Shown here piece by piece: positions 1 to 64,000 of a stretch of DNA of 64,000 bases. The DNA is from Actinomycetota bacterium (GTDB lineage Bacteria; Actinomycetota; Geothermincolia; Geothermincolales; RBG-13-55-18): NCBI GenBank assembly GCA_014360655.1, contig JACIXC010000010.1:1-64000 (forward strand), in the 5' to 3' direction. The translations under genes were made by a program, and so were the position numbers. Within the stretch, counting starts at the first letter, position 1. Every line of letters begins with the position of its first letter. Under the pieces are notes generated by a model. It searched no databases. It was given only the letters and a program-made list of their open reading frames with translations, and was not told where the DNA came from.

Positions 1-401
1 ACGCTGGAGGAAGAAAGGCGGATGCCGTAGTCCCTCTTGAGGATCACCGCTATCTTGTGCTTGGACCAGGCGGGGTGCTCTCTCCTTAAGTCGCAGATGA
101 GCTGGATCGTCTGCCAGGGGATCTCCGAGACCCTTTTCCTTTTCGGGGTGCGGGGGAGGTCCTCCAGTCCCCTGAGCCCCCGTTTCAGGTACCTCTTCAG
201 CCACTTGTAGAAGGTGGTGGGGGAGATGGCGAAGTGGCGGCAGGTCATCCTGGCATTTCCGCAGCTGCGAAAGTGCTCTATCCAGCGCAGCCTCCTTCTG
301 GCCTCCCTGGAGAGGACCTCGCCCATCATTCTCTCCAACTCCCATTGATGGGGAAGCCTGGTGTGGTAGATACTAGTAGTGGTTCCAACTGAACCCTTCA
401 T
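1..401 (-). CDS. IS481-like transposase, N-terminal part (cut by window edge)
   Basis: This minus-strand reading frame starts at ATG 401-399 with a strong AAGGAGGTG ribosome binding site about 8 bases upstream, and stays open to the window edge, giving about 133 residues. The translation has an amphipathic helix followed by a helix-turn-helix typical of IS481/IS3-type integrases: a CRHFAISPTTFYKWLKRY segment, then a Gly-Leu-rich linker and a basic RTPKRKR stretch. A second winged segment (HPAWSKHKIAVILKRDYGI) follows. The DDE catalytic domain would lie to the left of the window. Family assignment rests on this recognisable N-terminal pattern. Whether the gene is intact cannot be judged. Confidence 0.75.
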   Translation of the reverse strand, partial: MKGSVGTTTSIYHTRLPHQWELERMMGEVLSREARRRLRWIEHFRSCGNARMTCRHFAISPTTFYKWLKRYLKRGLRGLEDLPRTPKRKRVSEIPWQTIQLICDLRREHPAWSKHKIAVILKRDYGIRLSSSS

Positions 402-481
402 TTGGACACCTCCTTGCTCTGCTTCTTTTTTACACAAAGCAAGTATAGGGGGTGTCCACCATGTTTCTGAACCCGGGCACT
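1..481 (-). mobile_element. Edge of an IS481-like insertion sequence
   Basis: A transposase gene runs off the left edge of the window, and the bases upstream of it look like an IS terminus. On the minus strand a stretch beginning near 481 (TGCCCGGGTTCAG...) leads through a TGGTGGACACC motif at about 452-463 into the transposase ribosome binding site. The GTGTCCA-containing segment recurs just before the start codon (about 402-409). The outer end near 481 is a guess, since the other end of the element lies outside the window and no target duplication can be checked. Confidence 0.4.
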
Positions 482-623
482 TGTGAAAAAATAGGATAAA
501 GGCCGCTGCGATGCGGGAAGATCACCCGGGTAAGGGTGACTGCAGCGCGAGGCCGACTGTTGTATATTTGGCGCAAAGGCTTTCCTGTGGCGGTGTTTGC
601 GTCCTGAGGCGAACGGGTGAGTC

Positions 624-1571
624 ATGGCTGCGAGCGAGGCGACGTGGGACGAGGTGGCGGTCATCCAGGCACGGGACCTGGGCAGGGAGTTCCGCGGCAT
701 GTGGGCCCTGAAGGGGGTCGACCTTTCCCTCGCGAAGGGGGAGACCCTGGGTGTGATCGGTCCCAACGGCGCGGGCAAGACCACCCTCGTGCGGGTGCTC
801 ACGGGCCAGATCCCGCCCAGCCGCGGGGAGGTCTACTGCGACGGGAAGGCGGTCGACCCGGCGCGGGGGGGCTTCCGCATGCGCATCGGGCTGGTGCCGC
901 AGGAGGCCTCATTCTACGGACGGCTGACGGCGCGGGAGAACCTCGCCCTGCTGGCCAGGCTGTACGGCCTGCCGAAGGAACGGGTCGCCGCGCGCGTGGA
1001 AGAGCTTCTCGCCTGGTCCGGACTACGCGAGCACGCCGCGCGCCAGGTGCGTTTCTTCTCCCGGGGCATGCAGCAGCGGTTGAGCCTGGCCATGGGCATG
1101 GTGCACGGCCCCGAGATCATCTTCCTGGACGAGCCCACCTCGGGCCTGGATCCCGAGGCGCGCAGCGCGGTGTGGGAACTCATCCTGCGCTTGCGGGAAG
1201 AGGGGAGAACGGTCCTCATGACCACTCACAACATGGAAGAAGCGGACCACCTCTGCACCCGCCTGGCCATCCTGGTGAGGGGCGAGATACGGGAGCAGGG
1301 CACCCCTCAGGAGATAAAGAGCCTCCTGGGCGCGGACCGCGTGGAGCTGCGTCTGAGCGAGGAGCGGCGCGGTGAGCTCGCGGAGGTGTGCTCGTCGCTT
1401 GGTATTAACTGGAAAAAGGAGGGCGAGATCTACGTGTTGACAGGCGTTGACCTCGCCGCGAAACTGCCGGCCGTTATCTCCCGCCTCGCGGTGGGGTTGC
1501 GGGACCTCCACTATCGCGAGGTGACCCTCGAGGACGCCTTCCTGCGCTTCATGCGGGAGGTGGAAGGTTGA
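624..1571 (+). CDS. ABC transporter ATP-binding protein (ABC-2 exporter type)
   Basis: This is the cytoplasmic ATPase of a putative ABC exporter, paired with the permease that follows. The 315-residue protein has Walker A (GPNGAGKT, residues 46-53), the Q-loop region VPQEASF, an ABC signature FSRGMQQRLS (145-154), Walker B IIFLDE (165-170) and the switch histidine in TTHNMEEAD (near 202). The extra C-terminal domain of about 90 residues is usual for the CcmA/DrrA/NatA-type subfamily that drives ABC-2 permeases. The ATG at 624 has only a weak ribosome binding site; a GTG at 654 would still keep the whole fold. The substrate cannot be told from sequence; drug, lipid and sodium export systems all use this type. 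Confidence 0.9.
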   Translation: MAASEATWDEVAVIQARDLGREFRGMWALKGVDLSLAKGETLGVIGPNGAGKTTLVRVLTGQIPPSRGEVYCDGKAVDPARGGFRMRIGLVPQEASFYGRLTARENLALLARLYGLPKERVAARVEELLAWSGLREHAARQVRFFSRGMQQRLSLAMGMVHGPEIIFLDEPTSGLDPEARSAVWELILRLREEGRTVLMTTHNMEEADHLCTRLAILVRGEIREQGTPQEIKSLLGADRVELRLSEERRGELAEVCSSLGINWKKEGEIYVLTGVDLAAKLPAVISRLAVGLRDLHYREVTLEDAFLRFMREVEG

Positions 1572-3262
1572 GGGGGTGGAGGTCTCTCATCGCCAAGGAC
1601 TTGAGGACGGTTGTCCGCAACCGCATCCTCCTGGGGGTGCTCATCCTCTACCCCTTCCTCATCATATGCGTGGTGGGCGCCGTCTTCCAGGAAACGGGCC
1701 GCCCGGTCCCCGTGGGCCTGGTGAACCTGGACGGGGAGCGAGCGGGGCAGGACCTGTGGATAAGTGGCGTATCCGGCGGCGCGGCGGGGTGGCGCAGGGC
1801 GCTGCAGCGGCGGGCGGAGCGCTTCGCCACCTACGCTTCGCGGGAAGAGGCGCAGGCGGCCTTGGCGGGGGGCGGAGTGAACGCGCTGCTGGCCGTGGTC
1901 GAGGAAGGGGGCGGCGAGGAATGGTACGGCGGCATGATGGCGAAAGACGACCTGCAGGCGTTCATCCTCGATGTGGAGGCCGGCTGGCGCGGCACTTTCT
2001 ACGCGGCCACGGCGAAAGAAGCAATGGAGCGCCTGCGCGAGGGAGCGGGGGATGCCGCCCTGGGGTTTCCGGCCGGGGCCTATCCCTACCTGGCGGAGAC
2101 CATCTGGCTGGAGGGGGTGAGCCGCGACGCCGCCTCGCTCGTGGGCGATTACTCGCGTGACGTCATGGACATCACCACTTACGACGGCGAGGAGCAGGCC
2201 CTCGCCGACCTGCGGACGGGGAGGCTTGACGCGGTCCTGGTGATCTCCCCGGGTTTCGTGCATCGCCTGAAGACCCTGGAGGAGGTGGCCGGGGTGAGGG
2301 TGGTCATCGACCAGTCGAACATGGTGAAGGCGGAGTTCGCGGAGACGGGTATCCGTGGCTTCCTCTCACGGGTGAGCGAGAGGGTGGTCGAGGAGAAGAT
2401 GCGGTCGGTTGTGGCCGGGCTGTACGTGCTGGTCACGGGCGGCGATTTCTTCGGGACCCAGGTGGTCGGCCTGCAGGAGATCGGCGACAACCTGAGGAGC
2501 ATACGGGAGGCCGTTGCCGGGCGGCCCGACCTGGTGGCCCTGCTGGACAAGGGCATCGAGCTCGCGGACACGGTGGTCGCCGACATCGAGGACGCGGCGG
2601 CTTACCTGAGGGGCACCGCCCTCCCCGTCGAGCTGGAGGTGTCGTCGGTGGCAGGAAGGACGCTGGCGGCCAAGGACGCCGTCATCCCCTCCCTGGTGGT
2701 CCTCTCCATGCTCTGGACGGGGGTCCTCTGCGGCGCCATCCTCATGGTCCTCGAGGACGAGGAGGGCATGCGCGTGCGCCTGAGCCTCACCCCAATGGGG
2801 CCCTTCGCACTGGTGGGCTCCAAGCTGCTCCTGGCGGGGGCCGTGGTCTTCCTGCAGTCGGTGGTGATGCTCCTTTTGGCGGTGGCCGTTTTCGGCGCTT
2901 ACGCCTCGAGCCTGCCCCTGGCGCTTTTGACCGCCGCCCTCGCTTCCCTCTCCTGCATAGGCATCGGGCTGGTGCTGGCCGCGTTCGCGCGGCAGGTGGC
3001 GGGCGCGGTGATACTCAGCGTCCTGGTCGCCTTCCCCCTGATCTTCATGACGGGGGCCATCTTCCCCCTCTCGCAGATGCCCGGTTACATGCAGACCCTG
3101 GCCCGCGCCATTCCCCTGACCTATGCCCTGGACGCCCTCTCCGGAGTCATGTTGCGGGGGGAGAGCCTGGCGGAGGTGGCCTGGAAGCTCGCGGTGCTCC
3201 TGGGGTTCGGGGTTTTCCTGCTGGGTCTGGGGTCCGCGCTGGTAAGGAGGAGGTCGCGGTGA
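1568..3262 (+). CDS. ABC-2 family permease with large external domain
   Basis: This is the membrane partner of the ATPase just upstream; its TTG start (1568) overlaps that gene's stop codon, so the two are translationally coupled, with a GGGAGGTGG ribosome binding site inside the upstream gene. The 564-residue protein has one N-terminal membrane segment (about residues 18-40), a long mostly soluble region to about residue 370, and then five hydrophobic segments in the C-terminal 190 residues. That layout is the ABC2_membrane_3 / YhgE-like plan, in which a large external domain sits between TM1 and TM2. A conserved-looking MTGAIFPLSQMP loop between late segments is typical of ABC-2 permeases. 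The substrate is unknown. Confidence 0.85.
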   Translation: MRGWRSLIAKDLRTVVRNRILLGVLILYPFLIICVVGAVFQETGRPVPVGLVNLDGERAGQDLWISGVSGGAAGWRRALQRRAERFATYASREEAQAALAGGGVNALLAVVEEGGGEEWYGGMMAKDDLQAFILDVEAGWRGTFYAATAKEAMERLREGAGDAALGFPAGAYPYLAETIWLEGVSRDAASLVGDYSRDVMDITTYDGEEQALADLRTGRLDAVLVISPGFVHRLKTLEEVAGVRVVIDQSNMVKAEFAETGIRGFLSRVSERVVEEKMRSVVAGLYVLVTGGDFFGTQVVGLQEIGDNLRSIREAVAGRPDLVALLDKGIELADTVVADIEDAAAYLRGTALPVELEVSSVAGRTLAAKDAVIPSLVVLSMLWTGVLCGAILMVLEDEEGMRVRLSLTPMGPFALVGSKLLLAGAVVFLQSVVMLLLAVAVFGAYASSLPLALLTAALASLSCIGIGLVLAAFARQVAGAVILSVLVAFPLIFMTGAIFPLSQMPGYMQTLARAIPLTYALDALSGVMLRGESLAEVAWKLAVLLGFGVFLLGLGSALVRRRSR

Positions 3263-3367
3263 GGGGGCTGGAGCCGCGATGACGGCCGGGAGAAGTGACG
3301 TTATTCCCAGGTTATACCAGGCGCCGGGCCCGGGGACGGGTAACGTTCCTGGCGCCGCAAGTTGTCT

Positions 3368-3375
3368 GTTAAAAT
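3368..3375 (+). promoter_or_regulatory. Extended -10 promoter candidate for the phenylacetate-CoA ligase group
   Basis: A TGTTAAAAT sequence (TG, one base, then TAAAAT at 3370-3375) lies 37 bases before the ATG of the ligase gene in a 150-bp gap. No good -35 hexamer is seen at 16-18 bases, as is common for extended -10 promoters. Confidence 0.35.
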
Positions 3376-3412
3376 AGCCCTGAGTTGCGGGCGTGAGAAA
3401 AAGGGGTGAAAG

Positions 3413-4711
3413 ATGGAGTACTTCAATCCCGTGGAGCGCATGGAACGCGAGGAGCTCGAGGCGTTGCAGCTGGAACGCCTGCGGGCAACCGTCGACCGCC
3501 TCTACCGCAAGGTCCCCTTCTACAGGAAGAAACTGGATGAGGTGGGATACAGGCCGGGGGACATGGGGAGTCTGGACGACCTGCGCCGGCTGCCCTTCAC
3601 CACCAAGGACGACCTGCGCGACAACTACCCCTTCGGGCTCTTCGCCGTTCCCATGCGCGATATCGTTAGGATACACGCCTCCTCGGGAACCACCGGGAAA
3701 CCCACGGTGGTTGGCTACACGGCCGGCGACATCAGGACCTGGGCGGACCTGGTCGCGCGCACCATCGTGGCCGCGGGAGGCACCCCCGACGACATCGTCC
3801 ACGTGGCATACGGGTACGGGCTCTTCACCGGGGGCCTGGGGCTGCATTACGGCGCCGAGATGCTGGGGGCCACCGCCCTGCCCATGTCCGGGGGCAACAC
3901 CAAGAGGCAGATACGTCTCATGGTAGATTTCGGCAGCACCATCCTCTGCTGCACCCCCTCCTACGCTCTCAACATAGCGGAGGTCATGCGGGAGATGGGC
4001 GTGAGCAGGGACCAGGTCAAGCTAAAGGCGGGCATCCTGGGAGCGGAGCCGTGGTCGGACGAGATGCGCACGCAGATCGAGCAGGAGCTGCGGATATCCG
4101 CCCACGACATATACGGCCTTTCCGAGGTGGTTGGCCCGGGGGTCTCCATCGAGTGCGGCGAGAAGAAGGGACTGCACGTCTTCGAGGATTGCTTCATCCC
4201 CGAGATAATCAACCCCGAGAGCGGCGAGGTCCTGCCGCCGGGAGAGACGGGAGAGCTCGTTTTCACCAACATTAACAAGGAGGGTCTGGCGCTGCTCCGC
4301 TACCGCACGAGGGACATCTCCGCCCTTGACGTATCGCCCTGCCCGTGCGGCCGCACCCACGTGCGCATGCGCAGGATAATGGGGCGCACGGACGACATGC
4401 TCATCATCAGGGGGGTCAACGTCTTCCCCTCCCAGGTGGAGGCGGTGCTCATGCAGATACCCGGCATCGCTCCCCACTACCAGCTGGTGGTGGACAGGGT
4501 GGAGAGCCTGGACGTGCTGGAGGTGCAGGTGGAGGTGACGCCGGAGGTCTTTTCGGACGAGATAAAGAGGCTGGAGGAGCTGGAGAGGAGGATAGGTGAC
4601 GAGGTGCAGAGCTACCTCGGAGTGAGCGTCAAGGTGCGCCTCATGGAACCGCGCTCCATCCAGAGGAGCGAGGGCAAGGCGGTGAGGGTCATCGACAGGA
4701 GAAAGATATAA
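3413..4711 (+). CDS. paaK: Phenylacetate-CoA ligase family enzyme (AMP-forming)
   Basis: This enzyme activates phenylacetate or a related aryl acid to its CoA thioester with ATP via an acyl-adenylate, in the cytoplasm. The 432-residue length fits the family. Visible motifs are the N-terminal [13 protein letters not shown] segment, the phosphate loop [11 protein letters not shown] (about residues 93-103), the Y-G-L-S-E substrate-binding loop near residue 237 and the hinge region [16 protein letters not shown] near 325-340. It is followed after 12 bases by an ACT-domain protein, a pairing often seen in anaerobes that take up or recycle aromatic acids. The start ATG has an AGGGGTGAAAG ribosome binding site. 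The true substrate (phenylacetate, indoleacetate or another aryl acid) is not determined. Confidence 0.9.
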
Positions 4712-4723
4712 GGAGGTCGCGGG

Positions 4724-5155
4724 GTGAAGGTCAGGCAGGTTTCCGTTTTCCTGGAGAACAAGTCGGGACGGCTGTACGAGGCTTGCAGGTGCCTGGCGGA
4801 GGCCGGGGTGAACATAAGGGCCCTGGCCATCGCCGAGACCGCCGATTACGGGGTGCTGCGGCTCATCGTGAACGACCCGGACACGGCCGTGAGGGTGATG
4901 ACGGAGAACGCCTTCACGGTGAGCGAGACGGAGGTCATAGCGGTGGAGGTCCCGGACCGCCCGGGGGGCCTGGCCGCGGTGCTGGCGCCCCTCTACGACG
5001 CCAACGTGAACATAGAGTACCTCTACTGCTTCGTGGAGAAGAGCGGGGAGAGCGCCATCGTGGTCTTCCGCGTGGAGCAGATCGAGCAGGCCATAAGGGC
5101 GCTGCAGGGGAGCGGTTTCACCGTCATGCGCGAGGAGGAAGTTTACCTCATCTGA
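4724..5155 (+). CDS. Tandem ACT-domain protein
   Basis: The 143-residue protein consists of two ACT domains (residues about 3-66 and 72-140), each with the beta-alpha-beta-beta-alpha-beta pattern. The first opens KQ/RQVSVFLENKSGRL and the second VPDRPGGLAAVLAPL, the usual Gly-containing ligand turns. ACT domains bind amino acids or related small ligands. Proteins of this type commonly sit next to paaK in anaerobes and have been suggested to sense or regulate in response to aromatic acids or branched-chain amino acids. No catalytic domain is present. The start is GTG 4724 behind a GGAGGTCGCGG ribosome binding site, directly after the ligase gene, so the two are probably co-transcribed. Confidence 0.88.
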   Translation: MKVRQVSVFLENKSGRLYEACRCLAEAGVNIRALAIAETADYGVLRLIVNDPDTAVRVMTENAFTVSETEVIAVEVPDRPGGLAAVLAPLYDANVNIEYLYCFVEKSGESAIVVFRVEQIEQAIRALQGSGFTVMREEEVYLI

Positions 5156-5176
5156 GATCACGCAAGGGAGGCGAAG

Positions 5177-5596
5177 ATGGCCATTCACACCAGCAGCCTG
5201 GAGTTCTCCACGCCGGGTGACTGCGAGATCATCGACATCACCGGGCAGGTCCAGGAGAAACTGGACGATTCCATGATCAGGGAGGGCATCCTCACCGTGT
5301 TCGTCCCCGGCTCCACCGGAGGGGTCATCACGCTCGAGTACGAGCCCGGCCTGGTGCGCGACCTCAAGGAGGCCTTCGACCGCCTGGTGCCGCGCGACTG
5401 GCCCTACCACCACGACAGGACGTGGGGGGACGGGAACGGGTACAGCCACGTGCGCGCGTCGCTGGTGGGGCCCACCCTGAGCGTTCCCTTCCGCGACGGG
5501 CGCCTGGCCCTGGGTACGTGGCAGCAGATCGCGTTCGTGGATTTCGACAACCGCCCGCGCAGGCGGGTGCTCATCGTGCAGATAATGGGGGAATGA
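5177..5596 (+). CDS. YjbQ family protein (UPF0047)
   Basis: The 139-residue protein matches the YjbQ/UPF0047 family in length and motifs. These include the N-terminal beta strands ending IDITGQV, the segment FVPGSTGGVITLEYEP, the histidine-rich DWPYHHDRTWGDGNGYSHVRAS stretch (about residues 74-95), and a C-terminal LGTWQQIAFVDFDNRPRRR. The histidine cluster resembles a metal- or phosphate-binding site. Some members show thiamine-phosphate synthase activity in complementation tests, but the physiological role is unsettled. It follows the ACT protein by 21 bases with an AGGGAGGCGAAG ribosome binding site. Confidence 0.9.
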   Translation: MAIHTSSLEFSTPGDCEIIDITGQVQEKLDDSMIREGILTVFVPGSTGGVITLEYEPGLVRDLKEAFDRLVPRDWPYHHDRTWGDGNGYSHVRASLVGPTLSVPFRDGRLALGTWQQIAFVDFDNRPRRRVLIVQIMGE

Positions 5597-5620
5597 AAGG
5601 ACAGGCGGTGGCGGACGGGC

Positions 5621-6121
5621 ATGGGAGCTAAGCCGTCGCGGGGAAGAGGCGGCAAAGTTTCCGGCGCGGGACGACTCGCAAGGTTGCCCGCCCCGGCGCT
5701 CGTTCTACTTCACTACGCATTGCTGCACCTCCTTTTCCGCTACCTGCTGCATCCTTTCGCGCGGGAGGCGCTGGAACGGCAACTGGTCGGCGCGAGGGAC
5801 CTTCTTCTCCTGACCCTGGCCCTCATGGCCTACCTGTTGCTGTGCGCCGTGCCTCCCTTCCTGTGGAGCCGGGGCGGCGTGCGCCGGCCCTTCTCTCGCG
5901 GTATCGAGTCTTTTGTCTGCTTTGCCGCGGTGAACCTTATCCTCAACGCCCTTTTTCTCGCCGCGGGAGAAGTCGACACCGGCTACCTGTCGGGCCTTGC
6001 CGTGGGAAACGGGACATGGGTGGGGGCGCTTTCCGCCGCCGTGCTGCTCCTGGTCTTTTTGGCCGCCGCTTACGCGGGAGCGGGTGTGGCGCATGGGAGG
6101 GGAAGGATGCGCCGTCGCTGA
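5621..6121 (+). CDS. Small integral membrane protein, function unknown
   Basis: I do not recognise this 166-residue protein. It has four hydrophobic segments (about residues 25-45, 62-85, 98-118 and 128-150), a basic N-terminus rich in Arg/Lys/Gly and a very basic C-terminal tail (GRGRMRRR), suggesting both ends are cytoplasmic. It starts 24 bases after yjbQ and ends 10 bases before the 3' end of the convergent M28-like gene. It could be the last gene of the paaK operon. No catalytic motif is visible. It is likely to be real because codon use matches its neighbours and the membrane pattern is clean. Confidence 0.6.
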   Translation: MGAKPSRGRGGKVSGAGRLARLPAPALVLLHYALLHLLFRYLLHPFAREALERQLVGARDLLLLTLALMAYLLLCAVPPFLWSRGGVRRPFSRGIESFVCFAAVNLILNALFLAAGEVDTGYLSGLAVGNGTWVGALSAAVLLLVFLAAAYAGAGVAHGRGRMRRR

Positions 6122-6131
6122 GGGCGTGCCT

Positions 6132-7550
6132 TCAACCCATAACCCCGTCATCGCCCCCGTCCTCGCGGCTGGCTTCGGGACCCCGGGTCGCGGCACGGGC
6201 CGGACTCCGGCGCTTGTCCCGGCGTGCCATGCCTTTGCGCCTCGTGAAATCCCCGTGATCCACGGCGTCGACCATGGCCCTCAGGAAATCGAGGCTGGTG
6301 CGGAGACTGCGGGAATCGACGTTGAGGTGATCGTCCTTCACCCAGTGCCAGTAACGGGGAAGGGGAGAGTCCTCGCGGCTGCACAGGGTAACGGCCCTGT
6401 GCCCGCGCGAGATGAGATGGTAACCCTCGCCCAGGTAGAGGTTGTTTGCCACCAGGCCGTTGCCATGGTGGATGTAGTTTTGGGAGGTGCGTTTGGCGAG
6501 AGCGAGCAGCCTGCGGTTGGCACGGAAGGGGATGAGGCGGCCCTCCCTGCGGCAGCATGCGGGAAAACCGCGTCCCACTCCCTCGAGCACGATGAAGTAC
6601 GCGTTGCGGAGCCGGCTGCGATAGCGGCGGACCAGCTTCCGCACGCCGAGGGCCGCGACCTCTGACGCGCCGGTGAAGGCGAACCAGAGCTCGGCCTTGT
6701 AGAGCGGGTGCCGGGAACAGATGCGGGCGAGTTCCAGGAGCACGGCCACCCCGGAGGCGTTGAGGTTGCCCCCCGGGGTGTCCCGACCGGCGATCGCCTT
6801 GCTGAAAAGGGCCAGCATGGCTAGGAAAGGTGGCACCGCTACCATCAGCCCGGTGTACCAGAGGAAGTCGAGGCGGCCGCGCTCCATGCTGAGAAGCCAG
6901 CCGCCGAAGGCCACCGTGAAGAGCATGAACAGGGCTGCCTGGCAGGTGGCGTCGACGAGGTAGAGAAAGCGAAGCATGGCCGCCAGTCCGGGGCGGTGGT
7001 AAAAGGCAGAGCGCGGGCTGTCCAGGTGCGCGACGAGGACCAGCTTCGTCTCCGCCTCGCGGGCCGGGGAGATCCTGGCGATGACGTTTTCCGATTGTAT
7101 GCGGGGAGAAGCCCAGGCGAGGGGGCTGCGGCCGAAGCCCTCGAGCAGAAAGAAGAGGAAGCCGAGGAAGACAAGGGCGTACGAAAGGACCGTGTTGACG
7201 GGGAAGAGCAGGACCCCGGCAACGGTCACGAGATGGGAGAGCGCCTCACTCCAGGCGGTGGTCGCGGGGGCTCGAAAACGCTGGGTTTCCACCGCTAACC
7301 CCATCCCCTCGAGCTCCCTCTCCACGAAACGGGCGGCCCTTCTCTCGCCCTTGCTTCCCGCCGTGCGGGCGCCTATGTCCCTGGAAAGGTGGCGAACCGA
7401 CCCGATGATGCCCTTCTCCACGCGCCTCATGGCGTCGGTGCCGGGCGAGGTTATCGTATGCTGCAGGATGCTCTCGCTATCGTCCACTCTCGTAAACCTT
7501 TTGCCGCGGACAACGGACCTGTGAGGGTCGGTACCGAAACGGGACGGCAA
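6132..7550 (-). CDS. Membrane-embedded M28-like peptidase homologue, metal site altered
   Basis: The protein (up to 472 residues) follows the M28 aminopeptidase plan. It has an N-terminal RHLSRDIGARTAGSKGERRAA region typical of M28 proteins, a first metal-ligand motif VLVAHLDSPRSA, a second NLNASGVAVLLELARI and a third FTGASEVAALG. Two or three hydrophobic pairs (about residues 90-120 and 185-245) are inserted between them, so it is probably a membrane protein. In active M28 enzymes the second motif contains Asp (DNASG) and the third Glu-Glu; here these are Leu-Asn and Ser-Glu, so the zinc bridge and the catalytic base appear lost. The start is unclear: TTG 7550, GTG 7487 or ATG 7430 are all possible. 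It may be a non-catalytic member of the family. Confidence 0.7.
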   Translation of the reverse strand: MPSRFGTDPHRSVVRGKRFTRVDDSESILQHTITSPGTDAMRRVEKGIIGSVRHLSRDIGARTAGSKGERRAARFVERELEGMGLAVETQRFRAPATTAWSEALSHLVTVAGVLLFPVNTVLSYALVFLGFLFFLLEGFGRSPLAWASPRIQSENVIARISPAREAETKLVLVAHLDSPRSAFYHRPGLAAMLRFLYLVDATCQAALFMLFTVAFGGWLLSMERGRLDFLWYTGLMVAVPPFLAMLALFSKAIAGRDTPGGNLNASGVAVLLELARICSRHPLYKAELWFAFTGASEVAALGVRKLVRRYRSRLRNAYFIVLEGVGRGFPACCRREGRLIPFRANRRLLALAKRTSQNYIHHGNGLVANNLYLGEGYHLISRGHRAVTLCSREDSPLPRYWHWVKDDHLNVDSRSLRTSLDFLRAMVDAVDHGDFTRRKGMARRDKRRSPARAATRGPEASREDGGDDGVMG

Positions 7551-7738
7551 TGCACCTACGGGTACGAGCCGTAAACATCATACAATATTTCTATGCGCCG
7601 GGACCCCCTACCTGCACGTTGGGGAACATTGCGCGAAGGCTTCCCCATCGTAATTCGCGTGTCCCCGGGTACGGCTGTATGATACGTGTTAGCGGCGGTT
7701 GCGTGCGGCCGGTGGGGCCCGTCGTCGGGCGGTGCCGG

Positions 7739-7768
7739 TTGAAGACGTTCATCCCGGCGGCCGATCAT
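7739..7768 (+). promoter_or_regulatory. Promoter candidate for the dxs-tlyA-nadK-recN operon
   Basis: TTGAAG (7739-7744) is followed 18 bases later by GATCAT (7763-7768), 23 bases before the first ATG of the operon. Both hexamers are moderate matches to the sigma-70-type consensus. The 240-bp gap separates this operon from the divergent M28-like gene. Confidence 0.35.
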
Positions 7769-7790
7769 AACCCCGAGGGGAGGTAAGGCG

Positions 7791-7985
7791 ATGGAAGAGG
7801 AGCGTGATTTCGTCGCTCGCGTGGAAAGGATGGAGGAGAAGGCTCGGGAGCTCGCCTGTGAGGAAGATGACGAGGCGACCCTCTCCTCCCTGGAGACGGT
7901 CGTGGAGGAGGTCGAGAAAGTGGGAAGGGAGATGGAGGAAGGCATGCGGGAAGGCGGCGCGGGGGAGGAGAGAGAGCATCGATGA
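7791..7985 (+). CDS. Small acidic coiled-coil protein upstream of dxs
   Basis: This 64-residue, strongly acidic protein is predicted to be almost entirely helical, with heptad-like spacing (RVERMEEKARELA and LETVVEEVEKVGREMEE). It has a clear GGGAGGTAAGGCG ribosome binding site, and its stop codon overlaps the dxs start (ATGA at 7982-7985), which argues that it is translated and coupled. In many bacteria the short gene before dxs in the xseA-xseB-ispA-dxs-tlyA-nadK-recN cluster is xseB, the small subunit of exonuclease VII. The size and helical character fit, but the usual xseB core (LEEIV..LE.G) is not convincing here, so I do not assign it. Confidence 0.6.
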   Translation: MEEERDFVARVERMEEKARELACEEDDEATLSSLETVVEEVEKVGREMEEGMREGGAGEEREHR

Positions 7986-9886
7986 AGACCTCGTTGCTGG
8001 ATTCCATAAGGGGACCGGAAGACCTGCGCGCCCTGAGTTACGAGGAACTCGATCTGCTGGCGGAGGAGATACGGCGGGTGATAGTTGAGACCACCGCGAG
8101 GTGCGGCGGTCACCTCGCCTCGAGCCTCGGGGTGGTGGAACTGACCCTGGCCCTCCACCGCGTTTTCGAGAGCCCGCGCGACCGCATCATCTGGGATGTG
8201 GGGCACCAGAGCTACGCGCATAAGCTGGTCACCGGGCGCCGCGAGAGCTTCGCGCGATTGCGCTGCCGGGGAGGTTGCAGCGGCTTCACGAGGCGCGACG
8301 AGAGCCCTCACGACATGACGAACGCCGGCCATTCCAGCACCGCCGTCAGTTACGCGCTCGCGATGGCCGTGGCCAGGGACATGCGCGGGGAGGATCACCA
8401 CGTGGTGGCGGTGATCGGGGATGGCTCCCTGACCGGCGGAGTGGCGTTCGAGGCGCTGAACCAGGTGGGTTCCCTGAAAAAGGATCTCATCATCGTGCTC
8501 AACGACAACGGGATGTCCATCTCGCGCAACGTGGGCGCCATGTCCACCTACCTCTCGCAGCTGCGGCTGAACCCCCATTACATCCGCGTCAAGGGGGAGA
8601 TAAAGGAACTCATCGACAGCGTGCCGGTGGTGGGAGAGCCCACCGACCGCCTCATACACTCCTTCAAGGAAAGGGTGAAGAACTTCCTCATCCCGGAGTA
8701 TATCTTCGAGGAGCTGGGGATCCGTTACGTGGGGGTCGTCAACGGGCACGACATCAGGTCGCTGGAGAGGGACCTGGCGTTGGCCAGGGAGACGGAGGGG
8801 CCCGTGCTCATCCACGTGATAACCCGCAAGGGAAAGGGATATGCGCCTGCGGAGAGGGAGCCCGACCTCTTTCACGGGATAGGACCCTTCGACGTCGCGA
8901 CGGGGAAGGTCCTCTCGGAGCCGCAACGCCCCTCCTACACCTCCGTCTTCGGGCGGGTGATGTGCGACATGGCCCGGGCGGAACCGCGCCTGGTGGCCAT
9001 CACCGCCGCCATGAAGCTTGGCACGGGACTCGACGACTTCGCCGTTCTCTTCCCCAGCCGCTTCTTCGACGTGGGCATCGCCGAGCAGCACGCGGTGACG
9101 ATGGCGGCCGGCCTGGCGCTGGACGGTTACCGCCCCGTGGTGTCCATCTACTCCACTTTCCTGCAGAGGGCCTTCGACCAGCTGGTGCAGGAGGTCTGCC
9201 TGCAGAACCTCCCGGTCATCTTCGCCGTTGACAGGGCGGGCCTGGTGGGTGAGGACGGCCCAACCCACCACGGAGCATTCGACCTCTCCTACCTGAGAGT
9301 GCTGCCCAACATGACCGTCATGGCCCCCAGGGACCAGGAGGAGTTGCGGGATATGCTGTGGGCGGCGCTGGAGATGGAAGGACCGGTGGCGGTGCGCTAT
9401 CCTCGCGGGGAAGGCCGTTCGGAAAGGGTCGACCCGCAACCCCGCCCCCTGGAGAGAGGCAGGGGCGTGGTGGCGCGCGAGGGCGACGGTGAAGTGTGCT
9501 TTTTAGCGGTGGGGAGGATGGTGGACGTGGCATGCGAGGCGGCAGAGCTCCTGGCCGCGAAGGGGGTGGAGGCGGAGGTCTTCAACGCGCGGTTCGTGAA
9601 GCCCCTTGACGCGGAGGCGGTGAGGGAGCGTGCCGGCAGGTTCGATCTGCTGGTGACGCTGGAGGAGAACTCCCTCTGCGGCGGCTTCGGCGAGGCGGTG
9701 GCCGCCCTGCTCGAGGAGGCCCGAGCATCCTGCCGGCTCATGCGTTTCGGGCTTCCCGACCGTTTCGTCGAGCACGGAAAGGTGTCCGAGCTTTTCCGGT
9801 GCCTGGGGATAGATGCGCGGTCGGTTGCCGAGACCGTTTACGGCGCTCTCGTGATCGCACCCGAAAACGACCATGGTTCGCCTTGA
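7982..9886 (+). CDS. dxs: 1-deoxy-D-xylulose-5-phosphate synthase
   Basis: Dxs condenses pyruvate and glyceraldehyde 3-phosphate with thiamine diphosphate, the first step of the MEP isoprenoid pathway, and supplies a precursor for thiamine and pyridoxal. The 634 residues match the family length. Visible parts are the N-terminal SSLGVVELTLALH motif, the ThDP/Mg motif VIGDGSLTGG with Asn about 28 residues on (LNDNGMSIS), the RKGKGYAPAE hinge, the Pyr-domain DVGIAEQHAV with the conserved Glu, GLVGEDGPTHHG, and a transketolase C-terminal domain. It starts inside the stop of the preceding small gene and overlaps tlyA by 14 bases, so it belongs to a tightly coupled operon. Confidence 0.97.
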   Translation: MKTSLLDSIRGPEDLRALSYEELDLLAEEIRRVIVETTARCGGHLASSLGVVELTLALHRVFESPRDRIIWDVGHQSYAHKLVTGRRESFARLRCRGGCSGFTRRDESPHDMTNAGHSSTAVSYALAMAVARDMRGEDHHVVAVIGDGSLTGGVAFEALNQVGSLKKDLIIVLNDNGMSISRNVGAMSTYLSQLRLNPHYIRVKGEIKELIDSVPVVGEPTDRLIHSFKERVKNFLIPEYIFEELGIRYVGVVNGHDIRSLERDLALARETEGPVLIHVITRKGKGYAPAEREPDLFHGIGPFDVATGKVLSEPQRPSYTSVFGRVMCDMARAEPRLVAITAAMKLGTGLDDFAVLFPSRFFDVGIAEQHAVTMAAGLALDGYRPVVSIYSTFLQRAFDQLVQEVCLQNLPVIFAVDRAGLVGEDGPTHHGAFDLSYLRVLPNMTVMAPRDQEELRDMLWAALEMEGPVAVRYPRGEGRSERVDPQPRPLERGRGVVAREGDGEVCFLAVGRMVDVACEAAELLAAKGVEAEVFNARFVKPLDAEAVRERAGRFDLLVTLEENSLCGGFGEAVAALLEEARASCRLMRFGLPDRFVEHGKVSELFRCLGIDARSVAETVYGALVIAPENDHGSP

Positions 9887-10700
9887 TCAGTGGCTGGTGG
9901 AGGAGGGGTATTTTCCGTCGCGCGAGAGGGCACGCCTGGCCGTCCTGGCGGGGGAGGTGGCGATAGAGGGAAGGGGCGGGCCCCTGAAGGCCGGGACGAG
10001 GGTGCGTCCCGGCGACCGGGTGATAGTCAAGGAGAGGCCCCGCTTCGTCTCGCGCGGCGGCGACAAGCTGGACGGGGCCTTGCAGCTTTTCGGGCTGGAG
10101 GTGGCCGGCAGGCAAGCCATGGACGTGGGCTCCTCCACCGGGGGATTTACGCACTGCCTGCTCGAGAGAGGGGTGGTCAGGGTAGTCTGCGTGGACGTGG
10201 GAAAGGGACAGCTCCACTGGGACCTGAGGCGCGATCCAAGGGTGACGGTCATGGAGGGCCGTAACGCCCGGGACCTGCTCCGCAAAGACCTTCCTTACGT
10301 ACCCGACCTCGTGGTGGTGGATCTCTCGTTCATCTCGTTGCGCAAGGTCTTGTCGGCGCTCGCGGCTATACTTGACGACGGCGGTGATATGATAGCCTTG
10401 GTCAAGCCGCAGTTCGAGGCGGAGAGAGGCAGGGTGGGAAAGGGAGGCGTGGTGCGCGACCCCGGCGTGCACCGGGATGTGCTGCGGCGGGTGCTCGGTG
10501 ATGCCGGCGAACTCGGGCTGCACCTGCGCGGGCTGCTCCCCTCGCCCCTGCGCGGGGCGGACGGCAACATCGAGTTCTTCGCGTGGTGGTCGAAGGCGGC
10601 GGGGGAGTGCGGGAAGCCGGGAAGCGCGGGAGAGCACGAAGGCCTGATCGAGAAAGCGGTGGAGGAAGCGTGGCTGCGGGTAAAAGAAACGGGGAAATGA
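9873..10700 (+). CDS. tlyA: TlyA family rRNA 2'-O-methyltransferase / hemolysin-like protein
   Basis: The 275-residue protein has an N-terminal S4 RNA-binding domain (MVRLDQWLVEEGYFPSRERA, residues 1-60) and a FtsJ-like SAM-dependent methyltransferase domain. The SAM motif is DVGSSTGGFTHCLLERG (about residues 85-101), and the later catalytic-type positions fall in VVDLSFISLRKVL and LVKPQFEAER. Mycobacterial TlyA 2'-O-methylates cytidines in 16S and 23S rRNA and affects capreomycin sensitivity. The gene lies between dxs and nadK, a common actinobacterial and firmicute order. It overlaps dxs by 14 bases and its stop overlaps the nadK start (ATGA). Confidence 0.95.
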   Translation: MVRLDQWLVEEGYFPSRERARLAVLAGEVAIEGRGGPLKAGTRVRPGDRVIVKERPRFVSRGGDKLDGALQLFGLEVAGRQAMDVGSSTGGFTHCLLERGVVRVVCVDVGKGQLHWDLRRDPRVTVMEGRNARDLLRKDLPYVPDLVVVDLSFISLRKVLSALAAILDDGGDMIALVKPQFEAERGRVGKGGVVRDPGVHRDVLRRVLGDAGELGLHLRGLLPSPLRGADGNIEFFAWWSKAAGECGKPGSAGEHEGLIEKAVEEAWLRVKETGK

Positions 10701-11557
10701 TAAACGTGGGCGTCATGCCCCATGCCCTCAAGCAGGAGACGCTCAGGGCTGCAGAGGAACTGTGCCGCTGGCTGCTGCAGAAGGGCAGGCTCCCCCGCGT
10801 GCTCGAGGAGGACGCGCAAGAGATGGCATGCGAGGGAAGCGTTTTGCCCGGTGAGCGTTTCATCGAGGACCTTGACCTTGTCATCTCCCTGGGAGGAGAC
10901 GGAGCCATGCTGCGCGCAGCGGCCTGGGCTTACCGGGCCGATGCTCCCGTTCTGGGGATCAACCTGGGCAAGAAGGGCTTTCTCACCGCCATGGACCTCG
11001 GCGGGATGTACGAGGGGCTGGAGCAGGTGCTTGCCGGGCGTTACCTGCAGCAGGAGCGCATGGTGCTCGAGTGCCGGCTGGCCGAAGAGACCGGGGGCGA
11101 ACCCCATTACGCCGTCAACGAAGTGGTGGTGGGAAAGCGTGAACTGCAGAGGATGATCCGGCTGGAGGTGGATATCAACGGCCGCTACTTCCACTATTAC
11201 GCGGGGGACGGGGTGATCTTCGCGACGCCCACCGGCTCCACGGCCTATTCCCTGTCGGCAGGGGGGCCCATAGTGGACCCCAACATCGACTGCATAATCC
11301 TCACCCCCATCTGCAGCCATTCCCTGCTGGACCGGTCGGTGATCATCTCCCCCGAAAGCGAGATACAGGTGCTGGTGCATCGCGAGAGGGTGATGCCGTC
11401 CCTCTCCGTCGACGGCAGGGAAGAGATAAACCTCACCCATGGGGGCAGGGTGCTGGTGCGCAGGGCGGAGCGCAGGTTGCACATGATCAAGTCCGTCGGC
11501 TATTCCTTCTACAGTCTGTTGCGGGAAAAATTCGACTTTCCCGACGGCGGCAAGTGA
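10697..11557 (+). CDS. nadK: NAD kinase
   Basis: NadK phosphorylates NAD to NADP. The ATG at 10697 overlaps the tlyA stop (ATGA) and gives a 286-residue protein, a normal length; the frame is open further upstream, but that part lies inside tlyA and has no family similarity. The diagnostic motifs are VISLGGDGAMLRAA (GGDG), NLGKKGFLT and ATPTGSTAYSLSAGGPI, the last two being the NAD-binding signature. The C-terminal beta-rich domain (VSVDGREE-type segment SLSVDGREEINL) is complete. It forms part of the dxs-tlyA-nadK-recN operon. Confidence 0.96.
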   Translation: MINVGVMPHALKQETLRAAEELCRWLLQKGRLPRVLEEDAQEMACEGSVLPGERFIEDLDLVISLGGDGAMLRAAAWAYRADAPVLGINLGKKGFLTAMDLGGMYEGLEQVLAGRYLQQERMVLECRLAEETGGEPHYAVNEVVVGKRELQRMIRLEVDINGRYFHYYAGDGVIFATPTGSTAYSLSAGGPIVDPNIDCIILTPICSHSLLDRSVIISPESEIQVLVHRERVMPSLSVDGREEINLTHGGRVLVRRAERRLHMIKSVGYSFYSLLREKFDFPDGGK

Positions 11558-11581
11558 CGTCTCGAGCCAGCGGAGGTCGGC

Positions 11582-13273
11582 ATGCTGAGGGAGATGCGGG
11601 TGAGGGACCTGGCGCTTATCAGGGAGGCGCACCTCGAGTTCTCGCCCGGATTGAACGTTCTCACCGGCGAGACCGGTGCGGGCAAGACGGTGCTGGTGGA
11701 GGCGCTCGGACTCCTTCTCGGCGGGCGGGGGGACATCGGCATGATCCGTCCCGGGGCGGAGAGGCTGGAGCTCGAAGCCGCCTTCGAGCTGCGCGGGAAC
11801 GATGGGTTGCGCAGGTACCTCGAGGAGGAAGGGCTGGAGTGCGAGGGGGAGGAGCTGATCCTGCGTCGCGTGCTCGGCGGCGACGGCAAGGGGCGCTGTT
11901 ACGTCAACGACAGGATGTGCACCGTGGGCACGCTGGCGAGGATAGGCGAGTTCCTGGTGGACATCCACGGGCAGCACGAGCACCAGAGACTGCTGCGGAG
12001 CGCCGCCCACCTCCAGTACCTCGATGATTACGGCTCCCCGGGGCACCAGGAAAGACTGAGGGTCTACCGCGCCCTTCACGCACGCTGGCATGCGGCCAGG
12101 GAAGGCTACCTGCAGGCCGGCATGGACGAGGCGGAGAGACTGCGGGAGATCGACCTCCTGCGCTACCAGGTGCGCGAGATCGAGGCTGCGGGCATCAGGG
12201 AAGGCGAGATGGAGGAGTTGTTGCGTGAGAGGAAGCGCATGCAGAACCGCGAGGAATTGTTCGTGGCCGTCCGCGACGCCCACCGTAGGCTGGCGGGAGG
12301 CGAGGATGGGGAGGGGGCGCTTGACCTGCTGGGAGAAGCCGAGTCCCTGCTGAGGAAGGCCGCCGCCTTGGACGAGGAACTGACCGCGAGGGCGGGAGGC
12401 GTGTGGGAGGCGCAGGGCGTCCTCTCGGATATCGCCCACGAGCTGCATGCCTACCTCGATGCACTCGCCTTCGAGCCGTCCCGGCTCGAGGAGGTGGAGG
12501 CGCGCCTGCACGAGCTCTCGCGCCTGGCGCGGAAGTACGGGGAGCGCAGCGGTGACATCCTGGCCTACCTGGAACGGGCCAAGGAAAGATTGGAGGAACT
12601 GGAGGGCAGCGAGGAGAAGAGGGAGGCGCTGCGCAGAGAGGAGGAGGCGTTGCGACGGGAGCTGGAGGAGGCTTCAAGTGCCCTGAGCGCCTCACGCCGC
12701 GCCCTCGCCGATGAACTCGCGAAGGTTACCAACAGGGAGCTGTCCGAACTGAACATGGGCGGCGTGCGCTTCCGGGTACGCGTGGAGGAGGAAGAGGAGT
12801 TCTCGGTGGCTGGAAGGGACGCGGTGTCCTTCGAGATATCTCCAGGAAAGGACCTGCCCTTCCGGCCCGTGGCCCGCATAGCCTCGGGGGGCGAGCTCTC
12901 CCGCATAACCCTGGCCCTCAAGCTGGCGCTGGCGAGAGCGGATGCCGTTCCCACCCTGGTTTTCGACGAGATCGACGCGGGGATAGGAGGAGAGACCGCC
13001 GACGTGCTTGCCGAGAAGCTTTCCAGGATATCCCGTTACCACCAGGTCTTCACCATAACGCACCTGCCCCAGATAGCCGCAGTTTCCGATGTGCACCTCT
13101 CCGTGAGCAAGCGCCAGTCGCGCAAGGGGATGGTCACGGAGGTCAGGCAACTGGAGGGCGAGGAAAGGTTGCGGGAGTTGGTGCGCATGCTGGGTGGAGA
13201 CGAGAGCACCGCGCGCCAGCACGCCCTGTCCATGCTGGAGCGGGGGAGCTCCCTGCGAGAGAAGGCGTCCTGA
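11582..13273 (+). CDS. recN: DNA repair protein RecN
   Basis: RecN is an SMC-like ATPase acting at DNA double-strand breaks. The 563-residue protein carries Walker A GETGAGKTVLVEAL near the N-terminus (residues 30-43), a Q-loop region ending DIHGQHEHQRLL, a long central coiled coil (about residues 160-385, rich in Glu/Arg/Leu), and in the C-terminal ATPase half the signature ASGGELSRITLALK and Walker B LVFDEIDAGIGGETA. These are the classical RecN features. It has a GGAGGTCGGC ribosome binding site and starts 25 bases after nadK. It is the last gene of the operon; 230 bp without a clear gene follow. Confidence 0.97.
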   Translation: MLREMRVRDLALIREAHLEFSPGLNVLTGETGAGKTVLVEALGLLLGGRGDIGMIRPGAERLELEAAFELRGNDGLRRYLEEEGLECEGEELILRRVLGGDGKGRCYVNDRMCTVGTLARIGEFLVDIHGQHEHQRLLRSAAHLQYLDDYGSPGHQERLRVYRALHARWHAAREGYLQAGMDEAERLREIDLLRYQVREIEAAGIREGEMEELLRERKRMQNREELFVAVRDAHRRLAGGEDGEGALDLLGEAESLLRKAAALDEELTARAGGVWEAQGVLSDIAHELHAYLDALAFEPSRLEEVEARLHELSRLARKYGERSGDILAYLERAKERLEELEGSEEKREALRREEEALRRELEEASSALSASRRALADELAKVTNRELSELNMGGVRFRVRVEEEEEFSVAGRDAVSFEISPGKDLPFRPVARIASGGELSRITLALKLALARADAVPTLVFDEIDAGIGGETADVLAEKLSRISRYHQVFTITHLPQIAAVSDVHLSVSKRQSRKGMVTEVRQLEGEERLRELVRMLGGDESTARQHALSMLERGSSLREKAS

Positions 13274-13503
13274 CCCGTGGCGGCAGCCTGCCACGGGCTG
13301 CGGCGGCCGCCCGGTCATGATGCCGGGGGGGCAGCGATTCGCGAGCGGTCTGCCGGAAACGCGCGGCGCTACGAAGACATGGGTCTAAAGGTCATGAGGG
13401 TTGGACGATCCCGGCTGGATGGAAAAATATGCCTGTGATGCCTTTTGCAAGATTACCGCGGGCTCACGAGGTATGACCTGTTCGTGATGGAGGAGGCCCC
13501 CAG

Positions 13504-14316
<813 letters not shown>

Positions 14317-14319
14317 GTC

Positions 14320-15141
14320 ATGTGGGGGTACGGGTTCGCCCAGAGGGCCCTGGTCGGCGGCGTACTCATAGCCGTCACCTGCTCGCTGCTCTCCTTCTTC
14401 GTGGTGGTGCGCAGGCTGGCCTTCGTGGGCATGGGCATTTCGCACGCCGCTTTCGGCGGGGTCGCCCTGGGGCTTGCGGCGGGCGTCGATCCCGTGCTCG
14501 CGGCGGGAGGGTTCTGTGCCCTGGTCGCCGTGGGCATAGGCTGGCTGGCCCACAAGGGCCGCTTTCACGAGGACACGGTGATAGGCATCCTTTTCGTGAC
14601 CGCCATGGCCCTGGGGGTGGTGCTGGTACGCGTCGCAAACGCCTACAACCTCGACATCATGAGCTACCTCTTCGGCAGCATCCTGGCCCTGGACTGGTCC
14701 GACGTGGCGCTCATCGCGGCCGTCGGCTCGCTGGCCCTCCTGTACGAGCTGATCTTCTTCAAGGAGCTGCTCTTTATCTCCTTCGACCGGGAAACGGCCA
14801 TAGCCAGCGGGTTGCCGGTCCTTGCGGTGGATCACGGTTTCCTGGTGATGCTGTCGCTGGTCATCGTGGTCTCCATCAAGCTGGTGGGCATAATACTCGT
14901 CTCCGCACTGCTGGTGATACCCGCGGCGACGGGCATGCAGCTCTCGCGTAACTACCGGGGAGTCATGGCGCTTTCCCTCGTGACGGGCCTGGCGGCCGTG
15001 CTGCTGGGGCTGTACGTGTCCTTTCACTATGACGTGGCCTCTGGCTCCGCCATCGTGCTCGTCCTCTTCGCCCTCTTCCTGCTCGCTTTTTCCGCCGCAG
15101 CGGTCCGGACCGTCATGCGGAGACGGGGCGGGAGGGGGTGA
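14320..15141 (+). CDS. znuB: Metal ABC transporter permease (ZnuB/MntC-type)
   Basis: The 273-residue protein is almost entirely hydrophobic, with about eight membrane segments. It shows the family's FVVVRRLAFVGMGISHAAFGGVALG region (the cytoplasmic EAA-like loop follows the second segment) and, late in the sequence, VSIKLVGIILVSALLVIPAATG, which is highly characteristic of the ZnuB/TroC ABC-3 family. It directly follows the ATPase gene and must form the membrane channel for it. No periplasmic or lipoprotein metal-binding subunit is encoded nearby. The transported metal is undetermined. Confidence 0.9.
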   Translation: MWGYGFAQRALVGGVLIAVTCSLLSFFVVVRRLAFVGMGISHAAFGGVALGLAAGVDPVLAAGGFCALVAVGIGWLAHKGRFHEDTVIGILFVTAMALGVVLVRVANAYNLDIMSYLFGSILALDWSDVALIAAVGSLALLYELIFFKELLFISFDRETAIASGLPVLAVDHGFLVMLSLVIVVSIKLVGIILVSALLVIPAATGMQLSRNYRGVMALSLVTGLAAVLLGLYVSFHYDVASGSAIVLVLFALFLLAFSAAAVRTVMRRRGGRG

Positions 15142-15267
15142 GTGTGGTCCACGGCGGCAGAAGGCGCCCGCAAGGAAACGCGGAAGTCGCCGGATGGCCC
15201 CTTGATGATGTGCCGTTTCACCGGGCGCTTTCCAGGTCGAGCCGATCGACGGATCTCTTTGGGGCGG

Positions 15268-15296
15268 TTGAGGCTCGGGGGCGGGTGTTCTATACT
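15268..15296 (+). promoter_or_regulatory. Strong promoter for the pyrG leader
   Basis: TTGAGG (15268-15273), a 17-base spacer and TATACT (15291-15296) form one of the best sigma-70-type matches in the window. Transcription would start near 15301-15304 and run through the terminator at 15369-15405 before reaching pyrG at 15451, so the leader RNA would be about 150 bases. Confidence 0.6.
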
Positions 15297-15368
15297 TTGT
15301 ACATCGGTGGCAGGGAAAACGGAGGTGAGCGGCCATAGCTGCAAGTGACGGGATTGCTGGAAAGAAAA

Positions 15369-15405
15369 GGGAATCCCTCCTCTTCGTAGGGATTCCTTCT
15401 CTTTT
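15369..15405 (+). terminator. Intrinsic terminator in the pyrG leader (possible attenuator)
   Basis: A perfect 9-bp stem (GGAATCCCT at 15370-15378 and AGGGATTCC at 15388-15396) with a 9-base loop is followed by TTCTCTTTTT. It lies between the promoter at 15268 and pyrG, so it would stop pyrG transcription unless overcome. It could also terminate read-through from the metal transporter genes. Genes of the Bacillus type control pyrG by CTP-sensitive attenuation at such a hairpin. Confidence 0.8.
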
Positions 15406-15450
15406 TGCAGAATCATTCCTTAGGCGCGGCGCGAAGGGGGAGGTTATGAG

Positions 15451-17091
15451 ATGCCGGTGAAATATATCTTCGTGACCGGGGGCGTATCCTCTTCCCTGGG
15501 GAAGGGGATAACCGCTGCGTCCCTGGGGAGGCTGTTGAAGGCGCGGGGCCTGAAGGTGACCATGCAGAAGATGGACCCCTACATAAACGTGGACCCCGGC
15601 ACCATGAACCCCTTCCAGCACGGGGAGGTCTTCGTGACCGACGACGGGACGGAGACCGACCTTGACCTGGGCCATTACGAGAGGTTCGTGGACGAGCACC
15701 TTGGGCGCGAGAACAACGTGACCACCGGCAGCGTCTACTGGTCCATCATCTCCCGCGAGCGCAAGGGGGAGTTCCTGGGTGGGACCGTGCAGGTCATACC
15801 CCATATCACCAACGAGATCAAGGAGCGTATCCTGCGCCTGACGCGCGCCAGCGAGGTGGACGTGGTGATCACGGAGATAGGGGGAACGGTGGGCGACATC
15901 GAGAGCCTGCCCTTCCTCGAGGCCATCCGCCAGTTCAAGAAGGACGTGGGTCCCGAGAACGTGATGTACGTGCACGTGAGCCTGGTGCCCTACCTCGAGA
16001 CCACGCGGGAGATGAAGACCAAGCCCACCCAGCACAGCGTGAAGGAGCTGAGGTCCATCGGCATACAGCCGGACGTCATCGTGTGCCGCTCCAAGGAGCC
16101 CATCGGCATGGACCTGAAGGACAAGATATCCCTCCTCTGCGACATAGACATCGAGGGCGTGATCTCGGCGCCCACCGCGGAATGCATATACGAGGTGCCC
16201 CTGATGCTGCATGCCGAGGGGCTGGGCGACTACGTGGCCAGGCACCTCGGCCTGGAGGGACACGCGGAGGACCTCTCCGAGTGGGAGGAGATGGTGCACA
16301 GGATAAAATCGGCCCGTGAAGAGGTGACCATCGGCGTGGTGGGGAAATACGTCGACCTGCCGGACGCCTACCTCTCCATCATCGAGAGCCTCAAGCACGG
16401 GGGTTTCGCCCATTTCGCGAGGACGAACATAGTGTGGGTGGCATCGGACGACATCACGCCGCAGAACGCTCCCTCGCTTCTCTCGGGGCTGGACGGGATA
16501 CTGGTCCCCGGCGGCTTCGGGGTGCGGGGAGTTGACGGAAAGGTGGAGGCAATACGCTTCGCGCGGGAGAACAACGTCCCCTTCCTGGGGATATGCCTGG
16601 GGCTGCAGTGCGCGGTTATAGAGGCCGCCCGCAACCTCTGCGGGCTGGAGGGGGCCAACAGCTCGGAGTTCGATCCCGCCACCATGGACCCGGTCATCGA
16701 CCTCCTCCCGAGCCAGAGGGAGGTGGACGAGATGGGCGGCACCATGCGGCTGGGACTCTATCCGTGCAAGTTGCTCGAGGGCTCCCTTGCCCACCGCTGT
16801 TACGGGGAGGAGGTCATATACGAGCGGCACAGGCACCGTTACGAGGTGAACAACCATTACCGGAGCATGCTGCAGGAGGCCGGGCTGGTCTTTTCCGGGC
16901 TCTCTCCCGACGGAAGGCTGGTGGAGATAGTCGAGAGAAGGGATCACCCCTGGTTTATGGCCTGCCAGTTCCACCCCGAGTTCAAATCCCGGCCCAACCG
17001 TCCCCACCCCCTCTTCCGCGATTTCGTGGGCGCCGCCCTGAGACGGCGCATGGGCAGGTCCGAGTCGACGGGATTGCGCGTGGTGGGGTGA
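15451..17091 (+). CDS. pyrG: CTP synthase
   Basis: PyrG makes CTP from UTP, ATP and glutamine. The 546-residue protein has the N-terminal synthase domain ([19 protein letters not shown]-loop, residues 9-26; [28 protein letters not shown]) and the C-terminal class I glutamine amidotransferase domain with nucleophile Cys in [14 protein letters not shown] (about residue 385), [10 protein letters not shown] oxyanion region and the His-Glu pair in [10 protein letters not shown]. Both domains are complete. The ribosome binding site is GGGGGAGGTTATGAG. Upstream lies a promoter and a terminator hairpin within about 180 bases, suggesting control by transcription attenuation. Confidence 0.98.
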
Positions 17092-17307
17092 GGGAGAGAC
17101 CCGCCGGCGTCGACACCACGTGGCCGTTCTCGCGTCCTTGCGGGGTCCCGCACGTGAGTGGCCGGATAAAAGCATGGAAGCCGGGGTTGAGCATGTGCTA
17201 CACATGTACGTGATGAGGCATGCGACCGGCATGGCATACTCCCCGGCAAGGGAGCGAAAAGGGAGCCGGGTACGAGTCGGAGGATGACGCGGCAAGGAGG
17301 AAGATGG

Positions 17308-18438
17308 TTGACGCATGACAGGGTTCTCGAGGAATTCCTCCGCCTGGTAAGGATAGACAGCGAGACCTACCACGAGGGGGAAGCGGTCGCCTACGTATGC
17401 AGGGAGGCGGAACGCGCGGGGCTGCTTCCCTACGTGGACGGGGCGGGCGGCGCCATCGGCGGCGAGGCGGGGAACGTCTACGTGACCGTTCCGGCGAACG
17501 GCCTGGACGCGCCCCCCATCCTCTTCTGCTCCCACCTCGACACCGTGAGTCCCGGACGCGGCATCAAGCCGAGGCTGGTGAACGGGAGGGTGACCTCGGA
17601 CGGAACCACCATCCTCGGGGCCGATTGCAAAGCCGGGGTGGCCGTCATGCTGGAGATGATGCGCATGGCCGCCGAAGGGGCCTTCCGCCACGGGCCCCTC
17701 GAGATGCTCTTTACCGTGGCGGAGGAAAAGCAGCTGCAGGGAGTGCGGAACCTCGAGCCCGGGCGCCTCAAGGCACGGCACGCCTTCGTCCTCGACGGTT
17801 CGGGAGAGGTGGGGGAGATCATCAACGCCTCCCCCACCCAGGACAACCTGGAGTTCATCTTCACCGGCAGGGCCGCCCATGCCGGCGTGGAACCCGAGAA
17901 AGGGATAAACGCCATCTACGGGGCGTGCTGGGCCGTAAGCCTCATGCGCCTGGGGCGCATAGATTCGGAGACCACGGCTAACGTGGGGATCATCCAGGGG
18001 GGGAGGGCAGTGAACATAGTCCCCGACAAGGTGGTCGTGCGGGGAGAGGCAAGGTCGCTGGACGTGGCGAAGCTGGATGGGCAGAGGAAATCCATGATAC
18101 GCGCCGCGCTGGAGGCGGAGACGGCGGTGGGAGTCGGCGTGGAGGTGAAGGTGGAGCGTGCCTACGAGGGCTTTCGCATAGAGCCTAGGGATCCCCTGGT
18201 GTTGCTGGCGGTCGAGGGCGGAAAAGCCATGGGCCTGCCCATGGAGATCCGTGCCTCGGGAGGTGGGAGCGACGCGAATTTCCTCAATACCATGGGTATA
18301 AAGGCGGTTGTGCTGAGCATGGGAGCCAACAGGCCTCACACCACGCAGGAATACATCGAGGCTCGGGACCTGGGGAGACTGCTCCGCCTCTGCCGGGAGA
18401 TCGCGGAGGCGGCGGGAAGGTTACGGAGCGCGACATGA
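17308..18438 (+). CDS. M20 family metallopeptidase (PepT-like)
   Basis: This is a zinc-dependent exopeptidase or amidohydrolase of the M20 family, probably cytoplasmic. Ligand motifs seen are SHLDTVSPG (His and Asp), LGADCKAGVAVML (bridging Asp), VAEEKQLQGV (catalytic and ligand Glu), the LDGSGEVGE motif typical of the PepT-like subgroup, and a late His in GANRPHTTQEYIE. The dimerisation domain (AAHAGVEPEKGINAI) sits between. I place the start at TTG 17308, 7 bases after a strong AAGGAGG; an ATG at 17284 is in frame but has its Shine-Dalgarno too close. The last bases overlap the NUDIX gene start (ATGA), so the two genes are coupled. The peptide specificity is unknown. Confidence 0.9.
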   Translation: MTHDRVLEEFLRLVRIDSETYHEGEAVAYVCREAERAGLLPYVDGAGGAIGGEAGNVYVTVPANGLDAPPILFCSHLDTVSPGRGIKPRLVNGRVTSDGTTILGADCKAGVAVMLEMMRMAAEGAFRHGPLEMLFTVAEEKQLQGVRNLEPGRLKARHAFVLDGSGEVGEIINASPTQDNLEFIFTGRAAHAGVEPEKGINAIYGACWAVSLMRLGRIDSETTANVGIIQGGRAVNIVPDKVVVRGEARSLDVAKLDGQRKSMIRAALEAETAVGVGVEVKVERAYEGFRIEPRDPLVLLAVEGGKAMGLPMEIRASGGGSDANFLNTMGIKAVVLSMGANRPHTTQEYIEARDLGRLLRLCREIAEAAGRLRSAT

Positions 18439-18998
18439 AACCCACCGGCCACGAGCTGCTGAGAAGGGATACCGTGTTCGAGGGGAAGGTGGTGCGCCTC
18501 TACGTGGACCTGGTAAGGCTTCCCAACGGAAAGGAAGCCGAGCGCGAGGTCGTCCTGCACTGGGGAGCTGTGGGCATGGTGCCCATCGACGCCGAGGGGA
18601 GGGTCATCCTGGTGCGCCAGTACCGGCACGCTCCCGGGGAGGACCTGCTGGAGATACCTGCGGGGAAGCTGGCGGAGGGGGAGGACCCCCTGGACTGCGC
18701 GGTGAGGGAACTGAAGGAGGAGATAGGCTGCGAGGCTACCACGTGGGTAAAGCTGGCATCCTTCTACACCTCGCCCGGCTTCAGCGACGAACTGCTGCAC
18801 CTTTACCTGGCGGAGGGCCTGGTGGAGGGAGAAGCGGAACCGGAGGAGGACGAGTTCCTGGAGCTCGTGCGCATGCCCCTGGAGGATGCGCTCGCCCTGG
18901 TGTCAGAGGGGGGGGTAAAGGACTCCAAGACGGTGGCGGGACTTGCGCTGGCGATGCTCCACAGGCGCGGCGAGTACGGCGCGCAAGGAAAGGGATGA
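18435..18998 (+). CDS. NUDIX hydrolase, ADP-ribose pyrophosphatase type
   Basis: The 187-residue protein contains a complete NUDIX box, from GKLAEGEDPLDCAVRE to LKEEIG (about residues 76-98), and the preceding VILVRQYRHAPGEDLLEIPAG segment characteristic of ADP-ribose pyrophosphatases (NudF/YffH group). Such enzymes hydrolyse ADP-ribose to AMP and ribose 5-phosphate, removing a reactive sugar. The gene starts at ATG 18435 inside the last codons of the M20 peptidase gene, so the two are coupled. The C-terminal part after residue 165 is less conserved but in the same codon style. Confidence 0.9.
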   Translation: MKPTGHELLRRDTVFEGKVVRLYVDLVRLPNGKEAEREVVLHWGAVGMVPIDAEGRVILVRQYRHAPGEDLLEIPAGKLAEGEDPLDCAVRELKEEIGCEATTWVKLASFYTSPGFSDELLHLYLAEGLVEGEAEPEEDEFLELVRMPLEDALALVSEGGVKDSKTVAGLALAMLHRRGEYGAQGKG

Positions 18999-19109
18999 GG
19001 AACGAGGGGGGCTCGCCGCCGGCTGGCATGGCGGGACAGGGAGTAATAGGGCTGGGGTGTGCGGGTCCCGTCGCCGGCGGGGGGTGCGGAAGCGAAAGGC
19101 GTGGTCGTC

Positions 19110-20258
19110 ATGATCGTCGGGGTACCGCGGGAGATAGTGGATAAGGAATACCGAGTGGCCCTCACGCCGCAGGGCGCACATGAACTGGCTGCGGAGGGAC
19201 ACCGCGTGCTGGTGGAAAAGGGGGCAGGCGAGGGTTCGAGCATCTCCGACGGCGATTTCGCATCCGCCGGAGCGGAGATCGTCCCCGCGCGCGAGGATGT
19301 TTTCGGTGAGGCGGAGCTCATCCTCAAGGTCAAGGAGCCGCAGGAGAGCGAGTATCCCCTGCTGCGCGAAGGGCAGATCATATTCACCTTCCTCCACCTC
19401 GCGGCGCATCGCGGCCTGACGGAGGAGCTTATCAAGCGCAGGGTGGTGGCCATCGCCTACGAGACGGTGCAGCGCCAGGACGGCTCCCTTCCCCTCCTCG
19501 CGCCCATGAGTGAGGTCGCGGGGCGCATGGCTCCCCAGGTGGGAGCGCATTACCTGGAGAAGATGAACGGGGGGAGGGGCATGCTCCTGGGGGGAGCCAC
19601 CGGGGTGCCGCCCGCCAACGTGGTCATCCTGGGGGCGGGCATCGTCGGCAGCCACTCCGCCATCCTCGCCACGGGGATGGACGCCCACGTCATGGTGATG
19701 GACAAGAGCGTGGTCAAGCTGCGCTACCTGGAGCATATCCTGCACGGGCGCATAACCACCCTCATCTCCAACAAGATGAACGTGCGCGAGGCGGTGCGCC
19801 AGGCGGACGTGGTGATCGGCGCCGTCCTGGTACCGGGCGCCAGGTGCCCGGTGCTTGTGGACGAGGAGGTGGTGGGCCAGATGCGTCCCGGTTCCGTTGT
19901 GGTAGATGTTTCCATCGACCAGGGGGGATGCTTGCAGACCTCCCGCCCCACCACCCACTCCGACCCGGTGTACGTCCTGCACGATGTGGTCCACTACTGC
20001 GTCGGGAACATCCCGGGAGCCGTGCCGCGGACCTCCACCTACGCCCTGACCAACGTGACCCTTCCTTACGCTTTGCTCATAGCGGAAGTGGGGTTGCGAG
20101 AGGCGGTGAGGCGCGATCCCAGCCTCGCCAAGGGCGTGAACACCATCGAGGGCAAGATCACGTCGCGCCCGGTGGCGGAAGCCCACGGCATGGAATACGA
20201 ACCGCTGGATATCGTCCTGCCCATCGATCTTCCCGGCGGACAGCTTTTTCCCTATTAG
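19110..20258 (+). CDS. ald: Alanine dehydrogenase
   Basis: Ald interconverts L-alanine and pyruvate plus ammonia with NAD(H). The chosen ATG at 19110 gives [20 protein letters not shown], exactly the usual N-terminus, and a 382-residue protein; upstream in-frame starts at 19059 add a non-conserved leader. Motifs are the substrate-binding Arg and Lys region ([22 protein letters not shown]), the His in [14 protein letters not shown], the Rossmann loop [14 protein letters not shown] and the C-terminal [19 protein letters not shown]. The ribosome binding site is weak. The product could feed peptidoglycan or nitrogen recycling together with the adjacent peptidase, but that link is only by position. 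Confidence 0.95.
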
Positions 20259-20273
20259 GCAGGTGGAGGGGGG

Positions 20274-21182
20274 ATGCAGGGGGACGCCGGTGCCTGGCAG
20301 GAGCTGCTGAGGGAGTTCTCCGTCTTCCTGAGGACGGAGAGAGGGCTCGGCGAGCGCACGGTGGAGGCCTACATGAGGGACCTGCGCCGTTTTTGCGATT
20401 TCGCCGTGCGGAAGGGGTATGGGGCTCCAAGCGAGGTGAAGAGAGAGGGGCTGACGGAATTCCTCTCGGAGATGCGGGAGCGGGGGCTTGCGCCCCGTTC
20501 CCTGGCACGCATGGTGGCTTCGCTGCGCACCTTTCAACGCTTTCTCCTCGAGGAGGGAGGGGCTGAGTCGCTCCCCGTCGGCGACCTGCCCTATCCCCGC
20601 CACCTCAAGCCACTTCCCAGGGTCTTGAGCCGGGAGGAGGTGGAGTTGCTCCTGGACCAGCCCATGGTGGGGGATGCCGTGGGGTTGCGGGATCGCGCCA
20701 TGCTGGAAACCCTTTATGGGACCGGGATACGCATATCGGAGCTGGTGTCTCTCAACGTCGAGGACCTCGACATGGAGGAGGGCGAGATGAGGGTGATGGG
20801 GAAGGGCGCGCGCGAAAGGGTGGTGCCTGTGGGAAAGACGGCCGCCGACGCCATAGCCGCGTATCTGGCCCACGGGCGCACCAGGCTGGCGCGTTCCCCC
20901 GCGCAGAGAGCGCTCTTCCTCAACGCGAGGGGAGAGAGGATCACCCGCCAGGGAGCCTGGGGAGTGGTGAAGAAGTATGCCCGCCGCGTGGGGCTGGAGG
21001 ACGCCATGACCCCCCACACCCTGCGCCACAGCTATGCCACGCACCTGCTGGAAAACGGGATGGACCTCCGCTACATACAGGAACTCCTCGGCCACGTGAG
21101 CATCAGCACCACCCAGGTCTACACCCACGTGAGCAGGAGAAAGCTGCGGGAGGTTTACCGGAAGGCCCACCCCCATGCCTGA
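20274..21182 (+). CDS. xerD: Tyrosine recombinase, XerC/XerD type
   Basis: The 302-residue protein fits chromosome-dimer-resolving Xer recombinases. It has an N-terminal SAM-like core-binding domain (residues 1-95, LREFSVFLRTERGLGERTVEAYMRDL) and a C-terminal catalytic domain. The active-site set is complete: Arg in YGTGIRISELVSL, Lys in GKGARERVVP, HTLRHSYATHLL (His and Arg), GHVSISTTQVYTHV (His and the nucleophile Tyr). A chromosomal location between ald and a radical SAM gene, without phage genes nearby, supports a housekeeping Xer role rather than a phage integrase. Whether it is XerC or XerD cannot be decided. It starts 15 bases after ald. Confidence 0.92.
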   Translation: MQGDAGAWQELLREFSVFLRTERGLGERTVEAYMRDLRRFCDFAVRKGYGAPSEVKREGLTEFLSEMRERGLAPRSLARMVASLRTFQRFLLEEGGAESLPVGDLPYPRHLKPLPRVLSREEVELLLDQPMVGDAVGLRDRAMLETLYGTGIRISELVSLNVEDLDMEEGEMRVMGKGARERVVPVGKTAADAIAAYLAHGRTRLARSPAQRALFLNARGERITRQGAWGVVKKYARRVGLEDAMTPHTLRHSYATHLLENGMDLRYIQELLGHVSISTTQVYTHVSRRKLREVYRKAHPHA

Positions 21183-21288
21183 GCTCTCGAGGGCGGCGGC
21201 ACCTTCTTGTGAGCGCTGGAGCGTGCTCCGTGGAGTGAACGGGGAAGCGTCCGTGGTGCGACGAGGGTTTCCCGGGAAAGGATTTGGT

Positions 21289-21294
21289 TATAAT
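21289..21294 (+). promoter_or_regulatory. Consensus -10 element upstream of the radical SAM gene
   Basis: A perfect TATAAT occurs at 21289-21294 in a 230-bp gap, about 119 bases before the radical SAM start. No clear -35 hexamer is seen at 16-18 bases. The leader is long enough for regulation, but I see no strong hairpin in it. Confidence 0.4.
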
Positions 21295-21412
21295 ATATGG
21301 AAACATAACGGGAAAGGCGCGTTTTCATCACATGCTGCGCCATCTCGATACGAGGGAGGAGGTGATAGGACAGGGCTTAGTGATAAAAGAGGGAACGGAA
21401 GGAGGTGAAGCG

Positions 21413-22765
21413 ATGCCCGACGTATCAGGGATAAGGGATTACATGATCAAAAAGACCATCAACGGCTTAATCTTCGTCTTACCCAACGTGCCCGACGACA
21501 AGCTGCTATCGTTCGCCGAGAAGTTCGTCAAGGACATCCGCTGGCCGGACGGGCAGGAATTCGTCAAGAACCTCATCCTTCAGGTGAAGAGGCGCCTCCC
21601 CGACCTGCACAAGAACGTGCGCAGGGGAGCCATCAACTTCCTCACCGACGCGCTCTTCTACAAGGCGCGGGCGAGGGAGGAGTTCGAGCGTCGCAGCGGC
21701 TTCAGCCCGCCCCTGCTCCTGGTCATCAGCCCCACCATGCGCTGCAACCTGCGCTGCGTGGGATGCTACGCCGGCATGTACTCGAAGAAGGACGACCTCC
21801 CTGCCGATGTTTTCGACCGCGTGATCCGGGAGGCCAAGGAGATGGGCATATATTTCATAGTCATCTCCGGTGGGGAGCCCTTCTTCTACGGTCCGCTGCT
21901 GGACACCTTCCGCGAGCATCACGACGTGACCTTCCAGGTCTACACCAACGGGACGCTCATCGACCGCGAGCTGGCGGGGACGATAGCCGAGCTGGGCAAC
22001 GTCATCCCCTGCATCTCCGTGGAGGGATACGAGCGGGAGACAGACGAGCGCCGGGGGGAGGGCGTCTACGCCAAGGTCCTGCAGGCCATGGACAACCTGC
22101 GCGAGGCGCGGGCCCTCTTCGGCTTCTCTGCCACCGTCACCCGCTTCAACTCGGACCTCCTCACGAGCGAGGATTTTGTGGACTTCTACATGGAGGAGAA
22201 GGGGTGCTTCATCGGGTGGTATTTCCAGTACATGCCCATAGGCACCCGGCCTTCCCTTGACCTCATGACCACTCCCGAGCAGCGCATGCAACGCTGGGAG
22301 CGCATCAACCGCATACGCCGGGAGAGGAGGGCCCTCATCTCCGACTTCTGGTGCGATGGTCCCCTGGTCGGGGGATGCATGGCGGGAGGCCACAATTACC
22401 TGCACATCAACCAGAACGGGGACGTGGAGCCCTGCGTCTTCGCCCATTTCGCGGTGGACAACATCAAGGAGAAATCCCTGGAGGAGGCGTTGAACTCGGA
22501 GTTGTTCCGCAGCATCCGCAGCCGCAGGCCCTATCACCCCAACCTCCTGCGCCCCTGCATGATCATCGACCATCCCTACGTCCTGCGGGAGTGCGTGGCC
22601 GCAAGCGGTGCCAGGGCCACCCATCCCGAGGCGGAGGGGATACTCACCGAGCTGGCACCGGACCTCGACCGTTACGGCGAGGAGTACGGGAGGCTGGCCG
22701 ACGAGGTGTGGATGGAACATTACCAGGAGCCTTACCTGCGGGCGGAAGGGGCCAGCTCGGCCTGA
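21413..22765 (+). CDS. Radical SAM protein with C-terminal SPASM-like region
   Basis: The 450-residue protein begins at ATG 21413, 8 bases after a strong AAGGAGGTG; frames open further upstream are not conserved in style. After an N-terminal helical part of about 110 residues, the radical SAM core starts with SPTMRCNLRCVGCYAG, whose CxxxCxxC binds the 4Fe-4S cluster, followed by the VISGGEPFF (GGE-type) motif. The C-terminal region has scattered cysteines (GGCMAGGHNYLHINQNGDVEPCVFAHF, then RPCMIIDHP and LRECVA), as in SPASM or twitch domains carrying extra clusters. Such enzymes modify peptides, proteins or cofactors. No precursor peptide gene is evident next to it. It is transcribed alone, with its own -10 element and terminator. 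Confidence 0.88.
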   Translation: MPDVSGIRDYMIKKTINGLIFVLPNVPDDKLLSFAEKFVKDIRWPDGQEFVKNLILQVKRRLPDLHKNVRRGAINFLTDALFYKARAREEFERRSGFSPPLLLVISPTMRCNLRCVGCYAGMYSKKDDLPADVFDRVIREAKEMGIYFIVISGGEPFFYGPLLDTFREHHDVTFQVYTNGTLIDRELAGTIAELGNVIPCISVEGYERETDERRGEGVYAKVLQAMDNLREARALFGFSATVTRFNSDLLTSEDFVDFYMEEKGCFIGWYFQYMPIGTRPSLDLMTTPEQRMQRWERINRIRRERRALISDFWCDGPLVGGCMAGGHNYLHINQNGDVEPCVFAHFAVDNIKEKSLEEALNSELFRSIRSRRPYHPNLLRPCMIIDHPYVLRECVAASGARATHPEAEGILTELAPDLDRYGEEYGRLADEVWMEHYQEPYLRAEGASSA

Positions 22766-22785
22766 CGCCTGGAAGGGAAGGGACA

Positions 22786-22815
22786 GAGGACCGCCCCGAG
22801 CGGGCGGTCCTTTTG
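22786..22815 (+). terminator. Intrinsic terminator after the radical SAM gene
   Basis: A perfect 9-bp GC-rich stem (GGACCGCCC at 22788-22796, GGGCGGTCC at 22802-22810) with a 5-base loop is followed by TTTT. It lies 20 bases after the stop codon. Confidence 0.85.
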
Positions 22816-23119
22816 TCGAAGCGGGAGAACGTCGACGCCGCCTTCTTGGACGTGCCGTGCTCGCGGGGCCCGGGATGCAGGGCGGCGGGGCGGGATGAAA
22901 CCCTGGGGAAACCCTGGGGATTACAAGGGCGCGGCGAGGTGCAACCGTCGGCTTATGTCGTTCCCGCTGGGGTATGGGGCAGCGGGAGGGGGCCGTGCGG
23001 CTTCCGGCGTGCCGGGATACCAGGACAGGGGCGATAAAACCGCGTGGAACGGGAGGCTAAAGGCATGCGGGGGGAGAATGATAATATGATCCGTATCCGG
23101 AGCGTGAAAGGATGGGGGC
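22816..23119. other. Intergenic stretch without a recognisable gene
   Basis: About 300 bases between the terminator and the next gene hold no convincing ORF or RNA. A short AT-rich segment, GATAATATGAT at 23080-23090, is a possible -10 region for the gene starting at 23120, but no -35 match is seen. Confidence 0.4.
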
Positions 23120-24079
23120 ATGGACGAGGTTTTCTTCGGGGAAGGGTGGCTCGACGAGCTTCTGAGGGAACCGGCGCCTCCCGAGGACTTCCGGGCGAGG
23201 GTAAGGAGCAGGCTGCGGGAGGCGGAGGAGGAAGGCGGGGTTTCCTGGGAGGACGAATGGAACGAGATAGACCTTCTCGTGTCCGCGGGGGAGGCCGGTG
23301 CAGCCCTGGGCAAAGGGGTGCGTTCGCTGCGCAGGGCGGTCGACCTGCTGGGTGGGCTCCTGGAGGGAAACGAGAGGGTGCTGGAAAGGCCGTTCAGCCC
23401 CTTCCTCGTGCGCAGGCGGGAGATAGCGAGGGTGCTGCATCCCCGCGAGGACGTGGAGAGGCTGGCCTCCTCCCGCGACGACCTGGACGTGGTGGTCAGC
23501 CTGGAGCTGGTCAACGATGCGCGGCGACTGCTGGCCAGCTGGGGGGTCAACGCATGGGGGGAGGAGCCATTGCGCGTCATCCCCCGCCTGGAGAAAGACC
23601 TTGAGGGGATACGCGGTATCCAGGCCTCCCTGCGCAAAAGCGAGGAGGAAGGGCTGGAGGACATTGAGGAAGAGGTGAAGCTGGCGGACCGCTTCGCCAC
23701 CGTGGCCACCGATTTTGCCCGCGACCTCCTTGAGCTCCACCTGCTGAACACCCGCAACCCCGAGGTGCCCATGCGCTTCCGCATACTATGGGATACGGTG
23801 AGGCAGCTCGAGGAGGAAGACGCGGCCGCCGCCGCCTTCGAGGCCCTGCAGGTACTGCAGGAACTCCTGCAGCTGGCCGGGCTGGGTGGTGGGGAGACCC
23901 TGGAGACGGTGGACCTGCTATACGACCGCTTGAGCGATCCCGAGGGGCTGCGGCGGGCCGTGGACCGCCTCACGCAGGCGCGCAGGGAGGGAGCGGGCCT
24001 TCTCACGGCCGAGGAGGCCGGGGAGCACGTGAGGTCCATCCGGCAGGCCGTTACGGATCTGGGCATCGATCTGGAATAA
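23120..24079 (+). CDS. Conserved-looking helical protein, function unknown
   Basis: I do not recognise this 319-residue protein. It is acidic, almost wholly alpha-helical by composition, has no membrane segment or signal peptide, and no known catalytic motif. The N-terminus (GEGWLDELLREPAPPEDFRARVRSRL) resembles the short linear regions of regulatory proteins, and the rest is a series of amphipathic helices rich in Glu, Leu and Arg. Codon use is the same as in neighbouring genes, so it is very likely coding. It stands alone between a terminator and deoB, 144 bases before the latter. A structural or scaffold role is possible, but nothing in the sequence proves it. Confidence 0.65.
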   Translation: MDEVFFGEGWLDELLREPAPPEDFRARVRSRLREAEEEGGVSWEDEWNEIDLLVSAGEAGAALGKGVRSLRRAVDLLGGLLEGNERVLERPFSPFLVRRREIARVLHPREDVERLASSRDDLDVVVSLELVNDARRLLASWGVNAWGEEPLRVIPRLEKDLEGIRGIQASLRKSEEEGLEDIEEEVKLADRFATVATDFARDLLELHLLNTRNPEVPMRFRILWDTVRQLEEEDAAAAAFEALQVLQELLQLAGLGGGETLETVDLLYDRLSDPEGLRRAVDRLTQARREGAGLLTAEEAGEHVRSIRQAVTDLGIDLE

Positions 24080-24223
24080 AATGGATGATAGGGCTGGAAG
24101 CCGCGAGGGGACGCAGGGGACGTGCTTCGGGCACGGGAGACGTCCACCCTGTCCGGAGGCGCGGGTTGAAGGAAGCACGCCGTCGGCGCGCATGAGATGG
24201 CAGCGCCGGGGGAGGAGGACGTG

Positions 24224-25414
24224 ATGGCGCGGCGCGCCGCTCGCGTGGTCTGGCTGGTCCTGGACGGCGTCGGGGCGGGAGCGCTGCCCGACGCCGCCGA
24301 CTACGGCGACGAGGGGGCTGATACCCTGGGGCACGTTGCCGCGGCGACGGGCGGTCTGAGCCTTCCCGTGCTCGAGGCCATGGGTATCGGAAACCTGACG
24401 TCCGTACGCGGGGTGCGCGGTCGCCGCGATACCGTGGGGGCGTACGGAAGGATGATGGAGGCCTCCCCGGGGAAGGATTCCACAACCGGGCACTGGGAGC
24501 TCGCGGGCGTGATACTGCAGAAGCCCTTCCCGCTCTATCCCCGGGGTTTCCCGTCAGATCTGGTGGAACGCTTCGAGGGGCTCATCGGCAGGAAGGTGCT
24601 CGGAAACAGGGCCGCTTCAGGCACGAAGATCATCGAGGAGCTGGGGGAGGAGCACCTGCGCAGCGGCAGCCCCATCCTCTACACCTCCGCGGACAGCGTC
24701 TTCCAGCTCGCGGCGCACAAGGACGTGATACCCCTGGAGGAGCTCTACGACATGTGCCGGAAGGCGCGGGAGATGCTGCAGGGGGAACATGCCGTCTGCC
24801 GGGTCATCGCGCGCCCTTTCGTGGGCCGGCCGGGTTCCTTCCGCAGGATAGGCGCGGAAAGGCTGGACCTTTCCCTGCCGCCTCCGCGCCCTACCGTCCT
24901 GGACATGTGCAGTTCCGCCGGGCTTCCCGTCAAGGGGGTGGGTAAGGTGGGAGACCTGTACGCGGGGCGCGGCTTTATCTCCAGCCCGCACACGGAGGGC
25001 AACGCGGAGACCATGTCTCGCCTGCTGGAGGAGGTGCGTGCGGGAGGGGAGGGCATACTCATGGCCAACCTGGTGGACTTCGACATGCTGTACGGGCACC
25101 GGCGCGACGCGCGCGGCTTCGCCCGCGCGCTGCGGGAGGTGAACGACTTTTTGCCCCGCCTGCTGAGATCCATGGGGGAGGGGGATGTGCTGGTCGTCGT
25201 CTCGGATCACGGCTGCGACCCCACCTTCCACGGCAGCGACCATACCCGGGAATACGGCATTCTGCTCCTCTCCGGCGGCATGGTGAGGGAGGGCTGCGAC
25301 CTGGGGACAAGGCGGACCTTCGCCGATTGCGGCAGGACCGTCGCCGATCTACTCGGCCTGGACGCGGAGGGGCTGGACGGGGAGAGCTTCGCCGCCGAGG
25401 CTTGCGCGGGATGA
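24224..25414 (+). CDS. deoB: Phosphopentomutase
   Basis: DeoB interconverts (deoxy)ribose 1-phosphate and 5-phosphate in nucleoside salvage. The 396-residue protein (start ATG 24224 behind GGAGGAGGACGTG; an in-frame ATG at 24197 lacks such a site) fits the alkaline-phosphatase superfamily member. Metal-binding motifs visible are VVWLVLDGVGAGALPDA near the N-terminus, the phosphorylated Thr region PGKDSTTGHWELAG (about residues 83-96), NLVDFDMLYGHRRD and VVVSDHGCDPTFHGSDHTREY (metal-binding Asp and His near the C-terminus). It is a single gene here, not next to other salvage genes. Confidence 0.96.
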   Translation: MARRAARVVWLVLDGVGAGALPDAADYGDEGADTLGHVAAATGGLSLPVLEAMGIGNLTSVRGVRGRRDTVGAYGRMMEASPGKDSTTGHWELAGVILQKPFPLYPRGFPSDLVERFEGLIGRKVLGNRAASGTKIIEELGEEHLRSGSPILYTSADSVFQLAAHKDVIPLEELYDMCRKAREMLQGEHAVCRVIARPFVGRPGSFRRIGAERLDLSLPPPRPTVLDMCSSAGLPVKGVGKVGDLYAGRGFISSPHTEGNAETMSRLLEEVRAGGEGILMANLVDFDMLYGHRRDARGFARALREVNDFLPRLLRSMGEGDVLVVVSDHGCDPTFHGSDHTREYGILLLSGGMVREGCDLGTRRTFADCGRTVADLLGLDAEGLDGESFAAEACAG

Positions 25415-25777
25415 GTAGAAAGCGGGCTATGATACCCGCGCTGCCGGGAGGGTGCCGCAACGGAAGGCCGGAGGAGAAGGGCGGATCGCGGCGGGGAGGG
25501 CTTCGCGGGCGGGTTGCCGCGTCGTTACGGCATGCGCTTTGCGCATCGCGGGGGATCGGGGAGCGGGTTTCGGCGGAACAGGCGTTTAAGTGTACCCCAG
25601 GCTTCAGCGGAATAGGCATGAGGGTATATCCTTATCGTGGAAGACATTGTCGTGGAAACAGCCCGCCTGCGTGAGCGCGGCCGGGCGGGACGGCGGGCAC
25701 GCCCGGCGGTGGCGTGCTCGAGTCCCCGGGGGAGCGCGGCGGGCGCGGTTCGGCGGATCGCGTGAAAGGACTGTCCG
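25415..25777. other. Intergenic stretch before the DHH-CBS fusion gene
   Basis: These 363 bases contain only short overlapping open frames in several directions, none with a ribosome binding site and recognisable content. The segment around 25585-25640 is less GC-rich (TTTAAGTGTACCCC... GGGTATATCC) and may hold the promoter for the next gene. I see no RNA gene or repeat. Confidence 0.4.
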
Positions 25778-28414
25778 GTGGACGTCATCCTGGGACACGT
25801 CAACGTGGATTTCGACGCGCTGGCCTCCATGGTAGCGGCCAAAAAGCTCTACCCCGAGGCGGTGATGGTCTTCGCGGGGTCGGTGAACCGCAACGTGCGC
25901 GAGTTCATCGCCCTGCACGGGGATGTCCTGGAGTTCATGGACCCCAGGTCCCTCGATCGCGAGGCCATACGGCGCCTCATAGTGGTCGACAACCGCATCG
26001 CGGACCGCCTGGGCGAGTTCAGGGACCTCCCGGGAAGGGAGGGCGTGGAGGTCTTCGTCTACGATCACCATCCGCCGTCTCCGCACGACATGAAGGGCGT
26101 CAAGGACTACGGCGAGCCGCAGGGGGCGACCATAACCGTTCTCCTGAAAATAATCCGCCGCAAGAGGATGGCCATCACGCCCTTCGAGGCCACCCTCTTC
26201 GCTCTCGGCATCCACGAGGACACCGGCTCGCTCACCTTCGCCGGTACCACTCCCGATGACGCGGATGCGCTGGCCTACCTCATGCGCGAGGGGGCCAACC
26301 TCTCGGTGATCGTGCACTTCCTGGGCAAGCGGATGTCCCCCGCCCAGCATGAGCTCATGAAGAGGTTCATATCCGACCTGAGGCAATACCGTATCAACGG
26401 GGTCATGGTGACGGTGGCCAGGGCGCGCATGGACGGCTACGTGGAGGGAGCCTCCATGGTGGCGGGCAGGCTTGCCGAGCTGGAGAACCTTGACGTGCTC
26501 TTCACCCTCGCCGAGATGCAGAAAAGGGTGGTGGTGGTCGGCCTTTCCCGGTTGCACCAGGTGGACGTGGACGAGGTGCTCTCCGGGCTGGGCGGCGGGG
26601 GACACGCCAAGGCGGGGTCGGCGGTGATGAAGGGGTACAGGCTGGACAGGGCGGAGAAGGAGCTGCTATCCCTGCTGGAGGCCAAGGTGCGCCCCCTGGT
26701 CACCGCCAGGGAGATCATGAGCGGTCCGGTGAAGACGGTGAGCGAGGACACCCCCATCATCGAGGCGTCGCGGCGCATGGAGCTGACCGGGCACACGGCC
26801 TTCCCCGTGGTGGACGGGCGCGGGGACCTGGTGGGCATGATATCCCGCAAGGACCTGGACAAGGCGGGGCATCACGGCCTGGGTCACGCGCCGGTGAAGG
26901 GCTTCATGACCCGCGTCCTCATCGCCGTGGACGAGGATGCCTCCCTGCAGGAGATACAGACCCTGATGACCGAGAACGCCATCGGCCGCGTGCCGGTGGT
27001 CCGCGAGGGGAGGGTGGTGGGCATCGTCACCCGCAAGGACCTCGTCCGCGCCCTGCACGGCGCCGATTACCTGCGCGGTTTCGCTCCCCCGCAGCGCAGC
27101 ACGGGTTACAACCGCTCGGAGATCATCGAGCTCATGCAGCGGCAGCTACCGGGCGAGGTGCAGGGAATACTGCGCACCATCTCCAGGGTCGCCGAGGAGG
27201 GCCGTTACGATGCCTTCCTGGTTGGGGGCGTGGTGCGCGACCTCCTCCTGGGCGTCCCCAACCTCGACCTGGACATCGTGGTGGAGGGGGAGGGGATCGA
27301 GTTCGCGCGCAGGGTGGCCCGCGAGCTGCAGGCGCGCGTGCGCAGCCACCGCAAGTTCGGCACCGCTGTGATCATCCTGCCCCACGGCAGGAGGATAGAC
27401 GTGGCCACGGCCCGTACCGAGTTCTACGAGTATCCCGCGGCGCTGCCCACCGTGGAAATATCTTCCATCAGGCAGGATCTCTACCGCCGCGATTTCACCA
27501 TCAACGCCATGGCCGTGGCCTTGAGCGGCGAGCGTTTCGGGGAGCTGCTGGACTACTTCGGCGGCTTGCGCGACCTGGAAAAGAGACAGGTGCGGGTGCT
27601 GCACAACCTGAGCTTCGTCGAGGATCCCACGCGCATCTTCCGCGGCGTCCGTTTCGAGCAGCGCTACGGTTTCCGCCTGGAGAGCCAGACGGAGATCCTG
27701 GCGCGAAGGGCGGTGGAGATGGAGATCGTGGGGAGGTTGACCAACGCCCGCGTCAGGGACGAGCTGGTGGACATCTTCTGCGAGCCGCTGCCCCTTCCCC
27801 TCAAGGCGCTGGAACGGCTGGAGGACCTGGGTGCCCTGCGCACCCTGCACCAGGATCTCGCCGTCACCGCGGCCATGAGGGAGAGGTTCCGACTCCTGGA
27901 GAGGCACCTGGAAGCCGCCCGCAAAGCGGTCGGCGACGCCGTGAAGGTCTGGGTGCTGTGCATGGCGGCCATGCTGGCCGATCTTCCGTCGCGTGAGTCC
28001 GAGAAATGGTGCCACCAGATGCGCTTGCGCCGCGAGGACTGCGAGGCGGTGCGCCAGTGCCTGGAGCGGGTGCCTGATATCATGCGCAGGTTGCAGGAGG
28101 GGGAGCCCCCGCCCAGCAGGGTCGCGTCGTTGCTCGAGCCCCTCGGGGGGGAGGCCGCGGCCTACCTGTACGTCATGGGTGGAGAAAAGGCGAGAAAGAA
28201 GATGAGGTCGTTTTACGGCAAGTGGAAGAAGATGAGCCCGAGCATCAGCGGCAGGGACCTCGCGGAGATGGGCCTGCCGCCCTCGAGGCTCTATTCCCAG
28301 ATACTGGAAAAGATTAAGGCGGACGTGCTGGACGGCAAGGTGAAGGGAAGAGAGGAAGAGCTGGCCCTGGCAAGGACGCTGGTGGAGAAAGCGAAGGAGA
28401 GGAAGGCGGGATGA
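25778..28414 (+). CDS. DHH phosphoesterase / CBS / tRNA nucleotidyltransferase fusion
   Basis: This 878-residue protein joins four modules. Residues 1-310 form a DHH-DHHA1 phosphoesterase (VILGHVNVDFDALASM, VVDNRIAD, FVYDHHPPS and the C-terminal GGGGHAKAGSAV). Two CBS domains follow (about 315-430, EIMSGPVKTV and FMTRVLIAVD). Then comes a class II poly(A) polymerase/CCA-adding domain (about 470-700) with nucleotidyltransferase motif FLVGGVVRDLLLGVPNLDLDIVVEG and the motif RDFTINAMAV, and a helical C-terminus. Fusions of this order are known in several anaerobic and thermophilic lineages and are annotated as A-adding or CCA-adding enzymes. It probably adds A or CCA to tRNA 3' ends, with the DHH part perhaps removing nucleotides. 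Start: GTG 25778. Confidence 0.9.
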   Translation: MDVILGHVNVDFDALASMVAAKKLYPEAVMVFAGSVNRNVREFIALHGDVLEFMDPRSLDREAIRRLIVVDNRIADRLGEFRDLPGREGVEVFVYDHHPPSPHDMKGVKDYGEPQGATITVLLKIIRRKRMAITPFEATLFALGIHEDTGSLTFAGTTPDDADALAYLMREGANLSVIVHFLGKRMSPAQHELMKRFISDLRQYRINGVMVTVARARMDGYVEGASMVAGRLAELENLDVLFTLAEMQKRVVVVGLSRLHQVDVDEVLSGLGGGGHAKAGSAVMKGYRLDRAEKELLSLLEAKVRPLVTAREIMSGPVKTVSEDTPIIEASRRMELTGHTAFPVVDGRGDLVGMISRKDLDKAGHHGLGHAPVKGFMTRVLIAVDEDASLQEIQTLMTENAIGRVPVVREGRVVGIVTRKDLVRALHGADYLRGFAPPQRSTGYNRSEIIELMQRQLPGEVQGILRTISRVAEEGRYDAFLVGGVVRDLLLGVPNLDLDIVVEGEGIEFARRVARELQARVRSHRKFGTAVIILPHGRRIDVATARTEFYEYPAALPTVEISSIRQDLYRRDFTINAMAVALSGERFGELLDYFGGLRDLEKRQVRVLHNLSFVEDPTRIFRGVRFEQRYGFRLESQTEILARRAVEMEIVGRLTNARVRDELVDIFCEPLPLPLKALERLEDLGALRTLHQDLAVTAAMRERFRLLERHLEAARKAVGDAVKVWVLCMAAMLADLPSRESEKWCHQMRLRREDCEAVRQCLERVPDIMRRLQEGEPPPSRVASLLEPLGGEAAAYLYVMGGEKARKKMRSFYGKWKKMSPSISGRDLAEMGLPPSRLYSQILEKIKADVLDGKVKGREEELALARTLVEKAKERKAG

Positions 28415-29073
28415 ACCCATCGAGGCTGGAGATCTCGTTGTACATGATGGTGGGACTCATCGTGGGCGTAATCGTGCACGAGTACATGCACGGCTACGTG
28501 GCCTACCGCATGGGCGACACCACGGCAAAGCGAGCCGGGCGCCTCACCCTCGACCCGCTGGCGCACATCGATCCCTTCGGGACCGTCATCCTGCCCGGCA
28601 TGCTCTTCCTCCTCAGCATCATGGGCTACGGGACGTTCATCATAGGGTACGCCAAGCCCGTTCCCATCAATCCCTTCCTCTTCCGCAAACCGCGCGGCAT
28701 CATCTGGGTCTCCCTGGCCGGCCCCCTTTCCAACCTCTCGCTGGCGGTCGTCTTCTTCGGCCTGCTGCGCGTGCTGACCCTCTTCGAGGGGGGGGCGGTG
28801 CTCGACCGCGCGGTGATGACCTGCCTCTTCATCGCCTACATCAACGTGGTGCTCTGCGTCTTCAACCTAATACCCATACCGCCGCTGGACGGATCTCGCG
28901 TCCTGGGCTATTTCCTGCGGGGCGAGGCGAAGAGGTTTTACCAGTCCATGGAGGCCTACGGATTCTTCGTCATCCTCGTCCTCATCATGTTCTTCGGCTT
29001 CCTGTTCAGCAGCCTGGTGGGGGAGCTCGCCAACCTCATCCTGCGCCTCTATGGTCTCGGCGCCGTTTTCTGA
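28411..29073 (+). CDS. Site-2 protease family (M50) intramembrane metalloprotease
   Basis: The 220-residue protein has five to six membrane segments and the metal site of M50 proteases: HEYMHGYVAYRMGD (HExxH, about residues 27-31) in the first transmembrane segment and NLIPIPPLDGSRVL (NPxPPLDG-like motif with the third ligand Asp, about residues 152-165). These short members without a PDZ domain cleave membrane-bound regulators in other bacteria, but the substrate here is unknown. The ATG overlaps the stop of the preceding fusion gene (ATGA), so it is translated from the same message. An HD-domain protein follows after 11 bases. Confidence 0.92.
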   Translation: MNPSRLEISLYMMVGLIVGVIVHEYMHGYVAYRMGDTTAKRAGRLTLDPLAHIDPFGTVILPGMLFLLSIMGYGTFIIGYAKPVPINPFLFRKPRGIIWVSLAGPLSNLSLAVVFFGLLRVLTLFEGGAVLDRAVMTCLFIAYINVVLCVFNLIPIPPLDGSRVLGYFLRGEAKRFYQSMEAYGFFVILVLIMFFGFLFSSLVGELANLILRLYGLGAVF

Positions 29074-29084
29074 GGTGGAAGAGC

Positions 29085-29627
29085 ATGAACACCTGGCGCA
29101 ACCTGCCCGGCAAGCTGAAGGTGAGCATGCTCTCCCTGTACCCGGGGCTGCGGCGCGAGGCGCGGCGGGCCGCTGAGGAACTGGGCGAGGGGGAGAAGGA
29201 ACTCTTCCTGTCCCTGGGGCGCTACGATCTCGCCCACTCCCTGGCCATGGCGCGCAGGCTGGGGGACGATCCGCTCCTGCGCCGTGCCGCCCTCCTCCAC
29301 GACACGGGAAAGCTCCGCCGGGACCTCGCCATACCCACGCGCTGGCTCTACACCTTCCTGGAGATCTTTTTCCCGCGGCGTCTGCGGAGGATGTGCACCG
29401 CCGTGGACGAGAGGGCGCGGGGGTGGGAAGTGCTGGAAATGATTGACAGCCTGCCCCGGGGATGGCGCCGCGGCTTTTTCGTCCAGTCGCATCACGGCGA
29501 GATAGCCGCCGCGATGCTGCGCCGGGCAGGAAGCGACGGCGAGCTGGTGCGCCTGGTGGAGGAGCACCAGGGCGAGCCACGCGACGCAAGGGCGCGGAGG
29601 CTGCGGGAGACTGACGACGCGCTCTGA
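29085..29627 (+). CDS. HD-domain protein (putative phosphohydrolase)
   Basis: The 180-residue protein has a single HD domain, with the divalent-metal motif AALLHDTGKLRRDLAIP (about residues 65-81), an upstream H in LAHSLAMARRL and a later FFVQSHHGEIAAAML segment with the His pair expected for HD metal ligands. Downstream is VRLVEEHQG with another His. HD proteins of this size typically hydrolyse nucleotides or phosphodiesters, including (p)ppGpp and 2',3'-cyclic or deoxynucleotide substrates; the substrate is not determinable here. It follows the site-2 protease by 11 bases, and the C-terminal 30 residues are Arg/Asp-rich. Confidence 0.8.
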   Translation: MNTWRNLPGKLKVSMLSLYPGLRREARRAAEELGEGEKELFLSLGRYDLAHSLAMARRLGDDPLLRRAALLHDTGKLRRDLAIPTRWLYTFLEIFFPRRLRRMCTAVDERARGWEVLEMIDSLPRGWRRGFFVQSHHGEIAAAMLRRAGSDGELVRLVEEHQGEPRDARARRLRETDDAL

Positions 29628-29700
29628 CCGCCCCGCCCCCGGGCCTTTCCGCCTCGGGATCAAGGACAGCGTGCGTGCGGCGTGTTCGCGGGATATCCTT

Positions 29701-29706
29701 TACAAT
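29701..29706 (+). promoter_or_regulatory. Possible -10 element upstream of trpS
   Basis: TACAAT at 29701-29706 (five of six matches) lies 82 bases before the trpS start in a 160-bp gap. No matching -35 is visible, so confidence is low. Confidence 0.25.
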
Positions 29707-29787
29707 GTGGGAAAGGTCATGGGGCGGGGTGGCGCGGCGCAGCCCCGCGGAACGCAGGAAGGAAGGCCTGAAGAGGAAGGAGGCGAC

Positions 29788-30768
29788 TTGGCGAAAAGGA
29801 TCCTTACCGGGTACCGTCCGACGGGCAAGCTCCACCTCGGTCACCTGCACGGGAACCTCAAGCGCATGGTCGAGCTGCAGGAGGAGGCGGAGTGCTTCTT
29901 CTTCATAGCCGACTGGCATGCCCTGACCACGGATTACCAGGACCCCTCGCACCTGCGCGCGTACAGCGAGGAGATGGTGCTGGACTGGCTGGCGGCGGGC
30001 CTGGACGCCGACAAGGCGGCCATCTACCGCCAGTCCGACCTTCCCGAGGTGGCCGAGTTCCAGCTCTACCTCTCCATGATCACGCCCCTGGGCTGGCTGG
30101 AGAGGGTTCCCTCCTTCAAGGAGCAGCAGGAGCAGTTGAGGGGGAGGGACATCGCCACGCACGGCTTCCTCGGCTACCCCGTGTTGCAGGCGGCGGACAT
30201 CCTCATCGTGCGCGCGGACGGCGTGCCGGTGGGGGAGGACCAGCTTCCCCACCTCGAGCTCACGCGGGAGATAGTGCGCCGCTTCAACCACCTTTACGGG
30301 GAGACCTTCGCGGAGCCCCAGTCCCTTCTCTCGCCTTCTCCCCGCATACCCGGGACCGACGGGCGCAAGATGAGCAAGAGCTACGGGAACCAGATCTCCC
30401 TCGGCGATGACCCCGGGGAGATCCGAAGGAAGGTCGGCATCATGGTGACCGACCCTGCGCGCAGGACGCGCCGCGACCCCGGCGATCCTGAAAAATGCAG
30501 CGTTTTCGAGCTGCACAAGGTCTATACGCCCGACCGCCTGCAGGAGATAGCGGAGAAGTGCCGCACGGCGGGATGGGGATGTGTCGATTGCAAGGGGGTG
30601 CTCGCGGAGCGCGTGTCCGACTCCCTGCAGGGTTTCCGCGCCAGAAGGAAGGAACTGGAAAACAACCCGGGCATCGCCTGGGAAGTGCTGGAAGAGGGCC
30701 TGCGCAGGGTAAAGCCTGTGGCCGGCGAGGTCCTGGGAGAGGTGCGCCGGCGCATGGGCATCGCCTGA
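29788..30768 (+). CDS. trpS: Tryptophanyl-tRNA synthetase
   Basis: TrpS charges tRNA-Trp. The 326-residue protein shows the HIGH-type signature TGKLHLGHLHGN and the KMSKS motif GRKMSKSYGN, as well as the GEDQLPHLELTREIVRRFN and QAADILIVRADGVPVG segments characteristic of bacterial TrpS. I take TTG 29788 as start because GAAGGAGG lies 5-10 bases upstream and the encoded protein begins AKRILTGYRPTGK as expected. An ATG at 29719 would add a non-conserved leader. It starts an operon-like run with scpA (12 bases later). Confidence 0.95.
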   Translation: MAKRILTGYRPTGKLHLGHLHGNLKRMVELQEEAECFFFIADWHALTTDYQDPSHLRAYSEEMVLDWLAAGLDADKAAIYRQSDLPEVAEFQLYLSMITPLGWLERVPSFKEQQEQLRGRDIATHGFLGYPVLQAADILIVRADGVPVGEDQLPHLELTREIVRRFNHLYGETFAEPQSLLSPSPRIPGTDGRKMSKSYGNQISLGDDPGEIRRKVGIMVTDPARRTRRDPGDPEKCSVFELHKVYTPDRLQEIAEKCRTAGWGCVDCKGVLAERVSDSLQGFRARRKELENNPGIAWEVLEEGLRRVKPVAGEVLGEVRRRMGIA

Positions 30769-30779
30769 AGGAGGTAGCC

Positions 30780-31529
30780 TTGCCTTACCTGGTCAAGCTG
30801 GAGGTGTTCGAGGGCCCCTTCGACCTCCTTCTCCACCTCATCGGGCGCAAGGAGATAGACATCTACGACATCTCCGTCGCGGAGATCACCGACGAGTACC
30901 TGCGCTACATCGCGTCCCTGCAACAGCTCGACCTCGAGGTGGCCACGGAATTCCTGCTCATCGCCGCGACCCTCCTCAAGCTGAAATCGGATCACCTCCT
31001 CCCGTCCCCGCAGCGCGAGGAGGAGGAAGCGGCTCCCGGCGAGGTGCGCGAGGAGCTCCTGTGGAGGCTGCTCCAGTACCAGAAATTCCGCAACGCGGCC
31101 TCCCATCTCTGGGAAAGGCTGGGCAGGGAGGAGAGATATTATTACCGGGAGGTGGACCTGGAGGAGCCCTTCCGCGGCCTGGTGCCGGATGTGCTGCGCG
31201 GGCTCACCCTGCGGGGACTGGTGGAGACGGCGCGCGACCTCGTGGAGACGGAAAGCGAGGTGGATATCTCGTACATCGCGCCCATCAGGGTGAACATACC
31301 CGATTTCATCGAGCGCATAAGGAAGGTGCTGCGGCAGAAGGGGCATACCACGTACCGGGAGTTGACCGCCGACTGCGCGCTGCGCATAGAGCTGATAGCG
31401 ACCTTTCTCGCGCTCCTTGAGCTCTTCAAGCTGGAGGAGGTAGACCTGAGGCAAGCGGTTCGCTTCGGCGATATCGAGGTGTATCCCGTGGAGGGTGAGA
31501 GCGATGGAGATCAGGCCCCTGGGCGGTAA
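30780..31529 (+). CDS. scpA: Segregation and condensation protein A
   Basis: ScpA is the kleisin of the SMC-ScpAB condensin that organises and segregates chromosomes. The 249-residue protein begins LPYLVKLEVFEGPFDLLLHL, the classic N-terminus that binds SMC, with TTG 30780 as start behind a perfect AAGGAGGTAG site. The central part is acidic and low in conservation, and the C-terminal winged-helix region (TFLALLELFKLEEVDLRQ, FGDIEV) is present. The trpS-scpA-scpB-rluB order is common in Gram-positives. Its 3' end overlaps scpB by 26 bases. Confidence 0.95.
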   Translation: MPYLVKLEVFEGPFDLLLHLIGRKEIDIYDISVAEITDEYLRYIASLQQLDLEVATEFLLIAATLLKLKSDHLLPSPQREEEEAAPGEVREELLWRLLQYQKFRNAASHLWERLGREERYYYREVDLEEPFRGLVPDVLRGLTLRGLVETARDLVETESEVDISYIAPIRVNIPDFIERIRKVLRQKGHTTYRELTADCALRIELIATFLALLELFKLEEVDLRQAVRFGDIEVYPVEGESDGDQAPGR

Positions 31530-32322
31530 GATCTGGAGGATGGGACCCGGCGAGGAGGATCCCGGGCGCGGAGAAGAGTTGCGGGGTGCGCTGGAGGCCA
31601 TGCTCTTCGTATCGGGTGAACCCCTCACCGCGGGGAGGCTGGCGCAGGTCCTGGGCTGCGACGAGGGAACGGTTACGTCCATCCTGCAGGAGTTGCGCGA
31701 GGAATACGTGCGCTACAACCGGGGCGTGCAACTGCGCGAGGTGGGGGGAGGCTGGCGCATGCACACCCATCCCGCTTACGCGTCCCACGTGGAGAAGCTC
31801 CTGCTCTCCACGCGGCGTGCCCGCCTGACACGGGCGGCGGTGGAGACGCTGGCCATAATCGCGTACCTGCAGCCGATAACGCGGAGCCAGATCGCCAATA
31901 TCCGTGGCGTGCAGTCGGAGAACATGGTCAAGGTGCTGGAGGAGTTGGGCCTGGTGGCGGAAAAGGGCAAGGAGAGGTCCCCGGGGGGGCCCGCGCTTTA
32001 CGTCACCACCGACGCCTTCCTGGAGCGCTTCGGCCTCAACAGCCTCGAGGACCTTCCTCCCCTGGAGGATTTCGAGCCGGACGAGGAGACGGTGGAACGC
32101 ATCTCCCGTTCCCTCGCCTCTGGTGAGGGTGGGGGAACGGGGAGCGAAGACGGGAGCGGGGATGCGGCCCGGGACGGCCTGGCGGCCGCAAGCGAGATAC
32201 CGGGGTTGCCGGACGGGGAGCGGGAGGAGTCGCCGCCCGGCGCGACCCGAGGCGTTCCGCCGCGCGTTGTTACGTTGCGCGAGGACGGTGCACTTGGGGA
32301 AGAGAGGGGCGGAGAGGACTGA
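31504..32322 (+). CDS. scpB: Segregation and condensation protein B
   Basis: ScpB is the second accessory subunit of the SMC condensin. The 272-residue protein has the ScpB pair of winged-helix domains: ELRGALEAMLFVSGEPLTAGRLAQVLG (about residues 20-46) and VETLAIIAYLQPITRSQIANIRGV (about residues 113-136), followed by GLVAEKGKERSPGGPALYVTTDAFLERFGL, the signature of the second domain. A low-complexity acidic C-terminal tail of about 80 residues follows. I choose ATG 31504 (GGAGGGTGAGAGCG upstream) over GTG 31495. It overlaps scpA and the rluB gene start. Confidence 0.94.
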   Translation: MEIRPLGGKIWRMGPGEEDPGRGEELRGALEAMLFVSGEPLTAGRLAQVLGCDEGTVTSILQELREEYVRYNRGVQLREVGGGWRMHTHPAYASHVEKLLLSTRRARLTRAAVETLAIIAYLQPITRSQIANIRGVQSENMVKVLEELGLVAEKGKERSPGGPALYVTTDAFLERFGLNSLEDLPPLEDFEPDEETVERISRSLASGEGGGTGSEDGSGDAARDGLAAASEIPGLPDGEREESPPGATRGVPPRVVTLREDGALGEERGGED

Positions 32323-33124
32323 GGGAAGCCGCGGGGCGTCGTCGCATGCGGCGGAGTCCGCGCACGGCCCCGAACCGTGCGGGCGGAGGGGAGCGGGCGG
32401 CGGCGGCGAAGGCGCCGCGCCGCGACTCCAGAAGGTGCTCGCGGAGTGCGGGCTCGGCTCCCGGAGGCGCTGCGAGGAGATCATCGAGGCCGGCCGCGTG
32501 CGGGTGAACGGCAGGACGGCTTCCCTGGGGGATCGCGTGGACCCGGAGCGCGACCGCATAACGGTCGACGGCATCCCCTTGCGTCCACGCGGGGAAAAGA
32601 GATACGTACTGCTAAACAAGCCCGCCGGCTACATCACCACGGTCAGGGACGGCCGCGGCCGACCCACCGTCATGGACCTGGTGCACGAGGAGGGAAGGCT
32701 GTTCCCCGTGGGACGCCTGGACAAGGATACGCGGGGCCTCCTGCTCCTCACCGACGACGGTTACCTGGCGCAGCGCCTCCTTCACCCCAGCATGGGGGTG
32801 GAGAAGACCTACCTGGTGCGCGCGGAGGGTTATCTCACGACGCAGGGACTGGCCCGCCTGCGCAAGGGCATACGCCTGGAGGAGGGGACGACGGCCCCGG
32901 CCAAGGTGCGGGTCCTGGCCAGGAAGGGCGGGCAGTGCCTGCTCGAATTCACCCTGCACGAGGGGAAGAAGAGGCAGATAAGGCGCATGTGCGCGGCCGT
33001 GGGACTGCGGGTGGTGGACCTGGTGCGCACGCGCTTCGGACCCCTCGATCTCCGCGGGTTGGGGGAAGGCGAGTACCGTCACCTCACCGCGGACGAGGTC
33101 CGCAAGCTCATGGAGGTGGGTTGA
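32288..33124 (+). CDS. rluB: Pseudouridine synthase RluB/RsuA family
   Basis: The enzyme isomerises a uridine in rRNA (RluB acts on 23S, RsuA on 16S). The protein carries an N-terminal S4 domain (LQKVLAECGLGSRRRCEEII), then the pseudouridine synthase domain with LNKPAGYITT, the catalytic Asp motif GRLDKDTRGLLLLTDDG, KTYLV and EGKKRQIRRMCAAVG, all characteristic of the RsuA family. The start must lie upstream of the S4 domain: GTG 32288 or TTG 32294, both overlapping the end of scpB by about 30 bases. The first 45 residues are Gly/Arg-rich and poorly conserved. Position after scpB is typical. Target RNA is inferred from position only. Confidence 0.9.
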   Translation: MHLGKRGAERTEGSRGASSHAAESAHGPEPCGRRGAGGGGEGAAPRLQKVLAECGLGSRRRCEEIIEAGRVRVNGRTASLGDRVDPERDRITVDGIPLRPRGEKRYVLLNKPAGYITTVRDGRGRPTVMDLVHEEGRLFPVGRLDKDTRGLLLLTDDGYLAQRLLHPSMGVEKTYLVRAEGYLTTQGLARLRKGIRLEEGTTAPAKVRVLARKGGQCLLEFTLHEGKKRQIRRMCAAVGLRVVDLVRTRFGPLDLRGLGEGEYRHLTADEVRKLMEVG

Positions 33125-33178
33125 GGGCTGCGGGGACGGACCGCGGATGCCGTATCGTTCACGCAGGCGCCGTACGGG

Positions 33179-33209
33179 TTGTGAGGGGCCCGGCCCGATG
33201 TGGTAAACT
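33179..33209 (+). promoter_or_regulatory. Extended -10 promoter candidate for the aroH-aroF group
   Basis: TTGTGA (33179-33184) and, 19 bases on, an extended -10 TGGTAAACT (TAAACT at 33204-33209) precede the chorismate mutase ATG (33238) by 28 bases. The spacer is longer than ideal, but the TG-N-TAAACT element is good. Confidence 0.45.
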
Positions 33210-33237
33210 TTATTGCCGAAGCACAAGGAGGCGGGAA

Positions 33238-33600
33238 ATGCAGCTGAGAGCCTTGAGGGGGGCCATCCTCTGCCGGGAGGACAGCAAGGAAGAGATCGTA
33301 GAGAGAACGGCACAGTTGCTGCGGGAGATGATCAAGCGCAACGACATCCGCCCGGAGGATATCGTCGACGTCATCTTCACGGCCACCGAGGACCTCACCG
33401 CGGAGTTCCCGGCGGCGGCGGCGCGCCATATCGGCCTCACCCACGTGCCGCTGCTGTGCGCCAGGGAGCTGTCCATAGCGGACGGAGCCCCGCGGTGCAT
33501 AAGGGTGCTCATGCATTTCTATACCCGCAAGCACCCGCACGAGTTGCGCCATCCCTACCTGGAGGGAGCGCGCCAGTTGAGGACCGACCTGCCCGAGTGA
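33238..33600 (+). CDS. aroH: Chorismate mutase, AroH type
   Basis: This 120-residue enzyme converts chorismate to prephenate, the step leading to tyrosine and phenylalanine. The fold is the trimeric monofunctional AroH type of Bacillus and Thermus, as shown by LRALRGAILCREDSKEEI at the N-terminus, IFTATEDLTAEFPAAAARHIG (about residues 45-65), PLLCARELSIADGAPRCIRVLMHF and a C-terminal HPYLEGARQLRTDL. Active-site Arg, Glu and Tyr-type residues fall in these segments. It has a GGAGGCGGGAA ribosome binding site and starts a run of aromatic amino-acid genes. It is separated from rluB by 113 bases containing a promoter-like element. Confidence 0.92.
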   Translation: MQLRALRGAILCREDSKEEIVERTAQLLREMIKRNDIRPEDIVDVIFTATEDLTAEFPAAAARHIGLTHVPLLCARELSIADGAPRCIRVLMHFYTRKHPHELRHPYLEGARQLRTDLPE

Positions 33601-33770
33601 GGCGCTCGCTCAAGCGAGGGGAGGGGGTCTCGCGCAGAAGCACGCGGGGCTTGCAAGCCAGGCGACACGGGGGTCCAGGACGACCGGGGGTGGAAGGACA
33701 ATCGCTGCAGGGCCAGGGTCCCGCCGTCCCTCGGATTACGGCTTTTCCGTGAGGAAGGGGAGTGATCGGT

Positions 33771-34781
33771 ATGGTCATCGTGATGCGACCCGGGGTGAGC
33801 GAGAAGGAGATCGAGGAGATCGTGCGCCTGCTGCACGATTCGGGGCTGGAGGCCCACATCTCGCGGGGCGAGTTCCGCACCGTCATCGGCGTCATAGGCG
33901 ACGACGAGCTGGTGCTGCAGGTCCCCTTCCAGGCCTATCCCGCCGTGGAGAAGGTGGTCCCCATCCTGAAGCCGTACAAGCTCGCCAGCCGCGAATTCCA
34001 GGGCGAGGACACGGCGATAAAGGTGAACGGGGTCCAGGTGGGAGGGGGCACCTTCACCGTCATCGCCGGGCCCTGCTCCGTGGAGAGCGAGGAGCAGGTG
34101 GTGGAGGCGGCGCGAGTCGCCAGGCGTTGCGGGGCGCGCCTTTTCAGGGGAGGCGCCTTCAAGCCGCGCACCTCCCCGTACAGCTTCCAGGGCCTGGGCG
34201 AGGAGGGCCTGAAGCTCCTGGCGAAGGCGCGGGAGGAAACGGGCCTTCCCGTGGTGACCGAGCTGCTCGATGTGCGCGACCTGGAGCTGGTGTACCGCTA
34301 CGCCGACGTTCTGCAGGTGGGAGCGCGCAACATGCAGAACTTCCTCATGCTCAAGGAGCTGGGGGGACAGGACAAACCGGTGCTTCTCAAGCGGGGGATG
34401 AGCGCCACGGTGGAGGAGTGGCTGATGGCGGCGGAGTACATCCTGAAGGAAGGCAACGGCAAGGTCATCCTCTGCGAGAGGGGGATCAAGACCTTCGAGA
34501 CCGGCACCAGGAACACCCTCGACATATCCTCCGTCCCCATGGTAAAGAGCCTCTCGCACCTGCCGGTGATCGTGGATCCCAGCCACGCAACCGGCGTCAG
34601 CAACCTCGTGCCGCCGCTCTGCCTGGCAGCGCTGGCGGCGGGGGCCGACGGGGTGATGGTGGAGATGCACCCGCGTCCGCGCGAAGCCCTCTGCGACGGC
34701 TCGCAGTCCCTGGCGCCGGAGGATTTCGAGGTGATGATGGGAGAGGTGGCCAAGCTGGCGGGGTTCCTCGGGAAGCGGTGA
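33771..34781 (+). CDS. aroF: 3-deoxy-7-phosphoheptulonate synthase
   Basis: DAHP synthase condenses phosphoenolpyruvate with erythrose 4-phosphate, the first step of the shikimate pathway. The 336-residue protein has an N-terminal ferredoxin-like regulatory domain (residues 1-85: VIVMRPGVSEKEIEEIVRLL) typical of the Thermotoga/Bacillus AroF type, which binds tyrosine for feedback control, and a TIM-barrel catalytic domain. Catalytic segments are VIAGPCSVES, RGGAFKPRTSPYSFQG, LQVGARNMQNF, LLKRGM and the C-terminal DPSHATGVSNLVPPL and VEMHPRP. ATG 33771 is chosen over GTG 33762 for its ribosome binding site. Confidence 0.96.
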   Translation: MVIVMRPGVSEKEIEEIVRLLHDSGLEAHISRGEFRTVIGVIGDDELVLQVPFQAYPAVEKVVPILKPYKLASREFQGEDTAIKVNGVQVGGGTFTVIAGPCSVESEEQVVEAARVARRCGARLFRGGAFKPRTSPYSFQGLGEEGLKLLAKAREETGLPVVTELLDVRDLELVYRYADVLQVGARNMQNFLMLKELGGQDKPVLLKRGMSATVEEWLMAAEYILKEGNGKVILCERGIKTFETGTRNTLDISSVPMVKSLSHLPVIVDPSHATGVSNLVPPLCLAALAAGADGVMVEMHPRPREALCDGSQSLAPEDFEVMMGEVAKLAGFLGKR

Positions 34782-34911
34782 CGGGTGGCGCCGGGCGGGG
34801 AACGAAGCGCCCCGCCGGGCACCGCGGAAGCGGGGAAACCCCCGGTGCGGGGGCGGGCAGGAGGCGCCGCCGCGAGGGGAGAGGCGCGGTCGAGAACGGA
34901 CATGGTAATCT

Positions 34912-36036
34912 ATGGCAGATAAGTATTATGAGCGCGTGGGCATCCTGGGGACGGGACTCATCGGGGGGTCCATGGGGATGGCCATTCGCGCGGAAAGACT
35001 GGCCGAAAGCGTCACCGGCTACGATGCGGATGGACGCATGCTGCAGGAAGCCATGCGGCGCGGAGCCGTGCAGGAGACGGCGGGAAGCGCGCGGGAGCTC
35101 GCGTCCCTGTGCGACCTGGTGATAGTGGCGGTGCCGGTGCGCGCCATACCCGCGGTCCTCTCCGACATCGCCGGCTACCTGCGTCCCGGGACCACGGTGA
35201 GCGACGTGGGTTCGGTCAAGACGGGAATAGTGGAGGCGGCAAGGCGCGTGCTGCCCGGCCACTGCCACTTCGTCGGCGGGCACCCCCTTGCGGGTTCGGA
35301 GCAGAGGGGCGTGGAGTTCGCCGACCCCGCCCTCTTCCGGGACGCCTATTACGTGCTGACCCCGACCGGGGACTGCGACGCCGAGGCCTATTCCCGCCTG
35401 CACGCCCTCATAACGTCCCTGGGGGCGCGGGTCATCGCCATGGAGCCCGGCCTGCACGACCATGCCGTGTCGGTGATCAGCCACCTGCCCCATGTCACGG
35501 CCATGGGTCTCATGAACCTTGCCCTGCTGCGCGCCGAGAAGCATCCCCTGCTCGCCCTGGCGGCGGGAGGTTTCCGCGACGTGACCCGCATCGCGGCCTC
35601 CGACCCGGCCCTGTGGCTGGACATCCTCATGGAGAACCGCGTGGCGGTGGGCGAGTCCCTGCAGGAGTTCATCGACGCCCTGCGGCGGGTGCGGGAACTC
35701 TTGCGGGAAGGCCGGGAGGAGGAGCTTCTCGCCTGGATGGAGAGGGCCAGTTCGGGCAGGCGGAACCTGGCTCCCGCCCTGCGGGAATCCCTGGCCGAGC
35801 TCTTCGTCCTGGCGCTTCCGGTCGAGGACAGGCCGGGGGTGATCAGCGACGTCACCCTCACCGTGGGCGAGATGGGCATCAACATCGACGACCTCGAGCT
35901 CGTGCACCCCCTGGAAAGCGGCCAGGGCATCCTGCGCCTCACCATAACGGGGGAGCAGGCCGCCCGCATGGCGTCCGAAGCCCTGCGGAACAAGGGATAC
36001 CGGGTGACCATGGGCAAGGCACTGGGAGAGGAATGA
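34912..36036 (+). CDS. tyrA: Prephenate dehydrogenase with C-terminal ACT domain
   Basis: TyrA oxidatively decarboxylates prephenate to 4-hydroxyphenylpyruvate on the way to tyrosine. The 374-residue protein opens with the NAD-binding loop VGILGTGLIGGSMG (residues 9-22) and has the HPLAGSEQRG motif with the catalytic His near residue 124, the SHLPHVTAMGL helix, and a C-terminal ACT domain (about 300-370, EDRPGVISDVTLTVGEMGINI), which in related enzymes mediates inhibition by tyrosine. It follows aroF by 130 bases and precedes aroA by 19 bases, so the cluster looks like a single late-shikimate operon. Confidence 0.94.
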   Translation: MADKYYERVGILGTGLIGGSMGMAIRAERLAESVTGYDADGRMLQEAMRRGAVQETAGSARELASLCDLVIVAVPVRAIPAVLSDIAGYLRPGTTVSDVGSVKTGIVEAARRVLPGHCHFVGGHPLAGSEQRGVEFADPALFRDAYYVLTPTGDCDAEAYSRLHALITSLGARVIAMEPGLHDHAVSVISHLPHVTAMGLMNLALLRAEKHPLLALAAGGFRDVTRIAASDPALWLDILMENRVAVGESLQEFIDALRRVRELLREGREEELLAWMERASSGRRNLAPALRESLAELFVLALPVEDRPGVISDVTLTVGEMGINIDDLELVHPLESGQGILRLTITGEQAARMASEALRNKGYRVTMGKALGEE

Positions 36037-36055
36037 CGGCGGGGAGGGTGCCGCG

Positions 36056-37339
36056 GTGGACATGATCTTCGGCAGCGCGAGGCCCCTGCGGGGCGAGGTG
36101 GTGGTGCCGCCGGACAAGTCCCTTTCCCACCGTGCCGCAATCCTGGGGGCCCTGGCCCACGGGCGCACCACCGCCGCTCCCTTCCTGCGGGCCGGTGACT
36201 GCCTGAGCACCCTTACGTGCCTGCGCAGGCTGGGGGTGGAGGTGCGTCTGTCGGGGGAGCGCCTGGAGGTGGAAGGGAAGGGGCCCGAGGCGTGGAAGCC
36301 GCCGCAAGGGGTCCTTGATGCCGGCAACTCGGCGACAACCATGCGCCTGCTGGCGGGAGCCCTGGCGGGGAGGCCCTTCCGCTGCGAGATCGACGGCGAC
36401 GCCTCCCTGCGCAGGCGCCCCATGAGCCGCATCATCGAGCCCCTGGGCCGCATGGGTGCGCGCATCGTGGGGATGGGGGAGGGGGGACGCCCCCCGCTCG
36501 CCATCGAGGGCGGAAACCTGCGGGGTATAGAACACCACATGGAGGTGGACAGCGCCCAGGTGAAGTCGGCGCTGCTCCTGGCGGGGCTGCAGGCGGAGGG
36601 GGAGACGCGCATCCTTGGGGGGCGCTCCTCGCGTGACCACACGGAGAGGATGCTCCTGCTCATGGGGGCCGACCTGTCCTTCGAGGGCGAGGAGGCCCTG
36701 GTGATAAGAAGATCGGAGCTCGCGGGCGGGGAGATTGAGGTGCCCGGCGACATATCCAGCGCCTCCTTCCTCATCGCCGCGGCCCTCCTGGTGCCGGGGT
36801 CGCGCCTGCGCCTCAAGGACGTGGGGCTCAATCCAACGCGGGCCGGGTTCCTCTCCGTGGTGAACTCCATGGGGGCCCTGGTCGTGGAATCCGGGTACCG
36901 GGAGGTGAGCAACGAGCCGCGGGGGGACCTGGAGGTGGGAAGCACCGCTTTGAGCGGCGTGGAGGTCGAGGGACGGCGCATCCCCGCCCTCATCGACGAG
37001 GTTCCCCTGCTCGCGGTCATGGGCTGCCGCGCGCGGGGGGAAACGGTGGTGATGGGAGCGGAGGAATTGCGGGTCAAGGAGAGCGACCGCATAGCAGCCA
37101 TATGCGGGGAACTGCGCAAGATGAGAGCGGACATCGAGGAGTTGCCGGACGGGTTCGTGGTCGCGGGCCCGGTTGAGCTCAGGGGCGCGCGGGTGGATTC
37201 CCACGGGGACCACCGCATTGCCATGGCCCTGGCGGTGGCCGCGCTCGTCGCCGAGGGGGAGACGGTCATCTCCGGCTGGGAATGCACGGACATCTCCTTC
37301 CCCGGCTTCGCCGTTCTGTTGCGGGAACTGGCGTCCTAA
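36056..37339 (+). CDS. aroA: 3-phosphoshikimate 1-carboxyvinyltransferase (EPSP synthase)
   Basis: AroA transfers the enolpyruvyl group of phosphoenolpyruvate to shikimate 3-phosphate. The 427-residue protein shows PPDKSLSHRAAILGAL (substrate Lys and Ser, residues 20-35), DAGNSATTMRLLAGALAG, SAQVKSALLLAGL, and the C-terminal RVKESDRIAAI (LRVKESDRIAAICGEL) and DHRIAMALAV segments, all essential signatures. The start may be GTG 36056 or ATG 36062. The gene lies between tyrA and cmk as in many Gram-positives. The sensitivity class to glyphosate is not judged from sequence. Confidence 0.96.
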   Translation: MDMIFGSARPLRGEVVVPPDKSLSHRAAILGALAHGRTTAAPFLRAGDCLSTLTCLRRLGVEVRLSGERLEVEGKGPEAWKPPQGVLDAGNSATTMRLLAGALAGRPFRCEIDGDASLRRRPMSRIIEPLGRMGARIVGMGEGGRPPLAIEGGNLRGIEHHMEVDSAQVKSALLLAGLQAEGETRILGGRSSRDHTERMLLLMGADLSFEGEEALVIRRSELAGGEIEVPGDISSASFLIAAALLVPGSRLRLKDVGLNPTRAGFLSVVNSMGALVVESGYREVSNEPRGDLEVGSTALSGVEVEGRRIPALIDEVPLLAVMGCRARGETVVMGAEELRVKESDRIAAICGELRKMRADIEELPDGFVVAGPVELRGARVDSHGDHRIAMALAVAALVAEGETVISGWECTDISFPGFAVLLRELAS

Positions 37340-37360
37340 GGAAAGGCACGGGGGTGCGGG

Positions 37361-38065
37361 ATGCGACGGCAAAAGGTGAAGGCGGAGGAAGCCGTCATCG
37401 CCATAGATGGGCCGGCGGGGGCGGGGAAGAGCACGGTGGCGCGTGAGCTGGCCCGCAACCTGCGCATGGCTTACCTTGACACGGGGGCCATGTACCGGGC
37501 CCTGACCCTGAAGGCACTGCGCGCGCACATGGATCTGGACGACGAGAGGGGCCTGGCGGGGATGGCGAGGGCGACGGACATCGTGAACGTCTACCGCCCA
37601 CGCGCCCGGCCTCCCTATCGCGTCTGCATGGACGGGGAGGACGTGACCTCCGCCATCCGTTCGCGTGAAGTATCAGCCCATGTTTCCAGAGTCTCGTCCC
37701 ATCCCGCCGTGAGGAAGGAAATGGTAAGAAAACAGCGCATGCTTGCAGGCGGGGGCGGCGTGGTAGCGGAGGGCAGGGACGTGGGCACGGTGGTCTTTCC
37801 CCGCGCCCACCTCAAGTTCTTCCTCACCGCGTCCACGGCGGAGCGAGCGAGGCGGCGCTACAGTGAGATGAAAGAGGAGGGATACGACGTCTCGCTGAAA
37901 ACGGTGCAGCAGGAGATGGTGCGCAGGGACCACCTCGACTCCACGCGGCGGACCAATCCCCTGCGCAGGGCTCCAGACGCGCTGCTCGTGGACACCACGG
38001 GGCTCTCTGTGGCAGAGGTGGTAGGGAAGCTGCTGGCCCTGGCGAGAGACAAGATCGCGTGGTGA
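37361..38065 (+). CDS. cmk: Cytidylate kinase
   Basis: Cmk phosphorylates CMP and dCMP. The 234-residue protein has the P-loop IDGPAGAGKSTVAREL (about residues 12-27), LDTGAMYRALTLKALR, the VAEGRDVGTVVFP segment, and RRRYSEMKEEGYDVSL plus the LID region RRDHLDSTRRTNPLRRAPDA. All are diagnostic of the bacterial CMP kinase. Start ATG 37361; a GTG at 37376 would remove 5 basic residues. It follows aroA by 21 bases and precedes a DUF512 radical SAM gene and der, an arrangement commonly seen with plsC or der downstream. Confidence 0.95.
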   Translation: MRRQKVKAEEAVIAIDGPAGAGKSTVARELARNLRMAYLDTGAMYRALTLKALRAHMDLDDERGLAGMARATDIVNVYRPRARPPYRVCMDGEDVTSAIRSREVSAHVSRVSSHPAVRKEMVRKQRMLAGGGGVVAEGRDVGTVVFPRAHLKFFLTASTAERARRRYSEMKEEGYDVSLKTVQQEMVRRDHLDSTRRTNPLRRAPDALLVDTTGLSVAEVVGKLLALARDKIAW

Positions 38066-38072
38066 CCGGTTG

Positions 38073-39407
38073 ATGCGGTCAAGGCGAGCGACTTTCCCTT
38101 CATCTCCCCGCCGTGGGAGGTGGCGGGCGTGGAGACCGCCGCGCGTGGTCGAGGTCAGGGAGAACAGCCCGTGCCGAGGCGCGGTGGAGGAGGGGGACCT
38201 CCTTCTGGCGATCGCGGGAAGGAAGCCCCGTGACTTCATCGACTGCATGGAATGGGGCGACGCAGCGCGAGTGCGGCTCACCCTGCAGCGAGGCGGGAGG
38301 GACCTGGTCTGCGAGGTGCGCAAGGAGGAGGGCGTGCCCCTGGGGTTGGTCTTCGACGAGCCCGTCTTCGACGGGGTGATGACCTGCCGTAACCGCTGCC
38401 GCTTCTGCTTCGTGGACCAGATGCCGCCGGGCCTGCGCCCCTCCCTCTACGTGAAGGACGACGACTACCGCCTCTCCTTCTACTACGGCAATTTCATCAC
38501 CTTGAACAACCTTGGCCGGGGAGAATTGCGCAGGATCGAGCGCCTAAGGCTTTCTCCGCTCTACGTTTCCCTCCACGCGACGGATGCGCGTCTGCGCTCC
38601 TACCTCATGGGAGGGAACGCCAGCCGAGGACTGGAAGCCCTCGCGAGGCTGCTGCGCGCCGGCCTGGAGATCCACCTGCAGGTGGTGGCCTGCCCGGGGA
38701 TAAACGACGGGGAGGCCCTGCGGCGGACTTGCGAGGAGGTGTTGTCGCGTTACACGGCCGCTTCCCTGGGGGTGGTTCCCGTGGGCCTCACGCGCCGGGC
38801 TGCGCTCACGGCGCCGGGGATGCGGACCTTTGACGCGGGCACGGCGGCTGCCCTGCTGGAGGTGGTGCACGGCATGCAGGAGAGAGCGCTGGAATTACAT
38901 GGCAGGAGGATATTCCACGCCGCGGACGAGTTCTACCTCCTGGCGGGGGAGGATTTTCCGGAAGCGTCCGCCTACGAGGGATACCCGCAGCTGGAGAACG
39001 GGGTGGGGATGGCGAGGAAATTCCTGGACGAGGGTCTTGGCGGCGGCACGGAGGGGAAGGGTAGGACCGCGGGGCGCGGCCTCATCACGGGCGAGGCGGG
39101 GGAGAACGTCATAAGGAAATTACTGGAAAGAGTTTCAGGTGGAGAGGCGGAGGTGGTGGCGGCGCAGAACCTCCTCTTCGGGGGCTCGGTGACCGTCACT
39201 TCCCTGCTGGGAGGAGGGGACATCCTGTCCGCGCTGCGCGCGCGCCGACCTTCCTGTCATACGTTACTCATACCCGAGAACCTCTTGCGCGAGGGGCGCT
39301 TCCTGGACGACATGACCCTCGCTGAGGTGGAGGAGAGGTCCGGCTACCGCCTGCTCCCCACCGCGGTAAACGGGAGGGCCTTTCTGGAGGCGTTGACCGG
39401 TCGATGA
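38073..39407 (+). CDS. PDZ-like / radical SAM DUF512 protein
   Basis: The protein (about 444 residues) has an N-terminal PDZ-like segment (VVEVRENSPCRGAVEEGDLLLAIAG, residues 25-50), a radical SAM-like motif CRNRCRFCFVDQMPPG (CxxxCxxC, about residues 109-116), and the DUF512 core with LSFYYGNFITLNNL, LYVSLHATDARLR and a C-terminal FGGSVTVTSLLGGGD region. Members are widespread in anaerobes, usually next to der and cmk, and are often annotated only as DUF512; the substrate is unknown. It starts at ATG 38073, 7 bases after cmk, in a TTG-ATG pair. It overlaps nothing downstream; der begins after a 187-base gap. Confidence 0.9.
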   Translation: MRSRRATFPSSPRRGRWRAWRPPRVVEVRENSPCRGAVEEGDLLLAIAGRKPRDFIDCMEWGDAARVRLTLQRGGRDLVCEVRKEEGVPLGLVFDEPVFDGVMTCRNRCRFCFVDQMPPGLRPSLYVKDDDYRLSFYYGNFITLNNLGRGELRRIERLRLSPLYVSLHATDARLRSYLMGGNASRGLEALARLLRAGLEIHLQVVACPGINDGEALRRTCEEVLSRYTAASLGVVPVGLTRRAALTAPGMRTFDAGTAAALLEVVHGMQERALELHGRRIFHAADEFYLLAGEDFPEASAYEGYPQLENGVGMARKFLDEGLGGGTEGKGRTAGRGLITGEAGENVIRKLLERVSGGEAEVVAAQNLLFGGSVTVTSLLGGGDILSALRARRPSCHTLLIPENLLREGRFLDDMTLAEVEERSGYRLLPTAVNGRAFLEALTGR

Positions 39408-39594
39408 GCGGCGGTGGCCCTCGCTTTTTCACCGGCGAAAACCCGTCCGGGCACGGCTGTTCCGGCTTGTGGTCGGCGCCTGAAAGGGTTACGCGTAGCG
39501 GTTGCGAGCTTGCCACGGGGAAAGGCGCCGGCGAATCGGTTATGATCTTGGAAGGCGAAGGAAACGGGAGAAAACGCAAGGAGAAGCCGAGGTC

Positions 39595-40953
39595 ATGGGT
39601 GGAGCAGGCAGGAAGGTGATCTCGCACCTGCCGCTGGTGGCGGTGGTGGGCCGCCCCAACGTGGGCAAGTCCACGCTTGTCAACCGCATCGTGGCCCGGG
39701 GAGAGGCCATCGTGGAAAGCGAGCCGGGGGTCACCAGGGACCGCAATTACTTCGTCGCCTCCTGGAGGGGGAGGGAGTTCCGCATCGTGGACACCGGCGG
39801 GTTGGACCCGGTGGCGGAGGAATCCCTGGTACAGGCCATCGGCCGCCAGGCCCTGGCGGCGGTTGAGGAGTGCGACCTGGCGCTCATGCTGGTGGATGCG
39901 ACGGAGGGCATGACCCCTCTCGACCAGGAGGTGGCGCAGTTGCTGCGGAGGACCGGGAAGCCGGTCATCCTGGTGGCCAACAAGGTGGACAACAGGCGCC
40001 GGGAAGAGGAGGCCGTGGAATGGTACGAGCTTGGCATGGGTGACCCCTGGCCGGTTTCCGCCATGCACGGTCGCAACATCGGCGACCTGCTGGACGCGGT
40101 GGTGGAAAGCCTTCCCGAGGCGACCGCCCTCGAGGAAGCGGAGACCCCGGAGACGGTGGTGGCGGTGGTGGGGCGCCCCAACGTGGGGAAGTCCACGCTC
40201 TTCAACCGCCTGCTGGCCGAGGAGCGCTCGCTGACCAGCGAACTTCCGGGGACCACGCGCGATGCGGTGGATACCTTGATGGAAATAGACGGCAAACGGT
40301 ACCGCTTCATCGACACCGCCGGCTGGAGGCGGCGCACCCGCGTGAAGGAAGGGGTGGAGTTCTACAGCCTGGTGCGGGTATGGAGGGCCATAGACAGGGC
40401 GCAGGTGGTCCTGCTGGTGCTGGACGCCTCCCAGGGGGTCACGGACCAGGACCAGCGCATAGCCGCCCGCATCAAGGAGGACGGGCGCGCCTGCGTGGTG
40501 GTCCTCAACAAGTGGGACGTGGTGAAGGGCGGCGGCAGGGCGCAGGAGGTCTACGCGGACGCCGCGGAGAAGCTGCGTTTCGTTGGATATGCGCCTTTCC
40601 TGCGGGTGAGCGCCCTCACCGGGCAGGGAACGGGGCGCATCCTGCCTACCGTGGACCGCGTCAAGGGTAACTGGGAGACGCGCATACAGACCTCCCACCT
40701 CAACGACCTCCTGCACCGCCTCCTCTCACAATCACCGCCGCCGACGCGCAGGGGGAAGCGGCTGCAGTTCTACTACGCCACCCAGGCCCGCACCGCGCCG
40801 CCCCAGTTCGTTTTCTTCGTGAACCGACCCGACCTGGCTGACGCCTCTTACGAGAGGTACCTGGAAAGGAAGCTGCGCGAGACCTTCGCCCTGGAGGGTA
40901 CACCCATCCGTATCGTGCTGCGCTCCCGCCGCTTAAGGCGCGAAAGGTCGTGA
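39595..40953 (+). CDS. der: GTPase Der (EngA)
   Basis: Der is a ribosome-assembly GTPase of the large subunit with two tandem G domains. Both P-loops are present (VAVVGRPNVGKSTLVNRI at residues 15-32 and VAVVGRPNVGKSTLFNRL near residue 190), with DTGGL, NKVD (LVANKVD), and in the second domain DTAGWRRR, LNKWD, and a C-terminal KH-like RNA-binding domain that ends in LRSRRLRRER. The ATG at 39595 (452 residues) gives the usual N-terminus; in-frame upstream starts are not conserved. A TATGAT -10-like element lies about 50 bases upstream at 39541-39546, but without a -35. Confidence 0.97.
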   Translation: MGGAGRKVISHLPLVAVVGRPNVGKSTLVNRIVARGEAIVESEPGVTRDRNYFVASWRGREFRIVDTGGLDPVAEESLVQAIGRQALAAVEECDLALMLVDATEGMTPLDQEVAQLLRRTGKPVILVANKVDNRRREEEAVEWYELGMGDPWPVSAMHGRNIGDLLDAVVESLPEATALEEAETPETVVAVVGRPNVGKSTLFNRLLAEERSLTSELPGTTRDAVDTLMEIDGKRYRFIDTAGWRRRTRVKEGVEFYSLVRVWRAIDRAQVVLLVLDASQGVTDQDQRIAARIKEDGRACVVVLNKWDVVKGGGRAQEVYADAAEKLRFVGYAPFLRVSALTGQGTGRILPTVDRVKGNWETRIQTSHLNDLLHRLLSQSPPPTRRGKRLQFYYATQARTAPPQFVFFVNRPDLADASYERYLERKLRETFALEGTPIRIVLRSRRLRRERS

Positions 40954-41114
40954 CGGCGGGCGTGGGCTGAGGAGCGCTCGCGGGGCGGATGCGGGGCGGA
41001 AGCAGGGCGGAAGCACGCTGCAGGCGAACGGCGGCTTCCCGGCCACGCGGGGCGATATATTCTGGCCAGGGGCGAAAGGCGCCGGTGATCGTGGAAACCG
41101 CGCAGCGCGCGGTG

Positions 41115-41123
41115 TGTTATATT
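41115..41123 (+). promoter_or_regulatory. Extended -10 promoter candidate for plsY-gpsA
   Basis: TGTTATATT at 41115-41123 (TG, one base, TATATT at 41118-41123) lies 104 bases before plsY. A similar GATATATTC occurs at 41054-41062. No -35 match is evident at the usual distance. Confidence 0.35.
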
Positions 41124-41226
41124 CTACGGTGGTCTTCGGTGGCCCTGCCGTGGCCGGTTCCGTCTTTGTCATCGGCGGCGGCTCGCTTTGGTAAGGACGC
41201 GCCTCGCAGGCGCAGGGGGGTGAAGT

Positions 41227-41865
41227 ATGGTTTACAGGGCCGTACTGTGGATGGTCGGCAGTTACCTCCTGGGCTCCGTTCCCTTCGGGCTCGTGGTCTC
41301 CAGGCTCGTTTTCCGGCAGGACGTTAGGCGCCTGGGGTCAGGGAACATAGGCGCAACCAACGTACTGCGCAATTTCGGGGTGCGCCCCTTCATCGCCGTC
41401 ACCATGCTGGACATGGGCAAGGGGATAGCGGCCGTGGCGGTGGCCAGGGCGCTGGGTCTCGGACCCGCCCTTTCCCTGCTGGCGGGGCTCCTTTCCATCG
41501 TGGGGCACAACTGGAGCCTCTATCTCCGCTTCAAGGGAGGCAAGGGCATCGCGACCAGCGGGGGGGTCATCATCGCGGCCTATCCCTGGCAGGTGACCGT
41601 TGCCGTGGTGGGCACCTTTCTCCTCGTGGTGCTCATCACCCGCATCATGTCCCTGGGTTCGCTCTCCGCCGCCCTGGCCTTTCCCGCAGCGACGCTCATC
41701 GTCCTGCACGGCAGGCTGAACAGGTTCTGGCCGCACCTCGTCGTGTCCTGCCTGGCCAGCGCCTTTGCCGTCTACAAGCACCGTGACAACATGCGGCGCC
41801 TGCTGGCCGGCGAAGAGCCGAGGATAAGGATAAGACGCGGGGTCGAGGAGGGGGAAGGCGCATGA
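41227..41865 (+). CDS. plsY: Glycerol-3-phosphate acyltransferase PlsY
   Basis: PlsY transfers an acyl group from acyl-phosphate to glycerol 3-phosphate, the first step of membrane phospholipid synthesis in the PlsX/PlsY system. The 212-residue protein has about five to six membrane segments and the three conserved motifs GSGNIGATNVLRNFG (about residues 38-52), GHNWSLYLRFKGGKGIATS (about residues 94-112) and the late YKHRDNMRRLLAGEE segment. The C-terminal tail is basic. It overlaps gpsA (ATGA-like), whose product supplies glycerol 3-phosphate, so the pair is functionally and transcriptionally linked. Confidence 0.96.
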   Translation: MVYRAVLWMVGSYLLGSVPFGLVVSRLVFRQDVRRLGSGNIGATNVLRNFGVRPFIAVTMLDMGKGIAAVAVARALGLGPALSLLAGLLSIVGHNWSLYLRFKGGKGIATSGGVIIAAYPWQVTVAVVGTFLLVVLITRIMSLGSLSAALAFPAATLIVLHGRLNRFWPHLVVSCLASAFAVYKHRDNMRRLLAGEEPRIRIRRGVEEGEGA

Positions 41866-42908
41866 GGGTGGCCGTTCTGGGTGCGGGAAGCTGGGGGACG
41901 GCCATGGCCTCCCATCTCGCCACCATGGGGCACGATGTGCGCGTGTGGGCGCGTGAGGAGGAGGTGGTGGAGGGCATCAACCGCGGGAGGCGCAACCCAC
42001 TTTACCTCGTCGAGCTCGAGATCCCGCGGGGGGTGAGCGCCCACGCGGGCCTGGAGGACGCCCTGCAGGGCGCGGAGCTCGTGGTGATGGCGGTTCCCTC
42101 GCGCTGGACGAGAGAGGTCGCGGCACGCGCCGCACCCCTCGTGCCCGCAGGGGCCGCCGTGGTCAACCTGGCCAAGGGCTTCGACTACAGGAACGGCGAG
42201 CGCCTCTCGGTGGTCATCGCGAAGGAGCTGCGGCGCGATCCCCGGGAAGGGGTGGCGGTGCTCTCGGGTCCCAACCACGCGGAGGAGGTATCGCGCGGTG
42301 TTCCCAGCGCCACAGTCATAGCGTGCGGCGACGCGTCGCTGGCGCGGGAGCTGCAAGCCGTGTTCAGTTCCGATTATTTCCGCGTGTACACCAACCGCGA
42401 CGTCATCGGCGTCGAGGTGGGTGGAGCATACAAAAACGTGGTGGCCATCGCCGCAGGGGTGCTGGACGGGCTGGGCCTGGGAGACAACACCAAGGCCAGC
42501 CTGATAACACGGGGGCTGGCGGAGATGGCGCGTTTCGGCGCTGCCCTGGGGGCCAATCCCATAACCTTCTCCGGCCTCTCCGGGATCGGCGACCTTATCG
42601 TCACCTGTATAAGCCGCCATTCGCGCAACCGTGGCTTCGGCGAGGAGCTGGGACGGGGAAAGGAACCCGGGAAGGTCCTGCAGGCGAGCCGCATGGTGGT
42701 GGAGGGGGTGTACACCACGGGCATCGTGGTGCAACTGGCCCGGGAACTGGACGTGGAAACCCCCATCGCGGACGGCGTGAAGGCGGTGCTCGACGGGGAG
42801 GGAAAGCCCGCCGAGGTCGCGCGCCGGCTCATGACCCGCCGCCTCAAGGAGGAGACGGAGGAATCGCTTTATCGCGATTTCCTCCTGCGGGAAGGCGGGG
42901 AAGGCTGA
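41862..42908 (+). CDS. gpsA: Glycerol-3-phosphate dehydrogenase (NAD(P)+)
   Basis: GpsA reduces dihydroxyacetone phosphate to sn-glycerol 3-phosphate for phospholipid synthesis. The 348-residue protein has the Rossmann motif VAVLGAGSWGTAMASHL at the N-terminus, MAVPSRWTREVA, LAKGFDY, VLSGPNHAEEV, GGAYKNVVAIAAGVLDGLGLGDNTKASLITRGLAEM (catalytic Lys region) and LSGIGDLIVTCISRHSRNRGFG. The gene order plsY-gpsA is typical and overlapping, and the 3' end is followed by 480 bases with repeats but no certain gene. Confidence 0.97.
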   Translation: MRVAVLGAGSWGTAMASHLATMGHDVRVWAREEEVVEGINRGRRNPLYLVELEIPRGVSAHAGLEDALQGAELVVMAVPSRWTREVAARAAPLVPAGAAVVNLAKGFDYRNGERLSVVIAKELRRDPREGVAVLSGPNHAEEVSRGVPSATVIACGDASLARELQAVFSSDYFRVYTNRDVIGVEVGGAYKNVVAIAAGVLDGLGLGDNTKASLITRGLAEMARFGAALGANPITFSGLSGIGDLIVTCISRHSRNRGFGEELGRGKEPGKVLQASRMVVEGVYTTGIVVQLARELDVETPIADGVKAVLDGEGKPAEVARRLMTRRLKEETEESLYRDFLLREGGEG

Positions 42909-43056
42909 AAGAGGCGGTGCAGGGGCGCCCTCTCCACGCGTGCGCGAGCACGGCAGATTTCCTTTTCTGCCGCCGGTGTCCCTTGATCTCGACCGCCCGG
43001 GTCCCATGATGCGGGCGCTCCTCGTCCGCGGCGGAGCTTCACTGGCGCCGATGCCT

Positions 43057-43260
43057 CCGTGCACGGGACGGCACACCGCATGAGGTGTCCTGTCGCGCAG
43101 GGCAACCCGTTGCACGGGACGACCCACCGAACTATATATACCGCCTCGTGGGAAGACCCGTTGCACGTGATACCCCGTTATAAGGGCTTCCCAATACGTG
43201 ATGCAAGGCACCTTGTTACGATGGCGACCCCGTCATACGAGACATCCCGCTGCGGGTCAA
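43057..43260. repeat. Degenerate tandem repeat, about 51 bp, three to four units
   Basis: Units begin near 43057, 43107, 43158 and 43209. The best-conserved part is CCGT(T)GCACGGGAC (43057, 43107) with CCGTTGCACGTGAT in the third unit. The unit spacing is 50-51 bases. The fourth is barely recognisable. Confidence 0.45.
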
Positions 43261-43289
43261 CGATCTCGAGCGCTTGACACACGGCGCGT

Positions 43290-43315
43290 GGGCGAGATGC
43301 GCCCCCCTTTTTTTT
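43290..43315 (+). terminator. Probable intrinsic terminator
   Basis: A short stem (GGGCG at 43290-43294, CGCCC at 43300-43304) is followed by CCC and eight consecutive Ts (43308-43315). It is nearly 390 bases after gpsA and about 75 before the next gene, so it may end the plsY-gpsA transcript. Confidence 0.55.
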
Positions 43316-43390
43316 GTAGGCGTCACCGGCGTAAAAATGTCGTCACCCCCGCCTATCATGAAAATGCTCGCTGAAGGGAAGGAGTCATAC

Positions 43391-44158
43391 GTGAGACGCG
43401 TTCTGTACCTGCTGGTGACGCTGCTCGCACTCGCGCTGCTGGCGGAGGTCGCACTGACCGTGCTCGTGCAGAGGGGCATGGAAAGGGCCTTGGCGCGGCG
43501 CTACGGTCTCCCCGACGACCTCGAGGTAGCCGTCGGCGCCTTCCCCTTTCTCGTCAGCCTCGCGCGCGAGCGCATAGGCGAGCTGCGGCTTTCATGGAGG
43601 GGGGAATGCCTGCTCTCCCACGCGGGCGGGGAGAGCGCCGTGACCTACCATTGCGTGGCCTATCTTTACGATGTCGAGGTTAGCTTCGCCTCTCTCCTGC
43701 GGGGCGACCTGCAGATGCGCTCCCTGTCACGCGTTGACGCACACCTGGATATACCGCTCACGGAGGCTGCCACCCTCCTGGGCGTGGATGACGTCACCGT
43801 GACCGGTGACGGCGGTCTCCTCGTTACGAGTGCAGAAGGCGGCGAACGACGTTACGGGGTGAGAGTCATCGGAGACGACGGCATCGCCTTTTCAACGGAC
43901 ATCGATTCGGGGGGTCCGGGCGGTGTGTCGTCTGAGCCCGTACCGCAGGCCCAGGGAGGGGAACCAAACTTTCGTTTATCTGGCCTCCCGATGGAAGCGA
44001 AGGCCGTAAGCGCCACCATCGACGGGGACAGGATCGTGATCGAGATCTCCATACCCGAGTGGGTGAGCTACCTGGAATACTCGACCACTACTTCAGACTT
44101 TAAGCATGAATATGAGCTTTACGGAGAGGTAAGCGTTTCTTCCATAAACATGAGGTAA
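43391..44158 (+). CDS. DUF2993-type membrane-anchored protein
   Basis: The 255-residue protein has one hydrophobic N-terminal segment (about residues 5-28, LYLLVTLLALALLAEVALTVL), then a mainly beta-strand extracellular domain. It resembles the DUF2993 (LmeA-like) group of actinobacterial proteins. The matching features are a short N-terminal basic region, an LARRYGLPDDLEVAVGAFPFL segment at the start of the domain, repeated strand pairs with VTGDGGLLV and a C-terminal IPEWVSYLEY. LmeA functions in mannan elongation in mycobacteria, but other members are uncharacterised. The start GTG 43391 has AAGGAG 8 bases upstream; ATG 43361 is an alternative. Single gene, separated from nrdR by 120 bases. 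Confidence 0.65.
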   Translation: MRRVLYLLVTLLALALLAEVALTVLVQRGMERALARRYGLPDDLEVAVGAFPFLVSLARERIGELRLSWRGECLLSHAGGESAVTYHCVAYLYDVEVSFASLLRGDLQMRSLSRVDAHLDIPLTEAATLLGVDDVTVTGDGGLLVTSAEGGERRYGVRVIGDDGIAFSTDIDSGGPGGVSSEPVPQAQGGEPNFRLSGLPMEAKAVSATIDGDRIVIEISIPEWVSYLEYSTTTSDFKHEYELYGEVSVSSINMR

Positions 44159-44196
44159 AAAGTTAGCAAAATCGGGAAAAAAGAGGTGAAAAAGGG

Positions 44197-44225
44197 TTGA
44201 CAGCTCAATATCTTGTATTTTACCT
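44197..44225 (+). promoter_or_regulatory. Promoter candidate for nrdR-nrdD operon
   Basis: A perfect TTGACA (44197-44202) with a 17-base spacer is followed by TTACCT (44220-44225), 55 bases before nrdR. The flanking bases are AT-rich and include a CAACATGTTG dyad just downstream (about 44240-44250). I do not see a clear pair of NrdR boxes. Confidence 0.5.
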
Positions 44226-44280
44226 TGATTCCACAACACAACATGTTGAATCGCAGCTACCGGCTGGGGAGGGGAAAGCC

Positions 44281-44766
44281 ATGAAATGCCCCTTTTGCGG
44301 TTATCCGGACAGCAAGGTCATAGATTCGAGAAACGCGGAACAGGGGACGGCGATAAGGAGGAGGAGATCCTGCAAGCAGTGCGGCAGGAGATTCACCACT
44401 TTCGAGAGACACGAACGTATGCCCATCGCCGTGGTGAAGAGGAGCGGGGACAAGGAGCCTTACAAGAGGGAGAAGCTCCTGGCGGGCTTGCGCAAGGCAT
44501 TTGAAAAGAGGCCGGTGACCAGCCAGGAGATAGAAGACCTGGCCATGGCCATCGAGGCGGAGTTGCGCGAGGAGGGTAAGAGCGAGATACCATCGAGCGC
44601 CATAGGCATGGCCGTGCTGCGCAGGCTTAAAGAGATGGACGAGGTGGCCTACCTGCGCTTCGCATCGGTTTACAAGGAATTCAAGGACATAAGCGAGTTC
44701 CAGAGCGAACTGGGGCAGCTGCTGGAAAAGAAGGTGGAGAAGAGCCGCACGCCTCAGGGACGTTAA
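44281..44766 (+). CDS. nrdR: Transcriptional repressor NrdR
   Basis: NrdR represses ribonucleotide reductase genes when dATP is high. The 161-residue protein starts MKCPFCGYPDSKVIDSR and has the zinc-ribbon Cys pairs CPFC...CKQC, then an ATP-cone domain (about residues 48-138, RSGDKEPYKREKLLAGL, ASVYKEFKDISEF). The start ATG 44281 follows GGGGAAAGCC; the frame is open upstream but without conservation. It sits directly before nrdD, 36 bases away, so it can control its own operon. Confidence 0.97.
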   Translation: MKCPFCGYPDSKVIDSRNAEQGTAIRRRRSCKQCGRRFTTFERHERMPIAVVKRSGDKEPYKREKLLAGLRKAFEKRPVTSQEIEDLAMAIEAELREEGKSEIPSSAIGMAVLRRLKEMDEVAYLRFASVYKEFKDISEFQSELGQLLEKKVEKSRTPQGR

Positions 44767-44802
44767 GGGGAGAGAAAGCTGAGAGAAAGGGGGGGTAGGG
44801 AA

Positions 44803-47598
44803 GTGACGGCCGCCAGTAACATAAGGGTTCTCAAACGCAAGGAGGCTGCGGAGGACGCAACGGATATAGCCCTCCTGGTAAGCACATCCTCGAAGGAGGA
44901 GATCAACCTCTGGGACAAGAGCAAGATAGTGAACTCACTCATCCTGGAGACGGAGGCCAGCCAGGAGCTGGCGCAGGAGATAGCGGACCGCGTGGAGGAG
45001 AGGATCGTGCAGGGTGGGATGAACACGGTCACCACCTCCATCATCCGCGAGCTCGTCGACCTGGAGCTTCTCGAACGCGGCCTGGGCACCATGCACAAGA
45101 AGCACTCCCACCTGGGCCTTCCCATGTACGACGTGGAGCAGATAATCACCAGCGCCAACAAGGAGAACAGCAACACCACCCACAACCCCGAGTCCATAAA
45201 CCTCACGCTCGCGGAGGCCATACTCAAGGAATTCGCCCTGCGCAAGGTGTTCTCCGAGGATATCGCCCGCGCACACATGCTGGGCGACATCCACCTGCAC
45301 GACCTGGGTTTCATCATCCGTCCCTATTCCTACCTCGGGGACACCGTGATCCACTGGAGGGTCAAGGGCTCCCCGCTCGTCTTCACCACCACCATGGAGC
45401 AGCTCTACCATCTCCTTCCGGGAGAAACGCGGCCGGAGCCTACGGTAAGGGTGAAATACCCCGGAGAGCTGGAGATCCTCGACCGCGGCGGTAGCTGGAC
45501 GGAGATCAAGCGGGTGGTGAAGAAGGACCGCCTGGGCAAGCAGATGGTCTTCATCGCCACCTCCGACGGCAGGTTCTGCGTGGTCACCCACGACCACCCC
45601 GTGATCACCGCCGACGAGGTAAAGCCGGCCTCCCTGGTGGAGGTGGGTGAGGAGGTGGAGACCCTGGAGCTCCCCGAGGACAAGGCCCTCCGTTTCGAGG
45701 AGATGAACATCACCCACCTCCTGGAGGCCAACGCCTCCACCCTCAGGCTGCGCTTCCACGCCGAGGACGTCGTCGAGGCGCGAAGGCGGTTGAGCGAGAT
45801 GGTCTCCAACGCTTCCCGCGCCGGGGCGCGCCGGGAGAGGAGGGGAAGGGAGCGGGCGAGGACGCCTTTCGGCGGCAGGTCGGGCCTGGCCAGGGTGGTC
45901 ATGGTGGAGCCGGTCGAGGTGCTCGACGTCTACATCTACGACGTGACCACCGGGAGCGGGACCCTTATCGCCAACGGCATCTACTCCCATAACTGCGGCG
46001 GGCACAGCCTCGAATACATAAAGAAGTACGGCATCTCGCTCCCCAACATCACCAGCACCTCGCGCCCCGCCAAGCATCCGGAGGTGCTCATAGGGCACAT
46101 GGTGAAGATGGCCTCCACCCTGCAGTCGCATTACGCCGGCGCCATCGGCTGGGAGGCGGTGAACATGTTCTTCGCTCCCTACCTGGTGGGGCTGGGGTAC
46201 GAGCGGGTCAAGCAGCTGGCCCAGATGCTCATCTACGAGTTCAACCAGCTGGCGGGGGCCAGGGGCAGCCAGGTGGTCTTCACGGATTTCAACCTCTACT
46301 GGAACATACCGCGCCATTTCCGCGAGACCCCGGCCATCGGGCCCGGCGGCGTGTACACGGGAAAGACCTACAAGGAATACGAGAAGGAGGCGCAGACCTT
46401 CCTCAAGGCCCTCTTCGAGGTTTACCTGGAGGGGGACGCCATGGGCAAGACCTTCGTCTTCCCCAAGCCCCTGCTCCACATCAGCGAGGATTTCTTCCGC
46501 ACCGAGGGGCACGAGGAGTTCCTCGAGCTGGCCTGCAAGGTCGCGTCGCGACAGGGGATAACCTACTTCGTCTTCGACCGCGGCGACGAGGTCACCGTAT
46601 CGCAGTGCTGCCGCCTCAAGCTGCGCCTGAAGGAGAGGGATCTCCAGGAGACCATGACCCCGGAGAAGATGCGCTTCACCGCCCTGCAGAACATCACCAT
46701 CAACCTGCCCCGCATAGCCTACAAGGCAAACGGCTCCGACGAGGTCCTCTTCTCGGAACTGCAGAAGGCCATGCACATGGTGGCCAGGGCGCACATACAG
46801 AAGAGGGACTTCATCGCCAGCCTCCTGGAGCTGGGGGTGAACGGGCCCCTCTCCGTGCTCTGCGACGCCAAGGACGGGGAGCCCTACCTGAGGCTGGACA
46901 GGCTGACCTACCTGGCCGGGCTCCTGGGCCTCAACGAGATGGTGCAGTACCACACGGGTCAGCAGCTGCACGAGTCCACGCAGGCTCTGAAATTCGGGCT
47001 CAAGGTGGTGGCGCACATGAAGAGGGCGTGCGAGGACCTCTCCGGGGAGTACGGGATCAACCTGGTGCTGGAGGAGTCGCCGGCGGAGTCGAGCGGCTAC
47101 CGCCTGGCGAAGCTGGATATGAAATACTACCCGGCGCAGGCCTCAAGGGTGCTCAAGGGAAACCTCGAGAGCGGGGAGTACTACTACACCAACAGCGTGC
47201 ACCTCAACGTGGAGGCGGACATCGACTACATAGAGAGGGTGAAGAAACAGAGCCTCTTTCACCCGCTCATAGAGGCGGGCGCCATCTGCCACATCTGGTT
47301 GGGGGAGCACGAACCCGACCCGGAATCCATAAAGAACTTCGTCATCAAGACCTTCCGCCAGACGCAGTCCTCCCAGATCGCCTTCTCACCGGAGTTCACG
47401 GTGTGCAACGACTGCCGGCGTACCCACCGGGGCCTGCAGGAGAAGTGCCGCGACTGCGGTTCGGAGAACGTGTACGGCATAACCCGCATCGTGGGATATT
47501 TTTCCAAGATAACCACCTGGAACAGGGGAAAGCTGGGGGAGCTGAAAGACCGCCTGCGCACGGACATGAAAGGAGGGCTGAGGCATGCAGCACCTTAA
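44803..47598 (+). CDS. nrdD: Anaerobic (class III) ribonucleoside-triphosphate reductase, with an intein
   Basis: NrdD reduces ribonucleotides to deoxyribonucleotides with a glycyl radical, under anoxic conditions. The 931-residue precursor has an N-terminal ATP-cone domain (about residues 5-95), the core, a C-terminal zinc-binding Cys set CNDC...CRDC (about residues 868-886) and the glycyl-radical motif RIVGYFS (about residues 893-899). Its core is interrupted by a 222-residue mini-intein (residues 176-397; see separate entry), and removing it leaves about 709 residues, normal for the family. The start is GTG 44803. It follows nrdR and precedes a thioredoxin-like gene and nrdG. Confidence 0.95.
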   Translation: MTAASNIRVLKRKEAAEDATDIALLVSTSSKEEINLWDKSKIVNSLILETEASQELAQEIADRVEERIVQGGMNTVTTSIIRELVDLELLERGLGTMHKKHSHLGLPMYDVEQIITSANKENSNTTHNPESINLTLAEAILKEFALRKVFSEDIARAHMLGDIHLHDLGFIIRPYSYLGDTVIHWRVKGSPLVFTTTMEQLYHLLPGETRPEPTVRVKYPGELEILDRGGSWTEIKRVVKKDRLGKQMVFIATSDGRFCVVTHDHPVITADEVKPASLVEVGEEVETLELPEDKALRFEEMNITHLLEANASTLRLRFHAEDVVEARRRLSEMVSNASRAGARRERRGRERARTPFGGRSGLARVVMVEPVEVLDVYIYDVTTGSGTLIANGIYSHNCGGHSLEYIKKYGISLPNITSTSRPAKHPEVLIGHMVKMASTLQSHYAGAIGWEAVNMFFAPYLVGLGYERVKQLAQMLIYEFNQLAGARGSQVVFTDFNLYWNIPRHFRETPAIGPGGVYTGKTYKEYEKEAQTFLKALFEVYLEGDAMGKTFVFPKPLLHISEDFFRTEGHEEFLELACKVASRQGITYFVFDRGDEVTVSQCCRLKLRLKERDLQETMTPEKMRFTALQNITINLPRIAYKANGSDEVLFSELQKAMHMVARAHIQKRDFIASLLELGVNGPLSVLCDAKDGEPYLRLDRLTYLAGLLGLNEMVQYHTGQQLHESTQALKFGLKVVAHMKRACEDLSGEYGINLVLEESPAESSGYRLAKLDMKYYPAQASRVLKGNLESGEYYYTNSVHLNVEADIDYIERVKKQSLFHPLIEAGAICHIWLGEHEPDPESIKNFVIKTFRQTQSSQIAFSPEFTVCNDCRRTHRGLQEKCRDCGSENVYGITRIVGYFSKITTWNRGKLGELKDRLRTDMKGGLRHAAP
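45328..45993 (+). other. Mini-intein inside NrdD, no homing endonuclease
   Basis: Residues 176-397 of NrdD break its sequence between RPY and CGGHSLEYIKKYG, which fit together as a normal NrdD core after excision. Block A begins SYLGDTVIHW (Ser1 where Cys is usual), block B is CVVTHDHPVIT with the TxxH of splicing domains, block F is VEVLDVYIYDVTT and block G ends SGTLIANGIYSHN with the penultimate His, terminal Asn and a Cys as first C-extein residue. There is no LAGLIDADG endonuclease; a basic, probably flexible linker of roughly 60 residues (about residues 305-365) occupies its place. Splicing is inferred. Confidence 0.9.
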
Positions 47599-47830
47599 GG
47601 TGTTCATAAAGCGGGATTGCCAGAAGTGCCCGGCGGCCAAGGAGGTGGCCGCGCGATTCCCGCGGACGGAATACTACGATATAGACGAGGTGGACGGCCT
47701 GGCGGAGGCCGCCTTCTACAGCGTGCTCTGCACGCCTTCCATCGTGGTGGTGGACGAGGAGGGCATGGAGCTCCATGCCTGGCGCTGCACGGTGCCCTCC
47801 TCGCGGGAGATCGCCGAGTGGTTGAACTGA
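47585..47830 (+). CDS. NrdD-associated thioredoxin/glutaredoxin-like protein
   Basis: The 81-residue protein has a thioredoxin-like fold pattern, with a redox motif CQKC (about residues 12-15) after the first strand, the sequence VLCTPSIVVVDEEG (cis-Pro loop) in the second half, and a C-terminal helix. It overlaps the end of nrdD by 14 bases and lies directly before nrdG. Small proteins of this type occur in the nrdD operon of anaerobes, where they may supply reducing equivalents to NrdD instead of formate or a thioredoxin. The active-site spacing is CxxC. Its physiological reductant is unknown. Confidence 0.85.
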   Translation: MQHLKVFIKRDCQKCPAAKEVAARFPRTEYYDIDEVDGLAEAAFYSVLCTPSIVVVDEEGMELHAWRCTVPSSREIAEWLN

Positions 47831-48577
47831 GTGAACCGAGAGATGTCCTGTTTTGACAGCCTGTGGGGCCTGCTGCCCTCGAGCATGATGGACTGGCCCG
47901 GCAAGGTGAGCGCCGTGCTCTTCCTGGGCGGGTGCAATTTCCGTTGCCCCTACTGCCACAACCCCGAGCTGGTGAGGGCGGACGGGAGCCTCGCGGCGGG
48001 TGAGGGGATGCGGTGGGAGGACGTGGCGGCCTTCCTCCGCTCGCGTGTGGGCTGGATAGACGGCCTCTCCGTCACGGGAGGGGAACCCACCATCCACGAC
48101 GACCTGCCCCGCCTGTGCTCGCTTGCGCAGGAGGCCGGTTTCCCCGTCAAGCTGGACACCAACGGAACCCGACCCCGCATGCTGCGCAGGCTCATCGAGG
48201 AGGGGTTGCTGGACTTCCTGGCCATGGACATCAAGACATCCCTGGAAAAATATCCCATGGTGGCGAGGCGGCCGGTGGATGTCGCGACCATCCTGGAATC
48301 CATCGACATCGTGCTGGAAAGCGGCATAGAGCACGAGTTCCGCTGTACCGTTGTGCCGGGGCTGGTGGACCTCTCCGACCTGCTCTCGCTCGCCCGCCTC
48401 ATCGCGGGCGCGGACCGCCTGGTGCTGCAGCAGTTCCGCCCGGAGCATACCCTCGACGCCTCCTACCGCGAGGTGCGCCCCTACCCCGAGGACCTGTTGC
48501 TGCGATGGGCGGAGGAGCTCGCGGCGCTCGTCCCCACGCGGGTGCGCGGCGTGCTGTCCATGCAGTTGCAGCACTGA
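47831..48577 (+). CDS. nrdG: Anaerobic ribonucleotide reductase activating protein
   Basis: NrdG is the radical SAM activase that generates the glycyl radical on NrdD. The 248-residue protein (GTG 47831, or ATG 47843) has the CNFRCPYC cluster motif within FLGGCNFRCPYCHNPELV (about residues 34-51), VTGGEPTIHDDL (GGE-type), LDTNGTRP and a C-terminal QQFRPEHTLD. It is a member of the longer, archaeal/clostridial group, whose first part (LLPSSMMDWPGKVSAVLFLGG) is characteristic. It ends the nrdR-nrdD-trx-nrdG operon. Confidence 0.95.
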   Translation: MNREMSCFDSLWGLLPSSMMDWPGKVSAVLFLGGCNFRCPYCHNPELVRADGSLAAGEGMRWEDVAAFLRSRVGWIDGLSVTGGEPTIHDDLPRLCSLAQEAGFPVKLDTNGTRPRMLRRLIEEGLLDFLAMDIKTSLEKYPMVARRPVDVATILESIDIVLESGIEHEFRCTVVPGLVDLSDLLSLARLIAGADRLVLQQFRPEHTLDASYREVRPYPEDLLLRWAEELAALVPTRVRGVLSMQLQH

Positions 48578-48654
48578 GTCGGAGGCGGGGCGGATGGCAC
48601 GTGCGGGACGGTGGGTCGTGATGCTGCTTTGCGGGAAAGTCCGGGAGGCGGGAC

Positions 48655-49296
48655 ATGGACGGAAACGGGAACGGCGCCGACAAGGTGCAGGACCCTTTCG
48701 CCGAACCGAGCCAGGCGCTGCGGCGCCGTGAGGCGAGCGAGATCGCGGAGACGGCCGGCGTGCCCGTGGAGGGGAACAGGCTGCGCCTCGCCTTTCTCCG
48801 CTGGGAGATACTGGTATACCATCCCGACCTGCGCATGGAGGTCCCGGATTTCCTCAACAACTTCGTGGTCAAACTCCTCGCGCTGCTCTACCTGGCCAAC
48901 GCGCGCGCCGTGCCCCTGGCCAACCAGTGGGTGCCCTACCGCGAGCTGAAGGACGGTCTCTTCTACGTGAAGAGTTTCTCGGACACGGTGGAGGACCGCC
49001 TGCGCCGCCGCTTCGGGGACGATCTCGAGGGTATGCGTGCGGCCTGCCTCGCGCTGGGAGGGAGGGAGGTGGAGCAGGGGGACCTGGGAATGGTGCTGAA
49101 CACCTTTCCGCGCCTACCCCTGCTCTTCATCGCATGGAAGGGGGACGAGGAGTTCCCGCCCAGCGTGCGCATCCTCTTCGACGCCTCTGCGACCAGCTAC
49201 CTGAACGCCTTCGAGCTGCGCATGCTCTGCGGCGAGATAGCCAACCGCCTTATCGGGATAGCGGACGGCCGCCTGCAGCTTCCCCCGTGCGCATAG
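48655..49296 (+). CDS. DUF3786 domain protein
   Basis: The 213-residue protein looks like the DUF3786 family of anaerobes: LRLAFLRWEILVYHPDLRME, then QWVPYRELKDGLFYVKSF and the C-terminal FIAWKGDEEFPPSVRILFDASATSYLNAFELRML are the recognisable blocks. Members occur next to corrinoid or CO-dehydrogenase genes elsewhere, but function is unknown. The ATG at 48655 has GGGAGGCGGGAC upstream. It stands alone, 77 bases after nrdG and about 210 before padR. The first 35 residues look disordered. Confidence 0.8.
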   Translation: MDGNGNGADKVQDPFAEPSQALRRREASEIAETAGVPVEGNRLRLAFLRWEILVYHPDLRMEVPDFLNNFVVKLLALLYLANARAVPLANQWVPYRELKDGLFYVKSFSDTVEDRLRRRFGDDLEGMRAACLALGGREVEQGDLGMVLNTFPRLPLLFIAWKGDEEFPPSVRILFDASATSYLNAFELRMLCGEIANRLIGIADGRLQLPPCA

Positions 49297-49470
49297 GGGA
49301 TTGCACGGGCGTAGGGGCGGCAACCCGGAGATCACAACGCACCCGGCTCGCGCCGCGGGGCGCCGAGAACGCGCGCGCCCGGCCACGCCGCGTTGGCGCG
49401 CATGGTGGGCAGTGTGCGGTTTCGCTGGCGCGGCAGGTGGTATACGAAATGGAGGTAAACATAATAAACT

Positions 49471-49484
49471 GTTAAATAGTTAAC
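49471..49484. promoter_or_regulatory. Inverted repeat operator candidate upstream of padR
   Basis: GTTAA (49471-49475), four bases, TTAAC (49480-49484) is a perfect dyad 22 bases before the padR start codon in an AT-rich segment of an otherwise GC-rich region. A PadR-type autoregulatory site is plausible. Confidence 0.45.
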
Positions 49485-49506
49485 GGTGACATAAGGGAGG
49501 AGCACG

Positions 49507-50130
49507 TTGACGTCCCGGGTGGAGACCATTGTCCTTGGGTTGCTGGCGGAGGGGGAGAGGCACGGCTACGACCTTATCCGCCATATGGAAGAGCGCGGCT
49601 TCCTGCGCTGGACGGGCGTGAGTAAGGTTGCCGTCTACAAGGCCCTGGCGAGGCTGGAAAGGGAAGGCAGCCTCGCTTCCTGGCCGGAAAAAGACAGCAA
49701 CATGCCGGAGAGAAGGGTGTTCGGCATCACCGCGGAGGGACTGGAGAGGCTGCGGGACGCGGTGTACGCCCTCTGTGCCGAGGAGGAGCCGTTGCGCATG
49801 CATTCCGCCGTGGGCCCGGCCTTCTTGAGCGCGCTGCCTCCCTCCGAGGCGAGGGAGGCGCTGGAGAGAAGGCTCTCCTTCCTGGAGGCGCAGGCGAAAC
49901 GCATCGCCGACGAGAGGGAACTCCTGGAGGGAGTGGCGGAGGAGACCCATCTCCTGATCCTGGATCACGAGCTGCGCCTGTACCGGGTCGAGGCGAGCTG
50001 GCTCTCGCTCATTATTGATAAAATAGATTCCGGAACAGGTACCGCGGAGGCAGGGACGGGCGGTCGGCGCAGGCGCGGGAAGGACGCGGAAGGCGAGCGG
50101 AAAGGCGTGGCCAGGGGTGAGCGGGGATAG
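49507..50130 (+). CDS. PadR family transcriptional regulator
   Basis: The 207-residue protein begins with a winged-helix domain (residues 1-75: ETIVLGLLAEGERHGYDLIRHMEERG, VAVYKALARLEREGSL) that is the standard PadR N-terminus, followed by a helical dimerisation region with AVGPAFLSALPPSEAREALERRL. PadR proteins repress genes in response to aromatic acids or other small ligands. Its TTG start overlaps nothing, but the gene runs 14 bases into the following tetR gene. The last 35 residues are Arg/Gly-rich and probably unstructured. A dyad GTTAA-N4-TTAAC is just upstream. Confidence 0.9.
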   Translation: MTSRVETIVLGLLAEGERHGYDLIRHMEERGFLRWTGVSKVAVYKALARLEREGSLASWPEKDSNMPERRVFGITAEGLERLRDAVYALCAEEEPLRMHSAVGPAFLSALPPSEAREALERRLSFLEAQAKRIADERELLEGVAEETHLLILDHELRLYRVEASWLSLIIDKIDSGTGTAEAGTGGRRRRGKDAEGERKGVARGERG

Positions 50131-50758
50131 CAGGAGCAGGAAGATACTGGAAGAGGCCGAGAGGCTGGCCTTCGAGGTGGGCTACCGTCGTTTCAACATG
50201 GACGACCTCTCGCAGCGGCTGCGCATGAGCAAGAAGACCATCTACGAGTCGTTTTCCTCCAAGGACGAGCTCTTCACCACCGCCCTGAATCGGCGCGCCG
50301 GCAAGATATTGCGCCGACTCCAGGAGATACTGGACCTGGACGAGGACGCCATGACCAAGCTCTACCTGGCGAGCAAGCACATCGTGGACGAGCTCTCCCA
50401 CATCAAGCCCTCGCTGGTGAAGGAAGTGGAGACCTTTTTCCCGGACGTCTTCAACGTCTACGGTGACTTTTACCGCAGGATAGTGGCGGGAGTGGTGAGC
50501 ATCATCGAGGAGGGCGCGCGCACGGGCGTCTTTCGCAGCGACGTCAACCCGCTGGTCTTCGCCTACCTGGTGCAGGGGATGGTGGAACTCTCCAGCAACC
50601 CCTACCTGCTCATCGAGAGCGGCCTCAGCCTTGAGGAGGTATACACGGCCTTCATGAAGATCATCATGGAGGGGATCGTGGCGCAGGGCTTCCGGGGGGA
50701 GGAAGGGGAGGGCAGGCGAACGCGCTCGCGAGGCGAGGAATCACGCGCCGCAACGTGA
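50117..50758 (+). CDS. TetR family transcriptional regulator
   Basis: The 213-residue protein has the TetR DNA-binding helix-turn-helix (RKILEEAERLAFEVGYRRFNMDDLSQRLRMSKKTIYESFSSKDEL, about residues 8-52) and a ligand-binding C-terminal domain. The region from residue 90 on is rich in helices with SLVKEVETFFPDVFNVYGDFYRRI, as in regulators of fatty-acid and CoA-ester metabolism. It starts at GTG 50117 inside the padR gene and is followed by a 275-bp gap containing the candidate operator at 50878-50908. It is the probable regulator of the thioesterase-SDR-mutase-thiolase genes. Confidence 0.9.
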   Translation: MSGDSRSRKILEEAERLAFEVGYRRFNMDDLSQRLRMSKKTIYESFSSKDELFTTALNRRAGKILRRLQEILDLDEDAMTKLYLASKHIVDELSHIKPSLVKEVETFFPDVFNVYGDFYRRIVAGVVSIIEEGARTGVFRSDVNPLVFAYLVQGMVELSSNPYLLIESGLSLEEVYTAFMKIIMEGIVAQGFRGEEGEGRRTRSRGEESRAAT

Positions 50759-50850
50759 TGTTTTGCGAATCCGTGCGGAAAAAGAGGGAATCGTGGTGAC
50801 GTCAAGCGGTAAGGTTTCGGGGGAAGCGCGACGGGCGGCGATGCATCCAC

Positions 50851-50912
50851 TTGACAGCATGCGGAGAGGGATGGTTGAATGGTTTAAACTGATAAACCAT
50901 TATCAGTTTTTT
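50851..50912 (+). promoter_or_regulatory. Promoter with two interlocked inverted repeats (TetR operator candidate)
   Basis: TTGACA (50851-50856), 18 bases, TTGAAT (50875-50880) form a promoter. It runs into the perfect dyad AATGGTTTA-N6-TAAACCATT (50878-50901). A second perfect dyad, AACTGATAA-N4-TTATCAGTT (50887-50908), overlaps it and continues into a T-run (50907-50912), so this could act as a terminator hairpin or as a second operator site. The two hairpins cannot form together. Confidence 0.6.
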
Positions 50913-51033
50913 CGTTTCCAGGCGCCCCAGGGGGTTTTCCCGTGCTCGTGAAGGGCGCGAAGGGTCAAGATTTTAAGGGTGATCGTTAACGGTAAGGCGG
51001 CCATGTCGCCGCGACAAGAGGGACGGGGCTGCG

Positions 51034-51474
51034 ATGGGCGAAACGGTCGGTGAAGAGAACAGGAGGATAATAGAGAGCGACGGCTATGCCGACCACCTGG
51101 GGGCGAGGCTCCTGGAGATAAGGCCCGGCTACGCGAAGGTCGCGCTCACGCTGGGCCCACAGCACCGCAACTTCATGGGCATGGTACACGGGGGGGTGAT
51201 CTTCTCCCTGGCCGACGTGGCCTTCGGGGCGGCGGCCAATTCCTTCGGCAGCAAGGCCATGGCCCTTTCGGTGGGCATAGATTTCCTGGCGGCCCCGGAC
51301 ACGGAGGGGGAGATGACTGCGGAGGTGGAGCTCGTCTCGCGCGCCGGAAAGATGGGCTATTACCGCATGAGCGTGGTGGACGGCGGGGGAAGGAACGTCG
51401 CCCAGTGCCGCGGGTGGGCTTATCACACCGAGAGGCCGCTGGGAAAGGATGACGGGGAAGGCGACGGTAAATGA
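51034..51474 (+). CDS. PaaI/YdiI-type hotdog-fold thioesterase
   Basis: The 146-residue protein has the hotdog-fold thioesterase pattern of the PaaI type. It contains HRNFMGMVHGGVIFSLADVAFGAAANSFG with the nucleophile-assisting Gly-His region, and VSRAGKMGYYRMSVVDGGGRNVAQCRG. These enzymes hydrolyse aryl- or acyl-CoA esters, commonly to release CoA trapped in dead-end esters. It starts at ATG 51034, the first gene after the tetR operator region, and precedes the SDR and mutase genes; it is therefore probably part of that acyl-CoA pathway. Substrate unknown. Confidence 0.88.
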   Translation: MGETVGEENRRIIESDGYADHLGARLLEIRPGYAKVALTLGPQHRNFMGMVHGGVIFSLADVAFGAAANSFGSKAMALSVGIDFLAAPDTEGEMTAEVELVSRAGKMGYYRMSVVDGGGRNVAQCRGWAYHTERPLGKDDGEGDGK

Positions 51475-51619
51475 GGGTTTAGCGCCCGGACCCGGGGCGC
51501 ACGGGACGGGAGGGGAAAGATCGCCGTTTAGCGGGAGGGGAGCGAAGGCTGGTGCCGGGAACGGTTGAGGCTTCCGGTTGGTGGAGGTTTTCGTCGGGCT
51601 AGTCACAGGAGGGATGCTC

Positions 51620-52378
51620 ATGTCTCTGCAAGGCAAGGTAGCGCTGGTGACCGGAGGGTCGGGAGGACTGGGCAGGGTGCACGGTCTGGTGCTGGCCGAG
51701 AAGGGAGCCGACGTCGCCCTGACCTACAACCGCAACGAGGCCAAGGCGCAGGAGGTCGTGAAGGAGATCGAGAACTTGGGCCGCAGGGCCCTTGCGGTGA
51801 AGATGAACCTCTCCGACGAGGCGAGCGTCAACGAGGGCGTGCGGCTGGTGAGGGAAAAGCTGGGACCGGTGGACATCCTGGTGAACAACGCCGCCGCGGG
51901 GATCGTGCGCGCGGTGACCATCACCGAGATGAGCAAGGAAGACTGGGACGCGGACGTGTCCGTGAACCTCACCGGCCCCTTTCTGCTCATCAAGGCGGTC
52001 TTCCCCGACATGGCGGAGAAGGGCTGGGGAAGGATAATCAACGTCTCCTCGGTGACCGGGACCATGGGTGGCTTCGGGCAGTGCAGCTACGCCGCCACCA
52101 AGGCGGGCCTCATCGGCCTCACCAAGACGGTGGCCCTGGAAGGAGCGCGCAAGAACATCACCTGCAACGCGGTGGTGCTTGGAGTCTTCGACGCCGGCAG
52201 TTTCTACGACGTCGCCGAGCCCTTCCGCGAGCGCATCATCAAGAGGGTGGCCATGCGCCGTTCCGGTGACCCGCGTGAGCTCTCCGAGGTCATCGCCTTC
52301 CTGGCGTCCGAGGAGGCGAGCTTCCTGACCGGCGAGGCCATAGAGGTCAGCGGCGGCATCAGCCTTTTCACCTTCTGA
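51620..52378 (+). CDS. Short-chain dehydrogenase/reductase (FabG-like)
   Basis: The 252-residue SDR shows the cofactor loop TGGSGGLGRVHG (residues 11-22), NNAAAG (about residues 90-95), catalytic Ser near residue 140 (INVSSVTG), and the YAATKAG Tyr/Lys pair (about residues 155-159). It would oxidise or reduce a hydroxyacyl- or ketoacyl-CoA substrate. The start ATG 51620 follows AGGAGGG; ATG 51614 is less likely. The sequence GGSGGLGRVHG with His after the loop is slightly unusual. It precedes the mutase genes by 236 bases and could catalyse a beta-oxidation step such as oxidising the hydroxyacyl product before thiolysis. Confidence 0.92.
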   Translation: MSLQGKVALVTGGSGGLGRVHGLVLAEKGADVALTYNRNEAKAQEVVKEIENLGRRALAVKMNLSDEASVNEGVRLVREKLGPVDILVNNAAAGIVRAVTITEMSKEDWDADVSVNLTGPFLLIKAVFPDMAEKGWGRIINVSSVTGTMGGFGQCSYAATKAGLIGLTKTVALEGARKNITCNAVVLGVFDAGSFYDVAEPFRERIIKRVAMRRSGDPRELSEVIAFLASEEASFLTGEAIEVSGGISLFTF

Positions 52379-52614
52379 GAAGGTGGCCGCCTTTTTGAGA
52401 GGGCGGTAGCGACCCGCGGCAGCGCGGCAGGCGGCGCGTCGCCGACGCGCGTGGGTGCGGGAGGGTGATGGCCCCGCCGTGAACCGCCGTAGGGTTGCCG
52501 CTCGGCAACTGTCGGGTGACGGTGCGCGGGAGACGGTGCGGCGAGACAAGGACCCGCGTGCGGCGTCACGTGAAGGCGCTGCGAGCGCGGGTGACATGTG
52601 AGGAAGGGAAGGGG

Positions 52615-54297
52615 ATGAAGAACATGGCCGACCTTGAGGAGATCAGGCGCGCTTACGATGAATGGCGGAAGATGAAGGAGGGATGGACGGAACGCCGGGA
52701 ATCCTTCCGCAGCGACGCGGGCATCCCGGTGAAGGACCTCTACACCCCCCTGGACGTGGAGGGCATCGACTACCTCGCGGACATCGGGTTCCCCGGCCAG
52801 CCGCCCTACGCGCGCGGCGTTTACCCCACCATGTACCGGGGAAGGCTGTGGACCATACGCATGTTCTCCGGCCACGGAACGCCGGAGGAGACCAACCAGC
52901 GCTGGAGGATGCTCTACGAGGAGGGGGAGACGGGCTTTTCGGCGGCGGTGGACTCGCTCACCTTCGCCGGCGTGGATCCCGACCAGGAGGTGCACGGCGC
53001 GGCACACGAGGTGGGGAAGGAGGGGGTCCCGCTCTACTCCATCCGCGGCGTCGAGGCCATGGTGGAAGATCTTCCCATCGACAGGATGAGCGTCGCCCTG
53101 GTTGTCGAGCCCCTGACCTCGGCCGCCATCACCTCCATGTACTTCAACGTGGCCAAGCAGAGGGGGCTGCGCAAGGAGCAGCTGGCCGGCACCACGCAGA
53201 ACGACATCCTCACCATGACCATAGGCTACATCCCCTGGGGTTCCCTTAAGCCGGCCGACCTGCTCAAGCTGGCCTGCGACCTCATCGAGTACTGCACGGC
53301 CATGGGAGAGGCGCCGCGCTGGAACCCCATCAACTTCACCACCTACAACTACCGCGAGGGAGGCATAGACGCCGTGCAGGAGATAGGCATGGGGCTGGCC
53401 AACGCGGTGGCACACATCGACGAGCTGCTGCGACGCGGCTGGAAGATAGACGATTTCGTGCACCGCCTGGCCTTCCACCTCTCCGCCCACCGCGACTTCT
53501 TCGAGGAGATAGCGAAGTACCGTGCGGCGCGCAAGCTGTGGTACCGCCTCATGAAGGAGCGCTACCGCCCGGAGAACCCCGAGGCCTACCGCTTCCGCTT
53601 CCACGTGCAGACGGCGGGTTGCTCCCTCACCGCCCAGCAGCCCATGGTGAACATAGTGCGCACCGCCTACCAGGCCCTCGAGGCGGTGCTGGGCGGCTGC
53701 CAGTCCCTGCACACCAACTCCTACGACGAGGCCATCTGCCTGCCCTCCGAGGAGGCGGTGCGCCTGGCGGTACGCACCCAGGAGGTGCTGCAGGAGGAGA
53801 CGGGCGTGGCCAACGTCATCGATCCCCTGGCAGGCTCATATTACGTGGAGTCCCTCACCCGAGAGCTGGAGGAGCGCATCTGGGGTTACTTCCAGCAGAT
53901 CGAGGAGATGGGGGGCGTGGTGGAGGCCCTCAACACCGGGTGGCTCTTCGGGGAGATGAGCAAGGCCTTCAACAAGCGGCGCCGCGACCAGGAGAGCGGC
54001 GAGGAGAAGGTCATCGGCGTAAACTGCTACGTGCTGGAGGACGAGGAGCCCACGCCGCCTTTCCGCACCAACCCGCGTGCCGCCGAGATCGAGAGGGAGC
54101 GCCTGGCGAAGCTGCGCGCCGAGAGGGACAACCAGAAGGTGAGCAGGCTGCTCGACCAGCTGCGCAGGGTGTGCGAGGCGCGCGAGAACGTGCTGCCGGT
54201 GGTCAGCGAGCTGACGGCGGCCGGCGCCACCCTGGGAGAGATCACCGGCGTGTACCGGGAGATGTGGGGCATCTGGCAGCTGCCCTTCGTGGCCTGA
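52615..54297 (+). CDS. B12-dependent acyl-CoA mutase, large subunit, atypical active site
   Basis: The 560-residue protein is a homologue of the catalytic (TIM-barrel) part of methylmalonyl-CoA mutase and matches the size of the isobutyryl- and 2-hydroxyisobutyryl-CoA mutase large subunits (about 560). The barrel motif WTIRMFSGHGTPEETN, QNDIL and the late GGCQSLHTNSYDEA and NVIDPLAGSYYVE segments are family hallmarks. Aligning by eye to P. freudenreichii MutB, Y89 is F84, R207 is Y205 and H244 is N245, whereas T85, R87 and D118 are kept. This points to a non-carboxylated substrate. The B12-binding domain is the separate small subunit that follows. ATG 52615 has GGAAGGGAAGGGG upstream. Confidence 0.88.
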   Translation: MKNMADLEEIRRAYDEWRKMKEGWTERRESFRSDAGIPVKDLYTPLDVEGIDYLADIGFPGQPPYARGVYPTMYRGRLWTIRMFSGHGTPEETNQRWRMLYEEGETGFSAAVDSLTFAGVDPDQEVHGAAHEVGKEGVPLYSIRGVEAMVEDLPIDRMSVALVVEPLTSAAITSMYFNVAKQRGLRKEQLAGTTQNDILTMTIGYIPWGSLKPADLLKLACDLIEYCTAMGEAPRWNPINFTTYNYREGGIDAVQEIGMGLANAVAHIDELLRRGWKIDDFVHRLAFHLSAHRDFFEEIAKYRAARKLWYRLMKERYRPENPEAYRFRFHVQTAGCSLTAQQPMVNIVRTAYQALEAVLGGCQSLHTNSYDEAICLPSEEAVRLAVRTQEVLQEETGVANVIDPLAGSYYVESLTRELEERIWGYFQQIEEMGGVVEALNTGWLFGEMSKAFNKRRRDQESGEEKVIGVNCYVLEDEEPTPPFRTNPRAAEIERERLAKLRAERDNQKVSRLLDQLRRVCEARENVLPVVSELTAAGATLGEITGVYREMWGIWQLPFVA

Positions 54298-54310
54298 GGG
54301 GGTGGGGACG

Positions 54311-54718
54311 ATGGAGAAAAGGATACGCGTTCTGCTCTTCAAGCCGGGCCTCGACGGCCACTGGAGGGGGATAATGACCGTTTCCAAGGCCCTTTCCGAG
54401 GCGGGCATGGAGACCATCTTCTTCGGTTTCAAGACCGTGGAGGGAGTGGTGGAGGCGGCCATCCAGGAGGACGTCGACGTCATAGGGTTCTCCGTCCACT
54501 CCGGCGCCCACCTGGAATGGGCGCGGGAACTGGTACGGGAGCTGGAGGAGAAAGGGGTGAGAGACGATTTCCTCCTCCTGGTGGGCGGGGTCTTCCCCGA
54601 GGAGGACCACGAGGAGCTGCGCCGCATCGGCATGGACGGCGTCTTCGGCCCCGGGACGGTGACCGGGGACATCGTCGCCTTCATCAGGGAGAGGCTCGGC
54701 AAGGTGGAAGTGGGATAG
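54311..54718 (+). CDS. B12-binding small subunit of the acyl-CoA mutase
   Basis: The 135-residue protein is the cobalamin-binding partner of the preceding large subunit, as in IcmB/HcmB. It has the DxHxxG motif (DGHWRG, residues 15-20), in which His17 coordinates cobalt, and LLVGGVFPEED (GG motif). The usual SxL motif is SVH here (IGFSVHSGAH), where methylmalonyl-CoA mutase has SSL. It lies 13 bases after the large subunit. ATG 54311 is chosen over GTG 54302. Its full-length fold has no truncation. The pair should form the B12 holoenzyme with adenosylcobalamin as radical source. Confidence 0.92.
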   Translation: MEKRIRVLLFKPGLDGHWRGIMTVSKALSEAGMETIFFGFKTVEGVVEAAIQEDVDVIGFSVHSGAHLEWARELVRELEEKGVRDDFLLLVGGVFPEEDHEELRRIGMDGVFGPGTVTGDIVAFIRERLGKVEVG

Positions 54719-54817
54719 CCGGACCGGCACCGCTCGCGCCCGCGCGTGCCGCGGGCGGGGCGGAGGGCGCGGGAACGCGGCGGAGCCGCGCCGGCAGCGG
54801 TAAAAGGAGGTCGGATA

Positions 54818-56089
54818 ATGGCAGGCAGCAGCAAGAGAAAGCTCGGTAGGGGAGTGGCGATCGTCGGCGCCGGCATGTCCAACTTCGGGATGTTCCCGGA
54901 CAAGGACTCCAAGGACCTCTTCGCCGAGGCCTTCGCCGAGATGCTCGCCAGCGTGGACAAGGGCATCGATCCAGCCGACATCCAGGCGGCCTGGATAGGG
55001 AATTTCAGCAACGACTTCTTCGTGCACCAGGCGCACTGGGGTCCCATCATCGCTGACGTCACCGGCATCGTCCCCAGGGCGGTGACCAGGACGGAGGGGG
55101 CCTGCGCATCCAGCACCCTGGCCATGCGCGACGCTCTCATGGCGGTAGCCTCGGGCATGTACGACATCGTCCTGGCCGGCGGGGTCGAGGAGATGTCCAA
55201 GTGCACCACCGAGGAGGTGACGGAGGGGCTGGCCCTGGCCACCTCGCCCTACGAGGGGGAGGCCGGCTACACCTTCCCCGGCGTGTTCGGAGCCCTCGCC
55301 ACCGCTTACTTCCACAAGTACGGCGCGGGGCGCGAGCACCTCATGAACATAACCATAAAGAGCCACGAGAACGCGCCCCTCAATCCCAAGGGGCAGTTCA
55401 AGCAGACCATCCGGGACCTCATGGAGGCCAAGAAGGCGCGCATGGCCAAGAAGGGCGAGCCCGTCCCCGACTGGGCGGACGAGAAGGAGGCCCTCTTCGA
55501 CCCCAGCTTCAACCCTCCCGTGGCCTGGCCCATGCACCTCTTCGACTGCTGTCCCATAAGCGACGGCGCGAGCTGCATCCTGCTGGTGGCGGAGAACCTG
55601 GCGAAGAACTTCACCGACAAGCCCATCTACGTGGTCGGCTTCGGACAGGGGAGCGGCAGGGGCCTGCACGCCTGCCCCAGCCTCACCTCCTTCGAGGCTA
55701 ACCGGCAGGCGGCGGCGGAGGCCTACGGCATGTCCGGCCTGAAGCCGAAGGACGTGCAGTTCGCCGAGGTGCACGACTGCTTCAGCATAGCGGAGCTCAT
55801 CCACGTGGAGGACCTGGGCTTCTTCCCGGAGGGGGAGGGCTACAAGGCCATCGCCGAGGGGGAAACGCGGCGCGAGGGGCGCATGCCCATCAACACCTCC
55901 GGTGGCCTCAAGTGCAAGGGCCACCCCGTGGGGGCCACGGGAACGGCACAGATGTACGAGGTATGGAAGCAGCTGCGGGGCGAGGCGGGAGAGCGCCAGA
56001 TCCCGGGAAGAGACCTCTACATCGGGGCCACCCAGAACCTGGGAGGGACCGGCGGCACCTGCACGTTCACCATCTTCGAGAGGAGGTAG
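54818..56089 (+). CDS. Thiolase family protein (SCP-x / BbsB-like)
   Basis: The 423-residue protein has the nucleophilic Cys in EGACASSTLAMRDAL (about residue 92), VHDCFSIAELI (about residues 327-337), and the catalytic His motif GHPVGATG. The C-terminal Cys-Gly motif of classical thiolases (CxGGG) is replaced by GGTGGTCTFTIF, the pattern of the SCP-x thiolase-like family. These act with a DUF35 protein as a two-component thiolase, exactly like benzoylsuccinyl-CoA thiolase (BbsB with BbsA), and such a partner gene follows. ATG 54818 has a strong AAAGGAGG. It should cleave or form a 3-oxoacyl-CoA in this pathway. Confidence 0.9.
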   Translation: MAGSSKRKLGRGVAIVGAGMSNFGMFPDKDSKDLFAEAFAEMLASVDKGIDPADIQAAWIGNFSNDFFVHQAHWGPIIADVTGIVPRAVTRTEGACASSTLAMRDALMAVASGMYDIVLAGGVEEMSKCTTEEVTEGLALATSPYEGEAGYTFPGVFGALATAYFHKYGAGREHLMNITIKSHENAPLNPKGQFKQTIRDLMEAKKARMAKKGEPVPDWADEKEALFDPSFNPPVAWPMHLFDCCPISDGASCILLVAENLAKNFTDKPIYVVGFGQGSGRGLHACPSLTSFEANRQAAAEAYGMSGLKPKDVQFAEVHDCFSIAELIHVEDLGFFPEGEGYKAIAEGETRREGRMPINTSGGLKCKGHPVGATGTAQMYEVWKQLRGEAGERQIPGRDLYIGATQNLGGTGGTCTFTIFERR

Positions 56090-56093
56090 GATC

Positions 56094-56510
56094 ATGGAGG
56101 AGAGGCCGATCAGCGACATCTCTTTCCGCAAGTTCCTCGCCGAGGAAAAGCTCATGGGGTCCAAGTGCGGCAAGTGCGGGAAGCTCTACGTGCCCCCCCG
56201 TCATTTCTGCTACGAGTGCGGCAGCTCGCAGATGGAGTGGCACGAGATGAAGGGCGAGGGAGAGCTCGCCGCCTATACCTGCATCTTCGTATGCCCCGCT
56301 TTCATGGCCGAGGAGGGGTACGGCAGGAAGAACCCCTACTGCACGGGCGTGGTGGCCCTCTCCGAGGGCCTGCGGGTGGTCGCCCGCATCGAGGGGGTGG
56401 ACGCGAGCAAGCCCGAATCCATAAAGATCGGCATGCCCCTGAAGGTGACCTTCCTGCACCGCGGCGAGGGCGACAAGGCGAAGACCTACCTGGCCTTCAA
56501 GCCCGCTTAA
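56094..56510 (+). CDS. DUF35 OB-fold/zinc-ribbon partner of the thiolase
   Basis: The 138-residue protein has an N-terminal rubredoxin-like zinc knuckle (CGKCGKLYVPPRHFCYEC, four Cys, about residues 23-40) followed by an OB-fold domain. This is the standard DUF35 plan of thiolase partners such as BbsA, and it lies 4 bases after the thiolase gene. In the known examples the DUF35 chain binds the CoA end of the substrate and supports the thiolase. It has no ring or catalytic motif of its own. A long hairpin follows the stop codon and may end the transcript. Confidence 0.93.
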   Translation: MEERPISDISFRKFLAEEKLMGSKCGKCGKLYVPPRHFCYECGSSQMEWHEMKGEGELAAYTCIFVCPAFMAEEGYGRKNPYCTGVVALSEGLRVVARIEGVDASKPESIKIGMPLKVTFLHRGEGDKAKTYLAFKPA

Positions 56511-56538
56511 CGAATTCCACTTCCCGCCGGGAAAGGCT

Positions 56539-56574
56539 TGCGGGGCGCACGCGTGCGCGAGCGTGCGCCCCGCA
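56539..56574 (+). terminator. Strong hairpin after the DUF35 gene
   Basis: A perfect 14-bp stem (TGCGGGGCGCACGC at 56539-56552 and GCGTGCGCCCCGCA at 56561-56574) with an 8-base loop lies 29 bases after the stop. No T-run follows, but the stem is strong enough to act as a terminator in this GC-rich genome. Confidence 0.5.
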
Positions 56575-57162
56575 GGTGGGATCTCGTATCCATGCGCGAG
56601 GTCTATAATATACATTATATTGTAATATGTTCATTATAACGAGAGATTTCAACGTGTTTGCACTTCGTTGTATTCATGTGGTACCGGAAGACCACGCAGT
56701 AAAAGAAAATGTAAATGTTAGGCTGTCCTTGGGGAAGAACGGCGATCCTGCCGCGTTAATCGCCGGTAGGGGAGCGCCTGCGTTGTCTTTTAAGCGGTTG
56801 ACGGCCATATGCGTATGCGGGTGAATCCTCGCGGCGAAAGTGTCGCCGCGGTGTGATCGATGATACCGTTCGTTACAAGGGATTTGCTAGCGAAAGAAAG
56901 GTAGTGACTTCCTCAAGGAGCGTTGGACGGAAGAACGAGGGGGTTCTGGGTGCGCCCTTGAGTGAGGCCCTTTGGGGAACTACCGCGATTCCCGGCCTGG
57001 TTCGCCCCTGGTACTTTGAAAGCGCCGATAATATATCTTATGTTAAGTTATAAATAAAACGCTCCATCCAAGGGTATCTTCTTATATCTCCAGCAAGCGG
57101 GCCTCCCCGTCCCCCGCGCCTTAGCTGCGACATGACTAGGCGTAAGTCATCCTCTCACGTTT
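56575..57162. other. AT-rich intergenic stretch without a recognised gene
   Basis: The region contains an AT-rich block (56603-56640, TATAATATACATTATATTG...), which has promoter-like hexamers. It also has a GC stem CGCGGCGA-N5-TCGCCGCG (56830-56850) and runs such as TAATATATC at about 57030. Two short open frames (56627-56824 and 56853-57053) lack ribosome binding sites and family resemblance. Base composition here is clearly lower in GC than the genes around it. Confidence 0.5.
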
Positions 57163-57560
57163 CAAGTGACTGGGCCTGCTCCCGCAACTCGCGACGCAGG
57201 ACCTTCCCCGCCAGGCTGGCCGGCAGCGCCTGATCAACTTACGTATCCTCATGCTTCAGGAGTGCCTGATGTCCGTTTACCGTTTTGAACGAGAAAGCGT
57301 CTTCACGTCCAGGTTCCTATCGGATCTCAAGTGACTGGGCCTGCTCCCGCAACTCGCGACGCAGGACCTTCCCCGCCAGGCTGGCCGGCAGCGCCTGCTC
57401 AACTTACGTATCCTCATGCTTCAGGAGTGCCTGATGTCCGTTTACCGTTTTGAACGAGAAAGCGCCTTCACGTCCAGGTTCCTATTGGATCTCCAGTGAC
57501 TGGGCCTGCTCCCGCAACTCGCGACGCAGGACCTTCCCCGCCAGGCTGGCCGGCAGCGCA
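57163..57560. repeat. 165-bp tandem repeat derived from the ligase 3' end
   Basis: Three copies begin at 57163, 57328 and 57493, each exactly 165 bases after the last. Each copy includes a block matching the last codons of the ligase gene (TGACTGGGCCTGCTCCCGC... to GGCAGCGC, about 68 bases); the first two copies then diverge from the gene and run into a linker beginning near CAACTTACGTATCC. The third copy lies in the real gene end. Copies differ by only a few single bases. Confidence 0.85.
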
Positions 57561-59206
57561 TCCACGATCCTCAGCAGGCGTATCTTCTTGTACTTGGCGA
57601 GGCGCTCGTTGGCGTACTGCAGGAGCTCCTCCTCACCAGCCTGCGCACCCGGCTTGAGCTCCACGAAGGCGACGGGCACGTCGCCGTAACGCTCGTCGTA
57701 CTTCCCCACCACCGCCGACTGCGCGACGGCGGGATGGGAGTTGATGACCTCCTCCAGGTCGCGCGGGTAGACGTTGTAGCCCTTGTAGATGAGCATGTCC
57801 TTCTTGCGGTCGACGATGTAGAGGTAGCCGTCCTCGTCGAACTTCCCTATATCGCCGGTATGGAGCCAGCCGTCGCGCAGCACCTCGGCGGTCTCCTCGG
57901 GGCGGTTCCAGTAGCCTTTCATCACCTGGGGTCCCCTGATACAGATCTCCCCTATCTCCCCCACCGGCAGCTCCTTCTCGCCGCTCTCGGGGTCGACGAT
58001 CTTTATCTCCGTGTCCTGCATGGGGAGGCCGACCGAGCCGAGCCTGAAGCCTTCGCGGTTGGGCGGGTTGGCGGCACAGCCCATGGTGCACTCGGAGAGG
58101 CCGTAAGCCTCACATACCACCCCGGGTATCTTTTCCTGCAGGGACTCCAGGAGGTGCAGGGGGATGGGGGCGGCACCGGAGGCGACCAGCCTGATATCCG
58201 ACATGTCTATCTCCCGGAAAAGCGGGTTCTCCACCAGCTGCACGAAAAGCTGGGGGGCTCCCCCGAAGCCGGTGGCCCGGTACTTGTTGATGGCCTGCAG
58301 GTATTCCGTGGGGTCGAAGCGCGGGAAGACAACGAGGGTGGTGCCGCCAAGGAGCTGCATATCCAGGTAGCCGATTACGCCCATGGCGTGGAACCAGGGC
58401 ACCACGATGAGGGACACCTCCCTGCCCTCCCTTGTGGGATGGTCCTCGGGACGGTCGCCCTCCATGCGCCTGACGTGAAATGTGCCGTCGTGGAAGTCGA
58501 CGTCGCCTCCGCCGAACCACAGGGCGAACTGGCAACAGTTGACTATCACGTTGTAGTGGGTGATCATCACCCCCTTGGGGGTGCCGGTGGTGCCTCCGGT
58601 GTAGGCGATGTGTGCCAGATCCTCGCGCACGTCGAATTCCACCCGGGGAGGCTCCGCCGGGTGCTCCGCGAGCAGAACCGAAAAATCGAGTACGTCCTCG
58701 GGGAGCGGCTGCTTCTGCAGGAGCTTGGCGGGCGCGGCGACGGGAGGATAGCAGTCGGCCAGGCTCACCAGGACGGTGCTCCTCACCGGTGTCCTGGGTA
58801 GGACCTGCTGCGGGGTCCCGAAGAGGAGGTCCAACCCCACGAAGGTCTCCACGCCCGCGTCGCACAGCTGGAACTCCAGCTCGCGTTCCGCCAGCAGGGG
58901 GCTCAGCGGCACGAACACCGCACCCGCCTTGAGGAGACCGAAGTAGGCGATGGCGAACTGGGGACAGTTGGGTAAGTGGATGCCCACCCGGTCCCCCTTT
59001 TTCACCCCCAGGGAGGCGAGGGCGGTCGCGAAACGGTCGGAGAGGTTGTCCAGCTCCTGGTAGGTGAGCTCCATGCCACCGAAGATGATGGCGTTGCGCC
59101 ACGGCCAGCGCCGGGCCGAGGAGCGCAGGATCTCGAATACGGGTACCTCCGGGTAGTTCAGGTTCCGGAAGACACCCTTGGGCCAGCATTTGAAGTTCTT
59201 CTCCAT
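57482..59206 (-). CDS. Acyl-CoA ligase (AMP-forming, long-chain fatty-acid-CoA ligase type)
   Basis: The enzyme converts a carboxylic acid to its CoA ester with ATP. The 574-residue protein carries the phosphate loop YTGGTTGTPKGVMI (about residues 210-223), the AYGLSECTMG motif, the WLHTGDIGKFDEDGYLYIVDRKKDML hinge region (about residues 452-476) and the C-terminal LPASLAGKVLRREL with the catalytic Lys. It starts at ATG 59206 with AAGGGGGATATGTC upstream. It is convergent with the DUF35 gene and could activate the acid processed by the mutase-thiolase pathway. Its last codons are part of the 165-bp repeat. The substrate is unknown. Confidence 0.92.
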   Translation of the reverse strand: MEKNFKCWPKGVFRNLNYPEVPVFEILRSSARRWPWRNAIIFGGMELTYQELDNLSDRFATALASLGVKKGDRVGIHLPNCPQFAIAYFGLLKAGAVFVPLSPLLAERELEFQLCDAGVETFVGLDLLFGTPQQVLPRTPVRSTVLVSLADCYPPVAAPAKLLQKQPLPEDVLDFSVLLAEHPAEPPRVEFDVREDLAHIAYTGGTTGTPKGVMITHYNVIVNCCQFALWFGGGDVDFHDGTFHVRRMEGDRPEDHPTREGREVSLIVVPWFHAMGVIGYLDMQLLGGTTLVVFPRFDPTEYLQAINKYRATGFGGAPQLFVQLVENPLFREIDMSDIRLVASGAAPIPLHLLESLQEKIPGVVCEAYGLSECTMGCAANPPNREGFRLGSVGLPMQDTEIKIVDPESGEKELPVGEIGEICIRGPQVMKGYWNRPEETAEVLRDGWLHTGDIGKFDEDGYLYIVDRKKDMLIYKGYNVYPRDLEEVINSHPAVAQSAVVGKYDERYGDVPVAFVELKPGAQAGEEELLQYANERLAKYKKIRLLRIVDALPASLAGKVLRRELREQAQSLEIQ

Positions 59207-59792
59207 GACATATCCCCCTTCCTCGTCGGACCCTCCTCACCCGTCATCGAACGCCATCCCCTCGCGCTTCATCCCCCACCCCCCAAGGCCGCGCCAAGCC
59301 TCCAAGGCGTGAGGCACACTCCCGTCATCGGGCGGCAGGAAGACGAAAACGGATGTGATTGAGGACCTGCGACTTTCCGTTCCGTTGAGGCTGCATCCCC
59401 GTTTTATAATGATAGAACACGTTACGCTGCTCTTCCAGCGCTTTTACCCCCGTCGTTGCGATACCGGACGTCTGTGAGACCGGACTTTGCCGGATCTTCC
59501 AGACCGAACATCTGGGAGATCACCCCTTTCCTCTTGTCAAATTTGCTTGATCTGTCGGGATGATAATGCTGGACTCCCAACCTCTTTCAGCCCGGAAAGC
59601 GCCCGCCGAAACGATACGGCATCCCCGCCGTCCACCGTTCCGTCACGCCCATTCCGCGACGCCGCGACCCAGCAGGCGGTTTCCCCCGCTTCCATCAGCA
59701 ATGCTACCTAATTTTCCATATAATTACATATAAAGCCTTTTTCTAATACCAAAGGTCGATTTTCTTACCCGCCGGAACTAATACAGAATTAT
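59207..59792. other. Intergenic stretch upstream of the ligase
   Basis: These 586 bases contain no convincing gene. An ATTATAAAA-type segment on the minus strand (around 59403-59412) is a possible -10 region for the ligase. Several short repeats of GACCG/GATC around 59470-59530 are noted but do not form a regular array. Short frames here lack ribosome binding sites. Confidence 0.4.
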
Positions 59793-60602
59793 TTACGGAT
59801 TGAGAGTCCAACGCCCCACCCGGAATGCAGCCGGCCCCCCCGGTCGGCTGCTTCCATTTTGTCGTGCCCGAACCGGGGACCGTGGCGCACCTTCGCCGAA
59901 GTTCTCTTCCAGGAAGGCCTTGAGCTCGGGATAAGCGTCGGTGATCACCCCGTCGATGCCGCATGCGAGGAGCTCCTCGAGGTTCCCGGCGGAGTTGACC
60001 GTCCAGGTGATCACCCTCAGGCCGCGTGCGTGCGCCCTGCTCACGAGCTCGCCGTCGACGCTGAAACAGACGGGAAGCACAACGGAGGCCCCGCAACGGC
60101 GTGCCATGCGGAGCACCCTGTCCGCCGCGGGATCGAACTGGCTTAGGACACCGATCTCCGCAGGGCAGGCGGTTTCCCGGAAGGCGGCCAGAAAGTCGAC
60201 GTCGAAGGACGTGATGAGGGGCGTGTACGCCGGGGGGGTTTCGCGCAGGGTTTCAGCCAGGACAAGCGGGTCGCACTTCTTGATCTCGAGGTTGAGGGCG
60301 CACCTGTCGCCCGCCGTCTCCAGGAATTCCCGCAGTGTGGGCACGTAGGGGGCCCTCTCCCTTATCTCCCGCAGGCTAAGGCGCCCCAGGATGTGGTAGC
60401 CGAGGAAGGGACCGTGGTGGATCACCGCCACGCCGTCGCTCGACATGCGCACGTCGCATTCCACCATCTCCACCCCGAAGTCCAGGGCTTGCCGCAGGGA
60501 CTGCAGGGTGTTCTCCGGCCCGAAGCCGCGCCCGCCACGATGGCTCACCAGAAGGAACTCGCTCTCCTCCACCCTACCGTTCGTGCGCCGCAGGATGATC
60601 AT
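59793..60602 (-). CDS. Glycerophosphodiester phosphodiesterase family protein
   Basis: The 269-residue protein belongs to the GDPD family, which cleaves glycerophosphodiesters to glycerol 3-phosphate and an alcohol. Catalytic elements are SHRGGRGFGPENTLQS (His, Arg, Glu-Asn-Thr, about residues 20-35), the VECDVRMSSDGVAVIHH segment with metal-binding Glu/Asp and the second His, and a late conserved LRVITWTVNS followed by GIDGVITDAYPE (the C-terminal GDPD signature). The usual HD pair is HH here. Start ATG 60602 behind GGAGGTGCAAG; a longer frame upstream is not conserved. It has no signal peptide in this form, so it is probably cytoplasmic. Confidence 0.9.
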   Translation of the reverse strand: MIILRRTNGRVEESEFLLVSHRGGRGFGPENTLQSLRQALDFGVEMVECDVRMSSDGVAVIHHGPFLGYHILGRLSLREIRERAPYVPTLREFLETAGDRCALNLEIKKCDPLVLAETLRETPPAYTPLITSFDVDFLAAFRETACPAEIGVLSQFDPAADRVLRMARRCGASVVLPVCFSVDGELVSRAHARGLRVITWTVNSAGNLEELLACGIDGVITDAYPELKAFLEENFGEGAPRSPVRARQNGSSRPGGPAAFRVGRWTLNP

Positions 60603-60790
60603 CTTGCACCTCCGCTCACTTCTTCGGCCGCCGGGCGCCGCGACTGAAACGCAGCCTGCCGCGGGGTGGACATGCATGTGGACGGCAAAGCCCGGCCGTT
60701 CCGCTTGGAGATGGCGCGGTGGCTCAGGCGACCGGCCCCCGGCATGCGGCAGGACGCCCGGGCGCGAACCACCCAGGCGTCCCAGGCGAC

Positions 60791-61342
60791 TCAGGCGCGG
60801 ATGACCTGGCGCAACAGGATGCCCTTGTTGTCGCCCCTGGACTCCTTGTAATAATTGGCGGTCAGGAAAAGCGCCAGCAACAGGAAGGGACAGAGCACGC
60901 AGAGCACGAAACCTCCAGGGGATCCCAGGAAACGCAGGAAGGCCCCTCCCATTGGCAGCACCAGGCGCACCTTCCCCTGCACCTTCCGTGCCGGTATGAC
61001 GAAGGGGTCTACCTGGGTGTTGCCGTCCCCCTTGGTGACCGCAACCAGCTCTCCGTCACGCTCCTGCATGGAGACGACGCGGTGGACGATACGGGCCGCG
61101 CCATCCTCGGGATCCGGGAAGATGATCACGTCTCCGGGCTTGATACCCTCTGGTTGCACGCCCGCCACAAGGACGGCATCGCTGTCCCTGATGGTGGGCT
61201 CCATGGAATCGCCCTGCACCTCGTTCAGGGGCGAGAAGAGCGCCTGAGCGATGATGAGGAAATTGCACAACAACGCCATTGCCACCAGGCAGTAGACGGC
61301 GAGCTCCAGCAGCCGTGACAGAGACCTTTCCACGAACCGCAT
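60791..61342 (-). CDS. lepB: Signal peptidase I, S26B type
   Basis: The 183-residue protein resembles signal peptidases. The catalytic Ser is in VQGDSMEPTIRDSDAVLV (about residue 46), and the region that carries Lys in bacterial LepB here reads ARIVHRVVS with His, as in the archaeal/ER-type (S26B) signal peptidase and the SipW group. There is one N-terminal membrane segment (about residues 10-32) and a C-terminal one (about residues 145-168). I choose ATG 61342, which has GGGAGGAGGAGG 8 bases upstream, over ATG 61378. Such enzymes process a limited set of secreted proteins. Confidence 0.88.
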   Translation of the reverse strand: MRFVERSLSRLLELAVYCLVAMALLCNFLIIAQALFSPLNEVQGDSMEPTIRDSDAVLVAGVQPEGIKPGDVIIFPDPEDGAARIVHRVVSMQERDGELVAVTKGDGNTQVDPFVIPARKVQGKVRLVLPMGGAFLRFLGSPGGFVLCVLCPFLLLALFLTANYYKESRGDNKGILLRQVIRA

Positions 61343-61466
61343 CTCGTCCTCCTCCTCCCTCGTGTTTTCCAAGGTCATGCATCGGAAGGCGCGCGGAAGG
61401 ATGTGGATAGCCCTAAGGTATTATTCCCGACGTACCTCGGACCGATATGAAACACCCCGGGTCCCG

Positions 61467-61496
61467 GTGTCGCATGCGCGCGTGTCGCATGCGCGC
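61467..61496. repeat. 15-bp tandem duplication
   Basis: Two adjacent copies of GTGTCGCATGCGCGC (61467-61481 and 61482-61496) occur in the 430-bp gap between the signal peptidase and DUF1858 genes. The gap otherwise contains only moderate GC-rich hairpins and no clear gene. Confidence 0.7.
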
Positions 61497-61774
61497 GTTG
61501 TCCCCGTTAAGCGAGGGCGTGGCGGAAGGAGCGCGCAGGGCGTGACCCCTAGCGGTCCGTCACCCAGAGGCGTTGCGTTTTACGGGAGATCCAAGCGCAA
61601 GGGGAAAGAGGTTCCTGCGACGGTCGCCGTATCATGACCATCGCACGCCCTTGCGGGCGCAGCAAGCGGGCTTCGCAAGCGTCTTTTATCCCGCCAGGTA
61701 TCCCCGGAGTGAAAGTATCGCAAGCCGGCCCTACCCATGGCTGTGGCAGCGCGGACGGGAACGGAAAGGTCTCC

Positions 61775-61987
61775 TCATCCCTCCTGGGCGCCCTCCCCCA
61801 CCTTCGCGTTGAGGTCCTTTACGAGGGCGTCCACGTCGATGCCGTGAGCCAGGGCGCCCTGTTCTATGTTCTCGAAACGCGCCACAGCGCATCCCACGCA
61901 ATGCAACCCGTGCTCCATGAAGACCCTTATGGTCTCGGGGTTCTTCTCCACCACTTCCTGGATGGTCATGTACTTGGTGATGGCCAT
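61775..61987 (-). CDS. DUF1858 domain protein
   Basis: The 70-residue protein matches the DUF1858 family: KYMTIQEVVEKNPETIRVFMEHGLHCVGCAVARFENIEQG contains the CxxC (about residues 30-33) and the four-helix pattern. Members are found in anaerobes and may bind iron-sulfur clusters or other metals, often next to hybrid-cluster protein genes. It has a GGAGGTAGAG ribosome binding site. It is followed to the right by another small Cys-rich gene on the same strand, 89 bases upstream, though not evidently co-transcribed. Confidence 0.92.
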   Translation of the reverse strand: MAITKYMTIQEVVEKNPETIRVFMEHGLHCVGCAVARFENIEQGALAHGIDVDALVKDLNAKVGEGAQEG

Positions 61988-62076
61988 TTCTCTACCTCCT
62001 TTTATCTCGTCCCCTTTAGTTTAAGCGTATGCACTTGCGTTTGCCAGAGCATTTTCCCGGCCGCGCATGATGCAGG

Positions 62077-62373
62077 TCAGCCTTCGTTCTCCAGCTGCAG
62101 GTGAAGGTCGAGGAGATCGTCCCAGGAAAGCGGCGGGTTATCGGCCGCCTCCTTGCATTCTATGGGGGGGTTCAGGAGCACGGGCTCCCGCCCGTTCATG
62201 CGCATGAAGTCGACGAAGCGCGGGTCCGCGGGGTAGGCCTGGGGGTCACCGCAGCCGTAACAGGTGAAGGTGTAGAAGGTACCGTCACCGTCCCCGTGTT
62301 CCACCAGGATGATGTCCTCGACGGCCAGGGCCACGTCTCCGCACCTCCAGCAACGCGACTTTATCCTGAGCAT
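62077..62373 (-). CDS. Small zinc-ribbon-like protein
   Basis: The 98-residue protein has two CxxC pairs (CWRC near residue 8 and CYGC near residue 38), which together would make a zinc ribbon. The remaining 60 residues include PADPRFVDFMRMNGREPVLLNPP and an acidic C-terminal helix. I do not recognise a family. The start ATG 62373 is preceded by AAAGGAGGGGAG, a strong ribosome binding site. It is divergent from a helix-turn-helix regulator across an AT-rich 90-bp promoter region, so it is probably regulated by it. Confidence 0.75.
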   Translation of the reverse strand: MLRIKSRCWRCGDVALAVEDIILVEHGDGDGTFYTFTCYGCGDPQAYPADPRFVDFMRMNGREPVLLNPPIECKEAADNPPLSWDDLLDLHLQLENEG

Positions 62374-62463
62374 CTCCCCTCCTTTAACATTAAAAACTAT
62401 ATATACTGTATTTATATACTATGCTATAATAATCCTTGTCAATACGTTGAGGCGGGAGGGATC
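62374..62463. promoter_or_regulatory. Divergent AT-rich promoter/operator region
   Basis: The gap has near-repeats TATATACTGTATTTATATACTATGC (about 62400-62424) and TATAAT at 62425-62430 on the plus strand, and on the minus strand the AT-run TATATATAG. Two ACTGT/ACTAT half sites suggest an operator for the regulator at 62464. Confidence 0.5.
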
Positions 62464-63168
62464 TTGACTTACCGCGAGAGGGTGGCCATGGTGTCCGCGG
62501 CCCTCGCGGACCCGACGCGACGCCAGATCATGGAGCTGCTCCTCGACGCCGGGATGCCAATGTCGGCGCGCGAGGTGGCGGAGGCATTCGGCCTGCACGT
62601 CAACGCGGCGCGCATGCACCTGGAGAAGCTGGTCAAGGGGGGGCTTCTGGCGGTTACCCGCCGGCGCGGCGAAAGGGGGGGCCGCCCCGCCCACATGTAC
62701 GTGGTTAGCGATGAGGACTGGGAACTGCACCTGCCCCCGCGCAGCTACAGGCCCCTGGCCGCCATACTCGCTTCCGGCTTGCGGCAATGCGGGACGGACG
62801 TGATGGCATCGCTGGTCGAGGAAGCGCGGGCTTACGGGCGATCGGAGGGAGCGCGCAACGCGTCGCCCCTTGCCCTGCTGGCGCGGGGAGCGAAGTTGGA
62901 CGCGTTGGTGGAGGCCTGGAAGGAAGACCTTGCCCGCAGGGGGGTTTCGGCCCGGTTGGGCGGGAGGGAGGACGGGAGCGTGGAGGTCACCTTTCTCTCC
63001 TGTCCCTTCGGCGGTGTCGTGGACGTCTGTCGCGAGCTGGTGTGCGAGATACATCGTGGCATGGAGGAGGGCCTGCTCGGCCTGGCCGGGGAATGGCGTA
63101 TAGAGCGCGCGGGGGAAGGCTGCGTGTTCACCGCCCGCAGAAGAAGGCCGGGGCGGCGCGCGGGTTGA
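62464..63168 (+). CDS. ArsR-like helix-turn-helix transcriptional regulator
   Basis: The 235-residue protein has a winged helix near its N-terminus (TRRQIMELLLDAGMPMSAREVAEAFGLHVNAARMHLEKLVKGGLL, about residues 16-60), then GERGGRPAHMY, the wing of ArsR/DeoR-like regulators, and a long C-terminal domain that contains a few Cys residues (ECG-like CPFGGVVDVC near residue 180). The C-terminal part resembles the DUF2087 or iron-sulfur/ligand domains of BadM- or SufR-like regulators, but the match is not certain. Cys residues might bind a metal or cluster. TTG 62464 follows GGGAGGGATC. It faces the zinc-ribbon gene and is likely to control it. Confidence 0.82.
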   Translation: MTYRERVAMVSAALADPTRRQIMELLLDAGMPMSAREVAEAFGLHVNAARMHLEKLVKGGLLAVTRRRGERGGRPAHMYVVSDEDWELHLPPRSYRPLAAILASGLRQCGTDVMASLVEEARAYGRSEGARNASPLALLARGAKLDALVEAWKEDLARRGVSARLGGREDGSVEVTFLSCPFGGVVDVCRELVCEIHRGMEEGLLGLAGEWRIERAGEGCVFTARRRRPGRRAG

Positions 63169-63173
63169 GCTGC

Positions 63174-63285
63174 GTTTCCGCAAGGGCGCGCCGCCGCGCG
63201 AGGCCGGCGTCTCGAAGAAGTCGCTGATGCCCTTGACCTTCCGTACGAGTTTCCGCAAGGGCGCGCCGCCGCGCGAGGCCGGCGT
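63174..63285. CRISPR. Two-unit CRISPR-like repeat, no cas genes in view
   Basis: Two exact 37-bp copies (63174-63210 and 63249-63285) begin GTTTCCGCAAGG and end AGGCCGGCGT; between them lies a 38-bp spacer (63211-63248). The repeat length and spacer length fit a CRISPR unit, and the G-T-T-T-C start is common in CRISPR repeats. With only two copies and no cas genes or leader known here, it may equally be a remnant or an unrelated short repeat. Confidence 0.5.
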
Positions 63286-63308
63286 AGCCTGGAGATGGCG
63301 GCTCACAC

Positions 63309-63341
63309 GGCATGCCGCGGGGTGGTTCCCCGTGGCATGCC
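63309..63341. other. Long near-perfect hairpin
   Basis: GGCATGCCGCGGGG (63309-63322) and CCCCGTGGCATGCC (63328-63341) form a 14-bp stem with one G-T pair and a 5-base loop. It lies 24 bases after the second CRISPR-like repeat; no T-run follows. Confidence 0.6.
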
Positions 63342-63498
63342 GGTCTGGTACACCCGATCTCCCCGGACACGCATTAAGGCACCGGGGACAACCCCATATC
63401 CATGGGAGCGGGTAACCGACAGGAGCAGGATGAGGTATGGAAACGGGATACAGGCTGGGCGAGACGATCCCCATGGCCGGGGGCTGCACCAGGGCCCC

Positions 63499-63915
63499 TC
63501 AAGCCTCTTCGTCCGGCATGCCGTCACGCCCCGTTCCGGCTCTCCCCTCCCCTCCCAGCTTGATGCCGTACTTCAGGAGGAGGTGCTCGTAATCCCTTCG
63601 GTAGAAAATCTTGCATTTCACCTCGGGATACAACTCGCATAACCTGCGGATCTTGCGGTTCTTCTTGGTCACCAGCTTCTGGTCCAGGGTGGTTATCTCG
63701 ATGTAGAGGTCGAACTCCGGCAGGTAGAAGTCGGGGGTGAACTTGGAGACCGGGTTGCCGTTCTTGTCCCAGGCGATGTCGAAACTGACCGGTTCATAGA
63801 GCCACTTGATATCGTAGAAATCAAGCAAGCGGGCGAATTCCTGTTCGCTGCGGTGAGCGAATCTGACCTCGTACCAGCGCCTGTAGACCTTCTCCTCGTT
63901 CACGGCAAGAACCAC
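63499..63915 (-). CDS. PD-(D/E)XK-like nuclease fold protein, unknown
   Basis: The 138-residue protein shows FTPDFYLPEFDLYIEITT (about residues 59-76), the PD...E-x-T pattern of PD-(D/E)XK nucleases such as VSR-like enzymes, although the last position is Thr rather than Lys; a KKNRKIRRL stretch follows. The N-terminus (VRFAHRSEQEFARLLDFYDIKWLYEP) with conserved Arg/Glu residues resembles the first part of these folds. No neighbour suggests a restriction system. It starts at GTG 63915 or GTG 63903 and ends 63499. Function unknown; nuclease activity is inference only. Confidence 0.65.
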   Translation of the reverse strand: MVLAVNEEKVYRRWYEVRFAHRSEQEFARLLDFYDIKWLYEPVSFDIAWDKNGNPVSKFTPDFYLPEFDLYIEITTLDQKLVTKKNRKIRRLCELYPEVKCKIFYRRDYEHLLLKYGIKLGGEGRAGTGRDGMPDEEA

Positions 63916-64000
63916 CGTTGCGCTTTCCGGCCTTCCTACCCCTCCCGCGTCCGCAGCCTCGCTCGCATCGCTCTTCCGCCGGGCGGGCTCAGGCGGACTT

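Follow-up and report, generated by a model that had tools for sequence, protein, structure and literature searches.

Ser1/Ser+1 and Ser1/Thr+1 inteins each represent 5% of the inteins surveyed in a 2025 review, in which GOS-TerL is called the first intein with a Ser1/Cys+1 pair (PMC11766414). The NX motif was defined as a His preceded by Arg or Lys in Ser1 inteins with Ser+1 or Thr+1, and the same 2023 study cited GOS-TerL as a single Ser1/Cys+1 intein and suggested that the strong Cys+1 relieves the need for the NX His (PMC10189870). In the class III anaerobic ribonucleotide reductase (RNR) of P. copri, Cys171 of NrdD is the second of the cysteines that take part in the radical mechanism (PMC11226230). 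The locus described here lies in a window of 64,000 nt, which is the whole stretch of DNA analysed, and its nrdD gene is interrupted at this catalytic position by an in-frame insert of 222 residues. The insert is most probably (at about 0.85) a class 1 mini-intein that pairs Ser1 with Cys+1, lost its homing endonuclease, and then became fixed in the Solincola lineage of Geothermincolia.

Host Gene and Anatomy of the Intein

The features of the locus are collected in Table 1. The NrdD precursor carries an ATP-cone (PF03477) at residues 35–93 and the insert at residues 176–397, exactly between RPY and CGGHSLEY. The 81-aa thioredoxin-like protein is perhaps the reductant of this NrdD. The genome also encodes an RNR large subunit of class I/II type (PF02867), and NrdD is thus not its sole reductase.

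Table 1. Coordinates of the nrdD locus and of its intein in the window.
Feature	Position	Strand	Remarks
nrdR, RNR gene transcriptional repressor	44197–44766	+	TIGR00244, 193.9 bits
nrdD precursor ORF, class III anaerobic RNR	44803–47598	+	931 aa; PF13597, E = 8e-143; TIGR02487 over cut-off
N-extein	44803–45327	+	ends HDLGFIIRPY; continuous with C-extein in empty-site relative L030
Mini-intein	45328–45993	+	222 aa, Ser1 to His221-Asn222
Block A SYLGDTVIHWRVKG	45328–45369	+	Ser1, presumed first nucleophile; Ser in 15/15 family members
Asp67	45526–45528	+	20 residues before block B Thr87; invariant in 15/15 orthologues
Block B DGRFCVVTHDHPVI	45565–45606	+	Thr87, His90; includes Cys84
Fast-evolving linker	45808–45888	+	residues 161–187; 0/27 columns invariant
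Block F VLDVYIYDVTTGSGTL	45919–45966	+	Asp205; usual block F His missing
Block G ANGIYSHN	45970–45993	+	penultimate His221, terminal Asn222; TIGR01443 match
Cys+1, first C-extein residue	45994–45996	+	aligned to Cys171 of P. copri NrdD
C-extein	45994–47598	+	VSQCC (radical-cysteine region), RIVGY (glycyl radical site)
Thioredoxin-like protein	47585–47830	+	81 aa, between nrdD and nrdG; PF13192, E = 1e-5
nrdG-type radical SAM activase (NrdG2)	47831–48577	+	TIGR02495, 198 bits
DUF3786 protein	48655–49296	+	3' of nrdG

The first-pass annotation had described an endonuclease-free insert with intein block motifs, Ser1, and Cys+1, and its coordinates and flanks proved exact; a domain profile search found no match to LAGLIDADG or other endonuclease families in the insert. 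Taken alone, the insert reached 17.8 bits against Pfam Intein_splicing, below the cut-off of 35.8 bits, and 16.3–18.4 bits against TIGR01443 (intein_Cterm), just over the cut-off of 15.6 bits; a Pfam intein search of its own genome returned nothing, this sub-threshold intein included. A family profile built of the insert and its aligned relatives matched inteins in the PDB with E-values of 5.6e-9 and 1e-8. The AlphaFold2 model of the insert is of modest confidence (pLDDT 61), and a deeper alignment gave no better model (pLDDT about 60). With this modest-confidence model a HINT fold was recognized, as the 18 best PDB folds in Foldseek were all inteins (best E-value 8.9e-7); the PolB16 and TFIIB inteins are among the Foldseek hits. 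Taken with the empty sites of relatives (see below), these results are far beyond chance and confirm the insert as an intein.

The intein has the set of residues expected of class 1: a nucleophile at residue 1 (Ser1), TxxH in block B, Asp at position F:4, and a His-Asn end followed by Cys+1. S1, T87, H90, D205, H221, and N222 are all invariant across the 15 orthologues, and splicing of the NrdD precursor is predicted from this pattern. The weak profile scores of the single sequence and the missing block F His could also be expected of a non-splicing insertion domain of NrdD or of a degenerate intein past splicing, but this is the least probable of the readings considered and highly improbable altogether: none of the splicing residues varies, purifying selection acts on the insert, which parts a catalytic cysteine from the residues before it, and the empty sites of relatives are seamless.

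In the alignment with P. copri NrdD, Cys+1 falls on chain position 175, which is Cys171 when the 4-residue offset is subtracted; the alignment is weak at this end (4.6 bits) but in register with a conserved motif, and the offset was confirmed independently. Because Cys+1 aligns with a catalytic cysteine, the unspliced NrdD should be inactive, and a drift of the +1 residue to Ser is not readily possible.

Distribution, Empty Sites, and Inheritance

The intein was found in NrdD of all 15 genomes of the family, which comprise six genera of Candidatus Solincola relatives in Geothermincolia, with inserts of 214–223 aa and no internal stops. A scan of named genomes gave 12 loci, Candidatus Solincola species (class Candidatus Geothermincolia, Actinomycetota) among them. 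In the same order, genome G028 has an exact empty site, HDLGFIIRPYCGGHSLEYIK (RPY/CGGHSL), which was checked at the nucleotide level, and genome G030 has the insert, with its first residues lost at the contig end. Among the remaining families of the class, G021 is the only readable genome in which the site is not empty. The comparison with NrdD of relatives, proposed in the first-pass annotation, thus revealed empty sites both within the order and elsewhere in the class. A relative that had this stretch and lacked the intein motifs was sought as well, but wherever the intein is missing from relatives the site is cleanly empty. Support in the extein tree is weak around G028 and G030, and G028 may either have lost the intein or never have had it. 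Outside the class, protein queries covered 120, 247, and 396 genomes, a sample of one phylum.

A phage origin of the intein was considered and rejected, since no match to the intein was found in phages or in the scanned viral contigs. The allele of genome G098 had weak matches to phages, with at most 24% identity. No copies of the paralogue's intein (see below) were found on plasmids.

Pairwise dN/dS of the intein in the closest species pairs is 0.13–0.21, compared with 0.01–0.03 in the neighbouring extein, and the median across 89 pairs is 0.26 for the intein and 0.06 for the extein. Constraint is uneven along the insert, with 20 of 35 columns invariant in the C-terminal blocks versus none in the linker. 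Nine of 12 splits are common to the intein and extein trees, and the distances of intein and extein are correlated (r = 0.80, Mantel p 0.0005). An intein mostly inherited vertically with its gene and constrained to splice would show this pattern; a benefit to the host does not follow from it alone. Presence in 15/15 family genomes, inheritance with the gene, and purifying selection together indicate that the intein is fixed, as had been supposed at first reading. The additional suggestion that it is possibly domesticated exceeds the data, because any intein that has to be spliced out for the enzyme to work should be under purifying selection.

Full-Length Alleles and Probable Loss of the Endonuclease

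Alleles with Thr1 are inserted at the same site in six other Actinomycetota genomes: full-length LAGLIDADG alleles in G021 and G098, and further Thr1 alleles in G177, G267, G286, and G361. The allele of G021 is 424 aa long and has LAGLIDADG_3 and Hom_end domains (PF14528 and PF05204), G021 being the genome in which the LAGLIDADG-type region of the full-length alleles was domain-tested. The alleles of G098 and G267 are 380 aa long, those of G286 and G361 are 422 aa, and that of G177 is spread across two contigs. Two full-length Thr1/Cys+1 NrdD inteins were compared with the window intein; they share the insertion site and are 35–36% identical to it. Where complete, the full-length alleles (380–424 aa) have Thr1 and Ala, Glu, or Ser at the NX position, whereas the window intein has Ser1 and Asp67. 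The intein tree splits the mini-inteins from the full-length alleles with 99/99 support and long branches. The G021 intein (L062:4247–5518, − strand) ends in SKN instead of SHN, its penultimate residue being Lys and not His.

When the alleles are aligned, the LAGLIDADG domain of the full-length forms falls in the region of the fast-evolving linker of the mini-intein. The simplest reading, and a well supported one, is that the endonuclease was lost in an ancestor of the Solincola family, because full-length alleles at the same site have LAGLIDADG where the mini-intein has its linker; an endonuclease in the ancestral intein would follow from these relatives. The window intein, without an endonuclease domain and with related full-length alleles at its site, is thus a mini-intein, and the loss of the endonuclease from a fixed intein, proposed in the first-pass annotation, is supported by the endonuclease-bearing same-site alleles elsewhere in the phylum.

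Nucleophile Pair and the NX Position

The first-pass annotation had drawn attention to Ser in place of the usual Cys at residue 1. This is true of the intein, but Ser1 alone is ordinary; it is the pair of Ser1 and Cys+1 that is uncommon. The NX position was taken as 20 residues before the block B Thr, a spacing read from the Ser1 intein PI-PkoII in the alignment; a shift by one residue would lead to Lys66, likewise not His. All 15 mini-inteins have Lys-Asp (K66-D67) there, and Glu, Ala, or Ser is found in G030 and in the Thr1/Cys+1 alleles. Arg-His is present in 8/8 Ser1/Ser+1 or Ser1/Thr+1 inteins from second NrdD sites in the same phylum. With K66-D67 and Cys+1, the window intein falls outside the Ser1 subgroup that is characterized by the NX motif, and the absence of the NX His in the Ser1/Cys+1 mini-inteins agrees with the published suggestion on Cys+1.

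A second NrdD intein, inserted after GARG about 88 residues past Cys+1, is present at loci L057, L058, L059, L060, L061, L062, and L063. It is 574–577 aa long, Ser1/Ser+1, and LAGLIDADG-like, and unlike the fixed mini-intein it has a scattered distribution among several of the families in the class.

Genome G098 has a second NrdD gene (L085, on contig G098:C23) with a Ser1/Cys+1 mini-intein of 250 aa at the corresponding site, and this paralogue keeps Arg-His at NX. Loss of the NX His is therefore allowed and not required by the Ser1/Cys+1 pair. As this paralogue suggests, unannotated Ser1/Cys+1 inteins may be common. The same gene contains a further intein, about 618 aa long, at a second site nearby, and apparently a third one, starting with Cys, near the radical-cysteine region.

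Proposed Splicing Pathway and Alternatives

In the proposed class 1 pathway, Ser1 would attack the carbonyl of the preceding Tyr in an N-to-O shift, aided by Thr87 and His90 of block B and by Asp205 of block F. Cys+1 would then take the ester over as a thioester branch, Asn222 would cyclise with the assistance of His221, and an S-to-N shift would join RPY to CGGHSLEY and so form the mature active site. The NX His appears dispensable given the strong Cys+1, and the invariant Asp67 is presumed to act in its place.

Residue 1 is not constant, as the full-length alleles have Thr where the mini-inteins have Ser. The intein also lacks the NX His to which the activation of Ser1 is ascribed, and the best PDB match of the single sequence is the class 2 KlbA intein MJ0781. 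All this would suit a class 2-like bypass in which Cys+1 attacks the N-terminal junction directly and Ser1 or Thr1 are passengers or assistants. Such a bypass is nevertheless unlikely, as the KlbA match is limited to the block B region (E = 0.09), and two reviews accept Thr as residue 1 of class 1 inteins (PMC4031507, PMC7765530). Class 2 inteins have Ala1 and thus no nucleophile at residue 1, whereas Ser1 is invariant in the 15 orthologues and only Ser or Thr, never Ala or Gly, occupies residue 1 in all alleles read.

The question whether splicing is conditional on redox state had also been raised at first reading. In this case oxidation would block splicing and anaerobiosis release it, and the intein would switch NrdD. 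The host enzyme functions under anaerobic conditions only, the sole internal cysteine of the window intein, Cys84, belongs to block B and is close to the active site, redox traps are known in other inteins (PMC7765530), and delayed maturation of NrdD need not be lethal in a genome with an RNR large subunit of class I/II type. The orthologues give redox control no support and make it very unlikely, as Cys84 is missing in three of the 15 and the intein of L057 has no cysteine at all. Moreover, the usual disulfide of Cys1 is impossible with Ser1, and no conserved partner was found for Cys+1. The conserved trap-disulfide cysteine by which a redox-regulated intein would be recognized is thus absent; a Cys84 redox switch was rejected as a conserved trait, and a conserved disulfide switch inside the intein is excluded.

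Under the preferred class 1 reading, the host enzyme dictates Cys+1, since this residue is a catalytic cysteine in NrdD. Retention of the intein could be explained by its position, as imprecise removal would destroy the enzyme, and without an endonuclease the intein would be passed on with the gene. More tentatively, and at slightly less than even odds, these inteins may represent a chromosomal lineage with an energetically uphill Ser1-to-Cys+1 transfer (Thr1-to-Cys+1 in the relatives), in which the NX His is absent, Asp67 has taken its role, and the +1 residue is set by the catalytic cysteine of the host.

Comparison with Known Inteins

The GOS-TerL split intein (Bachmann and Mootz; cited in PMC11766414 and PMC10189870) is, by its description in these citing papers, similar in having Ser1/Cys+1 without the NX His. 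According to the same description it is metagenomic, split, and located in a terminase, whereas the window intein is contiguous, fixed in a family, and located in a chromosomal enzyme. If the proposed lineage is real, it would add a second allele to GOS-TerL and offer a natural test of Ser1 activation. The question can be tested directly with the 15 Asp67 orthologues, the same-site Thr1 relatives, the Ser1/Cys+1 paralogue that keeps His, and the Ser1/Ser+1 intein with His that one genus has at another site of this protein.

The inteins PolB16 OarG, PI-PkoII, and Mja TFIIB have Ser1, a HINT fold, and class 1 blocks like the window intein, but their +1 residue is Ser or Thr and their NX residue is His, where the window intein has Cys+1 and Asp67. 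A putative intein in nrdD of a Clostridium phage (PMC3653736) also interrupts a class III RNR, and the likeness drawn here is that of the host enzyme. The mini-inteins of Cryptococcus PRP8 (PMC1508164) are likewise endonuclease-free and vertically inherited, and belong to an allele series which includes full-length forms, but their host protein is another one and their host is eukaryotic. The NrdD intein clearly exemplifies an intein without endonuclease that is kept at a catalytic residue throughout an entire bacterial family.
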